Origin: Lysobacteraceae bacterium
Lineage (GTDB): Bacteria > Pseudomonadota > Gammaproteobacteria > Nitrococcales > AK92
Length of the DNA: 64,000 nucleotides
Reading direction: 5' to 3'
Assembly: GCA_012523465.1 (NCBI GenBank)
Contig: JAAYIK010000016.1
Location: 1-64,000, forward strand
The notes under the pieces were generated by a model. That model did not search any database and was not told where the DNA came from. It worked only from the letters and a program-made list of their open reading frames with translations. The position numbers and the translations under genes are program-made. Shown here piece by piece: positions 1 through 64,000 of the stretch. Numbering within the stretch: the stretch's first letter is position 1; each line of letters opens with the position of its first letter.

Positions 1-206
1 ATGACATCCGACTGCCGCGGACTCGGCCGGTAGAACATGCCGTAGCGGTCTAGGTCGTAGCGGGCGGCACTGGCGTGCATCATCTCAACCGCGCAGCAGG
101 CCAGACCGAAGGTGACGGGCCACAGCGCGCCCGTGCGGGCCCAGTTGATCAGCTTGTCAGCCGTGGTGGTAACAAACCCTTTTTCGAGGACGCCCTCTAT
201 TCCCAT
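1..206 (-). CDS. nuoB: NADH-quinone oxidoreductase subunit B (partial, N-terminal 68 residues)
   Basis: NuoB is the complex I peripheral-arm subunit that carries the terminal [4Fe-4S] cluster N2 and hands electrons to quinone. Only the first 68 residues lie in the window; the gene runs off the left edge. The visible part has the family hallmark of two adjacent cysteines (residues 37-38, in [10 protein letters not shown]), which are two of the N2 ligands, and the following [10 protein letters not shown] stretch. The ATG sits inside the end of nuoA with a 10 bp overlap, as expected for a translationally coupled nuo operon read leftward. The identification is clear despite the truncation by the window edge. 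Confidence 0.95.
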
Positions 207-553
207 TCCAGAGCCCCCTTCTTCCACTCATAGATAAAACCGACCGTGAGCACGGCGATGAAGAAGGCCATGGCGGCGAAGCCGAACAAGCCGATCTCGC
301 CGAGCGAAATCGCCCACGGAAAGAGGAAGGCAATCTCGAGGTCGAAGATGATGAACAGGATCGCCACCAGGTAGTAGCGAATGTCGAACTTCATGCGGCT
401 GTCTTCGAACGCCTCGAAGCCGCATTCATAAGGCGACGTTTTTTCTTCGGAAGGGCGTCGGGGCGCCAGCACGAAGCCGGCGAGCAAGGGCACTAGACTA
501 AAGACCAGTGCGAAGACGATGAAAACCAGGATTGGCAGGTAGTTCTCGAGCAT
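197..553 (-). CDS. nuoA: NADH-quinone oxidoreductase subunit A
   Basis: NuoA is a small membrane subunit of complex I (proton-pumping NADH:ubiquinone oxidoreductase) near the quinone-binding junction. The 118-residue protein has three hydrophobic helices (roughly residues 6-30, 60-80 and 88-108) and the family signature SPYECGFE in the loop after helix 1, followed by the [16 protein letters not shown] block. Length is normal for the family. It is the first gene of the leftward nuo operon and overlaps nuoB. The operon starts beyond the secG/tRNA-Leu terminator, so it should have its own promoter in the roughly 130 bp upstream; I could not pick out a convincing one. Confidence 0.97.
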
Positions 554-682
554 ACACTAGGCCTCGATGACTGCGGCACCGCCGCATTGCAGCGCCGCCG
601 CTGGTGCGGCAGCGCGAGAGTCTAGGCCATAGGATGCTCGCGGTCAACCTCGAGCAGGGAAGGGATTTTCAACAAAATCAAT

Positions 683-720
683 AAGATACCGGAACCGAAA
701 AGCTTCGCTTCCGGTATCTT
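683..720 (-). terminator. Rho-independent terminator after secG-tRNA-Leu
   Basis: A perfect 12 bp inverted repeat (AAGATACCGGAA / TTCCGGTATCTT) encloses a 14 nt loop. It lies just past the 3' end of tRNA-Leu in the direction of transcription and is followed on the minus strand by a T-rich stretch (TTATTGATTTTG). It separates the tpiA-secG-tRNA transcript from the nuo operon. Confidence 0.75.
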
Positions 721-725
721 TGAAA

Positions 726-810
726 TGGTGCGGATGGAGAGACTCGAACTCTCACGGGTTGCCCCACCACCCCCTCAAGATGGCGTGTCTACCAGTTCCA
801 CCACATCCGC
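726..810 (-). tRNA. leuU: tRNA-Leu (anticodon GAG)
   Basis: The minus strand folds into a class II tRNA. The acceptor stem GCGGATG pairs with CATCCGC and an encoded CCA follows. The anticodon stem CCATC/GGTGG holds loop TTGAGGG, giving anticodon GAG (reads CUC and CUU leucine codons). A variable arm is present and the T-arm has GTTCGAGTC. Position immediately downstream of secG matches the E. coli secG-leuU arrangement, which supports the isoacceptor call. Confidence 0.95.
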
Positions 811-955
811 AATCGTCGCAAGGCGTGCTCGCCTTGGCTTGATGAACGCTGTCCGTCTACCTTTCTTGCTGGCCGCATTTTAGCAGCAGCGCGAGCCAGC
901 AGCAAACCCGTCCTGCCCCGCGGCACGCCAGCAGGCGCGCCGCAGATGCCGGCCG

Positions 956-1312
956 CTACTCGTTCGCGACCGGCGGAGGCGGCGCGGCCGGAGCATCCGG
1001 AGTTGCCGGTGCCGCTGGCGTGGCAGGCGCACCGGCGGCCGGAGCCTCCGGGTAGACATCGATGACGCTGCCGCTTCGCTTGCCCTGTCCACCCATCAGG
1101 GCCAGGGGCAGACTGGTGATAAAGAACAGCGTCGCCAGGATGGCCGTCGTGCGGCTGAGAAAGTTGGCCGAACCGCGGGCGCCGAACACCGTGGCCGAAG
1201 CGCCGCTGCCAAAAGCGGCTCCCATGGAGGCCCCGCGTCCATGCTGCAGCAGCACCAGCACGATCAGGGCCACCACTATGAAAAGATGCAGTACTGTCAA
1301 TATCGTCGTCAT
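956..1312 (-). CDS. secG: Preprotein translocase subunit SecG
   Basis: SecG is the small subunit of the SecYEG protein-export channel in the inner membrane. The 118-residue product has two transmembrane helices (about residues 3-22 and 53-73) flanking the conserved cytoplasmic block LLQHGRGASMGAAFGSGAS and the FLSRTT motif. The tail is Ala/Pro-rich, as in other proteobacterial SecG. A GTG codon directly precedes the chosen ATG; I prefer the ATG because a GAGGG ribosome-binding site lies just upstream. It sits between tpiA and tRNA-Leu in the order conserved in many gammaproteobacteria. Confidence 0.95.
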   Translation of the reverse strand: MTTILTVLHLFIVVALIVLVLLQHGRGASMGAAFGSGASATVFGARGSANFLSRTTAILATLFFITSLPLALMGGQGKRSGSVIDVYPEAPAAGAPATPAAPATPDAPAAPPPPVANE

Positions 1313-1339
1313 CACGCCCTCGCTGGCTACGGCGGCTGC

Positions 1340-2092
1340 TCAAGCGGCAGCGCGGCAAATGGCCAAGAAGTCCTCGGCCTTGAGCGACGCGCCGCCGATC
1401 AGGCCGCCGTCGATGTCCGGTTGCGCAAACAGCGCGGCCGCATTGTCAGGCTTTACACTGCCGCCGTAAAGAATCCGCAGCCTGGGAGCCGCTTCAGAAT
1501 CCTGCTCGGCGACGCGAGCGCGGATGAAGGCATGCACCTCCTGCGCCTGCTCCGGGCTGGCGGTACGGCCGGTGCCTATGGCCCATACCGGCTCGTAAGC
1601 GATGATGGCCTCGCGAAACGCCTGCGGTCCAAGCTCGGCAAACACCGCATCCACTTGCTCGGCAATCACCGCCTCGGTCCGGTTCGCCTCTCGCTGCTCC
1701 AGGGTCTCGCCCACGCACAGCACGGGCACGATGCCGTGGCGCTTGGCCGCCGCGAAGCGCTTGGCAACCAGCCGGTTCGACTCGCCGTACAGCTGCCGCC
1801 GCTCCGAGTGGCCAACCAGCGCCAGGCTGCAGCCGAAATCCCGCAGCATGGCGGCCGAAACTTCGCCGGTGTAGGCACCTTCGTCCTGATCCGCGACGTT
1901 CTGGGCGCCCAGCCGCAACCGGCTGCCGGCCACTACAGCGGCCACCTCCGGCAGCAGCACGAAGCTTGGACAGACCGCGACCTCGACTCCTTCGAGATCA
2001 GCCATGCCGGCCAGCACGGCCTCGGCCAGGGCGCGGGCACTGGCCCGGCTGCCGTGCATCTTCCAGTTGCCCGCGATCAGCGGTTGTCGCAT
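1340..2092 (-). CDS. tpiA: Triose-phosphate isomerase
   Basis: TpiA interconverts dihydroxyacetone phosphate and glyceraldehyde 3-phosphate in glycolysis and gluconeogenesis. The 250-residue TIM barrel begins with the diagnostic MRQPLIAGNWKMHGS (substrate-binding Asn and Lys). It contains GHSERR with the catalytic His near residue 95, AYEPVWAIGTG with the catalytic Glu near 167, and the phosphate-binding ILYGGSV and GGLIGGASL motifs. The frame stays open 15 codons further upstream, but homology and an AGAGGGAG ribosome-binding site support the start used here. It lies between glmM and secG, transcribed leftward. Confidence 0.97.
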   Translation of the reverse strand: MRQPLIAGNWKMHGSRASARALAEAVLAGMADLEGVEVAVCPSFVLLPEVAAVVAGSRLRLGAQNVADQDEGAYTGEVSAAMLRDFGCSLALVGHSERRQLYGESNRLVAKRFAAAKRHGIVPVLCVGETLEQREANRTEAVIAEQVDAVFAELGPQAFREAIIAYEPVWAIGTGRTASPEQAQEVHAFIRARVAEQDSEAAPRLRILYGGSVKPDNAAALFAQPDIDGGLIGGASLKAEDFLAICRAAA

Positions 2093-2149
2093 CGTGACTC
2101 CCTCTGCCCACGAAAACGGCGGCCAGCTTAGCGGCACGACCCTTGAAAA

Positions 2150-3508
2150 TCAATTCGCCATCGCTGCCATCCGGCTTGCCGCCTCGCCCACCGCCGCGGC
2201 CAGCTCGTTAGCAAGCCGCACTACCATGTCGGCATCGGCCCCTTCCACCATGACCCGCACCACCGGCTCGGTGCCGGACGGCCGCAACAGCACCCGCCCC
2301 TCCCCCGCCAGCTTGCTCTCGACGGCCTGCAGCGCCTGCTGCACGGAAGGCGCGCTAAGCACGTCGCTGCCGCGCGTGATGGGGACATTGACCATATGCT
2401 GCGGCAGCTTGGCCATGCCCTGCTTGAGTTCGGAGAGCGGCCGCCCGGTTTGCACCATGACCTCCAGGACCTGCAGGGCGGACACGATGCCGTCCCCGGT
2501 GGTGGTGCGGTCCAGGCAGATGATGTGGCCGGAGGACTCGCCGCCGAGGCTGCCGCCATGCTGGCGCAGCAGCTCCAGCACATAGCGGTCACCCACCTTG
2601 GCGCGGTGGAATTCCACGCCCAGCGAGCGCAGCGCTACCTCCAGGCCGAAATTGCTCATCAGGGTACCGACCACGGGGCCGCGCAAGGTCCGCTCCTGCT
2701 GCCGCTGGCGGGCGATGATGAAGAGGATCTCGTCGCCATCGACGATCTCGCCATTCTCGTCGACCATGATGACCCGGTCGCCGTCGCCGTCGAAGGCCAC
2801 GCCGACGTGGGCGCCCTCGGCCCGCACGCGCTGCTGCAGCTGCTGCGGATGCACCGAGCCGCAATCGACGTTGATATTAACGCCGTTGGGTTCGGCGCCG
2901 ATCACGCTGACCGCGGCCCCCAGTTCCTCGAACACCGCCGGCGCAATCTGGTAGGTCGCGCCATTGGCGCAGTCCAGCACGACCTTGAGCCCATCCAGGC
3001 GCGCGCCGCTCGCCATCGAGGCGATGCAAAATGCGCTGTAGCGTTCGTGCGCATCCTGCAGCCGGGTCGCGCGGCCGATCTGGGTCGAGTCGACCGTCAC
3101 CAGCGGCCGCTCGAAGGCCTCTTCGATGGCCGCCTCGGTGGCATCGTCCAGCTTCTCGCCGCTGGACGAGAAAAACTTGATGCCGTTGTCGTGATGGGGG
3201 TTGTGGGAGGCACTGATCACCACCCCGGCGCAAGCGCCGAGCGCCTTGGTCAGGTAAGCGATGCCCGGAGTTGGCATGGGGCCGAGCAGCACAGTGTCCA
3301 GCCCGGCGGCGGCCAGCCCGGCCTCGAGCGCCGACTCGAACATGTAACCCGACAGCCTCGTGTCCTTGCCGATCAGGACCTGGCGCCCGCCCTGGCGGCC
3401 GAGCACGCGACCGGCCGCCCAGCCGAGCTTCAACACGGAATCAGCGGTGATCGGAAACTCCCCGACCCGGCCGCGGATGCCGTCCGTACCGAATAAGCGT
3501 TTACTCAT
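2150..3508 (-). CDS. glmM: Phosphoglucosamine mutase
   Basis: GlmM converts glucosamine 6-phosphate to glucosamine 1-phosphate, the step before GlmU in making UDP-GlcNAc for peptidoglycan and LPS. The 452-residue protein has the four-domain phosphohexomutase layout. It starts with KRLFGTDGIRG, carries the phosphoserine loop VISASHNP (Ser about 101), the metal-binding DGDGDR loop near residue 245, the sugar-binding GGESSGH loop and the C-terminal phosphate-binding RPSGTEPVVRVM. Length is normal. The position downstream of folP and ftsH is the classic ftsH-folP-glmM cluster. Confidence 0.97.
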   Translation of the reverse strand: MSKRLFGTDGIRGRVGEFPITADSVLKLGWAAGRVLGRQGGRQVLIGKDTRLSGYMFESALEAGLAAAGLDTVLLGPMPTPGIAYLTKALGACAGVVISASHNPHHDNGIKFFSSSGEKLDDATEAAIEEAFERPLVTVDSTQIGRATRLQDAHERYSAFCIASMASGARLDGLKVVLDCANGATYQIAPAVFEELGAAVSVIGAEPNGVNINVDCGSVHPQQLQQRVRAEGAHVGVAFDGDGDRVIMVDENGEIVDGDEILFIIARQRQQERTLRGPVVGTLMSNFGLEVALRSLGVEFHRAKVGDRYVLELLRQHGGSLGGESSGHIICLDRTTTGDGIVSALQVLEVMVQTGRPLSELKQGMAKLPQHMVNVPITRGSDVLSAPSVQQALQAVESKLAGEGRVLLRPSGTEPVVRVMVEGADADMVVRLANELAAAVGEAASRMAAMAN

Positions 3509-3588
3509 CAGTTCCGCTCCTTGGTTGTCATTGTTGCCTCGACGGCCAACAGGCTATGCCACCCGAAGGAGCCCACGGAGACAGGATT

Positions 3589-4437
3589 TCAGCGGCCGAT
3601 GGCATGGGCGACCGCGATCGCATCCACCGTTGGCCGCACGTCATGGGCGCGCACGATGCGCGCGCCTTCGCGCACCGCTACCACCGCCGCCGCCAGGCTG
3701 CCATACAGCCGCTGTTCGACCGGCTTGTTCAAGATGGCGCCTATCATCGACTTGCGCGATACGCCGATCAAGAGCAAATAGCCCAGCGCCTCAATCGCGC
3801 GCAGCTCACGCAGCAACCGACAGTTGTGCTCCAGGGTCTTGCCGAAGCCGAACCCTGGATCGAGGAGAATCGCCGCGCGGGGAATTCCCGCTGCCTCGCA
3901 AGCTTGCGCCCGTGCCCGCAGGAAGTCGCGCACCTCGGCCACCACGTCATCGTATTGCGGGTTGTCCTGCATGGTGCGCGGCGTCCCCTGCATGTGCATG
4001 AGACAGACCGGCACGCCGAGCTCGGCGGCCGTCGCCAGCGCGCCAGGGCGGGTCAAGGCGTAGATGTCGTTGATCAGCCCAGCGCCGGCGGCAACCGCCT
4101 CGCGCATGACCTCGGGCCGGTAGGTGTCCACCGACAACGGCACCGGAAAGCGCGCCGCCAGCGCTTCGACCACCGGCACCACCCGATCCAGCTCTTCCTG
4201 CAGCGATGGCTCCGCCGAACCTGGCCGAGTCGAGGCACCGCCGATGTCCAGGATGGCCGCCCCCTCCTCGATCATCTTCGCCGCATGATCTATGGCTGCC
4301 GGAAGCGAAAAAAAACGCCCCCCGTCGGAGAACGAATCGGGGGTGACGTTGAGGATGCCCATCACCCGGGGGACGCTCAGATCGAGCGTCCGCCCGTTGC
4401 AGTCCAGTATGGGCCCTGGCTGCCGCGCCGTCGTCAT
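3589..4437 (-). CDS. folP: Dihydropteroate synthase
   Basis: FolP joins p-aminobenzoate to the pterin pyrophosphate to give dihydropteroate in folate synthesis and is the sulfonamide target. The 282-residue TIM-barrel protein has the two family signatures: GILNVTPDSFSDGGRF with the pterin-phosphate loop near residues 26-42, and ILDIGGASTRPGS near 60-75. Further conserved blocks are SVDTYRP, INDIYAL, LDPGFGFGKT and the C-terminal IVRAHDV. It lies 9 bp beyond the ftsH stop and 80 bp before glmM, so it is almost certainly co-transcribed with them. Confidence 0.97.
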   Translation of the reverse strand: MTTARQPGPILDCNGRTLDLSVPRVMGILNVTPDSFSDGGRFFSLPAAIDHAAKMIEEGAAILDIGGASTRPGSAEPSLQEELDRVVPVVEALAARFPVPLSVDTYRPEVMREAVAAGAGLINDIYALTRPGALATAAELGVPVCLMHMQGTPRTMQDNPQYDDVVAEVRDFLRARAQACEAAGIPRAAILLDPGFGFGKTLEHNCRLLRELRAIEALGYLLLIGVSRKSMIGAILNKPVEQRLYGSLAAAVVAVREGARIVRAHDVRPTVDAIAVAHAIGR

Positions 4438-4446
4438 GGGCCGCTG

Positions 4447-6366
<1,920 letters not shown>

Positions 6367-6441
6367 GGCACGACACCTCGACAGGTTTTTCTCCGCGCAG
6401 CCGAGGCTGCGACGAAATCGTTGCGGATGATTGAAACCCTA

Positions 6442-7062
6442 CTACAGCTTACGCTGGCGGGCCAACAGATAAACTTCCCGGCTGCGGGGCCGAGAGGCCT
6501 TGGGCTTGCGTATGGCGACTTTTCCAAACCCTTCCCTGAGCAGGCGCAGATATTCGTCGAATCCTTCGCCCTGAAAAACCTTCACCAAGAAATCGCCGCC
6601 CGGTTTAAGCACTTGACCAGCGAAATCGAGCGCAAGTTCCGCCAGATACATGGCGCGGGGCTGATCGATGGCGGGTTCACCACTGATGTTGGGCGCCATG
6701 TCTGACATCACAAGATCGACCGGGGCGCCAGCCAGGGCCTCGTGCAGGGCCTGCAGCGCCGCGTCGGTCGTGAAGTCGGCCTGCAGCACGGTGACCCCGG
6801 GCAGCGGGTCCATGGGCAGAATGTCGAGCGCGACGATGCGGCCGCGGCCAGCGAGTATCTCGCTAGCCAGCTGCGACCCGCTGCCGGGGGCAGCGCCAAG
6901 ATCGACAATGTTCATGCCGGGCCGGATCAGGCGGTCGCGCTCCTGTAGCTCCAGCAGCTTGTAGACCGCGCGCGCCCGGTAGCCGTGCTTCTGCGCCAGC
7001 CTAACATAGGGGTCGGTGACGTGCTCGCGCAGCCAGCGCCGGCTGCTTTTACTGCGAGCCAT
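6442..7062 (-). CDS. rlmE: 23S rRNA (uridine-2'-O-)-methyltransferase RlmE
   Basis: RlmE (FtsJ/RrmJ) 2'-O-methylates U2552 in the 23S rRNA A-loop using SAM. The 206-residue protein matches the family in length and shows all four K-D-K-E catalytic positions: Lys in [10 protein letters not shown], Asp in [11 protein letters not shown], Lys in DFLVKVFQG and Glu in [12 protein letters not shown]. The SAM-binding motif I reads [11 protein letters not shown] where the family usually has GAAPGGWSQ, a small local change. It lies upstream of ftsH, the standard ftsJ-ftsH pairing. Its start overlaps a small upstream membrane-protein gene by 14 bp. Confidence 0.95.
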
Positions 7063-7324
7063 CGGAATGCCGCTCCGGGCGGGTCGCCAGCCCGCGCACT
7101 ACGCGTCGGGTGCGCACGATGATCCAGCCGGCACCCAGGCCCGCCACCAGCCCCAGCAAGGCCACTTCCTGCAGCGGCTGCAGCGGCAGCCGCAACGTCA
7201 CCAGCGCAGCCAGCACGCAAACGGCCACCACCAGCGCCAGCTCCAGCTTGGCTCCGTTCAGGGCCGGAACAACCGGCCGCGACTCGAGTCGGCCGGTGTC
7301 GTCTGTGGACCTCGTCTTGCTCAT
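7049..7324 (-). CDS. Small two-helix membrane protein, unknown
   Basis: I do not recognise this 91-residue protein. It has a polar, Arg-rich N-terminus (about 25 residues), then two hydrophobic segments (about residues 28-46 and 54-72), and a basic tail, so it looks like a helical-hairpin inner-membrane protein with both ends in the cytoplasm. It ends 14 bp inside rlmE and is therefore likely translated from the same message, upstream of rlmE-ftsH. Its start lies 61 bp from the divergent yhbY start, so the two share a promoter region. The same frame is open further upstream, across yhbY, but that part is antisense and I used the ATG before SKTRSTDD. Confidence 0.6.
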
Positions 7325-7385
7325 GTCATGCGATGGAATTGTGATAAAATTCGTGCCCCTTTTTCGATTAGCGCGATCCATACCG

Positions 7386-7685
7386 ATGACCGCACTCAGC
7401 GAAGAGCAAAAGCGCCATCTACGCCGCCTGGGGCACGGCCTCAAGCCTGTGGTGCTGATGGGCGCCGCCGGACTGACCGAAGGCGTCTGCAACGAAATCG
7501 ACCTGGCGCTGACGCACCACGAGCTGATCAAGGTCAAACTGGTCAGCGACGATCGCAAGCAGCGCCGCCAGCTGGCCGCCGACATCGCTGCCCGCTTCGG
7601 GGCCGCGCTGATCCAGCAGATCGGCAACATCGCCCTGCTCTATCGGCCCAACCCCAAGAAGAAGAAGCGCATCGTCCTGCCCTGA
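7386..7685 (+). CDS. yhbY: Ribosome assembly RNA-binding protein YhbY (CRM domain)
   Basis: YhbY is a single CRM-domain protein that binds pre-50S particles during ribosome assembly. The 99-residue product is the usual length. It shows the family pattern: LKPVVLMGAAGLTEGV in the first half, containing the GxxG-type loop, then HELIKVKLV, and a Lys-rich end after the IALLYRP strand. It is divergent from the rlmE-ftsH transcript, exactly as in E. coli (yhbY opposite rlmE). The open frame extends upstream into the antisense of the neighbouring gene, but the ATG before TALSEEQK fits homologues. Confidence 0.95.
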   Translation: MTALSEEQKRHLRRLGHGLKPVVLMGAAGLTEGVCNEIDLALTHHELIKVKLVSDDRKQRRQLAADIAARFGAALIQQIGNIALLYRPNPKKKKRIVLP

Positions 7686-7721
7686 TGGACGCGCAGCCGG
7701 CCGAGCCGGCTGCCGTCGGAT

Positions 7722-8194
7722 TCAGATGTAGCGAACGTCGATGATCTCCAGCTCGCGGTCCCCGCCGGGGGTCTGCACCTGCACCACATCGCCCGCCTGC
7801 TTGCCGATCAGCGCGCGCGCGATCGGCGACGTGAAAGAAATCAGGCCCTGCTTGATGTCGGCCTCATCCTCGCCGACGATCTGATAGGTAAACTCCTCGC
7901 CAGTCTGCTCGTCGACCACGTCGACCGTCGCGCCGAAGACGACGCGCCCGCCGGCGTCGATAGTGGTGACATCGATCACCTCGGCGTTGGAGAGCTTGGA
8001 CTCGATCTCGGCAATGCGGCCCTCGATGAAGCTTTGCTGCTCCCGCGCGGCGTGGTACTCGGCGTTCTCCTTCAGATCACCGTGTTCGCGTGCTTCCGCG
8101 ATCGCCTCAATGATGCGCGGCCTGGCCTCGGTTTTGAGCCGATGCAGCTCAGCCCTCAGCTTCTCCGCACCTCTGACGGTCAGCGGAACCTTGG

Positions 8195-8198
<4 letters not shown>
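7722..8198 (-). CDS. greA: Transcription elongation factor GreA
   Basis: GreA rescues backtracked RNA polymerase by stimulating cleavage of the nascent RNA 3' end through the secondary channel. The 158-residue protein has the N-terminal coiled-coil hairpin with the acidic tip ([17 protein letters not shown], containing the conserved Asp-Glu pair) and the C-terminal FKBP-like domain with [14 protein letters not shown]. Length is standard. Its ATG overlaps the carB stop codon by 4 bp (ATGA), so it is the third gene of a carA-carB-greA operon, an arrangement seen in other gammaproteobacteria. Confidence 0.97.
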
Positions 8199-11425
<3,227 letters not shown>

Positions 11426-11465
11426 CGGTGAGTCAACCCTCGAGGGCGGATTGCTCCGCCATGGT

Positions 11466-12608
11466 TCATTTCGCCGCCGCCATGAGCTCCAGGAAGCTGG
11501 CGATCTGCGCTGCAGGCTGGCGCGGATCGAAGCCCGCCACGGGCTCGCCCTGGAAGCCAAGCACCGGTCGCTGCCCGTGGCGGAACCCCTGCAGGCTGTG
11601 GTCGAACAGCGAGCGGTGCGTCACCTGCAACTCTGCCGGCAGCGTGGCCTCATCCACGGCGAAGCCATAGCTCAGACGGACGATTTCCACCCGCTTGGTG
11701 ACCAGGTCTTGGACGGGATGGTTCGCGCCATGGCGACCGAGCTTCATCTTGAACGTGCTGGCCCCACAGGCAAGCGCCAGCAGGGAGTGGCCCAACCCCA
11801 TTCCCAGAATGGGCAAATCCTGCGCCAGCAACTGGCGGACCGTGTCGATGGCATAGCCGCAGGCGGCAGGATCGCCAGGACCGCCGGCCAGCACCAAGCC
11901 ATGGGGCTGCAGCACCTGGATTTCTGCCACGCTGGTGCGTGCCGGCAGCACCGTCAGACGGCAGCCGGCATCGACCAGCTGCCGCAACAGGCTGCGCCGA
12001 ACGCCCAGGTCGAGCACCACCACGTGCCAGGGCAGACTGGCCGGATCACGCTCGGGACTGTCGGCCACCCCGTCACTCAGCTGCCAGCTTCCCCGCAGCC
12101 ACTGGTACGGCTGCGCGGTCGACACCTCGGCTACCAGATCCCGGCCCTGCAGACCGGCAAAGCCGCGCGCCTGGGCCACGGCCGCATCAGGGTCGACGGC
12201 AGCGCCGACCATGATGCAGCCGCGCTGCGCACCGCCTTCGCGCAGCAGGCGGGTCAGCTTGCGGGTATCGATGCCGTCGATTGCCACCACGCCGTTGGCA
12301 ACTAGATAGTCCTGCAGGCTCTGCTCGGCGCGCCAGCTGCTGGCGATGAGGGAGAGGTCGCGAGCGCTCAGCCCACTGGGCTGCGCCGCCGCCGATTCCG
12401 CCGCCACGGCCGACATGCCGACGTTACCGACGTGGGGATAGGTCATCGCGACCAGCAGGCCGCGGTAGGCAGGATCGGTCAAGACGCTGGCATAGCCGGC
12501 CGCATTCGTATTGAAGCAGACCTCGCCGACCGCAAGGCCAGCTGCACCGAGAGAACGTCCGTGAAATAGAGTGCCGTCTTCAAGGGCAAGTATGGCAGGC
12601 GTATTCAA
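11466..12608 (-). CDS. carA: CarA-like carbamoyl-phosphate synthase small subunit with glutaminase site lost
   Basis: CarA normally hydrolyses glutamine and channels ammonia to CarB. This 380-residue protein aligns end to end with E. coli CarA: ATP-linked N-domain including [17 protein letters not shown], the [11 protein letters not shown] motif, and a class I amidotransferase domain from about residue 195. The catalytic triad is absent. The nucleophile elbow reads [12 protein letters not shown] (Gly271 where E. coli has Cys269, Ser275 for the Gln of GHQ). The His/Glu pair of GHPEA has become GEPVA (Glu355, Val357). QNHGFAV has become LSYGFAV, and the Ser of FNTS is Asn. The frame is intact and conserved elsewhere, so I infer a retained structural or tunnel subunit of an ammonia-using enzyme rather than a decaying gene. 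Confidence 0.93.
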
Positions 12609-12838
12609 GCGACCTCCTGCTCGTGCGCGCGCAAAAACGGGAGGGGATCCAAGGATGCCCTCCCGCCGCTGTAAGGGTTCGTGGGAACGAAGGATCGCGG
12701 AATTCTACTGGCCCTGGCCCGCAGTGTCCATCCTGCAATTGCGATCGCGCGGCCTGCCGCCGCCGGCTTGCCGCCCTCGCCTCCCCATCGATACAATTGG
12801 CGGCCCGTTTGGTTGGCCAAAAATGGGCATTCATACAG

Positions 12839-13786
12839 TTGGATCCAGCGTACGCACTTCTACTGCAAGGACTTTACAAGCGCTACCGTAACGGCGTCGA
12901 GGCCCTCAAGGGCATCGATCTCGCCGTCCGCCCCGGAGACTTCTTCGGCCTGCTCGGCCCCAATGGCGCCGGCAAATCGACCGCCATCGGCATCATCTCC
13001 TCACTGGTGCGAAAAACCGCCGGCCGGGTCGAGATCTTTGGCTATGACCTCGATCGCGAACCGTGGCTGGCCAAATCCCAGCTTGGCCTGGTTCCGCAGG
13101 AATTCAATTTCAACGGCTTCGAGACGGTCGAGCAAATCGTCGTCAACCAGGGCGGCTTCTACGGCGTCGACCGCCGCACCGCCAAGCAGCGCGCCGAGCG
13201 CTACCTCAAGGAACTCAGCCTGTGGGACAAGCGCTCCCAGCCGGCGCGCACGCTCTCCGGCGGCATGAAGCGGCGGCTGATGATCGCCCGCGCCCTGGTG
13301 CACGAGCCGCGACTGCTCATCCTCGACGAACCCACGGCCGGGGTCGACATCGAGCTGCGCCGCTCGATGTGGGATTTTCTGCGCGAGCTCAACGCCGGCG
13401 GCACCACCATCATCCTGACCACACATTATCTCGAGGAAGCGGAAACTCTGTGCCGCAACATCGCCATCATCGATGACGGTCGCATCATCGAGCACACCTC
13501 GGTCAAGGCGCTGCTGCGCAAGCTCAGCACCCACGGCTTCATTCTCGACATCAGCGGCGCCGGTCCTGAGCTGCCGCCGCTGCCGGTCCACCAGGCAGTG
13601 CGTCTCGACGACAACACGCTGCAGATCGAAATCACCGCCGAGCAAAACCTCACCGAGGTGTTCGCCGCCCTGGCCAGGGCCGGCATCCAGGTACTGAGCA
13701 TGAAGAACACCGCCAACCGGCTGGAAGAGCTGTTCGTGCGAATGCTGGAGAGCGGTTCCGGCTCGAAGCGGGAGCAGGCGCAATGA
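12839..13786 (+). CDS. yadG: ABC transporter ATP-binding protein, YadG type
   Basis: This is the nucleotide-binding subunit of an ABC-2 type exporter of unknown substrate. It has Walker A GPNGAGKST, the Q-loop LVPQEFNFN, signature LSGGMKRR, Walker B LLILDEPTAGVD and the H-loop TTHYLEEAE. The stretch VPQEFNFNxFETVxQIVVNQ and the C-terminal NRLEELFV block are characteristic of E. coli YadG. The frame is open far upstream without a good ATG; I place the start at a TTG that gives 315 residues (YadG is 308), which is uncertain because no clear ribosome-binding site precedes it. The gene overlaps the permease gene by 4 bp and is divergent from carA. Confidence 0.9.
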   Translation: MDPAYALLLQGLYKRYRNGVEALKGIDLAVRPGDFFGLLGPNGAGKSTAIGIISSLVRKTAGRVEIFGYDLDREPWLAKSQLGLVPQEFNFNGFETVEQIVVNQGGFYGVDRRTAKQRAERYLKELSLWDKRSQPARTLSGGMKRRLMIARALVHEPRLLILDEPTAGVDIELRRSMWDFLRELNAGGTTIILTTHYLEEAETLCRNIAIIDDGRIIEHTSVKALLRKLSTHGFILDISGAGPELPPLPVHQAVRLDDNTLQIEITAEQNLTEVFAALARAGIQVLSMKNTANRLEELFVRMLESGSGSKREQAQ

Positions 13787-14571
13787 CATCGACCCGACAG
13801 CAGTGGCAAACCAATCTGGTCTCGCTCAAGACCATCGCTTACAAGGAAATTCGGCGTTTTCTGCGGATCTGGCAGCAAACCCTGCTGCCGCCGGCCATCA
13901 CCATGACGCTGTACCTCATCATCTTCGGCAGCCTGATCGGCGCCCGCATCGGCGAAATGGGGGGGCACAGCTATATCGAGTTCATCGTGCCCGGCGTCAT
14001 CATGATCGCCGTCATCACCAATTCCTACGCCAACGTCGTATCCTCGTTCTTCAGCGCCAAATTCCAGCGCTTCATCGAGGAGATCCTGGTCTCTCCGACC
14101 CCCAACCTGGTGATCCTGCTGGGCTACCTGGCCGGCGGCTTCGCCCGTGGCCTGCTGGTGGGCGCAATCGTCCTGGCAATCTCGCTGCTGTTTACCGAAC
14201 TGCGCATCCACAATCCCTGGATCACGGCCTCCATCGTGCTGCTGACGTCTTTGCTGTTCGCGCTCGGCGGCTTCATCAACGCCATTTTCGCCCGCACTTA
14301 TGACGACATCTCCATCATCCCGACCTTCGTTCTGACGCCGCTGACCTACCTGGGCGGCGTGTTTTACTCCATTCATCTGTTGCCGCCGTTCTGGCAGAAG
14401 GTCTCTCTCATCAACCCCATTCTTTATCTCGTCAACGCTTTCCGTTACGGCATTCTGGGGCACTCTGACATCAACATCGGCATCGCCTATACCGTTGCCC
14501 TGGCATTCATCGCCCTGCTCGGCAGCATCGCCATGCTGCTGCTCCGACTCGGCACGGGGCTACGCAGTTAA
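13783..14571 (+). CDS. yadH: ABC-2 type transporter permease, YadH type
   Basis: This is the membrane subunit partnering the upstream ATPase. The 262-residue protein has six predicted transmembrane segments typical of the ABC2_membrane family and a family-typical interior (FIVPGVIMIAVITNSYANV; the ARTYDDISIIPTFVLTPLTYLGGVFY region, split by a short loop). The match to E. coli YadH is close in layout. It starts within the ATPase stop (ATGA), indicating translational coupling. A hairpin shared with the opposing H-NS-like gene follows it. The substrate cannot be told from sequence. Confidence 0.93.
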   Translation: MTSTRQQWQTNLVSLKTIAYKEIRRFLRIWQQTLLPPAITMTLYLIIFGSLIGARIGEMGGHSYIEFIVPGVIMIAVITNSYANVVSSFFSAKFQRFIEEILVSPTPNLVILLGYLAGGFARGLLVGAIVLAISLLFTELRIHNPWITASIVLLTSLLFALGGFINAIFARTYDDISIIPTFVLTPLTYLGGVFYSIHLLPPFWQKVSLINPILYLVNAFRYGILGHSDINIGIAYTVALAFIALLGSIAMLLLRLGTGLRS

Positions 14572-14578
14572 AAACAAA

Positions 14579-14602
14579 AAAGCCGTGCATTTGCACGGCT
14601 TT
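14579..14602. terminator. Bidirectional terminator between yadH and the H-NS-like gene
   Basis: A stem of 10 bp, AAAGCCGTGC pairing with GCACGGCTTT around an ATTT loop, lies between two convergent genes. Read leftward it is followed by a long T-run (TTTTTTGTTTTT), a strong terminator for the H-NS-like gene. Read rightward the T-run is only TT, so termination of yadH is probably weaker. Confidence 0.8.
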
Positions 14603-14622
14603 CCGAGCGCTGCCGAGCGCCT

Positions 14623-14937
14623 TCAGTCGACGCGCAGCTCGTCGAGTGACCGGCCCTGGGCTTCCCATTCCTTGACCCAGTGCGGCTTGCGCCCGCGGCC
14701 GGACCAGGTCTTGGTCTCGTCGGTCGGATGCCGATACCGGACAGCACGACCGCCGCTGGCTGCGACCTGGCCGGAGATCAGCTCCTGCAAAGTGAAGCCA
14801 AACCGCTCAGCGACATCGCGCAATTCACGCTGTGCCTGTTTAATTTCCTCGCGCCGACGCTTTTTCAGTTCGCGCTCGATTTCCGCCTGTAGTTCTCGCA
14901 GTTGCTGCGAGTTGTAGTTGCTAAGATCCATCGTCAC
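14623..14937 (-). CDS. H-NS family nucleoid-associated protein
   Basis: Proteins of this family bind curved AT-rich DNA and silence genes. The 104-residue protein has an N-terminal charged coiled-coil oligomerisation region (about residues 8-50, rich in Glu/Lys/Arg) and a C-terminal DNA-binding domain. That domain carries the diagnostic YRHPTDETKTWSGRGRKP loop, equivalent to the TWTGQGRxP minor-groove hook of H-NS. It is most like the short H-NS-like proteins of beta- and gammaproteobacteria (BpH3 type). An unusually AT-rich 367 bp region precedes it, which could allow self-binding. Confidence 0.9.
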   Translation of the reverse strand: MTMDLSNYNSQQLRELQAEIERELKKRRREEIKQAQRELRDVAERFGFTLQELISGQVAASGGRAVRYRHPTDETKTWSGRGRKPHWVKEWEAQGRSLDELRVD

Positions 14938-15304
14938 TCCTTGCTAAGGCAAAGCATCTTTATAGACCTGGACTCAATATGTGACGCCTTGTCTGCCAAC
15001 CAGTTCACACTTTTTAGCAGACGCACCCGCGGCGTCTTACCGCTTGGGCATTAATATATGCCCCATTTCTCCTCCACGAGAGGATTGTATTTACATTTAA
15101 GACCTGTTTTCAACAATAGGCCACTGATTGGATTGGCTCATTAGCGCCATGGCGCCGATTAAAAGCCGGCACATTAATCGACAATGGCCACTGCGAAGGG
15201 TTCAGGCGGCCCGGCGATCGTCCGGCTTTCAGGATCGCGCCGGGAGCGGGCACGGCTGCCGACGACCTGCGCTATAATCGGCGCTTTCATCTGCCGAGCC
15301 TGCC
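14938..15304. other. AT-rich divergent intergenic region
   Basis: No gene is supported here. It separates two divergent genes and is clearly richer in A/T than its surroundings. It holds an inverted repeat GGGCAT-TAATAT-ATGCCC at 15046-15063 and a 12 bp perfect palindrome GCGCCATGGCGC at 15144-15155. These could be regulator sites or H-NS binding regions; no function is proven. Confidence 0.5.
15250..15278 (+). promoter_or_regulatory. Candidate promoter of the 409-residue gene
   Basis: A perfect TATAAT -10 hexamer (15273-15278) lies 26 bp before the ATG of the next gene. The -35 position at 17 bp spacing reads GCACGG, a poor match, so activation or an extended contact may be needed. Confidence 0.45.
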
Positions 15305-16534
15305 ATGACAACGCTACAGCAAAGTCTTACCGCCACGCCGATTGCGCTTACCGTCGAGCTTGATTTGGCCGCTGTCAGTGCCGGGATGAGGCCGCCGCCT
15401 CCGCTCACGAAACAACATGCCGGCATCCTGGCGGACGCGATTGCAGCCGATCTGGCCCGCATCGTCGGAGAGCGAATTCAGGCTTGCGGCTTGGTGATTT
15501 CGGCGGCGCTGTACGATTTGACCGAGTTGCTGCGGCCTGGGTTGCCCTGGGTCGAGATTTTATTGGAAATCTACCGCGGCAGCTGTGCCGGCCGTGGCTT
15601 CGTGCCGCAGGTCCTTGCCCTCGGCGGCGACGCGGATTTCCCCATCCAGGCGCTGGCTCCGCTGCGCCGTCCTGGCTCGGGCCCGTTGCTAGTGCTGCCG
15701 CTGCTACTGGTGGCGGATCGCACGGTCATCGAAGGCATGCAGCGGCAGCTGGAAGAGACGCTGCTGGAACAGGGCCGCTGCGGCTTGCCGACCGAAGAGG
15801 TCATCCGCCGCGACTTCGGACTGGCGCCTCGCAACCTGAACTACGCCACCTTCAACGATCTGAGCGCCCTGCTCAAGCTCCAGCTGGACCGCGCCGGGCT
15901 GGATCCGCTGTGGCAGCTGCTGGAAGGGGCGCTGTTTCGGCCGCACCATGCCGAGCTGGTCCAGCTGCCGGAGGGCAACCGCTTCGTTGGGCGCGGCGGC
16001 GAGGTGTACACTTTATTTTACACATTCGACCAATGGGCTGGACGCGGCCTCGGCGACAGCGAGAGCTACCGGCGCTGGCTGCTCAAGCAGCGGCTTTACG
16101 AGGCTGGGCTAGCGGCCCATGGACTACGGATCCGGCGCCTACATCCGGCCGCCGAGCTCGCCTCGGGCTGCAGCAGCCGGCTCACCCAGGCCTTGGCCGA
16201 GCACGAGCTCCAGGGCGAGCTGCTGCGGGAACCGGACACGCCTCCGCCCCCGCTTGAGGACGCCAGGGTCATTCTGCTCACCGAGCACAGCACACCGGAG
16301 CTGGGCCCGGTCGCCTACACCGTGCTGGCCCAGGCTGGCGACGGCCGGGTGCTGCACCTCGCCAACGAATATCCCCTGACCCAGGAAGCGGCCCGCGACG
16401 TGCGTGAACGCTGGGCGGAGACAGCCGCCCGCCTCGGCCTGGCGCTGCACCTGGCGCAGCCAGGGCGGCTGCTCGTCAGCGACGATGGCAAGCACCTGCT
16501 GCCGCAGGTCGAGTTTGGCGAAGAGGTGCATTGA
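15305..16534 (+). CDS. Conserved-looking hypothetical protein, 409 residues
   Basis: I do not recognise this protein. It is soluble in appearance: no signal peptide and no clear membrane segment, though Leu-rich around residues 115-140 (LLVLPLLLVADRTVIEGM). The first third contains LYDLTELLRPGLPWVEILLEIY. The middle has PRNLNYATFNDLSALLKLQLDRAGLDPLW with an FRPHH motif. Near residues 235-255 lies an aromatic patch, GEVYTLFYTFDQWAGRGLGD. The C-terminal 90 residues look like a separate alpha/beta domain. Codon use resembles neighbours and the start has a TATAAT box upstream, so it is a real gene. It faces pdxH and is divergent from the H-NS-like gene; neither suggests a function. Confidence 0.8.
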   Translation: MTTLQQSLTATPIALTVELDLAAVSAGMRPPPPLTKQHAGILADAIAADLARIVGERIQACGLVISAALYDLTELLRPGLPWVEILLEIYRGSCAGRGFVPQVLALGGDADFPIQALAPLRRPGSGPLLVLPLLLVADRTVIEGMQRQLEETLLEQGRCGLPTEEVIRRDFGLAPRNLNYATFNDLSALLKLQLDRAGLDPLWQLLEGALFRPHHAELVQLPEGNRFVGRGGEVYTLFYTFDQWAGRGLGDSESYRRWLLKQRLYEAGLAAHGLRIRRLHPAAELASGCSSRLTQALAEHELQGELLREPDTPPPPLEDARVILLTEHSTPELGPVAYTVLAQAGDGRVLHLANEYPLTQEAARDVRERWAETAARLGLALHLAQPGRLLVSDDGKHLLPQVEFGEEVH

Positions 16535-16580
16535 GCCGAGGCTGGAGCCCCTCCCCCGTGCCAACAACCAGGCCGGCGCT

Positions 16581-17180
16581 TCAGGGATTAAGCAACAGCT
16601 TGCGCCACTCGCCGGCCTCTGCCACGTAGCGCTCGCGCTCATGGAGGCGGCCGGGCCGGGAGAACCAGAACTCGATCAGATCAGGCTTGACGCGGTAGCC
16701 GGACCAGTAGGATGGGCGCGGCACCGGCTGCCCCTCGAAGCGCCGCTGGTAGAGCGCGACCTGCTGCTCCAGCTCCTCCCGCCGCGCCAGCGGCTCCGAC
16801 TGTCGTGACGCCCAGGCGCCGATCTGGCTGGCCCGCGGCCTGGTGGCCCAGTAAGCGTCCGCCTCGGCGTCGCTCACTTGTTCGACCGCGCCCTCGACCA
16901 GCACCTGCGCCAGCAGCGGCTGCCAGAAAAAGCACAAGCTGGCATAAGGCCTGGCAACCAGCGCGCGCCCCTTGCGGCTGAGCGTATTGGTGTAGAAAAC
17001 GAAGCCGCGCTCATCGGCCGCCTTCAGCAGCACGGTGCGCACCTCCGGCCGACCCTCGGCATTCACGGTCGCCAGCGACATCGCCGCAGGCTCGGGCAAG
17101 CCGGTCTGCTCAGCCTGCCGCAGCAAGTCCCGGAAGCGCTGCAACGCTTCCAGATATAGGGGCGCGGTAGTGTCGGTCAT
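16581..17180 (-). CDS. pdxH: Pyridoxamine 5'-phosphate oxidase
   Basis: PdxH uses FMN and oxygen to convert pyridoxamine or pyridoxine 5'-phosphate to pyridoxal 5'-phosphate. The 199-residue protein has the expected blocks: EPAAMSLATVNAEGRPEVRTVLLK at the FMN site, GFVFYTNTLSRKGR, LCFFWQPLLAQVLVEG, RPRASQIGAWASRQS, and the C-terminal signature SYWSGYRVKPDLIEFW...RLHER. Length is slightly below the E. coli enzyme (218). Its ATG overlaps the stop of the upstream NfeD-like gene by 4 bp, so the two are co-translated. Confidence 0.96.
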   Translation of the reverse strand: MTDTTAPLYLEALQRFRDLLRQAEQTGLPEPAAMSLATVNAEGRPEVRTVLLKAADERGFVFYTNTLSRKGRALVARPYASLCFFWQPLLAQVLVEGAVEQVSDAEADAYWATRPRASQIGAWASRQSEPLARREELEQQVALYQRRFEGQPVPRPSYWSGYRVKPDLIEFWFSRPGRLHERERYVAEAGEWRKLLLNP

Positions 17181-18532
17181 TGGACTCCTTCTTCGCTATC
17201 TGACGGCATGGCATCTGCCGGCGCGACGTGCAGCTTCAGCCCGTCCCGCGCCAGCACGCGCACCGGCTGATTCTTGCGCAACGGCGTCTCGCTGTGTGCG
17301 GTCCAGATTTCGCCATCGAGCCGCACCTGGCCGCGGCCGTGAAAATCGTACAGCGCTTCGCCGATACGACCGATCATGCGATCGGCGCCGCTCGTCACCG
17401 GCTGCCTGTGGGAGCGCATCAGCAGCAGCACCAGGCCAAGCAGCGCCAGGCTGCTGACGATGGCGAGGCCGATGATCAGCTCCAGGGAAATCCGAAATGC
17501 CGCGGTATCAGTATCGAACAGAATGATCGAGCCGATCACGAAAGCGATAACCCCCCCGATTCCGAGGATGCCGAAGCTGGGCACGAACGCTTCGGCCAGA
17601 ATGAACGCCAGCCCCAGCGCGATCAGCGCCAGTCCTGCGTAGCTGATGGGCAGGGCCTGGAAAGCGAACAGCGCCAGCAGCAGGCAGATGCCGCCGAGCA
17701 CGCCGGGAACCAGGCTGCCTGGCGCCATCAGCTCAAACATCAAGCCGTAGATGCCCAGCAGCAGTAGGATATATGCCACGTTGGGATTGGTTATGACCGC
17801 CAGCAGCCGGGAACGCCAATCCGGCTCCAGATGGACGATGTGGGCATTGGCCGTGGCCAGCACCCGGTCGGTGCCAGCCAGGCTCACCGTGCGCCCATCA
17901 AGCTGGCGCAGCAGGTCGTCCATGTCGGCAGCAACCAGCTCGATGACGCCGAGCTCCAGCGCAGCGTCGGCGCTGACGCTGGCCGCCTCACGCACCGCCT
18001 GCTCGGCCCAGTCGGCATTGCGGCCGCGCAGCATGGCCAGGGAGCGGATGTAGGCCACCGCATCGTTGACCATCTTCTGCTCCATGGCATTCTTGGGCTG
18101 GGGGTCGGATTGCTGCCCTTCCGGCTCGTCGGCTGCCGGCGCCGGACCGCCGATCTGCACCGGCGTGGCCGCCCCAACATTGGTGCCCGGCGCCATGGCG
18201 GCGACGTGGGTGGCATAGAGGATGAAGGCGCCGGCGCTGGCCGCCCGCGCTCCGCCCGGCGCCACATAGCCGATGACCGGCACCGGCGCTGCCAGTATGG
18301 CCTGCACGATATCGCGCATGGCCGTATCCAGTCCGCCCGGCGTGTCGATGCGCAGCACGATGGCCTGGCTTTGCGCCACCTCCGGCCGCCGCAGGGCGCG
18401 CTCGATGTAGTCGCTGCTGGCCGGGCCGATCGCGCCGCTCAGTTCCAGGACGACGACCTGCGCGGCCGCCACCGGCTGGGTCCAGCTCAGGGCAGCCAGA
18501 ATCAGCAGCCATCCCCAATAGCACAGACGCAT
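17177..18532 (-). CDS. NfeD-type membrane-bound serine protease
   Basis: Long-form NfeD proteins join a ClpP-like periplasmic protease to a membrane domain and a soluble OB-fold tail, and usually act with SPFH (stomatin) proteins. The 451-residue product has a signal peptide (about 1-24), a ClpP-class domain with RIDTPGGLDTAM, the serine nucleophile in GARAASAGAFI (Ser about 99) and a candidate catalytic Lys (about 153) in EQKMVNDAVAYIRS. Several transmembrane helices follow from about residue 235 to 370, then the NfeD OB-fold with GEALYDFHGRGQVRLDGEIW. No stomatin gene is adjacent; pdxH follows instead. Confidence 0.92.
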   Translation of the reverse strand: MRLCYWGWLLILAALSWTQPVAAAQVVVLELSGAIGPASSDYIERALRRPEVAQSQAIVLRIDTPGGLDTAMRDIVQAILAAPVPVIGYVAPGGARAASAGAFILYATHVAAMAPGTNVGAATPVQIGGPAPAADEPEGQQSDPQPKNAMEQKMVNDAVAYIRSLAMLRGRNADWAEQAVREAASVSADAALELGVIELVAADMDDLLRQLDGRTVSLAGTDRVLATANAHIVHLEPDWRSRLLAVITNPNVAYILLLLGIYGLMFELMAPGSLVPGVLGGICLLLALFAFQALPISYAGLALIALGLAFILAEAFVPSFGILGIGGVIAFVIGSIILFDTDTAAFRISLELIIGLAIVSSLALLGLVLLLMRSHRQPVTSGADRMIGRIGEALYDFHGRGQVRLDGEIWTAHSETPLRKNQPVRVLARDGLKLHVAPADAMPSDSEEGVQ

Positions 18533-18624
18533 GGCATCGGCCCTCCGTGTTCCCGCCCCGATTCTACGCCATTCGCCGATTGTTCGACTGCTTTGCCCGC
18601 AGCCGGCGCAGTCTTGGCGCGAAA

Positions 18625-18650
18625 AAAATGCCCGCGATGGCGGGCATTTT
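18625..18650 (-). terminator. Terminator of adk
   Basis: An 11 bp stem (AAAATGCCCGC / GCGGGCATTTT) with a 4 nt loop lies just past the adk stop. On the minus strand it is followed by a run of seven T residues, a textbook intrinsic terminator. Confidence 0.88.
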
Positions 18651-18669
18651 CCTGGCGCGGGCGTAGCCG

Positions 18670-19626
<957 letters not shown>

Positions 19627-20400
19627 TTATTTCTCCTCCTCGGCCTTGAAGCGGAAATGCCGCTCGGCGATCGGCAGGCCGGCGCTATCGAAACTGCGCT
19701 CAGCGAATTCAACTTGCCCGTCGCGGTCAACCAGGACCACGGTGGAGGCGCGCGTCCCGTACTCCGGACTGACGATGAACATGGCCGACAGTAACCGCTC
19801 CCATTCGCGGCTCACACCCGTCTGCGGTAACTCGTCGTCGCTGGCTGGCATGCGATCCGCGAGCAGTACCAGCAAAGGCTCCACCGAGCCGAGCTGGGGG
19901 GAATGCAGATAAGCCTCCAAGGCGGCCTTGCCACGCACCACCTTTGGCCAGGGCGTCTCCAGCAGGTGGTTGCTCAAGCCGTAGATGCCCGGCTCCAGCT
20001 GCGCAGGCTGCAGGCTGCGATTGCTGAAGCTGAATACGCCCTGCCGATCGCCGAAAAGCAGGTTGAAGCCGCTGAACTGCTGCGCTTCAGCTTGCAGGTG
20101 CTGCAGCCAGGCGAGGCCTGGGCTGTCGCTGCGCAGGGTCTCGACCACCAGCTCGCCGCGAGAGCGGCTGCCGATGGCGCGCGGCTCCGGCTCGCGGTAG
20201 TTGGTTACCGCCGCGAAGCGGCCCCGGCGGTTGACGCCGAACCAGCTGCCGCCGGCTTCCAGATCGCGTCCGGCCAGAATGTCGCCTTCCGGCCACCAGT
20301 CGGCCGGCGCCGCCGGACGGCGATGGAATTCGTCACGGTTGGCGGCAATGACCAGGGGATAGTCGGGATTGACCTGATAGGCAAGCAGAAGCAGACACAT
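19627..20400 (-). CDS. NRDE (TANGO2) family protein
   Basis: The 257-residue protein begins with MCLLLLAYQ and carries the namesake Asn-Arg-Asp-Glu motif in VIAANRDEFHRRP near residue 21, followed by WWPEGDILAGRDLEAGGSWFGVNRRGRFAAVTNYRE, all family hallmarks (split here by loops in the fold). The N-terminal Cys2 suggests an Ntn-hydrolase-like nucleophile after Met removal. Human TANGO2 and bacterial members have been linked to heme or lipid handling, but the activity is not settled. It follows bamB by 4 bp and is likely co-transcribed; in many relatives der is found here instead. Confidence 0.9.
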   Translation of the reverse strand: MCLLLLAYQVNPDYPLVIAANRDEFHRRPAAPADWWPEGDILAGRDLEAGGSWFGVNRRGRFAAVTNYREPEPRAIGSRSRGELVVETLRSDSPGLAWLQHLQAEAQQFSGFNLLFGDRQGVFSFSNRSLQPAQLEPGIYGLSNHLLETPWPKVVRGKAALEAYLHSPQLGSVEPLLVLLADRMPASDDELPQTGVSREWERLLSAMFIVSPEYGTRASTVVLVDRDGQVEFAERSFDSAGLPIAERHFRFKAEEEK

Positions 20401-20404
20401 GGGA

Positions 20405-21544
20405 TCAGCGCAGGACCGTCAACCGGTCCGCCGTCAGTAAATAAATGCTCCCTGCGCGACTGATCGGAGCGCTCACGAAAGGGCCGCCGATCTTTTCCCG
20501 CCGCAGCAGGCTGCCGTCCTGCACAGACAGCCAGTTCAGATGGCCGGTGTCGTCGCCGACCAAGACATACTCGCCGTGCGCGGCAGGCCCGGTCAAGCGC
20601 AACCCACGCAGGTCGTCCTGTCGCCAGACCGCCGTCCCGGTAAAGCGATCGAACGCCCACACGCGCTGCTCGGCGTCGGTCACCAGCAGCAGATCACCGG
20701 CCACGGTAAGCCCGGCATAGGCCGACAGCTCGCGTTCCCAGCGGATTCGGCCACTGGCAACATCGATGGCCATCAAGCGACCGTTGTAGGCGCTCACGTA
20801 GACGTCGTTCCGCAGCAGCACCGGGTCGGCATCGACATCGACCAGGCGCTCGAGGTCGGTACGGCCGCGAGGAACGGCCACAGCCACTTCCCACAGCACC
20901 CGCCCGCTGTCGGGCGCCAGCGCCACCAGCCGGCCGCTGTCCAGCCCCACCAGCACCAGCTGCCGCGGGGCCAGTACGGGGCTACTGGTGCCGCGAACAG
21001 TCAGGGCGGGCACGGTATGCTCATGCAGCCAGCGGCGCCGCCCGGTCGCGGCGTCCAGGCCAAAGACCCGACCGTCCGCCACCCGCACTACCACCAGATC
21101 CCGAGAGACCGCGGGGCGCGCCAGGATTTCACTGGTCACGCCGGAGCGCCACAGCAGCTCGCCGTCGCTGGCGCGCAGCCCGATGGCCTCACCGTCGCGG
21201 CTGCCGATGACCAGCAAATCGCCGGCCACCGCCGGGCCGGCGCTGAGTGGTCGGCGCAAGTCCCGCTGCCAGAGCACCACGCCGTCAGCGGCGCGCAGGG
21301 CAGAAACCTGTCCGCTATGGCTGGCGATATAGACCGTGTCGCCGACCACCTCCGGCCGCAGGTCAAAGCCGCTGTCGCTCGGCAAGCGCGGCAAAGAGTG
21401 CGACCAGATGGTCCGCACGCCGACATCGGCACGATGGGCGCGCGGCTCCGGCGGCGGCGGCAAGTCTTGGCGTGCTACCCCACCGTAGCTGGTGCAGCCG
21501 GCAGCCAGCAGGGACGCCAGCAGGACGGGCAGGAACTTTATCAC
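20405..21544 (-). CDS. bamB: Outer membrane assembly lipoprotein BamB
   Basis: BamB is the beta-propeller lipoprotein of the BAM complex that inserts outer-membrane proteins. The 379-residue protein has a lipoprotein signal ending in LLAAGC (Cys17). PQQ-like repeats follow around the propeller, recognisable as Ala/Asp-Gly...W pairs such as GVVLWQRDL, GELLWRS, GRRRWLHE, GRVLWEVA, GRIRWERE and GTAVWRQDD. Its start overlaps the yfgM stop by 4 bp. The hisS-yfgM-bamB order matches E. coli and Pseudomonas. Confidence 0.95.
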   Translation of the reverse strand: MIKFLPVLLASLLAAGCTSYGGVARQDLPPPPEPRAHRADVGVRTIWSHSLPRLPSDSGFDLRPEVVGDTVYIASHSGQVSALRAADGVVLWQRDLRRPLSAGPAVAGDLLVIGSRDGEAIGLRASDGELLWRSGVTSEILARPAVSRDLVVVRVADGRVFGLDAATGRRRWLHEHTVPALTVRGTSSPVLAPRQLVLVGLDSGRLVALAPDSGRVLWEVAVAVPRGRTDLERLVDVDADPVLLRNDVYVSAYNGRLMAIDVASGRIRWERELSAYAGLTVAGDLLLVTDAEQRVWAFDRFTGTAVWRQDDLRGLRLTGPAAHGEYVLVGDDTGHLNWLSVQDGSLLRREKIGGPFVSAPISRAGSIYLLTADRLTVLR

Positions 21545-22182
21545 GCAGTCGGCTCCGCGCTGGCGCCCAGATCGTTGAGCTTGAGCTCGATGAGGGCGCG
21601 CCGCTGCGGGGCCAGCGCCGGGTCTTCCAGCGCAGCGCGATAAGCGGCGATGGCATCCTCACGCCGCCCCGCCTCGCTCAGCAGGTCGCCTCGCACCTCC
21701 TGATAATCGGCAGCCAGGACCTCGGGCACCGACTGCAACACTTCCAGCGCTTCCTCGTACTTCTGCTGCGCGCCCAGCACGCGGGCCAGACGCAAGGTGG
21801 CCAGGGCGCCCACCGGTTGCCGCTTGGCCCGCTCGGCCGCCCAGCGCAGCCGCTCGGCCGCCTGCTCCAGCTCGCCGTTCTCGACGTGGTGCTGAGCCAG
21901 CAGCAGCGCCGTCAGCGGACCGTAGGGCGTGCTGCCGTACTGCTCCAGCAGCGCCTCCCCCAGCGCCACGGCATCCGCCGCTGGCGGGTCCGCCAGCAGC
22001 CGGCTACGGAACGCCTGGTAATCCTGCGAAGCCAGCTCAGCGCGGCGCTGCTTGTAAGCATCCCATTGCTGCCAGCCGATCAGGGCGACGATGGCTATCA
22101 CCACGCCGGCGATGATGGCGCGTCCGTTCTCGCGCCACCAGGCCCGTAGGGCTTCTATCTGCTCCTCGTCCGTATAGCTCAT
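21541..22182 (-). CDS. yfgM: YfgM family ancillary SecYEG translocon protein
   Basis: YfgM is a bitopic inner-membrane protein that links the Sec translocon to periplasmic chaperones such as PpiD. The 213-residue protein shows a short cytoplasmic N-terminus, EEQIEALRAWWRENGRAII, one transmembrane helix (about residues 20-40) ending in GWQQWDAYKQRRAELAS, and a TPR-like periplasmic domain rich in Ala/Leu helices. Spacing to hisS is 22 bp and it overlaps bamB by 4 bp, the usual operon context. Confidence 0.93.
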   Translation of the reverse strand: MSYTDEEQIEALRAWWRENGRAIIAGVVIAIVALIGWQQWDAYKQRRAELASQDYQAFRSRLLADPPAADAVALGEALLEQYGSTPYGPLTALLLAQHHVENGELEQAAERLRWAAERAKRQPVGALATLRLARVLGAQQKYEEALEVLQSVPEVLAADYQEVRGDLLSEAGRREDAIAAYRAALEDPALAPQRRALIELKLNDLGASAEPTA

Positions 22183-22204
22183 TCAGCCTTCCATCCCCAC
22201 GACG

Positions 22205-23485
<1,281 letters not shown>

Positions 23486-23521
23486 GCGAACCTCTATGCA
23501 GTAACTGGACGAAACATGGAT

Positions 23522-24439
23522 TTACTGTGCCGGCGACAGCGTCAGGCGCGCCACGTCGCGACGGATGTGCGGAGCCAGCGGAATCGGCTCGCCGGCAAGA
23601 TAAAGCCGTGCATGGTGCGCATTGCCAATCACCAGGCGCAATGGCGCTTGGCCACTGAGCTCGAGGGTGCGCGGCCCTTGCACCAGCCCGGCATAGACTC
23701 GCTCGCCGTCGGCAGCCTCGACCTCGATCCAGGACTCGTCGTCGACTTCGATGGAAATCGCCACCTGATCGGCCGGCGGCGCGGGTTCCGCGGCGACGGC
23801 TTCCGCAGCAGCGACCGCGTCCCCTACGACCTCGGCTTCCTCACTCGCGAAGTCCGGCTCTTCAGCGGCTTGCTCCGGCTCGGCAGCGGTCGCGGCCTCG
23901 CTCCAGACGGGGGGCTCGTCCGCGAACTCGTCGCCGCTGGCAGCGGCAGGCTGCGGCTCGCCCAGCGCCGGTTCGTCGCTTGCCGGCACCTCCGCAGCAA
24001 CCGCCGGCTGTGCCTCGCTCCGGGTCGCAGCCGGCTCCAGCGCGACGTCGCGGTAATAGCTGCGGTAAGCGACGTAGCCAATCAGGAGCAGGGCGATCAG
24101 CAGTACCGGCCACTTCAGCCAGCTACCGCGCGCTGCACGCTCGGCCGCCAGCGACCGCGGCTGCTCGGACTGCTGCTCCGGCTGCTGGCGCTCGAACGCC
24201 GCCAGCACCTCGGCTTCGGCCAGTCCCACCAGCTTGGCGTAAGCACGCAAATAACCGCGCACGAAAGTGCGCGGCGGCAACAGATCAAAGCGCTCGGCCT
24301 CCAGCGCCTCGATGGCGGCAACCCGTAGATTTAGGCTGGCCGCGACGTCCTGCTGGGTCAGCCCTTGCTGCTCGCGCCGCTCACGCAGCAGCTTGCCGAC
24401 GCCGGGCTCGTCCAGCTCCAGCTTGGGGTCATCACTCAT
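23522..24439 (-). CDS. rodZ: Cytoskeleton protein RodZ
   Basis: RodZ anchors MreB to the inner membrane and helps set rod shape. The 305-residue protein has an N-terminal HTH domain (about residues 14-75: LLRERREQQGLTQQDVAASLNL and FVRGYLRAYAKLVGL). A transmembrane helix lies near 107-127. An acidic Ala/Glu/Pro-rich periplasmic linker follows, then a C-terminal DUF4115 domain with DDESWIEVEAADGERVY and PLRLVIGNA. It overlaps pilF by 8 bp, the conserved pilF-rodZ pair. Confidence 0.94.
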   Translation of the reverse strand: MSDDPKLELDEPGVGKLLRERREQQGLTQQDVAASLNLRVAAIEALEAERFDLLPPRTFVRGYLRAYAKLVGLAEAEVLAAFERQQPEQQSEQPRSLAAERAARGSWLKWPVLLIALLLIGYVAYRSYYRDVALEPAATRSEAQPAVAAEVPASDEPALGEPQPAAASGDEFADEPPVWSEAATAAEPEQAAEEPDFASEEAEVVGDAVAAAEAVAAEPAPPADQVAISIEVDDESWIEVEAADGERVYAGLVQGPRTLELSGQAPLRLVIGNAHHARLYLAGEPIPLAPHIRRDVARLTLSPAQ

Positions 24440-25199
24440 GACGCCGCTCCTCGGATTCGATCAGCCAGCGCGCTTGCTCGCTGTCCGGAAATCTGTTCTT
24501 AAGCTGCAGGCTGTAGCTCGCCACGGCGTCCATATCCCCCAGCTCCCGCTCGATCTGGATGCCTAGCCACAGGCTTTCCGGCGTCTGCGACGCTTGGGCC
24601 AGATAGCGCTGGTAAAAGCCGCGCGCCGACAAGGCATGCCCTGCCTCGTGGCGCAATTGCGCCATGAAAAACAGCGCCCTGGCAAAGTTGGGGTTGTGAC
24701 GCAGCGCTTCCAGGAAATAGCTTTCTGCCTCCGCACTGCGGCCGGCCCGCAGCAGACAGACGCCGGCATTGCTCAGCGGCACCTCCGGCGTCGGGTAAAG
24801 GGGATTTTCGGCGGCCCGCCTCAGATGGCGCTCAGCCTCGTCGAGCTTGCCACGCTCGCAGAGGAACTGGCCATAGTTGTTGAGCATGGCCGAGTCGTCC
24901 GGCGCCAGGATCACCGAACGCCGGTAGTGCCGCTCGGCGTCGTCCATCTGCCCGAGGCGGTGGTAGAGAATGGCCAGCACCGAGTGAGCCTCGGCATAGC
25001 CGGGATCCTGCTTGACCGCCTTGGTCAGCCGATCCAGGGCTTGCTCAAAGCGTCCCTGCCGCATGTAGGCCAGGCCCAGCTGCGTGTTGGTGCGGGCCGC
25101 CTTGTGAGCATCCGCCGAACTGTCCGACGACAAGGTCGCGCAACCGGCGAGCAGCAGAACCATCAACAGTAGAATCGACGATGCGACGACGGATCTCAT
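24432..25199 (-). CDS. pilF: Type IV pilus biogenesis lipoprotein PilF/PilW
   Basis: PilF (PilW) is the TPR lipoprotein pilotin that localises and multimerises the PilQ secretin for type IV pili. The 255-residue protein has a lipoprotein signal ending LLLAGC (Cys about 20) and about five to six TPR units (for example [61 protein letters not shown], reading on into the next helix). It starts inside the rlmN stop (4 bp overlap). No other pilus genes are in the window, so the role follows from family and conserved synteny. Confidence 0.9.
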
Positions 25200-26329
25200 A
25201 CTCCTGCCGCTGGTGCCTGCTGTTCCCGGCGGAAACGCCGGCGTGTCCTGTCATGCACCTTGCCGACCAGCTGGCCGCACGCACCGTCGATATCGTCGCC
25301 GCGGGTCCGGCGGGTCGTGGTCACGTAGCCGGCCTGCTGCAGGATGCGGGCAAACCGCTGGATTCGCTCGGGACTGGAACGCCGGTATCTAGAGCCGGGG
25401 AACGGATTGAAGGGAATCAGGTTGATCTTCGAGGGAATGCCGGCCAGCAGCCTGGCCAGCTGGCGGGCATGCTCGTCCTGGTCGTTCACGCCGTCCAGCA
25501 TCACATATTCCCAGGTGATGCGACGGTGCGGATTGTTGCCCAGGTAATTGCGGCACGCCGGCAGCAGCTCGGCGATCGGATATTTTTTGTTGATCGGCAC
25601 CAGCTGGTCACGCAGTTCGTCGTTGGGTGCATGCAGCGACACCGCTAGGCTGACGTCGGTCGCCTCGGCCAGCCGGTACAGCGCCGGCACGACGCCGCTG
25701 GTGGAAATGGTGACCCGCCGCTTGGACAGGCCGTAGGCATGGTCGTCCACCATCAGGCTGGCGGCCGCTACTACATTGTTGAAATTGAGCAGCGGCTCGC
25801 CCATACCCATGAAAACCACGTTGGTGACCTTGCGCCCTTCCTCGGCCAGAGCGGAGACTGCGAAGCGCAGCTGGCCGATGATCTCCGCTATCGTGAGATT
25901 GCGGTTAAACCCCTGGGTCGCGGTCGAGCAAAAGCTGCATTCCAGGGCGCAGCCGACCTGGGACGAGACGCACAGCGTGCCCCGGTTCGGTTCGGGGATG
26001 AAAACCGTCTCGATGGCGTTGCCACCGTCAAGGCGCAACAACCACTTGCGGGTTCCGTCCGCGGAGCGCTGATCGAAGATGACCTCCGGCAGCCGGACCT
26101 CGCACAACTCGCTCAGCTTGGCCCGCAGGGCCTTGCTGAGGTCAGTCATGGCGTCAAAGTCGTAAACCCCGCGCTGATGAATCCATTTGATGACCTGAAC
26201 CGCCCGGAAGGGCTTCTCGCCGAGCTCGGCAAAGAAGCCCTCCATCGCCTTGCGATCAAGGTCGAGCAGATTCAGCTTCGCCGGCGCTGCCGGCGTGCCT
26301 GCTTGGTTAGTCGCGGGGACAGATCTCAT
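25196..26329 (-). CDS. rlmN: Dual-specificity RNA methyltransferase RlmN
   Basis: RlmN is a radical-SAM enzyme that puts a C2 methyl on A2503 of 23S rRNA and A37 of some tRNAs. The 377-residue form has the radical-SAM motif [18 protein letters not shown] near residues 117-124 and the MGMGEPLLN motif. The second-cysteine region near the C-terminus ([17 protein letters not shown]) includes the mechanistic Cys, and [19 protein letters not shown] is present. I chose the ATG that begins RSVPATNQ, preceded by AAAGAAG, which overlaps ndk by 23 bp; the frame is open 22 codons further up. Confidence 0.95.
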
Positions 26330-26735
26330 CTTCTTTGAAGAAAAACGCAATTTCCTGCTTGGCGGTATCGGGCCCGTCGGAGCCGTGCACTGCATTGGCG
26401 TCGATGCTTTCGGCGAAGTCGTGACGCAGCGTACCCGCAGCCGCCTCCTTGGGGTTGGTGGCGCCCATGATCTCCCGGTTCTTGCGGATGGCGTCCTCGC
26501 CTTCCAATACCTGCACCATGACCGGGCCGGAGGTCATGAACTCGACCAAGTCGTTGAAAAACGGCCGGTCGCGGTGCACGGCGTAGAAGTTCTCGGCCTG
26601 CTCCCGAGTCAGGCGCAGCATCTTGGCAGCGACGATCCGCAGCCCGGCCCGCTCGAAACGGGTGTAGATCTCGCCAATCACGTTCTTGGCAACGGCATCC
26701 GGCTTGATGATGGAGAGGGTACGCTCTAGCGCCAT
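26307..26735 (-). CDS. ndk: Nucleoside diphosphate kinase
   Basis: Ndk transfers the terminal phosphate between nucleoside triphosphates and diphosphates through a phospho-histidine. The 142-residue protein (E. coli: 143) begins [17 protein letters not shown]. The catalytic-site region near residue 117 reads [17 protein letters not shown], carrying the family NAVHGSD motif with the active His. An ATG three codons upstream is also in frame; the GAGG upstream of the chosen start fits better. It sits in the isc-ndk-rlmN order. Confidence 0.96.
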
Positions 26736-26816
26736 GTCGAACATCCTCGGTTGTGTGACCGCTGGCGACCGCCCTCAATGGCGGCGCCCGTCAGCTCTAT
26801 CGCTTCAAATGTGCAA

Positions 26817-26836
26817 AGCCCGCTGCAACGCGGGCT
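26817..26836 (-). terminator. Hairpin between iscA and ndk
   Basis: A perfect 7 bp stem (AGCCCGC / GCGGGCT) with a 6 nt loop lies 90 bp past the iscA stop. No long T-run follows on the minus strand, so it may be an attenuator, RNA-stabilising element or weak terminator. About 190 bp separate iscA from ndk here, where hscB, hscA, fdx and iscX would sit in Pseudomonas. Confidence 0.4.
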
Positions 26837-26927
26837 CGTGACAGTCTTACGAAAAGTGACGCTAGTGTACTCGTGCCCACCGCGATCGGCAATTTGCCGC
26901 TGCGGTGCGCGGGCCGCCGCTCCCCAG

Positions 26928-27251
26928 CTAGACCGCGAAGCTCTCGCCGCAGCCGCAAGTGGCCTTGGCCAGTGGATTGCGGAAGTCGAAGCGCTGGTTG
27001 AGGCCTTCCTTGACGAAGTCGACCTCGACATCCTGGAGAAAAGGCAGGCTCTCGGAATCGACCACCACCTTCACCCCGTGTTGCTCGAACACGGTGTCGT
27101 CTTCCCCGATGGAGTCGGCATAGTCCACCAAGTAGCCAAAACCGGAACAGCCGCTGACCTTGATCCCAAGACGCAATCCCTGGGCGCCTTGCCGCCTGGC
27201 CAACATGGACCGTACATGCTCGGCAGCCCTTTCGGTCAACTTCAATGCCAT
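26928..27251 (-). CDS. iscA: A-type Fe-S carrier IscA
   Basis: A-type carriers deliver Fe-S clusters or iron to apo-targets. The 107-residue protein matches IscA in length and carries all three conserved cysteines: Cys35 in KVSGCSGFGY, and Cys99 and Cys101 in CGCGESF. Family blocks GVKVVVDSESLPFL and DFVKEGLNQRFDFRNP are present. It lies 5 bp past the degenerate IscU-like gene. Unlike that neighbour, IscA looks fully functional. Confidence 0.94.
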   Translation of the reverse strand: MALKLTERAAEHVRSMLARRQGAQGLRLGIKVSGCSGFGYLVDYADSIGEDDTVFEQHGVKVVVDSESLPFLQDVEVDFVKEGLNQRFDFRNPLAKATCGCGESFAV

Positions 27252-27256
27252 GCTCT

Positions 27257-27655
27257 TTACACCTCCGAACCAGGATCAAGTTCTTGCTCAGCGGCGGCCA
27301 GCGCCGCTTTCAAGGCGTCCTCGGCGACCAGCGCCACCGCCCGCTTAGCGGCCGGCAGCTTAAGCGCCTCCGCCACGGCGAGGCCCTGCAGCCGCTCGGC
27401 CGCGGTGATCTCGGCCCCCTGCAGCCGGCGGCACAGCCACTCGGCGCAGGCAATGGTCGCGGGACAGCCGAAGGCCTCGAAGCGAGCCTCCCGGATGCAC
27501 CCTCCGGCGCAGGCGAGCCAAAGCCCGATCAAGCTACCGCGGCTTACGGCGCCGCCGACGCCGTAGCGGTAGCGACCTGCGCCGGGCCGGCCGGCGTGGC
27601 GGGGCGCGGCGAATAGCTCCAGAACCTGTGACGGCAGGGGCACCTCGAGCTGCAT
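27257..27655 (-). CDS. Degenerate IscU/NifU-N-like protein
   Basis: IscU is the scaffold on which the Isc system builds [2Fe-2S] clusters, using three Cys and an Asp. This 132-residue protein clearly derives from IscU (REARFEAFGCPATIA, then LAVAEALKLPAAKRAVALVAEDALKAAL). It keeps only the middle ligand (Cys64). The first Cys is Arg39, the Asp two residues on is Ser41, and the last Cys is Val107. The HscA-recognition motif LPPVK is LPAAK. Extra cysteines (49, 53, 70, 75) lie elsewhere. It sits 3 bp after the desulfurase stop and 5 bp before iscA. It may be a sulfur acceptor, a regulator or a repurposed scaffold; the open frame argues against simple decay. Confidence 0.85.
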   Translation of the reverse strand: MQLEVPLPSQVLELFAAPRHAGRPGAGRYRYGVGGAVSRGSLIGLWLACAGGCIREARFEAFGCPATIACAEWLCRRLQGAEITAAERLQGLAVAEALKLPAAKRAVALVAEDALKAALAAAEQELDPGSEV

Positions 27656-27658
27656 TCT

Positions 27659-28891
27659 TCAGGCTCCGCCATACATTATGTCAAGCGAGGCGCCGGCGCG
27701 CCATCGTCGCCAGACCGGAGAAAACGCCCGCAGCCGGTCGACGGCCGCAGTTATCCATTCGACCGCCAGGTCGATCTCTTGTTCCGTGGTGAAGCGCCCC
27801 AGACTCAGCCGCAGGCTGGCATGTGCCAGCTGTTCGGGCACCCCCATGGCCCGCAGCACGTGCGACATGGCGCCCTGGGCCGAGGTGCAGGCGGAGCTGG
27901 CCGAGGCCGCCAGCCGCGGCAGCTCCGCTGCCAGCGCCTCGCCATGCACACCGATGAAGCCGACGTTGAGGATGTGCGGCGCTCCGTCCGAGCGTCCGTG
28001 CATGACCACCCCATCGAGCTGCTGCAGTCCGCTCCAGCGCCGCTGGCGCAGCTGCGCCAGCTGCCGCGGCTCGCTGTCCATGAGCTCCCGCGCCAGCCTG
28101 CAGGCCTCCCCCATGCCGACCACCTGATGCACGGCCACCGTCCCAGGCCGCAGCCCGCCTTCCTGTCCGCCTCCGAACAGCAGCGGCTGCAGCCGCACCC
28201 GGGGTCGCCGGCGCACATACAGCGCCCCGACCCCCTTGGGGCCGTAGAGCTTGTGAGCCGACAGCGCCAGCAGATCGATGTCGCCGGCAACATCCAGCGG
28301 AACGCGGCCGGCGGCCTGCACGGCATCGACATGTAGCAGCGCGCCGTGACGCCGGGCCAAGGTCGCGATCTCGGTCAACGGCTGCCGCACGCCGGTCTCG
28401 TTGTTCACGGCCGCCACCGCGACCAGGCAGGTCCTGGCCTCCTGCAGCGCCGCTTCCAGCTGGGCCAGATCCAGCGAGCCATCCGCAGCTACCGGCAGCT
28501 CGACCAGATCGTAGCCCTCTCGCGCCAGCTGGCGGCAGGGCTCAAGCACTGACTTGTGCTCGCTGCGCAGGGTGATGATACGCCGCCCGCGGCGCTCGCC
28601 ATGGGCGCGGGCGGCGCCGAAGATGGCCAGGTTATTGGCCTCGGTGGCCCCTGAGGTCCAGACGATCTCGTCTTCCGCCGCGCCGATCAGGGCCGCCACC
28701 TCGGCCCGCGCCCGCTCCACCGCCATCGCCGCCTGCCGACCCGGCGCGTGGGTGCTGGCCGGGTTGGCGTAGCCGGTCTCGGTGCCGAGCCAGTCCAGCA
28801 TGCGCTCCCGGACCCGCGGATCCAGGGGCGTGGTAGCGGCGTTGTCGAGATAGACCTGCCGCTCGCGGTCAGCGCTGGTTGGGCTGTTCAT
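27659..28891 (-). CDS. iscS: Cysteine desulfurase (IscS/NifS class I)
   Basis: This PLP enzyme frees sulfur from cysteine as an enzyme persulfide. The 410-residue protein has [13 protein letters not shown] at the start, the PLP lysine in [12 protein letters not shown] (Lys214) and the active cysteine in [20 protein letters not shown] (Cys335) on the long mobile loop of class I enzymes. It is a little longer than IscS (404), with a C-terminal Arg-rich tail. I started at the ATG before NSPTSADRE, which overlaps cysE by 23 bp. In most relatives iscR lies between cysE and iscS; here it is missing. Confidence 0.93.
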
Positions 28892-29675
28892 CCTGCGCGG
28901 ACTCGGTCGATCCCGAAGAGCCGTTGCCGTTGAGGCCGGTGAAGTTGCAGGGATCCAGCCCCTTGTGTTCGCCTTCCGATACCTGCCCACCAAGCTGGCG
29001 GATCGCCCGGCACATCTCCTCCAGCCGCTTGTCGGTGAGATGGATGTGATCCAGCAGGGCGTTGATGGCATTGACGATGGGGTCGGCCATGTCCTTGGTA
29101 GCGCCGTAGGCTTGGAAGCCGATGCGTTCGGCCACCGCCTCCCGCTGGCGCTGCTTGTCGCTGCGGGGCACCGCCTGCCGGGCCGGGACGCCGACCATGG
29201 TCACCCCTGGGGGCACGTCCTTGACCACCACGGCATTGGAGCCGATACGGCTGCCGGCACCGATGCGGATGGGGCCCAGGATCTTGGCCCCAGCGCCGAC
29301 CACCACGTTGTCCTCCAGCGTCGGATGGCGCTTGCCCTTCTCCCAGCTGGTGCCACCCAACGTCACGCCGTGGTAGATGGTGCAGTCATCGCCGATCTCG
29401 GCGGTCTCGCCGATCACCACGCCCATGCCGTGGTCGATGAAGAAGCGCCGGCCGATACGGGCTCCCGGGTGGATTTCGATGCCGGTCAGCCAGCGGGCGA
29501 TCATGCCAAGAAAGCGCGCCAGCCAGCGCAAGCGATGCTGCCACAGCCAGTGGTTGAGACGATGGAACAGGATTGCGTGCAGGCCCGGATAACAGGTCAA
29601 CACCTCGAAGGCATTGCGCGCCGCAGGATCGCGCTCCATGACGCAACGAATGTCTTCCTTCAGCCTGGCGAACAT
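28869..29675 (-). CDS. cysE: Serine O-acetyltransferase
   Basis: CysE makes O-acetylserine, the acceptor for sulfide in cysteine synthesis. The 268-residue protein has the N-terminal helical domain and the left-handed beta-helix of hexapeptide repeats ([25 protein letters not shown] onward, with catalytic Asp and His in FFIDHG and [10 protein letters not shown]). The ATG before FARLKEDI is supported by a GGCAGG upstream; the frame is open 30 codons earlier. A hydrophilic Asn/Ser/Gly-rich C-terminal tail of about 25 residues is present. Placement ahead of iscS couples cysteine supply to sulfur mobilisation. Confidence 0.95.
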
Positions 29676-29771
29676 ATGAACCTGCCTTTGAACCAAATCA
29701 GTGCTCGCAGCGGAAAGCCATACAGAATATCGCTTCCACTGCCCCATTGATACCGACGCTGACAACAGCCG

Positions 29772-30485
29772 CTAGCGCAGATGCGCCTCGATGGCTCGCA
29801 GCGCTCCTTGCAGGGCGTTGATTTCCCGCTTGTCGGGACGGGCGCGACCAAAGACGGCACGCAGTCGGCGCATCAGTAGCTCCGGATTGCGTTTGTGGAG
29901 ATAGCCGACGCGATCCAGCACCTGGGCCAGATGCCGGTAAAAGCGTTCCATGTGCTCGAACGTGGCCGGCTCGCACCTGCGTTCCGGCGCCGGCGCTTCC
30001 TGGGCGGCCATGAAAAGCTCATAGGCGACCACTTGCACCGCGGCCGCGAGATTCAGCGAACCGGAGGTCGGACTGGCCGGGATGTGGACGGCGTACTGGC
30101 AGCGATCCAGCTCCTGGTTGCTCAGCCCCGAATGCTCGCGTCCGAACAGCAGCGCCACCGGATGTCGCGCGCTCTCCGCCACCGCCAGGCGGGCAAAGCT
30201 GCGCAGGTCGATGGCCGGCGCCCCCAACCGCCGAGCCCGGTTGGTCAGCCCGGCCACCAGGGCGGCGCCGGCCAGCGCGGAATCCAGGTCAGCATGCACT
30301 TCCGCTCGCTCCAGCACGTCGAGCGCATGCGCCGCATTGGCCCGCGCCTGCGGATGCGGGAAGGCTTCCGGCTGCACCAGCAGCAGCCGATGCAGTCCCA
30401 TGGTTTTCAAGGCCCGGGCGGAGGAACCGATATTGCCTGGGTGGGTGGTGCCCACCAACACGATACGTATGTTGTCGGGATTCAT
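29772..30485 (-). CDS. trmJ: tRNA (cytidine/uridine-2'-O-)-methyltransferase TrmJ
   Basis: TrmJ is a SPOUT-class enzyme that 2'-O-methylates position 32 of several tRNAs. The 237-residue protein shows the three SPOUT motifs: RIVLVGTTHPGNIGSSARALKTMG at the N-terminus, LLFGREHSGLSNQELDRC, and IPASPTSGSLNLAAAVQVVAYEL forming the trefoil knot. The order suhB (divergent)-trmJ-cysE-isc is the one found in E. coli and Pseudomonas. Confidence 0.95.
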   Translation of the reverse strand: MNPDNIRIVLVGTTHPGNIGSSARALKTMGLHRLLLVQPEAFPHPQARANAAHALDVLERAEVHADLDSALAGAALVAGLTNRARRLGAPAIDLRSFARLAVAESARHPVALLFGREHSGLSNQELDRCQYAVHIPASPTSGSLNLAAAVQVVAYELFMAAQEAPAPERRCEPATFEHMERFYRHLAQVLDRVGYLHKRNPELLMRRLRAVFGRARPDKREINALQGALRAIEAHLR

Positions 30486-30698
30486 CCTGAGAAACCTGCA
30501 GCTAGCGACCCCGTGCGCCGGGCCGGCAGCAATGGTAGCAAACCGCGCCGGCTTTGGTTTGTCGTGCCAGATCCCTACTACAGAAACCGACTAGCTGGTA
30601 TGCTTAGCCGGCCTTGGCGGAACCGCCCATGGGCATGGACCCGCAAGCGTTCCCTACGAACCCATTCCCTGCTCTCAGACAACTGACGAAGTCCAGCC

Positions 30699-31499
30699 AT
30701 GCACCCAATGGTCAACATCGCCGTGCGGGCCGCCCGCAGCGCCGGCAACGTCATTACCCGCTACATGGACAGGCTTGACACCCTGACGGTCGAGACCAAA
30801 GGGCGTAACGACTTTGTCAGTGAAGTCGACCGTATGGCCGAACGGGAGATCATCGGCGTCCTGCGCAAGGCCTACCCGCATCACGCCATCATGGGCGAGG
30901 AAACCGGCACCTCGGGCGAGGACGACGAGTTCCAGTGGATCATCGATCCGCTCGACGGCACCACCAATTTCCTCTACGGGGTGCCCCACTTCGCCGTCTC
31001 CATCGCCTTGCGTCATCGGGGCCGGCTGGAGGTAGCGGTGGTCTACGATCCCGTGCGCCAGGAGCTTTGGACCGCCAGCCGCGGCAACGGCGCCCAGCTC
31101 GATGGCCGCCGCATCCGCGTCACCCAGCGCCAGGATCTCAACGGCGCCCTGCTGGGAACCGGCTTCCCGCACAAGGCCCCGCAACACATCGACGCCTATC
31201 TGGGCATGTTCAAGGCGCTGAGCCAGCTGGCGGCCGACATCCGCCGCCCTGGCGCCGCGGCGCTGGACCTTGCCTATGTCGCCTGCGGCCGCTACGACGG
31301 CTTCTGGGAAATCGGCCTCGCCCCCTGGGACATGGCCGCCGGCCTGCTGCTGGTCCAGGAAGCGGGCGGCGTAGTCGGCGACTTCACCGGCGGGCCGGGG
31401 CACTTCAAGAGCGGCAACGTAGTGGCCGGCAATCCGCGCATCTTTGCCAGCATCGTCCGCGAGATCCAGCCTTACTGCACGCCGCAGCTGCTGCGCTAG
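30699..31499 (+). CDS. suhB: Inositol-1-monophosphatase family protein SuhB
   Basis: SuhB is a Mg-dependent inositol monophosphatase that in E. coli also joins rRNA antitermination complexes. The 266-residue protein begins MHPMVNIAVRAARSAGNVI. It has the metal site GEETG, then DPLDGTTNFLYGVPHFAVSIAL, and the C-terminal motif APWDMAAGLLLVQEAGGVV. Length equals E. coli SuhB. It is divergent from trmJ across a 213 bp gap in which I see no other gene. Confidence 0.96.
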   Translation: MHPMVNIAVRAARSAGNVITRYMDRLDTLTVETKGRNDFVSEVDRMAEREIIGVLRKAYPHHAIMGEETGTSGEDDEFQWIIDPLDGTTNFLYGVPHFAVSIALRHRGRLEVAVVYDPVRQELWTASRGNGAQLDGRRIRVTQRQDLNGALLGTGFPHKAPQHIDAYLGMFKALSQLAADIRRPGAAALDLAYVACGRYDGFWEIGLAPWDMAAGLLLVQEAGGVVGDFTGGPGHFKSGNVVAGNPRIFASIVREIQPYCTPQLLR

Positions 31500-31504
31500 C
31501 CTGG

Positions 31505-32377
31505 CTAGGTCTCGACGAAGGCGCCGCCATTGGGGTGCAGCACCTGACCGGTCAGGTAAGAACCATCGGTCGAGGCTAGCAGCACGAAGCAGGGTGCGAC
31601 CTCGGCTGGTTGGCCGGCGCGCACCAGGGGAGTGTCGTTGCCGAAGTTCTTGACATGCTCAGCATCGAAGGTGGCGGGGATGAGCGGCGTCCAGATTGGT
31701 CCGGGAGCCACGCCGTTGACCCGGATGCCGCGCTCAGCCAGCGCCTTGGCCAGCGAGCGGGTAAACGCGACGATGGCACCTTTGCTGGCGGCATAGTCGA
31801 TTAGGTGATCGCTGCCGCGGTAGGCGGTGACCGAGGTGGTGTTGATGATGGCCCCGCCCTCCCCCAGGTGCGGCAGCACCGCCTTGGCCAGGGTGAAGTA
31901 GGCGAAGAAGTTGGTACGAAAGGTCCGCTCGAGCTGCTCCAGCGAGATATCCTCGAAGCGGGAGCGGACATGCTGCTCGGCGGCGTTGTTGACCAACACG
32001 TCCAGCCGGCCGAAGCGCTCCAGGTGGGTGCGCACCGCATGGCGGCAAAAGTCGGGATCGCCGACGTCGCCGCTGATCAGCAGGCAGCGCTGGCCTTCCT
32101 GCTCCACCAGCCGCCGGGTGGCGTAGGCATCGTCGTGCTCCTCTAGATAGACGATGCTGACGTCCGCCCCCTCTCTGGCGAAATGCACCGCCACCGCACG
32201 GCCTATGCCGCTGTCACCGCCGGTGATGAGTGCCGTCCTGCCGGCCAGCTTGCCGCTGCCCCGATAATCGTCGCGGATGTAGATCGGCTCCGGCAGCATC
32301 TCTCCTTCCCTGCCGGGTTGCCTGTGCTGCCGCTGCCCCGGCCGCTGCTGCTGGCGATCGAATTCGGCCACTATCAT
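31505..32377 (-). CDS. Short-chain dehydrogenase/reductase (YghA/stress-protein 39 type)
   Basis: The 290-residue protein is an NAD(P)-dependent SDR oxidoreductase. It has the cofactor motif TGGDSGIGRA (TGxxxGIG), NNAA, and the catalytic Ser with YxxxK in YAASKGAI. The PGPIWTPLIP motif follows. An N-terminal extension of about 40 residues, Gln/Arg-rich then LPEPIYIRDDYRGSGKLAGR, is typical of the YghA / general stress protein 39 subgroup, whose natural substrates are unclear. It is convergent with suhB (5 bp apart) and downstream of the PfkB kinase gene. Confidence 0.9.
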   Translation of the reverse strand: MIVAEFDRQQQRPGQRQHRQPGREGEMLPEPIYIRDDYRGSGKLAGRTALITGGDSGIGRAVAVHFAREGADVSIVYLEEHDDAYATRRLVEQEGQRCLLISGDVGDPDFCRHAVRTHLERFGRLDVLVNNAAEQHVRSRFEDISLEQLERTFRTNFFAYFTLAKAVLPHLGEGGAIINTTSVTAYRGSDHLIDYAASKGAIVAFTRSLAKALAERGIRVNGVAPGPIWTPLIPATFDAEHVKNFGNDTPLVRAGQPAEVAPCFVLLASTDGSYLTGQVLHPNGGAFVET

Positions 32378-32450
32378 CCTCTCCTGTCGGCTCCGTCCCT
32401 GCCCCTCGAATGGGGCTGGCCCGAGAGGATGTCAACGCGGCCGCGGCCGG

Positions 32451-33380
32451 TCAGAAATCGCTGCCAAAAGCCTGGCGATAGCGCACCCTGAACTCGTCCA
32501 GGGTAAAGCGGTGATTCTGCGTGCCGGCATGGGCAATCTTGATCGCCCCCATCAGCGAGGCGATGCGGCCGGTCACTTCCCAGGGAAGGCCGTGCAGCAA
32601 CCCGTAGAGCATGCCTGCCCGGTAGGCGTCGCCGCAGCCGGTGGGATCCACCACCGCCGTCGCCGGCGCGGCCGGGATGTCGATCCGCCCGCCATCGACG
32701 AAGATCCACGCGCCTTCGGCCCCACGCGTGACCACCAACGCCTCGACCTTGGCGGCCAGGGCCTCCAGCGACAACCCGGTCCGCTCCTGCAGCAGCCGCG
32801 ACTCGTAGTCGTTGACGGCGACCCAGGTCGCCTGCTCAATGAAGGTCAGCAGCTCCTCGCCGCTGAACATGGGCAGCCCTTGGCCGGGATCGAAGATGAA
32901 CGGAATGCCGGCCTCGTGGAACTGCCGCGCATGCTGCACCATCCCTTCCCGGCCGTTGGGCGCCACGATACCGATGCTGCCCGGCAGCGTCGGCACGTCC
33001 ACCTCGTGGGCATGGCTCATGGCGCCAGGATGGAAGGCGGTGATCTGGTTGTCGTCGATGTCGGTAGTGATGTAGGCCTGGGCCGTATAGGTTCCGGCGA
33101 TGGTCTTGATGTGGCTGGTATCCAGACCACACGCGCCGAGCCATTCGGCATAGGGGCCGAAGTCCTCGCCGACGGTAGCGAGAATCAGCGGGCGACCGCC
33201 GAGCAGGCGCAGGTTATAGGCGATGTTGCCGGCGCAGCCGCCGAACTCGCGCCGCATCTGTGGCACCAGGAAAGAGATGTTCAGAATGTGGACCTGGTCC
33301 GGCAGGATGTGATTGCGGAACCGGTCCTGGAAAACCATGATGGTGTCAAAGGCAAGCGAACCGCTAATGAGGGCTGTCAT
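32451..33380 (-). CDS. PfkB-family carbohydrate/nucleoside kinase
   Basis: The 309-residue protein is a ribokinase-fold kinase. It has the N-terminal GSLAFDTIM, the substrate region FGGCAGNIAYNLRLLGG, and the C-terminal signature VVDPTGCGDAYRAGML with the catalytic Asp. The C-terminal NAHAGT-like AHAGTQNHRFT is also family-typical. Bacterial proteins of this subtype are often annotated as adenosine kinase; the substrate cannot be fixed from sequence. It lies 72 bp after gcvH in a leftward run of genes. Confidence 0.85.
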   Translation of the reverse strand: MTALISGSLAFDTIMVFQDRFRNHILPDQVHILNISFLVPQMRREFGGCAGNIAYNLRLLGGRPLILATVGEDFGPYAEWLGACGLDTSHIKTIAGTYTAQAYITTDIDDNQITAFHPGAMSHAHEVDVPTLPGSIGIVAPNGREGMVQHARQFHEAGIPFIFDPGQGLPMFSGEELLTFIEQATWVAVNDYESRLLQERTGLSLEALAAKVEALVVTRGAEGAWIFVDGGRIDIPAAPATAVVDPTGCGDAYRAGMLYGLLHGLPWEVTGRIASLMGAIKIAHAGTQNHRFTLDEFRVRYRQAFGSDF

Positions 33381-33452
33381 AGAAGCTTTGTCATGCGGGC
33401 ACGAGAGCGGTCGCCGGCCGGCATGGCATCGGGCCGGCGGCCGCCCTTCGGC

Positions 33453-33872
33453 TCATTGGTCTTCTTCTTCGTCGTCTTCGTCGTCTTCGGCTTCGGCGAG
33501 ACTCAGGTACTCCTCCGCGCCTAGCAGGTCTTCCACATCGGCCGGATCGTCAGGCTGGATGCGCATGATCCAGCCCTCGCCATAGGGATCCTCGTTGACC
33601 AGCTCGGGATTGGTAGTGAGCTCGCCGTTGGTATCGATGATCTCGCCGGCGATGGGTGCGTGGATGTCGGAAGCCGCCTTGACCGATTCCACCACGGCGC
33701 AGGCCTCCATCGCCTCCACCCGGCGCCCGATTTCCGGGGTCTCCACGAACACCAGATCGCCCAGCGCCGCCTGGGCGTAGTCGGTGATGCCGACCGTCAC
33801 CGTGCCATCGTCCTCGAGCCGCACCCATTCGTGGGTCGGGGCGTAGCGTAGATCTTCCGGGGCATAGCTCAT
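33453..33872 (-). CDS. gcvH: Glycine cleavage system H protein
   Basis: GcvH carries the lipoyl arm that shuttles the methylamine group between GcvP, GcvT and Lpd. The 139-residue protein has PTHEWVRLEDDGTVTVGITDYAQAALGDLVFVE and the lipoylation site in ESVKAASDIHAP (Lys about 65). The stretch WIMRIQPDDPADVEDLL ends the domain. A C-terminal tail of about a dozen residues is almost purely Asp/Glu, which most GcvH lack. gcvT and gcvP are not in the window. It follows the iron-permease gene by about 90 bp. Confidence 0.95.
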   Translation of the reverse strand: MSYAPEDLRYAPTHEWVRLEDDGTVTVGITDYAQAALGDLVFVETPEIGRRVEAMEACAVVESVKAASDIHAPIAGEIIDTNGELTTNPELVNEDPYGEGWIMRIQPDDPADVEDLLGAEEYLSLAEAEDDEDDEEEDQ

Positions 33873-33962
33873 CTATAGAGGTCTCCAGTTGGATCTCGGG
33901 CGTGCTGCGATTCGACGGCAACTATAGCCGCCCCGGACGGAAACGGTAAATGGCCGGCGCTC

Positions 33963-35627
33963 CTACTCGAAGACTTCCGGCTGCGGCTTGATGGTCTGCG
34001 TCGCCGCCGAGCGGCCAACCAGCATCAGCACCGGTCCCAGCCCCAGCACCACCAGCGCCACGGCAGGCAATGCGGCCCGCTCCCACAGCCCTTCCGAAGT
34101 CAGCTCGAAGATGCGCACGGACAGCGTGTCCCAGCCGAAGGGGCGCAGCATCAGCGTGGCAGGCATCTCCTTCATGACGTCCACCGCCACCAACAGGGCG
34201 CCGGTCAACAGCCCCGGACGCAGCATGGGCAGGTAGACGCGGCGGATGACTTCGCCATGCCGGGCGCCCAGCATGCGGGCGGCGTCGCTGAGCACGGGAC
34301 GGATCTGCTCCAGGCTGCTGTCCACCGCCCCGTAAGCGACCGCCATGAAGCGCGTGATATAGGCCAGCACCAGCGCCAACACGCTGCCGCTGAGCCACTG
34401 GCCGCTGGTGTCGAGTAGGTCAGCCAGGCGGTTGTCGAACCAAGTGAAGCTGAGCATGATACCCACCGCCAGCACCGAGCCCGGCATCGCGTAGCCCATG
34501 GTGGCGCTGGCAACCGCGCGGCTGGTCCAGGGACTGCGTTCGACCCGCTTGGCGTAGGCCAGCAGGACGGCCAGGGCAACCGTAGCGACCGCCGCGATGG
34601 CGCCCAGCTCCAGGGTATGCCACAGCAGCCCAAGATAGCGGAGGTCGAAATCGCTGCGACTCTTCCAGGTCCAGACGACCAGCTGTGCCACCGGTAGCAG
34701 GAAAGCGCAGCTCAGGGCCAGCGCGGCGAAGGCGGTAGCGGCCCAAGCTCGGGTGCGGCGCAGCCGGAGACGGCTGCCACGGCCTTTCAGGCTGGATTGG
34801 AAATAGCGCGCCTGTCCGCGCGAGCGCCGCTCCAGGAACAGGGCCACCAGGACGAACAGCAACAGCAGCGAGGCCAGCTGCGCCGCCATTTCCAGGCTGA
34901 AGAAGCCGAACCAGGCCTTGTAGATGGCCGTGGTGAAGGTATCGAAGTTGAAGATGGAAACGGCGCCGAAGTCCGCCAACGTCTCCATCAGCGCCAGCGA
35001 CAACCCGGCCGCAATGGCTGGCCGCGCCATAGGCAGCGAGACGCGCAGAAAGGCCTGCAGCGGCGTCAGGCCCTGCAGCCGGGCGGCCTCGAACAGGGCC
35101 TGCCCCTGCCCCAGGAAGGCGGCTCGCGCCAACATGTAGACGTAGGGATACAGCGCCAGGGTAAGCACCAGGACCACGCCCCCGCCAGAGCGTATCGGCG
35201 GCAGCTGGAACTGCGGGCCCAGCCACTCCCGCAGCACCGTTTGCACCGGCCCACTGAAATCCAGCAAGCCAACATAGACGAAGGCCAGGACATAGGTCGG
35301 CACAGCCAGAGGCAGCATCAGCGCCCAGTCGAAGAGCCTGCGGCCGGGGAATTCGCAGGTGGCGGTCAGCCAAGCCAGCGAGACGCCCAGCAGCAGGCAA
35401 CCGACCCCAACCCCGACCACCAGCATCGCCGTATTGCGCAGCAGCCCCGGCAGCAACACCGAGGCCAGATGGGCCCAGAGCTCGGGTACCGGCTGCAGCC
35501 AGGCCAGCGCGGTGACCAGCACCGGCATCAGCACCAGGGCGCCGGCGAGCAGCGCGTACCACCGCCAAACGCTCCACGCCCGCCAGGTGCGGGTGTGGAG
35601 CTTGAGGTTTTCTGCCAGCTCGGCCAT
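33963..35627 (-). CDS. Ferric iron ABC transporter permease (FbpB/SfuB type)
   Basis: This 554-residue membrane protein forms the channel of a periplasmic-binding-protein-dependent ferric iron importer. It is a fused double permease of about 12 transmembrane helices. Two EAA-type cytoplasmic loops are visible: EAARLQGLTPLQAFLRVSLP near residue 190-210 and DAARMLGARHGEVIRRVYLP near 470. This duplicated layout is typical of FbpB/SfuB/HitB. It starts 4 bp after the binding-protein stop. The ATPase (FbpC) gene is not adjacent or elsewhere in the window. Confidence 0.92.
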   Translation of the reverse strand: MAELAENLKLHTRTWRAWSVWRWYALLAGALVLMPVLVTALAWLQPVPELWAHLASVLLPGLLRNTAMLVVGVGVGCLLLGVSLAWLTATCEFPGRRLFDWALMLPLAVPTYVLAFVYVGLLDFSGPVQTVLREWLGPQFQLPPIRSGGGVVLVLTLALYPYVYMLARAAFLGQGQALFEAARLQGLTPLQAFLRVSLPMARPAIAAGLSLALMETLADFGAVSIFNFDTFTTAIYKAWFGFFSLEMAAQLASLLLLFVLVALFLERRSRGQARYFQSSLKGRGSRLRLRRTRAWAATAFAALALSCAFLLPVAQLVVWTWKSRSDFDLRYLGLLWHTLELGAIAAVATVALAVLLAYAKRVERSPWTSRAVASATMGYAMPGSVLAVGIMLSFTWFDNRLADLLDTSGQWLSGSVLALVLAYITRFMAVAYGAVDSSLEQIRPVLSDAARMLGARHGEVIRRVYLPMLRPGLLTGALLVAVDVMKEMPATLMLRPFGWDTLSVRIFELTSEGLWERAALPAVALVVLGLGPVLMLVGRSAATQTIKPQPEVFE

Positions 35628-35631
35628 GCCC

Positions 35632-36639
35632 TTAGCGGTATCCGGCTCGGTCCATGAGCATGACCGCCCGGGCCTGCAGCCGACCAGCCTCGGAGACGTT
35701 GATCACATCGGGCTTGAACTCGCCCCAGCTCTTCACCAGCGGATGCACCGGCACCTCGGGATTGGCCGGGAACTCCAGGTTGAGGCCAGCGAACAGCTCC
35801 TGCGCCTCCGGGCTCGACAGCCACTCCAGCAGCTTGCGGGCACCCTCCGGATTGGGGGCATGGCGGGTCATGCCGGCACCGGAGACGTTGACGTGGACGC
35901 CATTCTCGTCCTGACTGGCCCAGAACAGCTTGACCTGCAGGTCCGGCTCGTCCCGCAGCAGCCGGCCCAGATAATAGGTGTTGACAATGCCGACGTCGCA
36001 TTGGCCGGCGACGATGGCCCGCAGCAGTGAGGTGTCGTCGTTGAAAGGCGGCGCCGCCAGGTTGGCGACCCAGCCGCGCACGATTTCCTCGGTCTTAGCT
36101 TCGCCGTGGCGAGCGATCATCATCGCCACCAGCGACTGGTTGTAGACCTTCTTCGAGGTTCGCAGGCACAGCCGGCCCTTCCAGCGCGGGTCGGCCAGCG
36201 CGGCATAGGTCGACAGTTCCTGCGGATCGACCCGCTCAGTGCTATAGACAATGGTGCGCGCCCGCACCGAGAAGCCGTACCAACGGCCCCCCGGGTCGCG
36301 CAGATATTCGGGAATGTTCGCGTTGAGAACCGGGGAGTCGAGCGGCGCCAGCAGCCCTTGCTCCGTGGCCTGCCATAAATTACCTGCGTCGACGGTCATC
36401 AGGATGTCGGCCGGGGTGTTGCGGCCCTCGGCCTTGAGCCGCGCCATCAGCGGCCCCTCCTTGTCGATGACGTAACGCACCGGAATGCCTGTATCGGCCG
36501 TGAAGCGGTCGAACAGCGGCTTGATCAGGTTCTCGATGCGGGACGAGTAGACCGTCACCGGGTCGGCGGCCTGAGCCGTCATCCCCACACAGGCAAGCAG
36601 TGCAATGCCAAGGCTCGCGAAACGTTTGCCGATGCGCAT
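35632..36639 (-). CDS. Ferric iron ABC transporter substrate-binding protein (FbpA type)
   Basis: The 335-residue periplasmic protein captures Fe(III). It has a Sec signal peptide (about 1-24, cleaved after TAQAA) and then the family start [22 protein letters not shown] conserved double-tyrosine site is visible late in the sequence ([12 protein letters not shown]), matching the pair of Tyr that bind iron in FbpA-class proteins. I used the ATG before RIGKRFASL; the frame is open 31 codons upstream. A Fur-box-like site lies 36 bp before the start, so iron repression is likely. Confidence 0.93.
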
Positions 36640-36674
36640 GTGTATTCCTTCTTTCCCAGGGTGCGACACTCGGC

Positions 36675-36693
36675 AATGATAATGATTCGCATT
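36675..36693 (-). promoter_or_regulatory. Fur box upstream of the iron transporter
   Basis: The 19 bp element AATGCGAATCATTATCATT (minus strand) is an imperfect 9-1-9 inverted repeat, with 7 of 9 arm positions matching, close to the Fur consensus. It lies 36 bp before the binding-protein ATG, where a repressor would block the promoter. Confidence 0.85.
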
Positions 36694-36742
36694 AAAGAGT
36701 GCAAAGGCTTTCGCGCCCTTCCCGGGAGCCAAGTGCGGGAGC

Positions 36743-37942
36743 TCAGCGTGCCAGCTGCGGCAGATCCGGCACCAACCCCATGGCTCGGCGCATGAAGAAG
36801 GCCTTCAGCGGTGGCAGGCGGTCGACGATGTTGAGTCCCGCGCTGCGCGGCAGCGCCAGCCAGGGTGCGCCACTGCCGAACAAATAGTGGAAACCGTCCA
36901 TGGTCGCCTGCATCAGCACGTTGTCGCCCCGACGGCGGCGCTGGAAGCGGCGCAGCACGGCTTCGCCGCCGATGTCACGGGCGGCCTTGCCGGCCCGCTC
37001 GACCTCTTCGGCCAACACAGCAGCGTCGAGAAAACCGAGGTTGGCGCCTTGCCCCGCCAAGGGGTGGATGACGTGGGCGGCATCGCCGATCAGCGCCACC
37101 CGCGGCGCGATGTAAGAGCGGGCCTGCTGGCTGCGCAGCGGAAAGGCGCCGCGCGGCCCGCAGCCGGTCACCTGCCCCAGCATCTCGGCCGAGGCTTCGG
37201 TCAGCTCGGCGCAGAAGGCGGCTTCGTCGAGCGCCAAGCGGCGCTCCGCCTCGGCGGTTGGCTGCGACCAGACGATGGAGCAGCGGCCGTCGCTGAGTGG
37301 CAGAAAGGCCAGCGGACCATCGGGCAGGAAGCGCTGGCGAGCTACCTCGCCGTGAGGTAGCTCGGTGGTGATGGTGGCCACCAGGCCCGACTGGCGGTAG
37401 TCGTAGCCGTCGACCGGGATCCGGCACAGCTTGCGGATGGGGGAGTTGACGCCGTCGGCGCCTACCACCAGCTTGGCCTGCAGGCGGCGACCGTCTCTCA
37501 GCGTCACCCGAGCGCGCTCGTCGTCGGCCTCGATGGCGGCGACGGCGGCCGGAATCAGGAAACTCACGTTGTCATCCTGCTGCAGCCGATCGAAGAGCAC
37601 CGTCTGGATGAGGCGGTTCTCAATGATGTGGCCCAAGTGCGGCTCGTCGATCTGGGCGCTCTCGAAGCGCACGCAACCGCCGGCCACGCCGTCCCAGGCC
37701 TGGATGGCGCGAAACGGGCTGATCCGCCGCATGTCCTGCCACACCCCCAGCCGCTGCAGGATCCGCTCGGAGGCCACGGTCACCGCGATTACCCGCAGCC
37801 CGCCATCGGCCTCGGTCCAGCGCTGCACCGGTTGGGTGTCCAGCACCGCGATCCGCCAACCTTGCAGAGCCAGTGCCCGCGCCAGCACCAGCCCGTTCAT
37901 GCCGGCGCCCTGGATGATCACATCGAAACGGCTTTCGCTCAT
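36743..37942 (-). CDS. ubiI: Ubiquinone biosynthesis FAD-dependent hydroxylase UbiI type
   Basis: The 399-residue flavoprotein monooxygenase hydroxylates the ubiquinone ring (UbiI acts at C5). It has the FAD dinucleotide motif [16 protein letters not shown] at the N-terminus, the middle [13 protein letters not shown] motif, and the C-terminal FAD motif [27 protein letters not shown]. The start is set by SESRFDVII, overlapping the ubiH stop by 4 bp (ATGA). The ygfB-pepP-ubiH-ubiI order of E. coli supports the UbiI assignment over UbiF or UbiM. Confidence 0.92.
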
Positions 37943-39177
37943 TGGCCGACTCCTGTCAGGGGCAAGCCCAGCACCAACCGCGGCGAGGGGCCGCCACGTC
38001 CCATCGCGTAGCGCAGGAATTCCCGTTTGCCCGGCGGAAACAGATCCAGCGCCAACAGGCCAAGGTTGCGAGCGCTGACCAGGCCCGGCACCCGGTTGGA
38101 GAAGATGCGCACCAAGAAATCGGTGAATCCGCTTACCCGACGGTAATCCGCCTGCCGGGCCAGCACGTAGCGCTGCAATAGCTGCGCCGAGCCTGGGTCG
38201 CTGTCCGCGCACCCTGCCTGGTGCAGCAGCTCGGCCAGCGCGGCGACGTCGCGCAGCGAAAGATTGAAACCCTGCCCTGCGACCGGATGCAGAAAATGCG
38301 CCGCGTTGCCGATGACTACGGCGCGATGCGCGGTGAACTGGCGCGCGGTGATCATGGCCAGCGGGAAGGTGTCGCGACGGCCGACCTGCAGCATCCGCCC
38401 CAGACGGTAACCGAAGTTCTGCTGCACCCTGGCAAGGAACTCCTGGTCCGACAGGGCCAACACGTTCTCGACCCGATCGCGCGGCACCGCCCAGATCATG
38501 GCGCAGCGGCCGCCACTGAGCGGCAGCATGGCCATGGGGCCGGTCGGGGTAAAGCGCTCGAAGGCGCGGCCGCCATGGTCGCGCTCGGGCGTCAGATTGG
38601 CGACGACAGCGACTTGTCGGTAGTCGTTAACGTTGGCCTCGATACCGAGAGCGGCGCGCATGGGCGAGTGGGCGCCGTCGGCCGCGACCAGTAGCCGGGT
38701 ACGCAGGACGCGCGGCTCGCCCGCCACCTGCAGGTGCACCTGCAGCGCCTCGTCGGCCGGGGTCACGCCCTCGGCGCTGGCAGGGCACAACACGGTGACG
38801 TTGGGCTGGGCCGCGGCCTGCACGGGCAGCACGCGGCCCAAGGTGCGGTTGGTCACCACATAGCCCAGTGCCTCGCGCCCAGCTATGGCGGCCTCGAGAC
38901 GGACGAACCCAAAGCCGCCGCGTTCCGAGACGTGCACCGAGCGGATCGGGGTGGCCTCGGCCCGCAGCTGCGGCCACAGCCCAAGCGCCTGCAGCACCCG
39001 CTGGCTGCTCGGAGCCAGCGCAGTGGGCCGGTCGTCGTAGCTGGGCTGCTGCTCGGCTTCCGGCGGCACCGGCTCCACCAGGGCCACTCGTAGAGGGCTT
39101 TGACCCAGCGCGCAGGCTAGGCTGGCACCGACCGGCCCGCCGCCGACGATGAGCACATCGACGTCAGCCGCCATCAC
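37939..39177 (-). CDS. ubiH: 2-octaprenyl-6-methoxyphenol hydroxylase
   Basis: UbiH is a second FAD monooxygenase of ubiquinone synthesis, acting at C1 of the ring. The 412-residue protein has VLIVGGGPVGASLACAL, the UbiH-type SYDDRPTALAPSSQRVL stretch, LLVAADGAHSPMR, and VVIGNAAHFLHPVAGQGFNLSLRD. Its start overlaps the pepP stop by 14 bp, and its stop overlaps ubiI, so the three genes are tightly coupled. Confidence 0.95.
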   Translation of the reverse strand: MMAADVDVLIVGGGPVGASLACALGQSPLRVALVEPVPPEAEQQPSYDDRPTALAPSSQRVLQALGLWPQLRAEATPIRSVHVSERGGFGFVRLEAAIAGREALGYVVTNRTLGRVLPVQAAAQPNVTVLCPASAEGVTPADEALQVHLQVAGEPRVLRTRLLVAADGAHSPMRAALGIEANVNDYRQVAVVANLTPERDHGGRAFERFTPTGPMAMLPLSGGRCAMIWAVPRDRVENVLALSDQEFLARVQQNFGYRLGRMLQVGRRDTFPLAMITARQFTAHRAVVIGNAAHFLHPVAGQGFNLSLRDVAALAELLHQAGCADSDPGSAQLLQRYVLARQADYRRVSGFTDFLVRIFSNRVPGLVSARNLGLLALDLFPPGKREFLRYAMGRGGPSPRLVLGLPLTGVGQ

Positions 39178-40483
39178 GGCCCTCCGCCATCAGGGCCTCG
39201 ATGGCCTCAACTTCCTTGGGCACGTCGTCGGTCAGCACCTCGCAGCCGCCACGGGTGACCAGTACGTTGTCCTCGATGCGCACCCCGATGCCCCACCAGC
39301 GCGGATCCACGCCTTCGCTGCCAGGCGCGATGTATAGCCCCGGTTCCACCGTCAGCACCATGCCCGGCTCCAGCAGCCGCCACTGCCCGTCGACCTTGTA
39401 GTCGCCGACGTCATGCACGTCCATGCCCAGCCAGTGACCGGTGCGGTGCATGTAAAAGCGACGGTAGGTTTCCTGCTCCAGCGCCCGTTCCACGGGGCCC
39501 TCCAGCAAGCCCAGCTCGACCAGGCCGGCAGTCAGCACGCGGGTGGCGGCGTCGTGGAATTCGTTCCAATGCCGCCCCGGCGCGATGGCGGCGATGGCCG
39601 CCTTCTGCGCCTCCAGCACCAACTCGTAGATGGTGCGCTGCTCAGGGTTGAAGCGGCCATTGACGGGAAAGGTACGGGTGATGTCGGCAGCATACATGTC
39701 GATCTCGGCGCCGGCGTCGATCAGCACCAAATCGCCGTCCTTGAGCGGCTGGTCATTGGCGATGTAATGCAGGATGCAGGCATTGGCGCCGCCGCCGACA
39801 ATGGGTGTATAGGCCGGCCAGCCGTTGTAGCGGCGGAAGATCGCCTGGAACTCGGCCTCCAGCTCGTACTCCAGCATACCCGGGCGGCAAACCTGCATGG
39901 CGCGGCGATGCGCCTCGGCGCTCACCTGGGCCGCCTTGCGCATGGCAGCGATCTCGGCCTTGCTCTTGATCAGCCGCATCTCGTGCAGCAAATGCTGCAG
40001 GGCGACGAACTCGCCAGGCGCCCTGGCCCCGCTGCGGGCATTCTGGCGCACGTGGTTGACCCAGCCGATCACCCGCTGATCGAAATCGCGGTCGACGCCC
40101 ATGGTGTAATAGACCTTCTCCCGCCCCTCGATCAGGCCTGGCAGGATGTCGTCGATGTCGCTGATGGGAAAGGCATCGTCGGCGCCGTAAACGCGTACTG
40201 CCCCCTCCTGGCCGGCTCGGGGACCGTCCCAGATCTCGCACGCCGGGTCGCGCTCGCGGCAGAACAGGATGTATTGCCCCTGGTCCCGGCCCGGAATCAG
40301 CACCAGCACGGCCTCCGGCTCGGGAAAGCCGGTGAGGTAGTAAAAATCGCTGTCCTGACGGTAGGGGTAAAGCGTGTCGCGGTTGCGCGGTCGCTCCGGC
40401 GCCGCCGGCAGCACCGCGATGCTGCCCGGCCCCATCAAGTTCATGAGCTCCTGCCGCCGCCGCCGAAATTCGTTGCTGTCCAT
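39164..40483 (-). CDS. pepP: Xaa-Pro aminopeptidase PepP
   Basis: PepP is a dinuclear Mn peptidase that removes an N-terminal residue preceding proline. The 439-residue protein has an N-terminal AMP_N domain (FRRRRQELMNLMGPGSIAVLPAA) and a pita-bread catalytic domain. Metal ligands are seen in LIDAGAEIDMYAADITRTFP (two Asp), HRTGHWLGMDVHDVG (His), LTVEPGLY and GVRIEDNVLVT (two Glu). Length equals E. coli PepP (441). It lies between ygfB and ubiH, as in E. coli. Confidence 0.96.
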   Translation of the reverse strand: MDSNEFRRRRQELMNLMGPGSIAVLPAAPERPRNRDTLYPYRQDSDFYYLTGFPEPEAVLVLIPGRDQGQYILFCRERDPACEIWDGPRAGQEGAVRVYGADDAFPISDIDDILPGLIEGREKVYYTMGVDRDFDQRVIGWVNHVRQNARSGARAPGEFVALQHLLHEMRLIKSKAEIAAMRKAAQVSAEAHRRAMQVCRPGMLEYELEAEFQAIFRRYNGWPAYTPIVGGGANACILHYIANDQPLKDGDLVLIDAGAEIDMYAADITRTFPVNGRFNPEQRTIYELVLEAQKAAIAAIAPGRHWNEFHDAATRVLTAGLVELGLLEGPVERALEQETYRRFYMHRTGHWLGMDVHDVGDYKVDGQWRLLEPGMVLTVEPGLYIAPGSEGVDPRWWGIGVRIEDNVLVTRGGCEVLTDDVPKEVEAIEALMAEGRDGG

Positions 40484-40495
40484 GTCTGTCTCCCG

Positions 40496-41068
40496 TCAGT
40501 GCAGCCGCTTGTCGGACGCCACCGTGGCGACATTGGGCTTAACCGGCGGCCGCAGGCTGGCCCGCACCATCAAGGCGACGACCTTGACGTACTCCACCAG
40601 CTCAGCGTAGGCGTTTTCGTCTTCCTCGCCGCCGCCCCCTTCCATATCGACCTGGCTGATCGCATCCAAGTCATGCAGCGCTTCGCGCACCTCCTTGGGC
40701 AGCTCGCGCTCCTTGCCGAGTCCGCCCAGCCCCAGCCCGACCAGGAAGCCGCTGGCCCAGCGCCCGAGCGCCCTGGCGCGCTGCGGCAGATCGCTGTCGT
40801 CCGGCGGCAGCAGCGGTTGAAAGGCGAACTGATCGTCGTCCAGCTCGCGCATGGTCTGCTCGTACAAGGCCACCAGCGCTTGCAGGCATTTCTGCGCCGC
40901 CTCGCCCCGCGGCTTGGTGTCCGCCAGGGTCTGGGCGATCCAGGCAGCCTTATCGGGCCGTTCCGTCGCGCCCGCCATGCCGGCCAGCAGCCCCTGCGCC
41001 TCGGCAGCTCCGACGCTGGCATCGACTGCCTGCAGCGCTTCCTCGATCTGCTGATAATCCGCCTTCAT
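40496..41068 (-). CDS. ygfB: UPF0149 family protein YgfB
   Basis: The 190-residue protein belongs to the YecA/YgfB family of all-helical proteins. In Pseudomonas YgfB modulates expression of peptidoglycan-recycling-linked beta-lactamase genes; the molecular role here is not known. Visible family features are EAQGLLAGMAGA near residue 20-30, FQPLLPPDDSDLPQRARALGRWASGFLVGLGLGG (in two helices) and the ENAYAELVEYVKVVALM end. The ATG before KADYQQIEE was chosen by homology; upstream codons are open. It heads the ygfB-pepP-ubiH-ubiI operon. Confidence 0.92.
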   Translation of the reverse strand: MKADYQQIEEALQAVDASVGAAEAQGLLAGMAGATERPDKAAWIAQTLADTKPRGEAAQKCLQALVALYEQTMRELDDDQFAFQPLLPPDDSDLPQRARALGRWASGFLVGLGLGGLGKERELPKEVREALHDLDAISQVDMEGGGGEEDENAYAELVEYVKVVALMVRASLRPPVKPNVATVASDKRLH

Positions 41069-41197
41069 CCGCGTCACCACTCGAAGATCGTGAAAGCCTA
41101 TAATGTTATCACCACGAACGCATGTTTCGGCCGATGATTGACCGCGGCCGCCGGCGCGCCCTACTATGCTCGAACAGACCTCTGCAGGAGCTGACAA

Positions 41198-41416
41198 GTG
41201 GCTGATTCCATTGACGAACAGTTGCGACGCCTGGAACTACGGGTGGAGTTCCTGCTGGCCGAATGCGCGCGCTTGCGTGAAGAGAACCGGGTCTTGCGCG
41301 CCGCTCAGGAAACTCTGGTTGCCGAGCGCGCCTCGCTGCTGGAAAAAACCGCCACCGCCCGCGCCCGGGTGGAAGCCATGATCGGTCGCCTGCGGGCGCT
41401 GGAGCAGCACTCATGA
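41198..41416 (+). CDS. ZapB-like coiled-coil protein (TIGR02449 type)
   Basis: This 72-residue protein is a single heptad-rich coiled coil (LRRLELRVEFLLAECARLREE onward). It begins at a GTG preceded by GCAGGAG at good spacing. It corresponds to the small TIGR02449-type protein found directly upstream of zapA in many gammaproteobacteria, presumed to act in division like ZapB, though this is inferred from position and fold. It overlaps zapA by 4 bp (ATGA). Confidence 0.88.
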   Translation: MADSIDEQLRRLELRVEFLLAECARLREENRVLRAAQETLVAERASLLEKTATARARVEAMIGRLRALEQHS

Positions 41417-41694
41417 ACGAGCCGGTCAAAGTCTACATCCTGGACCGCGAGTTCATGATCGCCTGTCCGCCCGAGGAACGGAACGCCCTGCTGCAGTCAG
41501 CTGCCATGCTCGACCAAAAGATGCGGGAGATCCGCGACCGGGGCAAGGTGGTCGGGATGGACCGCATCGCCATCATGGCAGGCCTCAACCTGGCGCACGA
41601 GCTACTGCGCCTACGCCAGGACGCGACCGGGCTGGACGCCATCCGCGACCGGCTTGCCGCCCTCAACGAGCGTCTGGCCGAGTTCGAGCCGTAA
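41413..41694 (+). CDS. zapA: Cell division protein ZapA
   Basis: ZapA cross-links FtsZ filaments in the Z-ring. The 93-residue protein has the N-terminal beta domain (VKVYILDREFMIACPPEERNALLQ region) and a C-terminal coiled coil with MAGLNLAHELL. Length is slightly short of E. coli ZapA (109). The zapA-ssrS-fau order following it is strongly conserved in gammaproteobacteria and supports the call. Confidence 0.93.
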   Translation: MNEPVKVYILDREFMIACPPEERNALLQSAAMLDQKMREIRDRGKVVGMDRIAIMAGLNLAHELLRLRQDATGLDAIRDRLAALNERLAEFEP

Positions 41695-41770
41695 AGCCGC
41701 CCGGCGGTCTTTAAATCTCGCCGCAAAAGCACTAGGCTAGAGACACGCATTGAAGCACCGAGTAAAGTAC

Positions 41771-41959
41771 TGGCATCCCCTGCGGTGTTCGACATCGGGC
41801 AACGTGTTCCTTGAGCCTCAAAGCACAGCCCAGGGAACCTCAGCCGGCGTCAGTGTGCAGGTCCGCCTCGCAGCGGAAAGCCTAAGACTCCGGCGCTCGT
41901 TCCCACCTGAACCTCAGGGTTCAAGGGCTAGGCCCGGACGGCACAGGCGGGGGATGCCA
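41771..41959 (+). ncRNA. ssrS: 6S RNA
   Basis: 6S RNA mimics an open promoter and sequesters sigma-70 RNA polymerase. The region between zapA and fau holds a 189 nt candidate closed by a long terminal stem: TGGCATCCCCTGC at the 5' side pairs with GCGGGGGATGCCA at the 3' side with 12 of 13 positions matched or G-U. Internal features match bacterial 6S RNAs: a GTTCGAC start after the stem, the central C-rich bubble with CCTTGAGCC, and GAACCTCAGGGTTCAAGGGCT near the 3' arm. Exact ends are approximate. Confidence 0.9.
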
Positions 41960-42044
41960 CCTACCACATCGACGCTGTCGGCCCATGCCGGCAGCGTTTT
42001 TGCGTCTGCGTCCCTGCCCGTCGCCCTGCCTTGAGCCTGCCGTC

Positions 42045-42647
42045 ATGCAGCAATCCAAAGCCGAGCTTCGCCGCCGCATGCGTCAGCTGCGCCGCGGCCT
42101 GTCAGCCCAGGAGCGCCTGCAGGCCGCCCGGCGGCTGGCGGAGCATATGCATCGCTCGCCGCTGTTTCGGCAGGCACGCCGGATCGGCTGCTTTTTCAGC
42201 GCCGACGGCGAGATCGACACCCAGCCGCTGATGCAGGCAGCCTGGCAGGCGGGCAAGAGCATCTACCTGCCGGTGCTGCAGCCGGATGGCCCGGTTCCGC
42301 TCGCCTTCCGCCTGCATCAACCAGACGGCCCCCTGCAGCAAAACCGCTACGGCATCCCGGAGCCGGCGGCCGGTGAGCTGGTGAGCGTCCACGAGCTCGA
42401 CCTGGTCTTGCTGCCGCTGGTGGCCTTCGACTCCGGCGGCAATCGCCTTGGCATGGGCGGGGGTTACTATGACCGCACGTTCGCCGCCCTGGACCACCAA
42501 GCGGCGCAGCGCCCCCCGCTGCTGGGACTGGCGTATGCATTTCAGCGACTCCCGGCGCTGCCGGTCGATCCTTGGGACGTGCCCCTGACAGGCGTCGCGA
42601 CCGAGCAGGGCATCCAGTGCTTCACCCGCTGCGACGACAAGGAATAA
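42045..42647 (+). CDS. fau: 5-formyltetrahydrofolate cyclo-ligase
   Basis: This enzyme uses ATP to turn 5-formyl-THF into 5,10-methenyl-THF, recycling folinic acid. The 200-residue protein starts with KAELRRRMRQLRRGL. It contains GCFFSADGEIDTQPLM and the C-terminal LVAFDSGGNRLGMGGGYYDRTFA nucleotide-binding motif. I placed the start at the ATG before QQSKAELRR because the upstream codons run into the 6S RNA trailer. In E. coli the ssrS transcript also reads into this gene. Confidence 0.95.
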   Translation: MQQSKAELRRRMRQLRRGLSAQERLQAARRLAEHMHRSPLFRQARRIGCFFSADGEIDTQPLMQAAWQAGKSIYLPVLQPDGPVPLAFRLHQPDGPLQQNRYGIPEPAAGELVSVHELDLVLLPLVAFDSGGNRLGMGGGYYDRTFAALDHQAAQRPPLLGLAYAFQRLPALPVDPWDVPLTGVATEQGIQCFTRCDDKE

Positions 42648-42650
42648 GCA

Positions 42651-43121
42651 ATGAACTACTGGCTCATGAAGTCCGAACCGGACGTGTTCGGCATCGACGA
42701 TCTGCAGCAAAGTCCCAACCAGACCGACTCCTGGGACGGGGTTCGCAACTACCAAGCCCGCAACATGCTGCGGGATCAGATGCAGGTCGGCGACCTGGCC
42801 TTCTTCTACCACTCCAACTGCAAGCCTCCGGGCATCGTCGGCATCATGGAGATCGCCAGCCGCGCCTATCCGGACCCGACCCAGTTCGATCCCGACAGCG
42901 ACTACTACGACCCCAAGAGCGACCCGGCCAACCCCCGCTGGTATCTGGTCGACGTCAGGTTCAAGCGCAAGTTTGCCCGCATGATCACGCTGGACGAGCT
43001 GCGCTCTCATCCGGAGCTAGCCGACATGGTGGTGCTGCGCCGCGGCAACCGCCTCTCCATCACCCCGGTCACCAAGGCAGAATGGGACTTCATCGTGGCG
43101 CTGGCCGACTCCCGGGACTGA
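42651..43121 (+). CDS. EVE (PUA-like) domain protein
   Basis: EVE domains are PUA-fold modules thought to bind modified bases. The 156-residue protein is a single-domain EVE of the human thymocyte nuclear protein 1 type. It shows MNYWLMKSEPDVFGIDDL, SWDGVRNYQARNMLRD, GDLAFFYHSNCKPPGIVGI and the late RRGNRLSITPVTKAEWDFI. It starts 3 bp after the fau stop and its 3' end overlaps a convergent membrane-protein gene by 32 bp. Confidence 0.94.
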   Translation: MNYWLMKSEPDVFGIDDLQQSPNQTDSWDGVRNYQARNMLRDQMQVGDLAFFYHSNCKPPGIVGIMEIASRAYPDPTQFDPDSDYYDPKSDPANPRWYLVDVRFKRKFARMITLDELRSHPELADMVVLRRGNRLSITPVTKAEWDFIVALADSRD

Positions 43122-43845
43122 GCCAGCGCCAGCTGGCCAACAACAGCAAGCCGCCGTAGGCCAGCGCGGCCAGCAGCAGCAGCACCGCGATGGCACCGAA
43201 CAGATCCGGCGCCTTCATCAGCGTCGTCATCAACGATTCTTCGTAGTAGAAGAACCACTGCTCGTCCGGCGGAAAGATCCAGACGTGCAGGGTATTAAAG
43301 ACGTTCTCCGGCCCGAGCGCGAACACCAGCGCAGTGCCGCCAAGGAGCACCGCAGCGCTGACGGCAGCCACCCGGCGCAGCCGCGGCGGCGCCAGCGCCA
43401 TGCGGCGCATTGCGGCCAGCGCGGCCGCCAGCAGGGCCAGCATGCACCAGGAGGCGGTTTTCAGCCGCCCGATCAGCCGCGCCACCGATTCCAAGTGCAC
43501 CACCTCCGGCTCCCGCAGCAAGGCCTGCTCGCGCCCGGTGGCGTCCCGGTAGCGAAGCTGGCGCAAGCCGCGGCCGTCGGCATGCACCGCGTCGACGATG
43601 GCGGCGAACAGGGCGACCCGCTGCTCCCGACCGGTCTGCTCGAAGCCCGCTTTGAATTCGTTTCTCGGACCATAGCGGGCAATGTGGCCGTCGATATCCA
43701 GCGCCGAATAGAGCAAGGGGTAGCCGAAGTCCACCAGCCGCAGGCTGACCCACGCCAAAAAGCAGGTCGTCCATGCCAGCGAAACGAAAAAGACCGTCTG
43801 CACCAGCGCGCTTACGATCGGTGCCTTTGCATTGGTTCTTGCCAT
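43090..43845 (-). CDS. DUF1461 / TIGR01906-type integral membrane protein
   Basis: The 251-residue protein has about four transmembrane helices: one near residues 12-33, two in the middle (132-147, 158-178) and one near the C-terminus (218-240). A large extracytoplasmic loop follows the first helix. The motif FNTLHVWIFPPDEQWFFYYEESLMTTL before the last helix matches the DUF1461/TIGR01906 signature of FPxxxWxF then LM (in two adjoining pieces). Function is unknown. It converges on the EVE gene with a 32 bp tail-to-tail overlap. Confidence 0.8.
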   Translation of the reverse strand: MARTNAKAPIVSALVQTVFFVSLAWTTCFLAWVSLRLVDFGYPLLYSALDIDGHIARYGPRNEFKAGFEQTGREQRVALFAAIVDAVHADGRGLRQLRYRDATGREQALLREPEVVHLESVARLIGRLKTASWCMLALLAAALAAMRRMALAPPRLRRVAAVSAAVLLGGTALVFALGPENVFNTLHVWIFPPDEQWFFYYEESLMTTLMKAPDLFGAIAVLLLLAALAYGGLLLLASWRWLSPGSRPAPR

Positions 43846-43911
43846 TTTGCCGCCGCGCGCGGCTAGCCGCGATGGCTCCGTGTTGTGACGACTTTCTCAG
43901 CAGTTTGGCAC

Positions 43912-44097
43912 TTACTCACCTTCTCCGCTCGAAAACATGGTAGGCTCTAGACCCGCGAGGCGTTCCTCGATCACCTGGACCCGCTGGACCAGCAGGTCCA
44001 GCTGGTCGCGCAGCTCGACAATGACGTCATTGAGCTGCTGCAAGGTGTCTTCTTGGAATGCCAAGCGAGTTTCAAGGTCAATCAAACGCTGCTCCAT
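43912..44097 (-). CDS. slyX: SlyX protein
   Basis: SlyX is a small coiled-coil protein of unknown role. The 61-residue product begins MEQRLIDLETRLAFQEDT, continues with LQQLNDVIVELRDQLDLL, and ends acidic, matching the family in length and pattern. The ATG has a GAGGGAG ribosome-binding site. The frame remains open far upstream antisense to ccoN, but that part is not coding. It is divergent from the cco operon. Confidence 0.9.
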   Translation of the reverse strand: MEQRLIDLETRLAFQEDTLQQLNDVIVELRDQLDLLVQRVQVIEERLAGLEPTMFSSGEGE

Positions 44098-44157
44098 GGA
44101 CGACTCCCTCTTCTCAGGTGAGACGGCAGCTTTTTGCCGCGGTGCGGCATAATGTTG

Positions 44158-44171
44158 TTGACTTTGATCAA
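44158..44171 (+). promoter_or_regulatory. FNR/Anr box upstream of the cco operon
   Basis: TTGAC-TTTG-ATCAA matches the FNR consensus TTGAT-N4-ATCAA at nine of ten positions. It lies 89 bp before the ccoN ATG. Low-oxygen induction of cbb3 oxidase operons by FNR-type regulators is well established, so this site is very likely functional. Confidence 0.85.
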
Positions 44172-44259
44172 GTGGGCTCACTCTGGCTTGAGCCAACATC
44201 ACGCAGGGAAGATTTTGTCCTAAGTCTTTCGCCAACTTTAAAACTTGCGGACCAGCATC

Positions 44260-45687
<1,428 letters not shown>

Positions 45688-45699
45688 GGAGCTGCGCTC

Positions 45700-46308
45700 A
45701 TGCATGAGTTCATCGAGAAAAACATCGGCCTGATGGGTCTGCTGATCTTCATCGTGATCGCCATGGGCGGCCTGGTGGAGATCACCCCGCTGCTGTTCCA
45801 GACGCAGACGACCCAGCCAGCGGAGGGCGTGCGGCCCTATCCTGCCCTGCAGTTCGCCGGCCGCGACATCTATGTCCGTGAGGGTTGCTACAACTGCCAT
45901 TCGCAGATGGTGCGGCCGTTCCGGGCGGAAACCGAGCGCTACGGTCACTATTCGGTGGCCGGCGAGTTCGTGTACGACCGTCCGTTCCAGTGGGGCTCCA
46001 AGCGCACCGGCCCGGACCTGGCCCGGGTCGGCGGCCGCTACACCGACGACTGGCACTACGCGCACCTGATGAACCCGCGCGACGTGGTGCCCGAGTCCAA
46101 CATGCCGGCCTACCCCTGGCTGGCCGAGCGCACCATCGACGGCGAGGCCGTGGCCGCCCGCATGCGGGCGCAGCGCGACTACCTCGGCGTGCCCTACACC
46201 GACGAGGAGCTCGAGCGAGCTGCCGCCGAGGTGGATGGCAAAACCGAGATGGAGGCCCTGATCGCCTACCTGCAGGGGCTGGGCGTCGCGTTCCAGAACA
46301 AGAGGTAA
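45700..46308 (+). CDS. ccoO: cbb3-type cytochrome c oxidase subunit II (monoheme)
   Basis: CcoO is the membrane-anchored monoheme cytochrome c passing electrons to CcoN. The 202-residue protein has one N-terminal transmembrane helix (about 10-30), the heme c site CYNCH near residue 63 in [15 protein letters not shown], and the axial Met in [23 protein letters not shown] is typical of the family. It follows ccoN by 12 bp. Confidence 0.97.
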
Positions 46309-46311
46309 GCC

Positions 46312-46485
46312 GTGGAGATCGACATCAACACGATCCGTGGCCTGATCACTACCGTGCTGCTCATCAGCTTTCTCGGTGTGGTGTTCTGGGCATACAGCGG
46401 CAAGCGTAAGAGTGATTTTGCTGAAGCGGCCAGGCTGCCGCTTCAGGATGACGAGCCCATCAGGGCGGAGGAAAAGAAGTCATGA
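46312..46485 (+). CDS. ccoQ: cbb3-type oxidase subunit CcoQ
   Basis: CcoQ is a small single-helix subunit that stabilises the cbb3 complex. I read a 57-residue protein from a GTG 3 bp after the ccoO stop. It has a short N-terminus (EIDINTIRGL), one hydrophobic helix (about residues 11-28, ending VVFWAY), then a charged tail (SGKRKSDFAEAARLPL onward). Its stop overlaps the ccoP ATG by 4 bp. The position between ccoO and ccoP and the layout leave little doubt. Confidence 0.9.
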   Translation: MEIDINTIRGLITTVLLISFLGVVFWAYSGKRKSDFAEAARLPLQDDEPIRAEEKKS

Positions 46486-47408
46486 GCACCTTTTGGAGCG
46501 TGTTCATCACCGTTCTCGTGATCGCGCACCTGATCGGTTACGCCCTGCTCCTGCACGGCACCTCGAAAATGCCTGCCGGCAGCAAGATTGGGGAAACCAC
46601 CGGTCACGTGTACGACGGTGATCTGGAGGAATACAACAACCCGCTGCCGCGCTGGTGGCTGTGGAAATTCTACCTGCTGATCATCTTCGGCTTCATCTAC
46701 CTGGCCCTGTACCCCGGCCTGGGCAGCTTCAAGGGCCTGCTGGGCTGGAGCCAGTATGATCAGTACGCCCAGGACGTGGCGGCGGCCGAGGAGCGCTACG
46801 GTCCGCTCTACGAGAAGCTGGCTTCCATCCCGATCCCGGAGCTGGCCAAGGATCCGGAAGCCATGCAGACCGGTCGCCGGCTGTTCGCCAACAACTGCGC
46901 GGTCTGCCACGGCGCTGACGCCCGCGGCGCAGTCGGCTTCCCCGACCTGACCGACGGCGTCTGGCTCTACGGCGGCACGCCGGAAGCCATCAAGACCAGC
47001 ATCCTCAACGGCCGCCATGGTGTTATGCCGGCCTGGGGTGCCACTCTGGGCGAGGAAGGCGTGGAGCAAGTCGCCGCCTACGTCTACAGCCTGAGCGGGC
47101 GTTCGGCGCCGGAGCACCTGACCCGGCCGGGAGCGCAAAAATTCGCTACCATATGCGCTGCCTGCCATGGTATCGATGGCAAGGGCAACCAGGCCCTCGG
47201 CGCTCCCGACCTGACGGCTGGCGTCTTCATGTACGGCGGTTCGCTTGAAGCGATCAAGACCACGATTCGTGACGGCCGCCAAGGGATCATGCCGGCCCAC
47301 CGCGACATCCTTGGGGAGGCCAGGGCGCACATCGTAGCCGCCTACGTTTACAGCCTCTCGGCCAAGGAGGGCGACAATCATGAGACTGGTGGTGGGATCG
47401 TCCAATGA
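46482..47408 (+). CDS. ccoP: cbb3-type cytochrome c oxidase subunit III (diheme)
   Basis: CcoP is the diheme cytochrome c that accepts electrons from soluble donors. The 308-residue protein has two transmembrane helices (about 5-25 and 58-78), the conserved HVYDGDLEEYNNPLPRWW between them, and two heme c sites, NCAVCHG near residue 137 and CAACHG near 222. Axial-Met regions GVMPAWG and GIMPAH follow each. The last 29 bp overlap the next reading frame. Confidence 0.97.
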   Translation: MSTFWSVFITVLVIAHLIGYALLLHGTSKMPAGSKIGETTGHVYDGDLEEYNNPLPRWWLWKFYLLIIFGFIYLALYPGLGSFKGLLGWSQYDQYAQDVAAAEERYGPLYEKLASIPIPELAKDPEAMQTGRRLFANNCAVCHGADARGAVGFPDLTDGVWLYGGTPEAIKTSILNGRHGVMPAWGATLGEEGVEQVAAYVYSLSGRSAPEHLTRPGAQKFATICAACHGIDGKGNQALGAPDLTAGVFMYGGSLEAIKTTIRDGRQGIMPAHRDILGEARAHIVAAYVYSLSAKEGDNHETGGGIVQ

Positions 47409-47718
47409 ACCGTCCAACGAAAAAGAGGTAAATCTCGACGGGCGATCGCCGAAGGCAGTCGCCCAGATCCGAAGGTGGGGGGCCGTGCTCTGGCCCTCCT
47501 TCTTGATGGCCGGCATAGCGACCATGGTCTGCTTTGCCAACATTGATCCGGCCGAGCTGCAGCTTGCCACCTGTCCGGAACTGCAGCTTAGCCGCAAGCT
47601 GGGCTACACCTTGGGATTCTTCATGTTCTGGGGTGTCACCGCCTGGTCCAGCTTCCTAACCATGCTGCTCTTGCGCCCGGAGGGCGGGCCGCGGCGCCCC
47701 GCTAGAGGCGGTCGATGA
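47380..47718 (+). CDS. Small membrane protein of the cco operon, unknown
   Basis: I do not recognise this 112-residue protein. It has a polar N-terminus, a hydrophobic helix near residues 37-52 (AVLWPSFLMAGIATMVCFA), a short loop with NIDPAEL and a Cys, and a second helix near 76-98 (LGYTLGFFMFWGVTAWSSFL), then a basic tail. It overlaps ccoP by 29 bp if the first ATG is used and ccoG by 4 bp, so it is certainly part of the oxidase operon. A later start, about 10 codons on, is possible. A role in oxidase assembly is inferred from position only. Confidence 0.75.
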   Translation: MRLVVGSSNEPSNEKEVNLDGRSPKAVAQIRRWGAVLWPSFLMAGIATMVCFANIDPAELQLATCPELQLSRKLGYTLGFFMFWGVTAWSSFLTMLLLRPEGGPRRPARGGR

Positions 47719-49154
47719 AACACGACGGTAACGCGGCGAAGAAACTACGCGCCATTCCAGTCAAGCACGAAGCCACCGACGACAATGCCGCCCTGTACCA
47801 AGCGCGCCAGAAGATCTATCCGCGCGAAATCAAGGGGCGCTTTCAGCGTCTGCGCACCCTGGCCGTCTTGGTCCTGCTGGGCCTGTACTACATCATCCCC
47901 TGGGTTAACCTAGACGGACGTCAGGCCGTCCTGTTCGATCTGCCCGAGCGCAAGTTCTATGTGCTCAATCTGGTTTTCTGGCCGCAGGATTTCGTCTATC
48001 TGGCGGCCTTCCTAATCATCTGCGCCCTGTCGCTGTTCTTCTTCACCGCCTTGGCCGGGCGCATGTGGTGCGGCTATGCCTGCCCACAAACCGTCTGGAC
48101 CGAGGTCTATCTGTGGATGGAGCGGCTGACCGAGGGCAACCGCAGCAAGCGGATGAAGCTCGACGCCGGCCCCTGGAACAAGGAGAAAATCCTCCGCAAA
48201 AGCGCCAAGCAGTTCCTCTGGATCGCCTTCTCGCTGTGGACCGGCTTTACCTTCGTCGGCTTCTTCACGCCCATTCGTGAGCTCGCGGTCGCGGTCGTCA
48301 GCTTCGACCTCGGTCCCTGGGAAACCTTCTGGAGCCTGTTCTACGCCCTAGCCACCTACGGCAACGCCGGCTTCCTGCGCGAGCAGGTCTGCACCTACAT
48401 GTGCCCGTATGCGCGCTTCCAAAGCTCGATGTTCGACAAGGACACGCTGATCATCGCCTACGACGAGAAGCGTGGCGAACCGCGCGGCCCGCGCCGCCGC
48501 GGCGAAGATTACAAGGCCAAGGGGCTGGGCGACTGCATCGACTGCACCCTGTGCGTCCAGGTCTGCCCCACCGGCATCGACATCCGCGACGGGCTGCAGT
48601 ACCAGTGCATCGCCTGTGGTGCCTGCATCGACGCCTGCAACGACGTCATGGACAAGGTGGGTTACCCGCGCGGCCTGATCCGCTACACCACCCACAACGC
48701 CATGGCCGGTACCCGGACGCGCATCCTGCGGCCGCGCATCGTGGTCTATGCCGTGCTGCTCATCGGGATCACCGCCGCGGTCTTTGCCCACATGCTGACC
48801 CGCTCGCCCATGGACATGAACGTTCTGCATCACCGCAATCCGCTCTACCGGGTGCTGGACGGCGGGCGGCTGGAGAACGGCTACACACTCAAGATCATGA
48901 ACCGCGACACCATCGACCGGAAGTTCGAGGTCGAGGTCGCTGGGCTGCCGGGCATGCGCATCGAGACCGATCCGGCGCTCATCATGGTGCCCGCCGGCAA
49001 GGTGGTCGACGTCACGGCCCGGGTCGCGGTCGAGCGCGAGCAGATGCGAGGCGCCGGCATGGACATCCAGTTCATTCTCAAGACCGTCGACGACGACGGC
49101 CGCGAACACCTCATCCGAGAGAAAGGCCGCTTCCTGGGCCCGGTCAGGAGATAG
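47715..49154 (+). CDS. ccoG: Cytochrome c oxidase accessory protein CcoG
   Basis: CcoG (FixG/RdxA) is a membrane ferredoxin-like protein implicated in Cu(II) reduction for cbb3 assembly. The 479-residue protein has an N-terminal membrane domain of about five helices with MWCGYACPQTVWTE and the CTYMCPYARFQSSM motif. Two [4Fe-4S] sites follow, CIDCTLCVQVCPTG and CIACGACIDACN. A C-terminal Ig-like periplasmic domain begins about residue 365. It starts within the stop of the preceding small gene. Confidence 0.96.
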   Translation: MKHDGNAAKKLRAIPVKHEATDDNAALYQARQKIYPREIKGRFQRLRTLAVLVLLGLYYIIPWVNLDGRQAVLFDLPERKFYVLNLVFWPQDFVYLAAFLIICALSLFFFTALAGRMWCGYACPQTVWTEVYLWMERLTEGNRSKRMKLDAGPWNKEKILRKSAKQFLWIAFSLWTGFTFVGFFTPIRELAVAVVSFDLGPWETFWSLFYALATYGNAGFLREQVCTYMCPYARFQSSMFDKDTLIIAYDEKRGEPRGPRRRGEDYKAKGLGDCIDCTLCVQVCPTGIDIRDGLQYQCIACGACIDACNDVMDKVGYPRGLIRYTTHNAMAGTRTRILRPRIVVYAVLLIGITAAVFAHMLTRSPMDMNVLHHRNPLYRVLDGGRLENGYTLKIMNRDTIDRKFEVEVAGLPGMRIETDPALIMVPAGKVVDVTARVAVEREQMRGAGMDIQFILKTVDDDGREHLIREKGRFLGPVRR

Positions 49155-49161
49155 ACAAGCC

Positions 49162-49647
49162 ATGCAAGCGAAACCCTGGTACCGGAATCCCTGGTTCTGG
49201 CTAGCCGCAACGCCGGCCCTCGGCGGCGTCGTGTCCGGCATCCTGCTCGTCATCATCGCTGTGCACGGCGCGGACGAAGTCATCCGTGACGACTATGTCA
49301 AAGTCGGCATGGAGATCAGGCAGGATAATAGCCGTCTCGAAGCAGCCAAGCGGCTGGGGCTGACCGCCAACGTCATCCTGCTGCGCGACAACCGCCAGGT
49401 CGTGGTCACCCTACACGGCCTGGAGGGCGAGCAGCCCGATCTGCTGCTGCGCCTGGTGCACCCGACCGACGGCCGACGCGATCAGGAGGTCGCACTGGTG
49501 CGCAGCGCTGGCGCCTACCGTGCCGATCTGAGCGGCGAGGCCACTGGCCGCTGGCTGCTGCAACTGGAACCGACCGACGGCAGCTGGCGCCTGGACGGCG
49601 AGCTCAAGGCCGACGCCAGCGCCGTCGCGCTCGGCGTGGAGTCTTGA
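49162..49647 (+). CDS. ccoH: FixH family protein (CcoH)
   Basis: FixH/CcoH is an assembly factor of cbb3 oxidase. The 161-residue protein begins KPWYRNPWFWLAATPALGG, has one transmembrane helix (about 12-32) followed by ADEVIRDDYVKVG, a conserved FixH feature, and then a periplasmic beta-rich domain. Its stop overlaps the ccoI ATG by one base (TGATG). Its place between ccoG and ccoI fits the ccoGHIS order. Confidence 0.93.
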   Translation: MQAKPWYRNPWFWLAATPALGGVVSGILLVIIAVHGADEVIRDDYVKVGMEIRQDNSRLEAAKRLGLTANVILLRDNRQVVVTLHGLEGEQPDLLLRLVHPTDGRRDQEVALVRSAGAYRADLSGEATGRWLLQLEPTDGSWRLDGELKADASAVALGVES

Positions 49648-52115
49648 TGAACGAACTCGGCAGCTGCTTTCACTGCGGCGAACCCATTCCGCGCGGCGAG
49701 CGCCGCAGCGTTCTGATCAACGGCGAGGAGAAACCCGTCTGCTGCGCCGGCTGCGAAGCCGTCGCCACCCTGATCCATTCAGCCGGTCTCGACGGCTATT
49801 ATCGCATCCGCACCATGCCCGCTCCGCGGCCGGAAGACGGCCTGATCGCGGAAGGACCGGACGAGTGGGACGTGTTCGATCGCGAGCCAGTGCAGAAAGG
49901 CTTCCTGCGCCGGCTCGACGCCGAGGTCAGCGAGGCCAATCTGCTGGTGCAGAACATGAACTGCCCGGCCTGCGCCTGGCTAATCGAGCACAGCCTGCGC
50001 CGCCTCGACGGCGTCGAGGACCTGCAGGTCAACCCGGCTTCCGGCCGCGCCCTGCTGCGCTTCCGCAGCGACCGCATCGCCGTCAGCCAGCTGATGCGCG
50101 CCATCGCCCGGCTGGGCTACCGCCCCTACCCGGCCGCTAATTTCAAGTCGGCCGCCCAGGAAGAGCGGCGGACCGCGCTCAAGCGGCTGGCGGTGGCCGG
50201 ATTCGGCATGATGCAGGTGTCTACCTACGCGGTCAGCGTGTGGTTCGGCGCCTTCCAGGGTATCGACCCGGTCTACCGGGACTACCTCAACGCCATCAGC
50301 TGGCTGGTCACTACACCGGTCATGCTCTACTCCGGCTTCCCCTTTTTCCAGGGCGCGCTGCGCGACCTGAAGGCCCGCCGTGTCGGCATGGACGTACCTA
50401 TCGCGCTAGGCATCGTGCTGGCCTATCTGGCCAGCGTCTGGAACGCCTTGCAAGGGCTCGACCGGGTCTATTTCGACTCCGTGACCATGTTCATCTTTTT
50501 CCTGCTGGTGGGGCGCTACATCGAGATGGCGGCCCGCCACAAGGCGATCCATTCCACCGAGGCGCTGGCGCAGCTGATACCGCCTATCGCCCGCCGCATC
50601 GACAACGGCGAGGAGGTGCGTGTTGCCGCCGCCGAGCTTGCTGTCGGCGACATCGTAGCCGTCGCTCCCGGGGAGGCGGTGCCCGCCGACGGCGAGGTCG
50701 TCTGGGGCGAGAGCCGCTTCGACGAGTCCATGCTCACCGGCGAATCCCGACCACTGCGCCGCGGCGTAGGCGACGCCGTCATCGCCGGCAGCGTCAACAC
50801 CGGCGACCATCCGATCCGCTTCCGGGTCGAGCGCACCGGCGACGACATGGTGCTGTCCACCATCGGCCGGCTGCTGGAGCGCGCCCAGGCGCAGCGCCCG
50901 CGCCTAGCCCACGCCGCCGACCGCATCGCCGGACATTTCGTGGTGGCGGTGCTGTTCATCGCCGCCGCCGTCTACGCCTACTGGTGGCCCTCCGATCCGC
51001 AGCTGGCTCTGCAAGCAGCCTTGGCCGTGCTGGTGGTCAGCTGCCCCTGCGCGCTGGGGCTGGCCACGCCCTCGGCTCTGGTCGCCGGCACCGACCGCCT
51101 GGCCAAGGAAGGGCTGCTGGTGGCGCGCTCCGACGCCCTGGAGACGCTGGCCAAGGTCACCCACGTGGTGTTCGACAAGACCGGCACGCTGACGACCGGC
51201 GCCGTCACCATTGATCGCATCGTTCCCCTGGGTAGCACCGATCCCGTCCAGGCTCTGCAGCTGGCCACCGCACTGGAGCGCCACTCCGCCCACCCCATCG
51301 CCCACGCCTTCGTCCAGCAGGAGACGCCCTACCAGGCGGACCGCGTTGAAACCCGCGCCGGCGGCGGCCTGGAAGGCTGGATCGGGGGACGTCGTCTGCG
51401 CATCGGCACGCCCGTCTTCGTTGCCGAGCTGAGCGGCACCGAGCCGGTGGCGCTGCCGGAAGATCAGGCCAGCTGGGTGGTACTGGGGGACGAGAGCGGC
51501 CCGCTGGCCATGTTCCGTCTGTTCGACGACATCCGGCCGGAAGCGGAGCAGACCCTGGCACGGCTGCGGCGACTGGGACTGCAGGTGGAAATCGCCAGCG
51601 GCGACCGCCTGGAGCCGGTGGCCGCGGTAGCGAAGCGGCTGGGCATCACCCAGTACGCGGCTGCCATGACACCGGCCGACAAGCTGGAGCGCATCAAGGC
51701 GCTGCAGCGGGCCGGCGCGGTCGTGGCGGTGGTCGGCGATGGCATCAACGATGCTCCGGTCCTGGCCGGCGCCGACGTCTCCATCGCCATGGGCAGCGGC
51801 ACCGCGCTGGCGCAAACCTCCGCGGCCATGGTGTTGCTGAGCGATTCCCTGCGGCCGGTCGCCGGCGGCGTGGACATTGCCCGCCGTACCGCGCGCGTGG
51901 TTCGGCAGAACCTGGGCTGGGCGCTGCTGTACAATGTCCTGGCGCTGCCGCTGGCAGCCAGCGGCTGGCTGCACCCCTGGATGGCAGCGCTCGGCATGTC
52001 GCTCAGCTCGGTGGTGGTCGTGGTCAACGCCATGCAGCTCGCCCGCAAGCGCTCACGGCCGCACTCGACCGAGCCCGATGACGCCCGCTCCCTCACGACA
52101 GGAGAAGCGTTCTAA
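49647..52115 (+). CDS. ccoI: Copper-translocating P-type ATPase CcoI (FixI)
   Basis: CcoI exports copper towards the cbb3 CuB site. The 822-residue protein has an N-terminal Cys-rich region (FHCGEPIPRGE, CCAGCEAV) and an HMA domain with the metal motif NMNCPACAW near residue 110. The P1B core follows with the TGES motif, transmembrane CPC in VVSCPCALG, phosphorylation site DKTGTLT, the HP motif RHSAHPIAHA and GDGINDAPVL. The first ATG after the ccoH stop was chosen; a TTG one codon earlier is in frame. Confidence 0.96.
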   Translation: MNELGSCFHCGEPIPRGERRSVLINGEEKPVCCAGCEAVATLIHSAGLDGYYRIRTMPAPRPEDGLIAEGPDEWDVFDREPVQKGFLRRLDAEVSEANLLVQNMNCPACAWLIEHSLRRLDGVEDLQVNPASGRALLRFRSDRIAVSQLMRAIARLGYRPYPAANFKSAAQEERRTALKRLAVAGFGMMQVSTYAVSVWFGAFQGIDPVYRDYLNAISWLVTTPVMLYSGFPFFQGALRDLKARRVGMDVPIALGIVLAYLASVWNALQGLDRVYFDSVTMFIFFLLVGRYIEMAARHKAIHSTEALAQLIPPIARRIDNGEEVRVAAAELAVGDIVAVAPGEAVPADGEVVWGESRFDESMLTGESRPLRRGVGDAVIAGSVNTGDHPIRFRVERTGDDMVLSTIGRLLERAQAQRPRLAHAADRIAGHFVVAVLFIAAAVYAYWWPSDPQLALQAALAVLVVSCPCALGLATPSALVAGTDRLAKEGLLVARSDALETLAKVTHVVFDKTGTLTTGAVTIDRIVPLGSTDPVQALQLATALERHSAHPIAHAFVQQETPYQADRVETRAGGGLEGWIGGRRLRIGTPVFVAELSGTEPVALPEDQASWVVLGDESGPLAMFRLFDDIRPEAEQTLARLRRLGLQVEIASGDRLEPVAAVAKRLGITQYAAAMTPADKLERIKALQRAGAVVAVVGDGINDAPVLAGADVSIAMGSGTALAQTSAAMVLLSDSLRPVAGGVDIARRTARVVRQNLGWALLYNVLALPLAASGWLHPWMAALGMSLSSVVVVVNAMQLARKRSRPHSTEPDDARSLTTGEAF

Positions 52116-52306
52116 TGGAAATCATATTCGTCATGATCCCGCTGGGGCTGGCGCTGATGGGGGTGGCCATCTGGGCCTTCTTCTGGGCGGTGGGCAACGG
52201 CCAATTCGACGACCTGGAGGGGCCCGCCTACTCAGTCCTCCTGGACGACGACGATCAGCCCAAGCAGAAAGACGAACGCGCCGAACAAAAACCTCGCAAT
52301 GATTAG
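52115..52306 (+). CDS. ccoS: cbb3-type oxidase assembly protein CcoS
   Basis: CcoS is a small membrane protein needed for cofactor insertion into cbb3 oxidase. The 63-residue protein has one transmembrane helix at the N-terminus (about 4-26, ending AFFWAVGNGQFDDLEGPAY). That last block is the family signature. A charged tail follows. Its ATG shares a base with the ccoI stop, and it overlaps the next gene by 8 bp. Confidence 0.94.
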   Translation: MEIIFVMIPLGLALMGVAIWAFFWAVGNGQFDDLEGPAYSVLLDDDDQPKQKDERAEQKPRND

Positions 52307-53072
52307 CCAGCAGATGACCCTTCTGGCGGCCCTGATCGCCGGCCTATTCAGCAGCGCCCACTGCTTCGGCATGTGCGGCGGCATTGCCGCAGCGCTTGGC
52401 AGCGGCACCCCTACCGCCCGACGGGGACCGATCAAGGGCCTCGGCTATCAACTGCTGTTCAGCGGCGGCCGCGTGTTCAGCTACGCCATCGCCGGCGCCA
52501 TCGCCGGCGGCATGAGCTTCTGGCTCGGCGCCCTCATCGACATTCCAGCCTGGAGCGCCGTGCTGCGCATCGCCACCGGGATCATCATGGTCGCGATCGG
52601 GCTGCAGCTAACCATCAACTGGCGCGGCTTGCGCCACATCGAAGCCCTGGGCAGCAGATTCTGGCGACGCCTGGCACCGCTGGTCGGCCGCTTACTGCCG
52701 GCGCGCACGCCGCTGGAGGCGCTGGCCATCGGCATGCTGTGGGGCTGGCTGCCCTGCGGGCTGGTCTACACCATGCTGCTGGCCGCTGCCATGTCGGGCA
52801 GCGCCCTTGGCGGCAGCGGCCTGATGCTGGCCTTCGGCCTCGGCACCCTGCCCGCCATGGTAACGCTGGGCGTCGGCGCCGGCAGCCTGACCCGCATGCT
52901 AGGTCGCGCCACCATACGCCGCAGCGCAGGCGTGCTGCTGCTGCTGTTCGGCCTCTGGACCATGGCCTCGCCTTTTCTCCACATCGGTCACGGCAGCCAC
53001 GCGCCGCTGCCTGGCGTCAACGACGCACTCTGCGCGGCCGATCCCATCGCAACGACTGGCGGCCGCTGCTGA
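52299..53072 (+). CDS. TauE/SafE-type (CcoA-cluster) membrane transporter
   Basis: The 257-residue protein has about six transmembrane helices and the opening LIAGLFSSAHCFGMCGGIAAAL. This HCxGMCGG block marks the heavy-metal-associated TauE/SafE group commonly found at the end of cco operons in Pseudomonas and relatives, where a copper-handling role is suspected. Later WGWLPCGLVYTML supports the family. It overlaps ccoS by 8 bp, so it is the last gene of the operon. Confidence 0.88.
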   Translation: MISQQMTLLAALIAGLFSSAHCFGMCGGIAAALGSGTPTARRGPIKGLGYQLLFSGGRVFSYAIAGAIAGGMSFWLGALIDIPAWSAVLRIATGIIMVAIGLQLTINWRGLRHIEALGSRFWRRLAPLVGRLLPARTPLEALAIGMLWGWLPCGLVYTMLLAAAMSGSALGGSGLMLAFGLGTLPAMVTLGVGAGSLTRMLGRATIRRSAGVLLLLFGLWTMASPFLHIGHGSHAPLPGVNDALCAADPIATTGGRC

Positions 53073-53081
53073 TGCCTCCAA

Positions 53082-53107
53082 GCCTCCGCCCTTCCCCCGG
53101 CGGAGGC
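53082..53107 (+). terminator. Hairpin at the end of the cco operon
   Basis: A perfect 9 bp GC-rich stem (GCCTCCGCC / GGCGGAGGC) with an 8 nt loop lies 9 bp past the last cco-operon stop. Only a TT follows, so it is either a weak intrinsic terminator or an RNA-end stabiliser. The remaining 180 bp up to the next gene holds no other gene I can support. Confidence 0.55.
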
Positions 53108-53289
53108 GCCTTACTGACCTGCTCGCGGCTTCCTTCCGTCTGTTTGTTGCTCACAAGCCACACTTGTGGCGCCTGAAAGACATCCCCACAATGCCCTTGC
53201 ACGGCAGCGCTCATCGGAACGGTGTCGGCGCGGACCGGTGGATACGGACATCCAGCGGCCGTTCGACGAATAGCAGGGAAGGGATTTCC

Positions 53290-53877
53290 ATGAAACAGCG
53301 TCAACTCGCCCTCGGACTTACGGCCGTGCTGCTGGCGGCTCCCGCCAGCGTCGCGCTGGCTCAAAGCGGCAGCTCCGACCACGGCTTTCGGCTGCCGCAG
53401 CGCGAGCCAGCCTTCGAGCCGGGGCTTTATGTCGGCGGCGGGGTCGGCTACTTCCGGGTCGACGAGCAGGACTTCTTCGAGGAGGGCGACGATCTCGACG
53501 ACGACCGCGCCGCGCTCAAGGTCTACTTCGGCGGCGACCTGCTGCCCTGGCTGGCCGTCGAAGGCGGCTATGTCAGCTTCGGCGAGATCGGCAACGGCAG
53601 TACCCTGGAAGGCGACGGCTGGACCCTGGCCGCCATCGGCCAGCTTCCCATCGGCAACTTCGCTCCGTACGCCAAGCTCGGCTACATGTGGTGGGACGCC
53701 GACCGCTCCGCGCCCAACGTGCCGGTCGACAACAACGACGGCCATGACTGGTTCGGCGGCCTGGGCCTGCGCTTTGCCCTCACCCGGGCCATGGACCTGC
53801 GGGTGGAGTACGAGCGCTACCAGATGGACGACGCCGACATCGATATGGCCTCGCTTAACCTGCAGCTAACTTTCTAG
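53290..53877 (+). CDS. Small outer-membrane beta-barrel protein
   Basis: The 195-residue protein has a signal peptide (about 1-25, ending VALAQ). An eight-stranded-barrel-like sequence follows, with alternating Tyr/Gly strands: YVGGGVGYFRV, LAVEGGYVSFGEI, YAKLGYMWW, LGLRFAL, MDLRVEYERYQM. It ends in Phe after LNLQLTF, the BAM-recognition pattern. It resembles the OmpA-barrel/OMP_b-brl family; specific function is unknown. Acidic loops (DDLDDDRA) are noticeable. It overlaps the convergent tpm gene by 4 bp. Confidence 0.88.
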   Translation: MKQRQLALGLTAVLLAAPASVALAQSGSSDHGFRLPQREPAFEPGLYVGGGVGYFRVDEQDFFEEGDDLDDDRAALKVYFGGDLLPWLAVEGGYVSFGEIGNGSTLEGDGWTLAAIGQLPIGNFAPYAKLGYMWWDADRSAPNVPVDNNDGHDWFGGLGLRFALTRAMDLRVEYERYQMDDADIDMASLNLQLTF

Positions 53878-54557
53878 CCTTGCTTTCTGCTGCCGGCCTC
53901 ACCGACCGGCAGCAGAGCGTAAGCGACCTCGTGCAAGGAACGATGGCCGCGCTGGCGAAACTTGGGATTCTCCGCCAGCACGTCCTCACGCACCAGGGTG
54001 CGCGGGGAGAACGACCGCCCAAACAGCAGCCGCACTTCCCCCTCGGAGACGGAGAACGGCGGCCCGGCGGATTCTGCCGGCTGATATTCCAGGGTGATGA
54101 GCAGCCCACGCGCTCCCGGCCCGAGGCAACGCTGCAGCAGCTCGACGTAGCGCTGTCGCTGGGGAGCGGTCAGGGCGATCAGGGCGGCGCGGTCGTAGAG
54201 CGCGTCGATCTCACCCAGGTGTTCCGGCTCCAGGTCGAAGATGTCGCCCTGCAGAATCTCGATGCCATCCGCGCTCCAGCGCTTGAACCCGCCTTGCCGG
54301 CGCACCTCGGGCCGCAGCCCCTGCTCGGCGAAAAACGCCTGCACCGCCCGCTCGCTAAGCTCTATCCCCAGCACCCGGTGACCGCGCCGCCGCAGCCAGC
54401 GCAGATCGACGCTCTTGCCGCACAGCGGGACCAGCACCCGCGCCTCGGCGGGCAGCGCCAGCAGCGGCCACCAGCTTTGCAGCAGCCGGTTGCCCTGAGG
54501 CTCATGAAAGCCGATTTCGTTCCGCTCCCATTTGTCCAGCCAGAATCGATTGTCCAT
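53874..54557 (-). CDS. tpm: Thiopurine S-methyltransferase
   Basis: Bacterial Tpm is a SAM-dependent methyltransferase associated with methylation and detoxification of selenium, tellurium and thiol compounds. The 227-residue protein begins DNRFWLDKWERNEIGFHEP, has ARVLVPLCGKSVDLRWL at the SAM motif, GIELSERAVQAFF, and LYDRAALIAL, all diagnostic of the family. I chose the ATG before DNRFWLD; the longer open frame upstream is not supported by homology. It is divergent from the next gene. Confidence 0.95.
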   Translation of the reverse strand: MDNRFWLDKWERNEIGFHEPQGNRLLQSWWPLLALPAEARVLVPLCGKSVDLRWLRRRGHRVLGIELSERAVQAFFAEQGLRPEVRRQGGFKRWSADGIEILQGDIFDLEPEHLGEIDALYDRAALIALTAPQRQRYVELLQRCLGPGARGLLITLEYQPAESAGPPFSVSEGEVRLLFGRSFSPRTLVREDVLAENPKFRQRGHRSLHEVAYALLPVGEAGSRKQG

Positions 54558-54645
54558 CACTGTCGTCAATCCTGAATCCCGCATTGAAAATCGCGCCCGG
54601 CCATCCCCATTGGTGTGGAATCCACACACGGCGCGGAGGGCCGCG

Positions 54646-55155
54646 GTGAGACGGTTATATTTTCTGCTGCCAGATGTCGACTGCGCTCGTGAGCTGGTCG
54701 AGGACCTGCTGCTGCACCGGGTAGAAGAGCGCCGCATTCATCTGCTGGCGCGGCGTGGCACCCCGCTGGAGGACCTGCCCGAGGCCTCGGTGGCCCAGCG
54801 CACCGACTTGATTCCGGCACTGGAGCGGGGCGCTGCCGTCGGTGGCGCCACCGGCGCGCTGGCCGGGCTGGTGGCGATCACGGTGCCGCCGGCCGGGCTG
54901 GTGCTGGGCGGTGGCGCGGTGCTGACCATGGCGGCCCTGGGCGCGGGCTTCGGCGCCTGGGCCTCCAGCATGCTGGGCATTTCCACCCCCAACAGCCAGA
55001 TCAAGCAGTTTCAGGACGCCATCGAGGCGGGCAAGATCCTCATGATGGTGGACGTGCCCAAGAGCCGCGTGGATGACATCGAACGGCTGGTCCGCCAGCA
55101 CCACCCCGAGGCCGAAATCGGCGGCACCGAACCGACCATTCCACCTTTCCCTTGA
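54646..55155 (+). CDS. DUF1269-type glycine-zipper membrane protein
   Basis: The 169-residue protein starts at a GTG preceded by GGAGGG. It has a soluble N-terminal domain (RRLYFLLPDVDCARELVEDLL, EERRIHLLARR), two adjoining Gly/Ala-rich membrane segments (about residues 57-78 and 80-105) and a C-terminal alpha/beta segment (AGKILMMVDVPKSRVDDIERLV). This is the DUF1269 pattern; function is unknown. The frame is open earlier, overlapping the divergent tpm start, but homology favours the GTG. Confidence 0.85.
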   Translation: MRRLYFLLPDVDCARELVEDLLLHRVEERRIHLLARRGTPLEDLPEASVAQRTDLIPALERGAAVGGATGALAGLVAITVPPAGLVLGGGAVLTMAALGAGFGAWASSMLGISTPNSQIKQFQDAIEAGKILMMVDVPKSRVDDIERLVRQHHPEAEIGGTEPTIPPFP

Positions 55156-55288
55156 CAGCGCTGCCGTCCGCAGTGCAACAATCATACCGGTACGTTTTGC
55201 ACCCCTGCCCAGCTTTTGCCGCTGTGCACGGCAGCCGTACAATTCCCTGACGAGAAACTATCTATAACGCGCGGTAACTCCTCCTCCA

Positions 55289-56506
55289 ATGTCCATCATC
55301 ACCAAGTCCGACAAGCTTGCCAACGTTTGTTACGACATTCGCGGTCCCGTCCTGGAAGAAGCCAAGCGGATGGAAGACGAAGGGATCCGCATCCTCAAGC
55401 TCAATATCGGCAACCCGGCACCGTTTGGCTTCGAGACGCCTGATGAGATTCTGCAGGACGTCATGCTGAATTTGCCGACGGCCCAGGGCTACTCGGACTC
55501 CAAAGGCATCTTCTCCGCCCGCAAGGCCGTCGTGCAGCAGTACCAGTCGCGCGGGATCCACGACGTCACCATCGAGGACGTCTACCTGGGGAACGGTGTC
55601 AGCGAGCTGATCGTGATGGCCATGCAGGGCCTGCTCAATGACGGTGACGAGATGCTGATCCCGGCCCCGGACTACCCACTCTGGACCGCCGCCGTCACCC
55701 TCTCCGGCGGCAAGCCGGTCCATTACTTGTGCGACGAGTCCAACGGCTGGCAGCCCGACCTGGAAGACATCGAGCGCAAGATCAGTAAGCGCACCCGGGG
55801 CATCGTGGTGATCAACCCGAACAACCCCACCGGCGCCGTCTACAGTCGCGAGGTCCTGGAAGGCATCGTCGAGCTGGCCCGCCGCCACAACCTCATCATC
55901 TACTCGGATGAGATCTACGACAAAATCGTCTACGACGACGCCGTCCACATCCCCATGGCGACCCTGGCCGACGACGTGCTCATCGTCAGCTTCAGCGGTC
56001 TCTCCAAGGCATATCGGGTGGCCGGCTTCCGCTGCGGCTGGATGGTCCTCACTGGCGCTCGCCACCGTGCCCGCGACTATATTGAAGGCCTGGATATCCT
56101 GGCCTCCATGCGGCTGTGCGCCAACGTCCCGGCCCAACATGCCGTGCAAACGGCGCTAGGCGGCTACCAAAGCATCAACACCCTGATCCAGCCCGGCGGC
56201 CGCCTCTACGAGCAACGCAACCGCGCCTGGGAGCTCCTCAACGACATCCCCGGCGTCAGCTGCATGAAGCCGCAGGGCGCGCTGTACCTGTTCCCGCGCC
56301 TGGACCCGGAGATCTATCCGATCAAGAGCGACCGCCAGTTCGTGCTGGATTTGCTGCGGCAAAAGCAGCTCTTGCTGGTCGAGGGAACCGCATTCAACTG
56401 GCCCAAGCCGGACCATTTGCGGATCGTCTTTCTGCCCTATCTTGATGTGCTGGAAGACGCAATCGGCCGCTTGCGGGATTTTCTCGCCAAATATCAGCCG
56501 AATTGA
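55289..56506 (+). CDS. alaA: Pyridoxal-phosphate aminotransferase AlaA type
   Basis: AlaA is a glutamate-pyruvate aminotransferase that makes alanine. The 405-residue class I aminotransferase has KLNIGNPAPFGFETPDEI, GYSDSKGIFSARKAVV, INPNNPTGAVYS, the PLP-lysine block SFSGLSKAYRVAGFRCGWMV, and the C-terminal RIVFLP with the substrate-binding Arg. Length equals E. coli AlaA (405). It is followed by a strong terminator and appears monocistronic. Confidence 0.95.
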   Translation: MSIITKSDKLANVCYDIRGPVLEEAKRMEDEGIRILKLNIGNPAPFGFETPDEILQDVMLNLPTAQGYSDSKGIFSARKAVVQQYQSRGIHDVTIEDVYLGNGVSELIVMAMQGLLNDGDEMLIPAPDYPLWTAAVTLSGGKPVHYLCDESNGWQPDLEDIERKISKRTRGIVVINPNNPTGAVYSREVLEGIVELARRHNLIIYSDEIYDKIVYDDAVHIPMATLADDVLIVSFSGLSKAYRVAGFRCGWMVLTGARHRARDYIEGLDILASMRLCANVPAQHAVQTALGGYQSINTLIQPGGRLYEQRNRAWELLNDIPGVSCMKPQGALYLFPRLDPEIYPIKSDRQFVLDLLRQKQLLLVEGTAFNWPKPDHLRIVFLPYLDVLEDAIGRLRDFLAKYQPN

Positions 56507-56558
56507 GAATAAGGCGAAGCTTGCGGCGCATAAAACGCGTCGCAGGAAGCATCGATAC

Positions 56559-56589
56559 GCTTGCCGGCTTCATGCCGGCAAGCATTTTT
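56559..56589 (+). terminator. Terminator of alaA
   Basis: A perfect 10 bp stem (GCTTGCCGGC / GCCGGCAAGC) with loop TTCAT is followed by ATTTTTC, an intrinsic terminator 53 bp past the alaA stop. Confidence 0.88.
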
Positions 56590-56680
56590 CGGTGATCAAT
56601 GGCGTCAGCGGCAAGGCATCCCAGCCCTTGCCGCCAGACGCAGCCCCCCCTTTTCTTGGCTCGTCCTAAGCCAAGCCTCT

Positions 56681-56700
56681 AGGCCGGCGCACGCCGGCCT
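56681..56700 (-). terminator. Hairpin past the cold-shock gene
   Basis: A perfect 8 bp GC stem (AGGCCGGC / GCCGGCCT) with a 4 nt loop lies 7 bp past the cold-shock stop on the minus strand. The following bases are only weakly T-rich, so termination strength is uncertain. Confidence 0.55.
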
Positions 56701-56707
56701 GGATGAG

Positions 56708-56929
56708 TCAGGTTACCGGCTTTAGGACCGTGACGTCGTCCGCCTGCAGGCCCTTCTGGCCCTGCACCAGCGTGAACTCAACATGCTGGCCGCCTTCGAG
56801 GGTGCGAAAGCCTTCGCCACGAATGGCGCGGTAATGCACGAAGACATCGTCGCCTTCAGGTCTCTGGATGAAGCCGTACCCCTTGGAGGTATCGAACCAC
56901 TTCACCACACCGGTCTGTCGTTCAGCCAC
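56708..56929 (-). CDS. Cold-shock domain protein (CspA family)
   Basis: CspA-family proteins bind single-stranded RNA and melt structure. The 73-residue protein has RNP1 in KGYGFIQRP and RNP2 in DVFVHYRAI, between [10 protein letters not shown] and [12 protein letters not shown]. No start ATG fits; I use a GTG ([10 protein letters not shown] follows) with GAGG upstream. The 240 bp between this gene and ilvA leaves room for the structured 5' UTR usual for csp genes. Confidence 0.93.
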
Positions 56930-57061
56930 TAGAATCAACCTCAAACATAACCGACCCCTTGTAAAGCTAGTACAAGTTTTTCTGGCTGCAAGCGACGGCA
57001 AAAAAAGCTCCCCGGGAATGCCCTAGGTGGCGATTGCGGGCAGACGCGGAAATGCGGACGG

Positions 57062-57098
57062 AAAAGCCCCAATTGAGGGGCGATACAGGGCTTTTCCC
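57062..57098 (-). terminator. Terminator of ilvA
   Basis: Read leftward, past the ilvA stop, the sequence can form either a long stem GAAAAGCCC / GGGCTTTTC or a compact GCCCC-TCAATT-GGGGC hairpin followed by TTTTCC. Either is a reasonable terminator; the alternatives are mutually exclusive. The CGATACAGGGC core also occurs in the hairpin near 19.4 kb. Confidence 0.65.
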
Positions 57099-57168
57099 GT
57101 ACCGCTTTTGCGGCAGGAAGAAGCAGAAAGAAGGACTTTTGTCGCGGCGGGCCCGGCTTGCCGCGAGG

Positions 57169-58698
57169 TCAGCTCAGGAACAGCTTGTACGCCGGGTTGT
57201 CGGTCTCTTCGACATAGTAGTAACCCAGCTGGGCCAGGAACTCGTCGAAAGCCGGCCGCTGCTCGGGCGGCACCTGGATGCCGGCCAGCACCCGGCCGTA
57301 GGCAGCGCCATGGTTGCGGTAGTGGAACATGCTGATGTTCCAGAGATTGTGCCAGCGCTTGCCCATGGTGTTGAGGAAGTTCAGCAGCGCCCCCGGCCGC
57401 TCGGGGAACTCGAAGCGGAACACGATTTCGTGCTCCACCAGCCCCAGCCCGCGCCCGCCGACCATGTGCCGCAAATGGGCCTTAGCCATTTCGTTCTGGG
57501 ACAAGTCCAGCACCGGATAGCCGCGCTGGCGCAAGCTTTCGATCACCAGATCCTTCTCCGCCAGCCCCTCGGTGAGTTGAATGCCGACGAAGACGTGGGC
57601 CTCTTCAGGGTCGGAATAGCGATAATTGAACTCGGTGATGGAGCGCCGGCCGATGGTTTGGCAGAATTCGCGAAAACTGCCGGGCCGCTCCGGGATGGTG
57701 ACCGCCAGCAGCGCCTCGTTGTGCTCGCCGATTCCAGCCCGCTCAGCGACATGCTCAAGGCGGCTGAAGTTCATGTTGGCGCCGCTATTAATGGCGATCA
57801 GGGTCTCGTCCTGAATACCGGTCTGCTCGACGTATTTCTTCAGGCCGGCAACTGCCAGCGCGCCGGCCGGCTCGACGATGGAGCGTGTGTCGTCGAAGAC
57901 ATCCTTGATGGCGGCGCAGATCTCGTCGGTCGTCACCAGGACCACCTCGTCAACGAACTGCCGGCAGAGCCGGAAGGTCTCCTTGCCGATCTGCCGCACC
58001 GCCACGCCGTCGGCGAACAATCCCACCTGCGGCAGAATAACCCGCCGTCCCCTGGCTAAGGCCTGGTGCAACGTGGGCGCATCCTCCGGCTCCACGCCGA
58101 TGATCTTGATGTCGGGGCGCAGTTGCTTGATGTAGACAGCCACGCCGGCCGCCAGCCCGCCACCGCCCACGGGCACGAACACCGCATGCAGCTTGCGCGG
58201 ATGCTGATGGAGGATTTCCATGCCCACCGTTCCCTGCCCGGCGATGACATCGGGATCGTCGTAGGGCGGGATGTAGGTCATGCCCCGCTCCCGCACCAGC
58301 TTCGCGGCGTATTCCGAAGCATCGTCATAGCTGTCGCCGTGGAGCACCACCCGCCCCCCCAGGTTTCTGACCGCCCGGACCTTGATTTGCGGGGTGGTGC
58401 GCGGCATGACGATGGTGGCCCTGATTCCCATGCGGCTGGCGGCCAGCGCCACGCCTTGGGCATGGTTGCCGGCCGAGGCGCAAATCACGCCGCGCTCCAG
58501 CTGCTCCGGCTTGAGGCGGGCAATCTTGTTGTAGGCGCCGCGAATCTTGAAGGAGAACACCGGCTGCAGATCTTCCCGCTTGAGCAGGACGTTGTTACCC
58601 AGCCGGGACGACAGGTAAGGGGCGGGGTCCAGCGGGGTTTGCTTGGCGACGTCGTAGACGGAGGAGGTCAGGATTTTCTCGATGTAGGCTTTGGTCAT
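57169..58698 (-). CDS. ilvA: Threonine ammonia-lyase, biosynthetic
   Basis: IlvA deaminates threonine to 2-oxobutyrate, the first step to isoleucine. The 509-residue protein (E. coli: 514) has the PLP lysine in FSFKIRGAYNK, the substrate loop SAGNHAQGVA, the glycine loop VGGGGLAAG, and a C-terminal regulatory part with two ACT-like domains (from about residue 330 and 425). The second ACT-like domain (FEFPERPGALLNFLNTMG) identifies the long, isoleucine-regulated class. It is divergent from rpiA. Confidence 0.97.
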   Translation of the reverse strand: MTKAYIEKILTSSVYDVAKQTPLDPAPYLSSRLGNNVLLKREDLQPVFSFKIRGAYNKIARLKPEQLERGVICASAGNHAQGVALAASRMGIRATIVMPRTTPQIKVRAVRNLGGRVVLHGDSYDDASEYAAKLVRERGMTYIPPYDDPDVIAGQGTVGMEILHQHPRKLHAVFVPVGGGGLAAGVAVYIKQLRPDIKIIGVEPEDAPTLHQALARGRRVILPQVGLFADGVAVRQIGKETFRLCRQFVDEVVLVTTDEICAAIKDVFDDTRSIVEPAGALAVAGLKKYVEQTGIQDETLIAINSGANMNFSRLEHVAERAGIGEHNEALLAVTIPERPGSFREFCQTIGRRSITEFNYRYSDPEEAHVFVGIQLTEGLAEKDLVIESLRQRGYPVLDLSQNEMAKAHLRHMVGGRGLGLVEHEIVFRFEFPERPGALLNFLNTMGKRWHNLWNISMFHYRNHGAAYGRVLAGIQVPPEQRPAFDEFLAQLGYYYVEETDNPAYKLFLS

Positions 58699-58790
58699 TC
58701 TTCGGCTTTGGCGTGCAACTGCACCTTGAGGGAAAAAAGCTTAAGTCTAAGGCAAGCCGGCCGAGCTGGTAAGCATCCCGTCGATTTCCC

Positions 58791-58818
58791 TTGACCGGAA
58801 ATCGTCGTACCGTATCAT
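58791..58818 (+). promoter_or_regulatory. Sigma-70 promoter of rpiA
   Basis: TTGACC and TATCAT hexamers are separated by 16 bp and lie 26 bp before the rpiA ATG, which also has a GGAGGG ribosome-binding site. Confidence 0.7.
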
Positions 58819-58843
58819 GCCCTGCTAACGGAGGGCCCGGATC

Positions 58844-59506
58844 ATGTCAGTAGAGCAGCACAAACGCGCCGCCGCCGAGGCAGCGCTGGAGTACATCAAC
58901 CGTGGCGACGTGATCGGCGTCGGCACCGGCTCCACGGTCAACTACTTCATCGACGCCCTGGCAGCCATGAAGGCTGACATCGACGGCGCGGTGTCCAGCT
59001 CCGAAGCCTCCACCGCCCGCTTGCGGCAGCACGGCATCCGGGTCCTCGAACTCAATGAAACCGGCGATCTGCCGCTCTACGTCGACGGCGCCGACGAGGC
59101 CAACCGCCACTTGCAGCTGATCAAGGGAGGCGGGGGCGCGCTGACCCGGGAGAAGATCGTCGCCGCCGCCTCCCGCCGCTTCGTCTGCATCGCCGACGAA
59201 AGCAAGCTGGTAGACATCCTGGGCCAGTTCCCGCTGCCGGTGGAAGTGATTCCCATGGCGCGCAGCTTCGTCGCCCGCCAGCTGGTCAAGCTGGGCGGCA
59301 AGCCGGAGCTGCGCCAGAACTTTACCACCGACAACGGCAATTTGATTCTCGACGTGCGCGGCCTCACCATCGCCGAGCCGATTAGCCTGGAGCGGGAGAT
59401 CAACGACATTCCCGGCGTCGTCTGCAACGGCATCTTCGCCCTGCGCCGGGCCGATGTGCTGCTGCTGGGAGGCAGCAGCGGCGTGCGTACCCTGACTGCA
59501 GATTAA
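58844..59506 (+). CDS. rpiA: Ribose-5-phosphate isomerase A
   Basis: RpiA interconverts ribose 5-phosphate and ribulose 5-phosphate in the pentose phosphate pathway. The 220-residue protein has [50 protein letters not shown] (in the active-site loop with its catalytic Glu/Asp), [12 protein letters not shown] and [12 protein letters not shown]. Length matches E. coli RpiA (219). rpiA next to ilvA, divergent, is common in proteobacteria. Confidence 0.97.
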
Positions 59507-59517
59507 CCGCGGAATCG

Positions 59518-59724
59518 ATGTCTTTCGGGAAACTGCTGGTCAATATCGGCCTGATCCTGGTGATCATCGGGCTGCTGTGGCCCTGGTTGTCCAAGCTCGG
59601 TCTGGGCCGCCTGCCCGGCGACATCGTCATCAAGCGCGAAAACTTCACCTTCTACTTTCCACTGGCCACGTCCATCATCGCCAGCATCGTGCTGACCCTG
59701 ATCCTGTGGCTGTTCCGCCGCTGA
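59518..59724 (+). CDS. DUF2905 family small membrane protein
   Basis: The 68-residue protein has two transmembrane helices (about 8-24 and 48-65) separated by the family motif GRLPGDIVIKRENFTFYFPL. This is the DUF2905 signature; function is unknown. It lies 11 bp after rpiA and is likely co-transcribed. Confidence 0.9.
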   Translation: MSFGKLLVNIGLILVIIGLLWPWLSKLGLGRLPGDIVIKRENFTFYFPLATSIIASIVLTLILWLFRR

Positions 59725-59735
59725 GCTTCCCTTCC

Positions 59736-61791
59736 TCAGCGCACCCGGAACGGCACGGCCGCGGTCTCCAGCACGGCGCCGTCCTGCTGGCGGATGCGCG
59801 CCTGCACCCAATGCCTGCCCCGCTGCAAGGGCCATAGCAGGCCGTCGCCGCGGCCGACCGAAACACCATTAACCAGCCATTCCACCTGTGCCTGGGCCGG
59901 CGCGGTATCGAGTCGGAAGGCGAAACGCTGGCGCTCCGGCGGCAGGCGCGGATCCAGCGCCAGCTGTAGCTCCCGGGAGGGCTGCCGGATGCGCGGCAGC
60001 GGGGCCGGAGCCTGCTGCGGCGCAGACGGCTGCGGCCAGCGCGACGGCAGGAACCACTCCGGCCGGCTGGGGCAGCTGCCATCCGCCGGCAGGCCGCTGT
60101 CGCGGCAGATCATCAGCTGCACCAGCGTTGCATCCATGGGCAGCGGCGCCGGCGACGTGCGCCGGTTGAGCTCGGCGAAGATGGCGCGCGCCACCGGCAC
60201 TGCCCCGCAGGCACCACTGACTCCCTGCATAGGCGCGCCGTCCAGGCGCCCCAGCCAAACCCCCACCGTATAGCGGTGATTGAAGGCCAGCACCCAGGCA
60301 TCGCGGTAATCGCTGGAGGTGCCGGTCTTGATGGCGGTCTCAACCGGGAACTGCATGAGTCCGCCGGCGCCGAACTCCAGGCGCCGGGCGTCGGGATCGG
60401 CCAGGATGTTGCCGATCAGCCGGCTGACCGGCCGCGCCAGTACGGCGCGGGCGGGCAACGGCGACTGGTCACGCAGTAGCCGTAGCGGCCGGTACTCGCC
60501 ACCGTTGGCCAGCGCGGCAAAGGCCGTGGTCAGCTCCAGCAGCGTCACCTCGGCATTGCCCAGGGCTAGGCCGTCGCCGTAGTAGTCGGGATGCTGGCGC
60601 AGGCCATGAAAGCCCAGTTGCCGCAGGCGATCGAGGAAATCGGCAACGCCGACGAACTGAATGGCGCGCACGGCGGGGATGTTCAGGCTGTTGCCGAGCG
60701 CATCGCGCAGGCGCACGGAGCCGTAATGGCTGCGGCTGTAGTTGCGGTAGGCATGCTGGCCCTGACCGATCGCCTCCCTCAAGGGCGCATCCTCCAGCAG
60801 GGTGGCTGCGGTCCAGCCACGCTCCAGCGCCAGGGCGTAGAGGAACGGCTTGAGGGTGGAACCGGCCTGGCGCGGCACCGTCACCGCATCATAAGCGCTG
60901 CCCTCGCCCGGGGCATGGGCATTGACCCAGGCCAGCACCTCACCCTTCGCGTGATCGACCACCAAGGCAGCAGCGTTGCGCACCCCATAGTCGGCCAGCT
61001 GGCGCCGGCGGGGCCCGCAGCATAAGCGGTGCCTCGGCCAGGTGCCGGCGCTCGACCGCATCGAGCAGCCCCGCGCGCCACATGCGCTCGGCCAGGTTGC
61101 GCAGCTGCGGCCGCAGGCGGTCGGGATCGGCGTGCGGATCGAGCCGGCTCGGCGCCCGCACCAGTACCGCCAGAGCCAGCATTTCCTGCGGCGCCAGCGT
61201 GCTGAGGTCGCGGTCGAAGTAATAGCGCGCCGCCTGCGCCACGCCGCGCCGCCGGCCGGCGTAGGGCACCTGGTTGAGATAGAACTCGAGGATCTCGGCC
61301 TTGCTAAAGCGCCGCTCCAACCGCCTGGCTTCCCAGCCTTCCAGCCAGCGCGACCACAGCGTGCGCGGCCGCGGCTGCAACATACGCACCACCTGCTCGC
61401 TGATGGTGCTGGCGCCGCGCACCGCCCGTCGCGCCCGCAAATTCTGCCAGACCGCCGCCAGCCGGGCGCGCCAGTCGATGCCTCGGTGGGCGAGAAAGCG
61501 CCGGTCCTCGGCGACGATGAAGGCCTGCTGCAGCAGCAGCGGGATTTCGGCCAACAGCCGCCGATCGTGGACGTTCCAGTCGTTCTCGTAGGTCACGGTA
61601 AGCGGCACGCCGTGGCGATCGGTCAGCTGCGCCTTGCGGATGTCCGCCGCCGCCGGCGGCAGCTCGGTAGGCAGCGGCCGCAGGCCATGCAGAGTCGCTG
61701 CCGTCAGCAGCAGACCGCCGCCCAGCAGCGCCGCTGCCAGCACCGCCGGCAGCCGGCCTGCCCACAGCTTACGGCTTCGGCTCGCCGGCAT
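59736..61791 (-). pseudogene. pbpC: Penicillin-binding protein 1C, split by frameshift/deletion
   Basis: PbpC joins a GT51 glycosyltransferase to a transpeptidase. The first 260 or so codons give a good GT51 half: N-terminal membrane anchor (about 12-32), AFIVAEDRRFLAHRGIDW, GASTISEQVVRML, and QVPYAGRRRGVAQAARYYF. After EAPLMLRAPPAP the reading shifts frame, and the transpeptidase half continues in another frame from QLADYGVRNAAALVVDH, through PRQAGSTLKPFLYALAL, NSLNIPAVRAI, KTGTSSDYRDAW and a C-terminal BiPBP domain. About 35-40 linker residues (the family TLD..LQ region) are also missing, so an out-of-frame deletion near 61.01 kb is likely. The first frame runs on to a stop at 60940. It overlaps the macroglobulin gene by 23 bp. 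Confidence 0.88.
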
Positions 61792-64000
61792 CCCCCTCTC
61801 CCACCAGCAGCCGGGCCGGGGCCGTCCTGCCAAACACGGCCGGGGCATACATCTCCTCGGCACGGGCCGACGGCACCAAGAATTCACCATCGGCGATGAC
61901 CTGCGCGGTGTAACTCAGGTGATAGTTGCCCGCTGGCAAATAGTCGGCGTAGAAGCGCACCGCGTCATGGCGCAGCTCCTGGTGATGGAAGCTCCAGCGC
62001 CCAGCGTCATAGCCGATCCAGTCGGAATGGCGCAGATACCAGGAGCCGCCAGCGGCCGGGAACGCGGCCGCTACGGCATCCACCGTGGATGCGGTGGCGA
62101 GCTTGCGGTTGACAGGTTCCAGCCCGCCAGGCACCGGATCGTCCACCACCACGAAATGCCGCGCAGTGGGCAGCGAGAGATACAAGTCCACGCGCACCAG
62201 CTCGCCACGGCGCAGCTGCAGTGGCGACGCCAGCAGCTGCCATTGGCCGGCGCGGCGCACGCTGTATTCGCGGCGCAGCTCGATTCCCGCGTTGGCCGCT
62301 TGCTGCGCCCTGGCCGGCAGCGCATGGCTCAGCCGCACGCCGTAGTAAAGACGCCCCTGCCCTTGATGTTCCAGCCGCAGGCGGCGCTGGCGACCGGCGT
62401 CCTCCGACCGCATCGGCAGGACCAGCTCCTGGCTTGGGTCGCGCGATGATTGGAAGCGGACCACGGCGAGCGGTTCGCCATCCAGGCTGACGCGGGCCTG
62501 CAGCCCGATCGGCCCCTGCTCATAGGCCCGCCCATAGGCCAACAGCGCTTGCAGACAGAACAGGTTCTCCTGGGTGTTCTCCCAGTGATCCCGGCTGCCA
62601 CGCGCCTCGACAATGGTGCCCACCAGCTGCGACGGCAGCTCGGCCGCCAAGGCGGCTCCATCAGGCTTCGCCGCCAACCCGACCAGGGCTGACAGCACAG
62701 CGCATTGGCTGCGCAGCGGCGTGGCCAGGATGCGCACGTAGCCGTCATCCAGCGCCTCGTTGAAGCTCACCCTGCCGCCGTCCTGCACGGCCCTGGCGAG
62801 AATGTACTGCAGCACTTCGCGGCGCAGCTCGGCGGTGTCCTCCACCGCCAGCAGCGCTTGCAGGTAATGGGCCTGCCCGAACAAGCTCATAGCCGGCACG
62901 TGCCGGCGATAACGCTCCAGATCGGCGCGGCTCAACCGACCCTGCTCGGCCAGCGCGGCCAGCGCCACCGCCCGCACCGTGGCGGCCATGCCGGGGCTAT
63001 GGAGCTCGGGCTGGAAGTCGCGCCGCAGCAGGGTGTCCAGATAGTCCAGCAGGCGCTGCTCGACCAGCGCCGGCACCGTCTCCCCGGCGGCCCGCAGCCA
63101 GTTGAAGGCCAGCGCGGTGTAGGCGCTGAGATAAGGGCTGGCATAAGCGTCCTCGGCGCGGAAGAAGGCCATGCCGCCGTTGGGCGCCTGGAAGGAGGCG
63201 GCCTGCTCGAGGACGGCCGCTGGCAGCGTGGCCGCCTCCGGCCAGTCCAGCGCGGGCGGCAGATAGTGGCGCAGCGCCTGGTACTGCGCCGCCAGTACCG
63301 CCCGACCGAGCAACTGCTCCCAACCACCGTAGGGATAGTCGCACAGGTAGCGGAAGACGCCGTCCAGATTGCCGATGATGGTCGGCGACAGCACCACACT
63401 CAGGCCGCCGGCGGCAGGCTCGAACTCGGCCGGATAATGCAGCGCCTGCACGATGCTACCGCCGTCGAGACTGCCGTGGTTGGCGGCGGTATGCAGGCTG
63501 ACCGCAGGCCGCACCAGCAGCTCGTGGCGCAGGGCGTCGCGCTCGGCGCCGGCCGCCGCGCTCAGGGTGATGCGCAGCTGGCCGGCCTGGCGCGACTCCA
63601 GCGGCAGATAAACCGTCTGGCGCTGGTACGGCAGCAGCCGCAGCCGGCTTTCGAGCGCTGCCGGCGCCAGCACTTTGGCCGGTCCTTCCACCTGCCAGCG
63701 CAACCCGAACTCGCGCTCCCGGTCACTGCGATTCATGACGCTGAAGCCGGCCAGGAAACGGTCCCCGCTGCGCAGCAGATTGGGCATGACCGGACGGATC
63801 TCGATGGGTTGATTGACCTGGAAGCGGGTCTGCCCCAGGCCGAAGCGGTCCTTGCCCGTGGCCCCCAACACCAGCACCCGCCAGCCGGTCAGATTGTCCG
63901 GGGCGTCGAATTTCAGCCGCGCCATGCCCCTGGCGTCCACCGCCACGGCCGGGTTCCAGTAGGCCACGTAGCGTTCGATGCGACGGGCATCGACGTCGCC
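61769..64000 (-). CDS. Alpha-2-macroglobulin-like protein (YfhM type), partial
   Basis: Bacterial macroglobulins are large periplasmic lipoproteins thought to trap foreign proteases and are typically paired with pbpC. The window holds the C-terminal 743 residues; the N-terminus lies beyond the right edge. Visible are the A2M family block YWNPAVAVDARGMARLKFDAPDNLTGWRV (two adjoining stretches), the helical toroid thioester domain and the C-terminal receptor-like domain (LPAGNYHLSYTAQVIADGEF). Where YfhM has the thioester motif in YPYGCLEQ, this protein has YPYGGWEQ: the Cys is Gly. It overlaps pbpC by 23 bp. Confidence 0.92.
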   Translation of the reverse strand, partial: GDVDARRIERYVAYWNPAVAVDARGMARLKFDAPDNLTGWRVLVLGATGKDRFGLGQTRFQVNQPIEIRPVMPNLLRSGDRFLAGFSVMNRSDREREFGLRWQVEGPAKVLAPAALESRLRLLPYQRQTVYLPLESRQAGQLRITLSAAAGAERDALRHELLVRPAVSLHTAANHGSLDGGSIVQALHYPAEFEPAAGGLSVVLSPTIIGNLDGVFRYLCDYPYGGWEQLLGRAVLAAQYQALRHYLPPALDWPEAATLPAAVLEQAASFQAPNGGMAFFRAEDAYASPYLSAYTALAFNWLRAAGETVPALVEQRLLDYLDTLLRRDFQPELHSPGMAATVRAVALAALAEQGRLSRADLERYRRHVPAMSLFGQAHYLQALLAVEDTAELRREVLQYILARAVQDGGRVSFNEALDDGYVRILATPLRSQCAVLSALVGLAAKPDGAALAAELPSQLVGTIVEARGSRDHWENTQENLFCLQALLAYGRAYEQGPIGLQARVSLDGEPLAVVRFQSSRDPSQELVLPMRSEDAGRQRRLRLEHQGQGRLYYGVRLSHALPARAQQAANAGIELRREYSVRRAGQWQLLASPLQLRRGELVRVDLYLSLPTARHFVVVDDPVPGGLEPVNRKLATASTVDAVAAAFPAAGGSWYLRHSDWIGYDAGRWSFHHQELRHDAVRFYADYLPAGNYHLSYTAQVIADGEFLVPSARAEEMYAPAVFGRTAPARLLVGEGDAGEPKP

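Follow-up and report, generated by a model that had tools for sequence, protein, structure and literature searches.

A natural CarA with its glutaminase residues replaced beside an intact CarB: a candidate ammonia-dependent carbamoyl phosphate synthetase in a gammaproteobacterium

Carbamoyl phosphate feeds the synthesis of arginine and pyrimidines. The carbamoyl phosphate synthetase (CPS) of E. coli cannot hydrolyse glutamine without Cys269 and His353, and it accepts ammonia only at very high concentration; the review that reports this treats all bacterial CPSs as glutamine-dependent (PMC6245113). CPS variants with a blocked or perforated tunnel show normal activity with external ammonia, and human CPS1, whose residues have been used to name the CPS ammonia gate, uses free ammonia: its old tunnel is blocked by Gln318 in place of E. 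coli Gly293, and an alternative entry is possible (PMC4655335). Our literature search, which covered open-access papers and is weak evidence to that extent, found no described bacterial CPS with a dead glutaminase. Here we describe a bacterial carA–carB pair in which the glutaminase site of CarA is replaced.

The carA–carB locus and the replaced glutaminase site

The window analysed is a stretch of 64,000 nucleotides (positions 1-64,000, forward strand) of contig JAAYIK010000016.1 from Lysobacteraceae bacterium, assembly GCA_012523465.1 (GTDB Nitrococcales; AK92). The genome of this gammaproteobacterium is a 3.0 Mb draft in 35 contigs, 100% complete with 1.16% contamination. The locus contains the following features:

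11466..12608, minus strand: carA, CPS small subunit with a predicted inactivated glutaminase domain (pseudo-glutaminase), from alignments to E. coli and relatives, TIGR01368 and a fold model
12613..12618, minus strand: AGGAGG ribosome-binding site of carA, 4 nt upstream of the TTG start (sequence)
8195..11425, minus strand: carB, CPS large subunit with an ATG start, intact by ORF, alignment and profile evidence
7722..8198, minus strand: greA, in a 4-nt overlap (ATGA) with the carB stop

The carA gene begins at a TTG, which E. coli and relatives use as well, and runs through 380 codons with zero internal stops; carB follows 40 nt downstream. A longer TTG ORF of carB reaching 11560 was rejected as an artefact, and the ATG was retained as the carB start. 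Codon adaptation was 0.58 for carA, a level resembling that of folP and rlmN within the window, versus 0.73 for carB. Elsewhere in the window (59736-61890, minus strand), two ORFs (61890..60940 and 61061..59736) overlap in different frames and resemble one frameshift-split penicillin-binding-protein/transglycosylase (PbpC-like) gene, which adjoins an alpha-2-macroglobulin-like ORF.

We mapped the CarA residues by alignment to E. coli CarA (PDB) and to relatives; identity to the E. coli protein was 51% in the structure alignment. The following replacements were found by alignment:

11796..11798, minus strand: codon 271, GGG (Gly), for the E. coli nucleophile Cys269; Cys in 142/142 readable other loci
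11544..11546, minus strand: codon 355, GAG (Glu), for His353; CAA (Gln) in the congener G001
11538..11540, minus strand: codon 357, GTG (Val), for Glu355, the third triad residue
11784..11786, minus strand: codon 275, TCC (Ser), for Gln273, a glutamine contact
11667..11675, minus strand: codons 312-314, Leu-Ser-Tyr, for Gln310-Asn311-His312 (QNHGF to LSYGF); Asn-His in 143/143 readable loci
12468..12470, minus strand: codon 47, GCC (Ala), for Ser47, a glutamine contact
11526..11531, minus strand: codons 360-361, Phe-Asp, for Pro358-Gly359, a wall of the CarA ammonia tunnel

In addition, SNGPGD is changed to AGGPGD in the alignment. In E. coli CarA, Ser47, Gln273 and Asn311 contact glutamine through their side chains, and Gly359 lines the ammonia tunnel; Gly241, Gly243, Leu270, Gly313 and Phe314, which make mostly backbone contacts to glutamine, are unchanged in the window CarA. 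The complete Cys-His-Glu triad of the glutamine-hydrolysing CPS small subunit is missing (Gly271, Glu355 and Val357 instead). A reading made earlier from the sequence only had reported these three replacements together with Ser for the Gln of GHQ and LSYGF for QNHGF, and the alignments with E. coli and relatives agree with it on every one of them; the changes at Ser47, Pro358, Gly359 and SNGPGD were absent from its list. Its further item, Asn for the Ser of FNTS, was dropped and carries no weight, because the position is not conserved and relatives have Ala or Gly there.

The glutaminase of the window CarA is nearly certainly dead. With the replacements observed and E. coli enzymology as the guide, this CarA should be unable to bind glutamine, to hydrolyse it or to channel it. 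The protein nevertheless scored 342.5 bits against TIGR01368, the glutamine-hydrolysing CarA model (cut-off 307.35; congener 466.1), so that it passes an NCBIfam model named "glutamine-hydrolysing" yet, judged by its residues, fails the chemistry that defines it.

Distribution of the changes and evolution of CarA and CarB

Active-site motifs were read in 145 loci representing 122 distinct C-terminal sequences, mainly from Gammaproteobacteria, with other phyla hardly sampled. The nucleophile Cys was present in all 142 readable CarA loci and HPE in 141 of 143, both exceptions being one gene of the congener G001 (L003/L040). This separately sequenced congener, the only one compared, keeps the Cys (TGC) and QNHGF but carries Gln (CAA) at His353 and Ser at Pro360, and its CarA is probably also glutaminase-impaired. 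Among the readable loci, the survey across relatives that the sequence-only reading had proposed yielded no other CarA with a lost Cys, and a lost His only in the congener. In a class sample of 369 genomes, 320 had a CarA at E<=1e-40 and 309 matched the DNA pattern QNHG[FY]...HPE. The low-scoring or non-matching CarAs were variants at neighbouring residues (QNHS, QNHN, QNHC) or fragments, and among those read, as far as genes were found, none had lost the Cys or His. Among genome contigs, a search for further carriers of a dead CarA returned three distant CarAs, all intact, and viral contigs held no carriers.

Several class members stood apart in other ways. No CarA was found at E<=1e-40 in 49 of the 369 genomes, some of them 99-100% complete; the DNA pattern is matched in a few of these (G083, G145, G265, G333), which may carry a divergent CarA, and CPS may be absent from others. 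The CarA genes of G027 (L152), G081, G296 and G310 contain an in-frame TAG or lie in two pieces, with active-site motifs intact where readable, and are probably draft-assembly errors or pseudogenes.

The window CarA is broken at 27 of 138 columns that are invariant in 20 relatives, compared with 0-4 for each relative left out in turn. The broken columns lie mostly in 36-55, 241-242, 268-275, 292, 312-314 and 350-369. The earlier reading had described the rest of CarA as conserved. The changes are indeed densest round the glutamine site, but the whole protein is fast-evolving: identity to the congener, whose CarA is still the closest, is 57% for CarA versus 87-89% for CarB, while the CarAs of the congener and of a further relative, G003, share 73%. 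In FastTree trees, the tip branch of the window measured 0.83 in the GATase domain (G003: 0.10), 0.52 in the N-terminal domain (G003: 0.22) and 0.17 in CarB (G003: 0.10). CarA has changed at several times the rate of CarB, and the acceleration is specific to CarA and densest in its GATase domain. Constraint remains, with 16-25% of invariant columns changed compared with 59-72% of columns that are less than 60% conserved. The AlphaFold model of the window CarA (pLDDT 87.8) has a TM score of 0.94 to E. coli CarA (1a9x_B), so the fold is predicted to be retained; pLDDT drops below 50 only in the altered tunnel loop (358-364).

CarB, described earlier as conserved, does keep its catalytic and gate residues and is intact. 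Its identity to G003 is 83%. The residues at E. coli R129, R169, E215, E299, N301 and R303 (catalytic) are present, as are the ammonia-gate residues C232, A251 and A314, given here in E. coli numbers for the gate named in CPS1. Among 540 invariant columns, ten are broken; nine fall within residues 100-400 (hypergeometric p 3e-4, for a region picked after seeing the data), the domain that receives ammonia and faces CarA. These CarB changes are possibly a co-adaptation with the dead CarA. The nine positions span residues 106-344 of the carboxyphosphate domain, and R265C is among them.

Ammonia supply and the explanations weighed

A second CarA, which would have undone the earlier reading if intact, was looked for in the same genome and none was found. 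No second CarB was found in it either, only distant ATP-grasp paralogues of 24-27% identity. The genome has two carbamoyltransferase-family genes, which need carbamoyl phosphate. For carbamate kinase, an alternative source of this compound, no match exceeded the curated cut-off of 358 bits, the two weak matches reaching 28 and 20 bits; as a source of ammonia, no urease was found in the genome. GATases other than CarA were also read in this genome; from sequence context they resemble anthranilate synthase component II, CTP synthase, GMP synthase and one further class-I GATase, and they keep Cys and HPE. A general loss of glutamine use was therefore rejected: glutamine is still used elsewhere, and the change is specific to CPS.

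In E. coli, damage of the type seen in this CarA abolishes the use of glutamine and spares that of ammonia: glutamine hydrolysis requires Cys269 and His353, and tunnel-blocked variants have normal activity with ammonia (PMC6245113, PMC4655335). The earlier proposal of an ammonia-dependent CPS with a structural CarA is supported by this type of lesion, by the single CarA, by the intact CarB, by the absence of an alternative source over the cut-off and by the two genes that need the product; ammonia use in vivo and a structural need for CarA are its inferred parts. The CarA-specific acceleration, the constraint that CarA retains, the Gln of the congener and the Cys and His kept by the other GATases also speak for it. 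On balance we consider it probable that this is an ammonia-dependent CPS that retains CarA as a scaffold, a pseudo-glutaminase, and resembles vertebrate CPS I in function but evolved independently, and that the substrate is most likely free ammonia. External NH3 would enter by a path bypassing the old glutaminase site and react with carboxyphosphate in CarB; the carbamate would be phosphorylated as usual and the product would supply the two carbamoyltransferases, with CarA persisting as a structural or allosteric scaffold. Points against this reading are that the E. coli enzyme needs very high ammonia (PMC6245113), that neither urease nor another special ammonia source was found in the genome, and that carA evolves fast and is less well adapted in its codons than carB.

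His353 may have been the first residue to be lost, in the ancestor of the genus, as the congener carries Gln at that site; the loss would then have been completed in the window species. The codon path may have been His (CAY) to Gln (CAR) to Glu (GAR), one base per step; the Gln of the congener and the Glu of the window fit this path, which two genomes cannot prove, and the order of losses is uncertain because the nearest relative is only 57% identical. We lean slightly towards a stepwise history in which a bacterial genus made its CarAB ammonia-only, first through the His and then through the nucleophile, glutamine pocket and tunnel wall, and CarA became an obligatory non-catalytic subunit, convergent with CPS I.

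Rapid change and weaker codon adaptation, both seen in carA, would also be expected of a gene that is being lost. CarA would then be a decaying relict without a role and CarB alone would make carbamoyl phosphate from NH3, as the E. coli large subunit alone is reported to do in vivo (Rubino 1987, cited in PMC6245113). The acceleration extends over the full length of CarA, and codon adaptation is below that of carB, as such decay would have it. However, a neutral gene at 43% divergence is expected to carry stops or frameshifts, whereas this carA is an intact 380-codon ORF with an AGGAGG, 80% of its invariant positions are kept, its substitutions still track column conservation, and its predicted fold matches that of E. 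coli CarA (TM 0.94). We regard a relict CarA as unlikely.

It is quite improbable that another glutaminase or GATase (TrpG/PabA-like, GuaA, PyrG or a free glutaminase) docks on or near CPS and supplies ammonia in trans. Other intact GATases do exist in the genome, but those read look like standard household enzymes, no extra CarA-like GATase is present, and the CarA tunnel that such a partner must use is itself altered (Gly359 to Asp). We hold it to be very improbable that CarA has been repurposed, its degenerate pocket binding another ligand and regulating CarB; the CarB domain facing CarA has changed too (nine of the ten broken positions), but CarA shows no positive sign of a new site, and the model has its lowest confidence at the tunnel loop. 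To an artefact of sequencing, assembly or binning we give almost no credence: the genome is a draft in 35 contigs, but the codon changes are many, independent and in frame with zero frameshifts, which makes sequencing error not credible, carA shares a contig with its carB, CarA is closest to that of the congener, the genome is 100% complete at 1.16% contamination, and the separately sequenced congener also lacks the catalytic His.

Comparison with known carbamoyl phosphate synthetases

If the preferred reading of an ammonia-dependent CPS is true, an ammonia-only CarAB in a natural bacterium would mean that in vivo a cell can do without the CarA half of the long tunnel system, would parallel in bacteria the origin of the vertebrate urea-cycle enzyme, and would run against the glutamine dependence stated for all bacterial CPSs (PMC6245113). 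The congener, with its Cys kept and His lost, would be a natural intermediate in which to study the loss of glutaminase by an amidotransferase. For annotation the pitfall is that a dead CarA passes a curated model named 'glutamine-hydrolyzing'.

Among household amidotransferases, NAD synthetases have ammonia-using and glutamine-using forms (PMC3376133). Their glutaminase is a nitrilase-like domain of its own, joined to the core of the synthetase by fusion, whereas in the window a class-I GATase subunit is kept but apparently dead. With E. coli CarAB (PDB 1a9x, 1jdb) the window CPS shares the subunits, the fold, the operon order, and the catalytic and gate residues of CarB. The E. coli CarA hydrolyses glutamine, whereas in the window the triad and most other residues known to serve this reaction are replaced. 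The E. coli laboratory mutants C269S (PDB 1c30) and G359F (PDB 1m6v) represent the same two kinds of lesion, a removed nucleophile and a filled tunnel wall; they are engineered single changes, whereas in the window both kinds occur together in nature, with many more.

Human CPS1 (PDB 5dot/5dou), like the window CarA, has lost the nucleophile Cys (Ser294 in human) and keeps a dead glutaminase-like domain (PMC4655335). The tunnel lesion differs, being Pro358-Gly359 to Phe-Asp in the window as read from the sequence. CPS1 is a fused mitochondrial polypeptide that depends on N-acetylglutamate and serves urea synthesis, whereas the window CPS consists of a bacterial CarA and CarB, serves arginine and pyrimidine synthesis and has lost all three triad residues. 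Because its carA and carB encode separate subunits and its origin is independent, the window CPS is not a member of the CPS I family.
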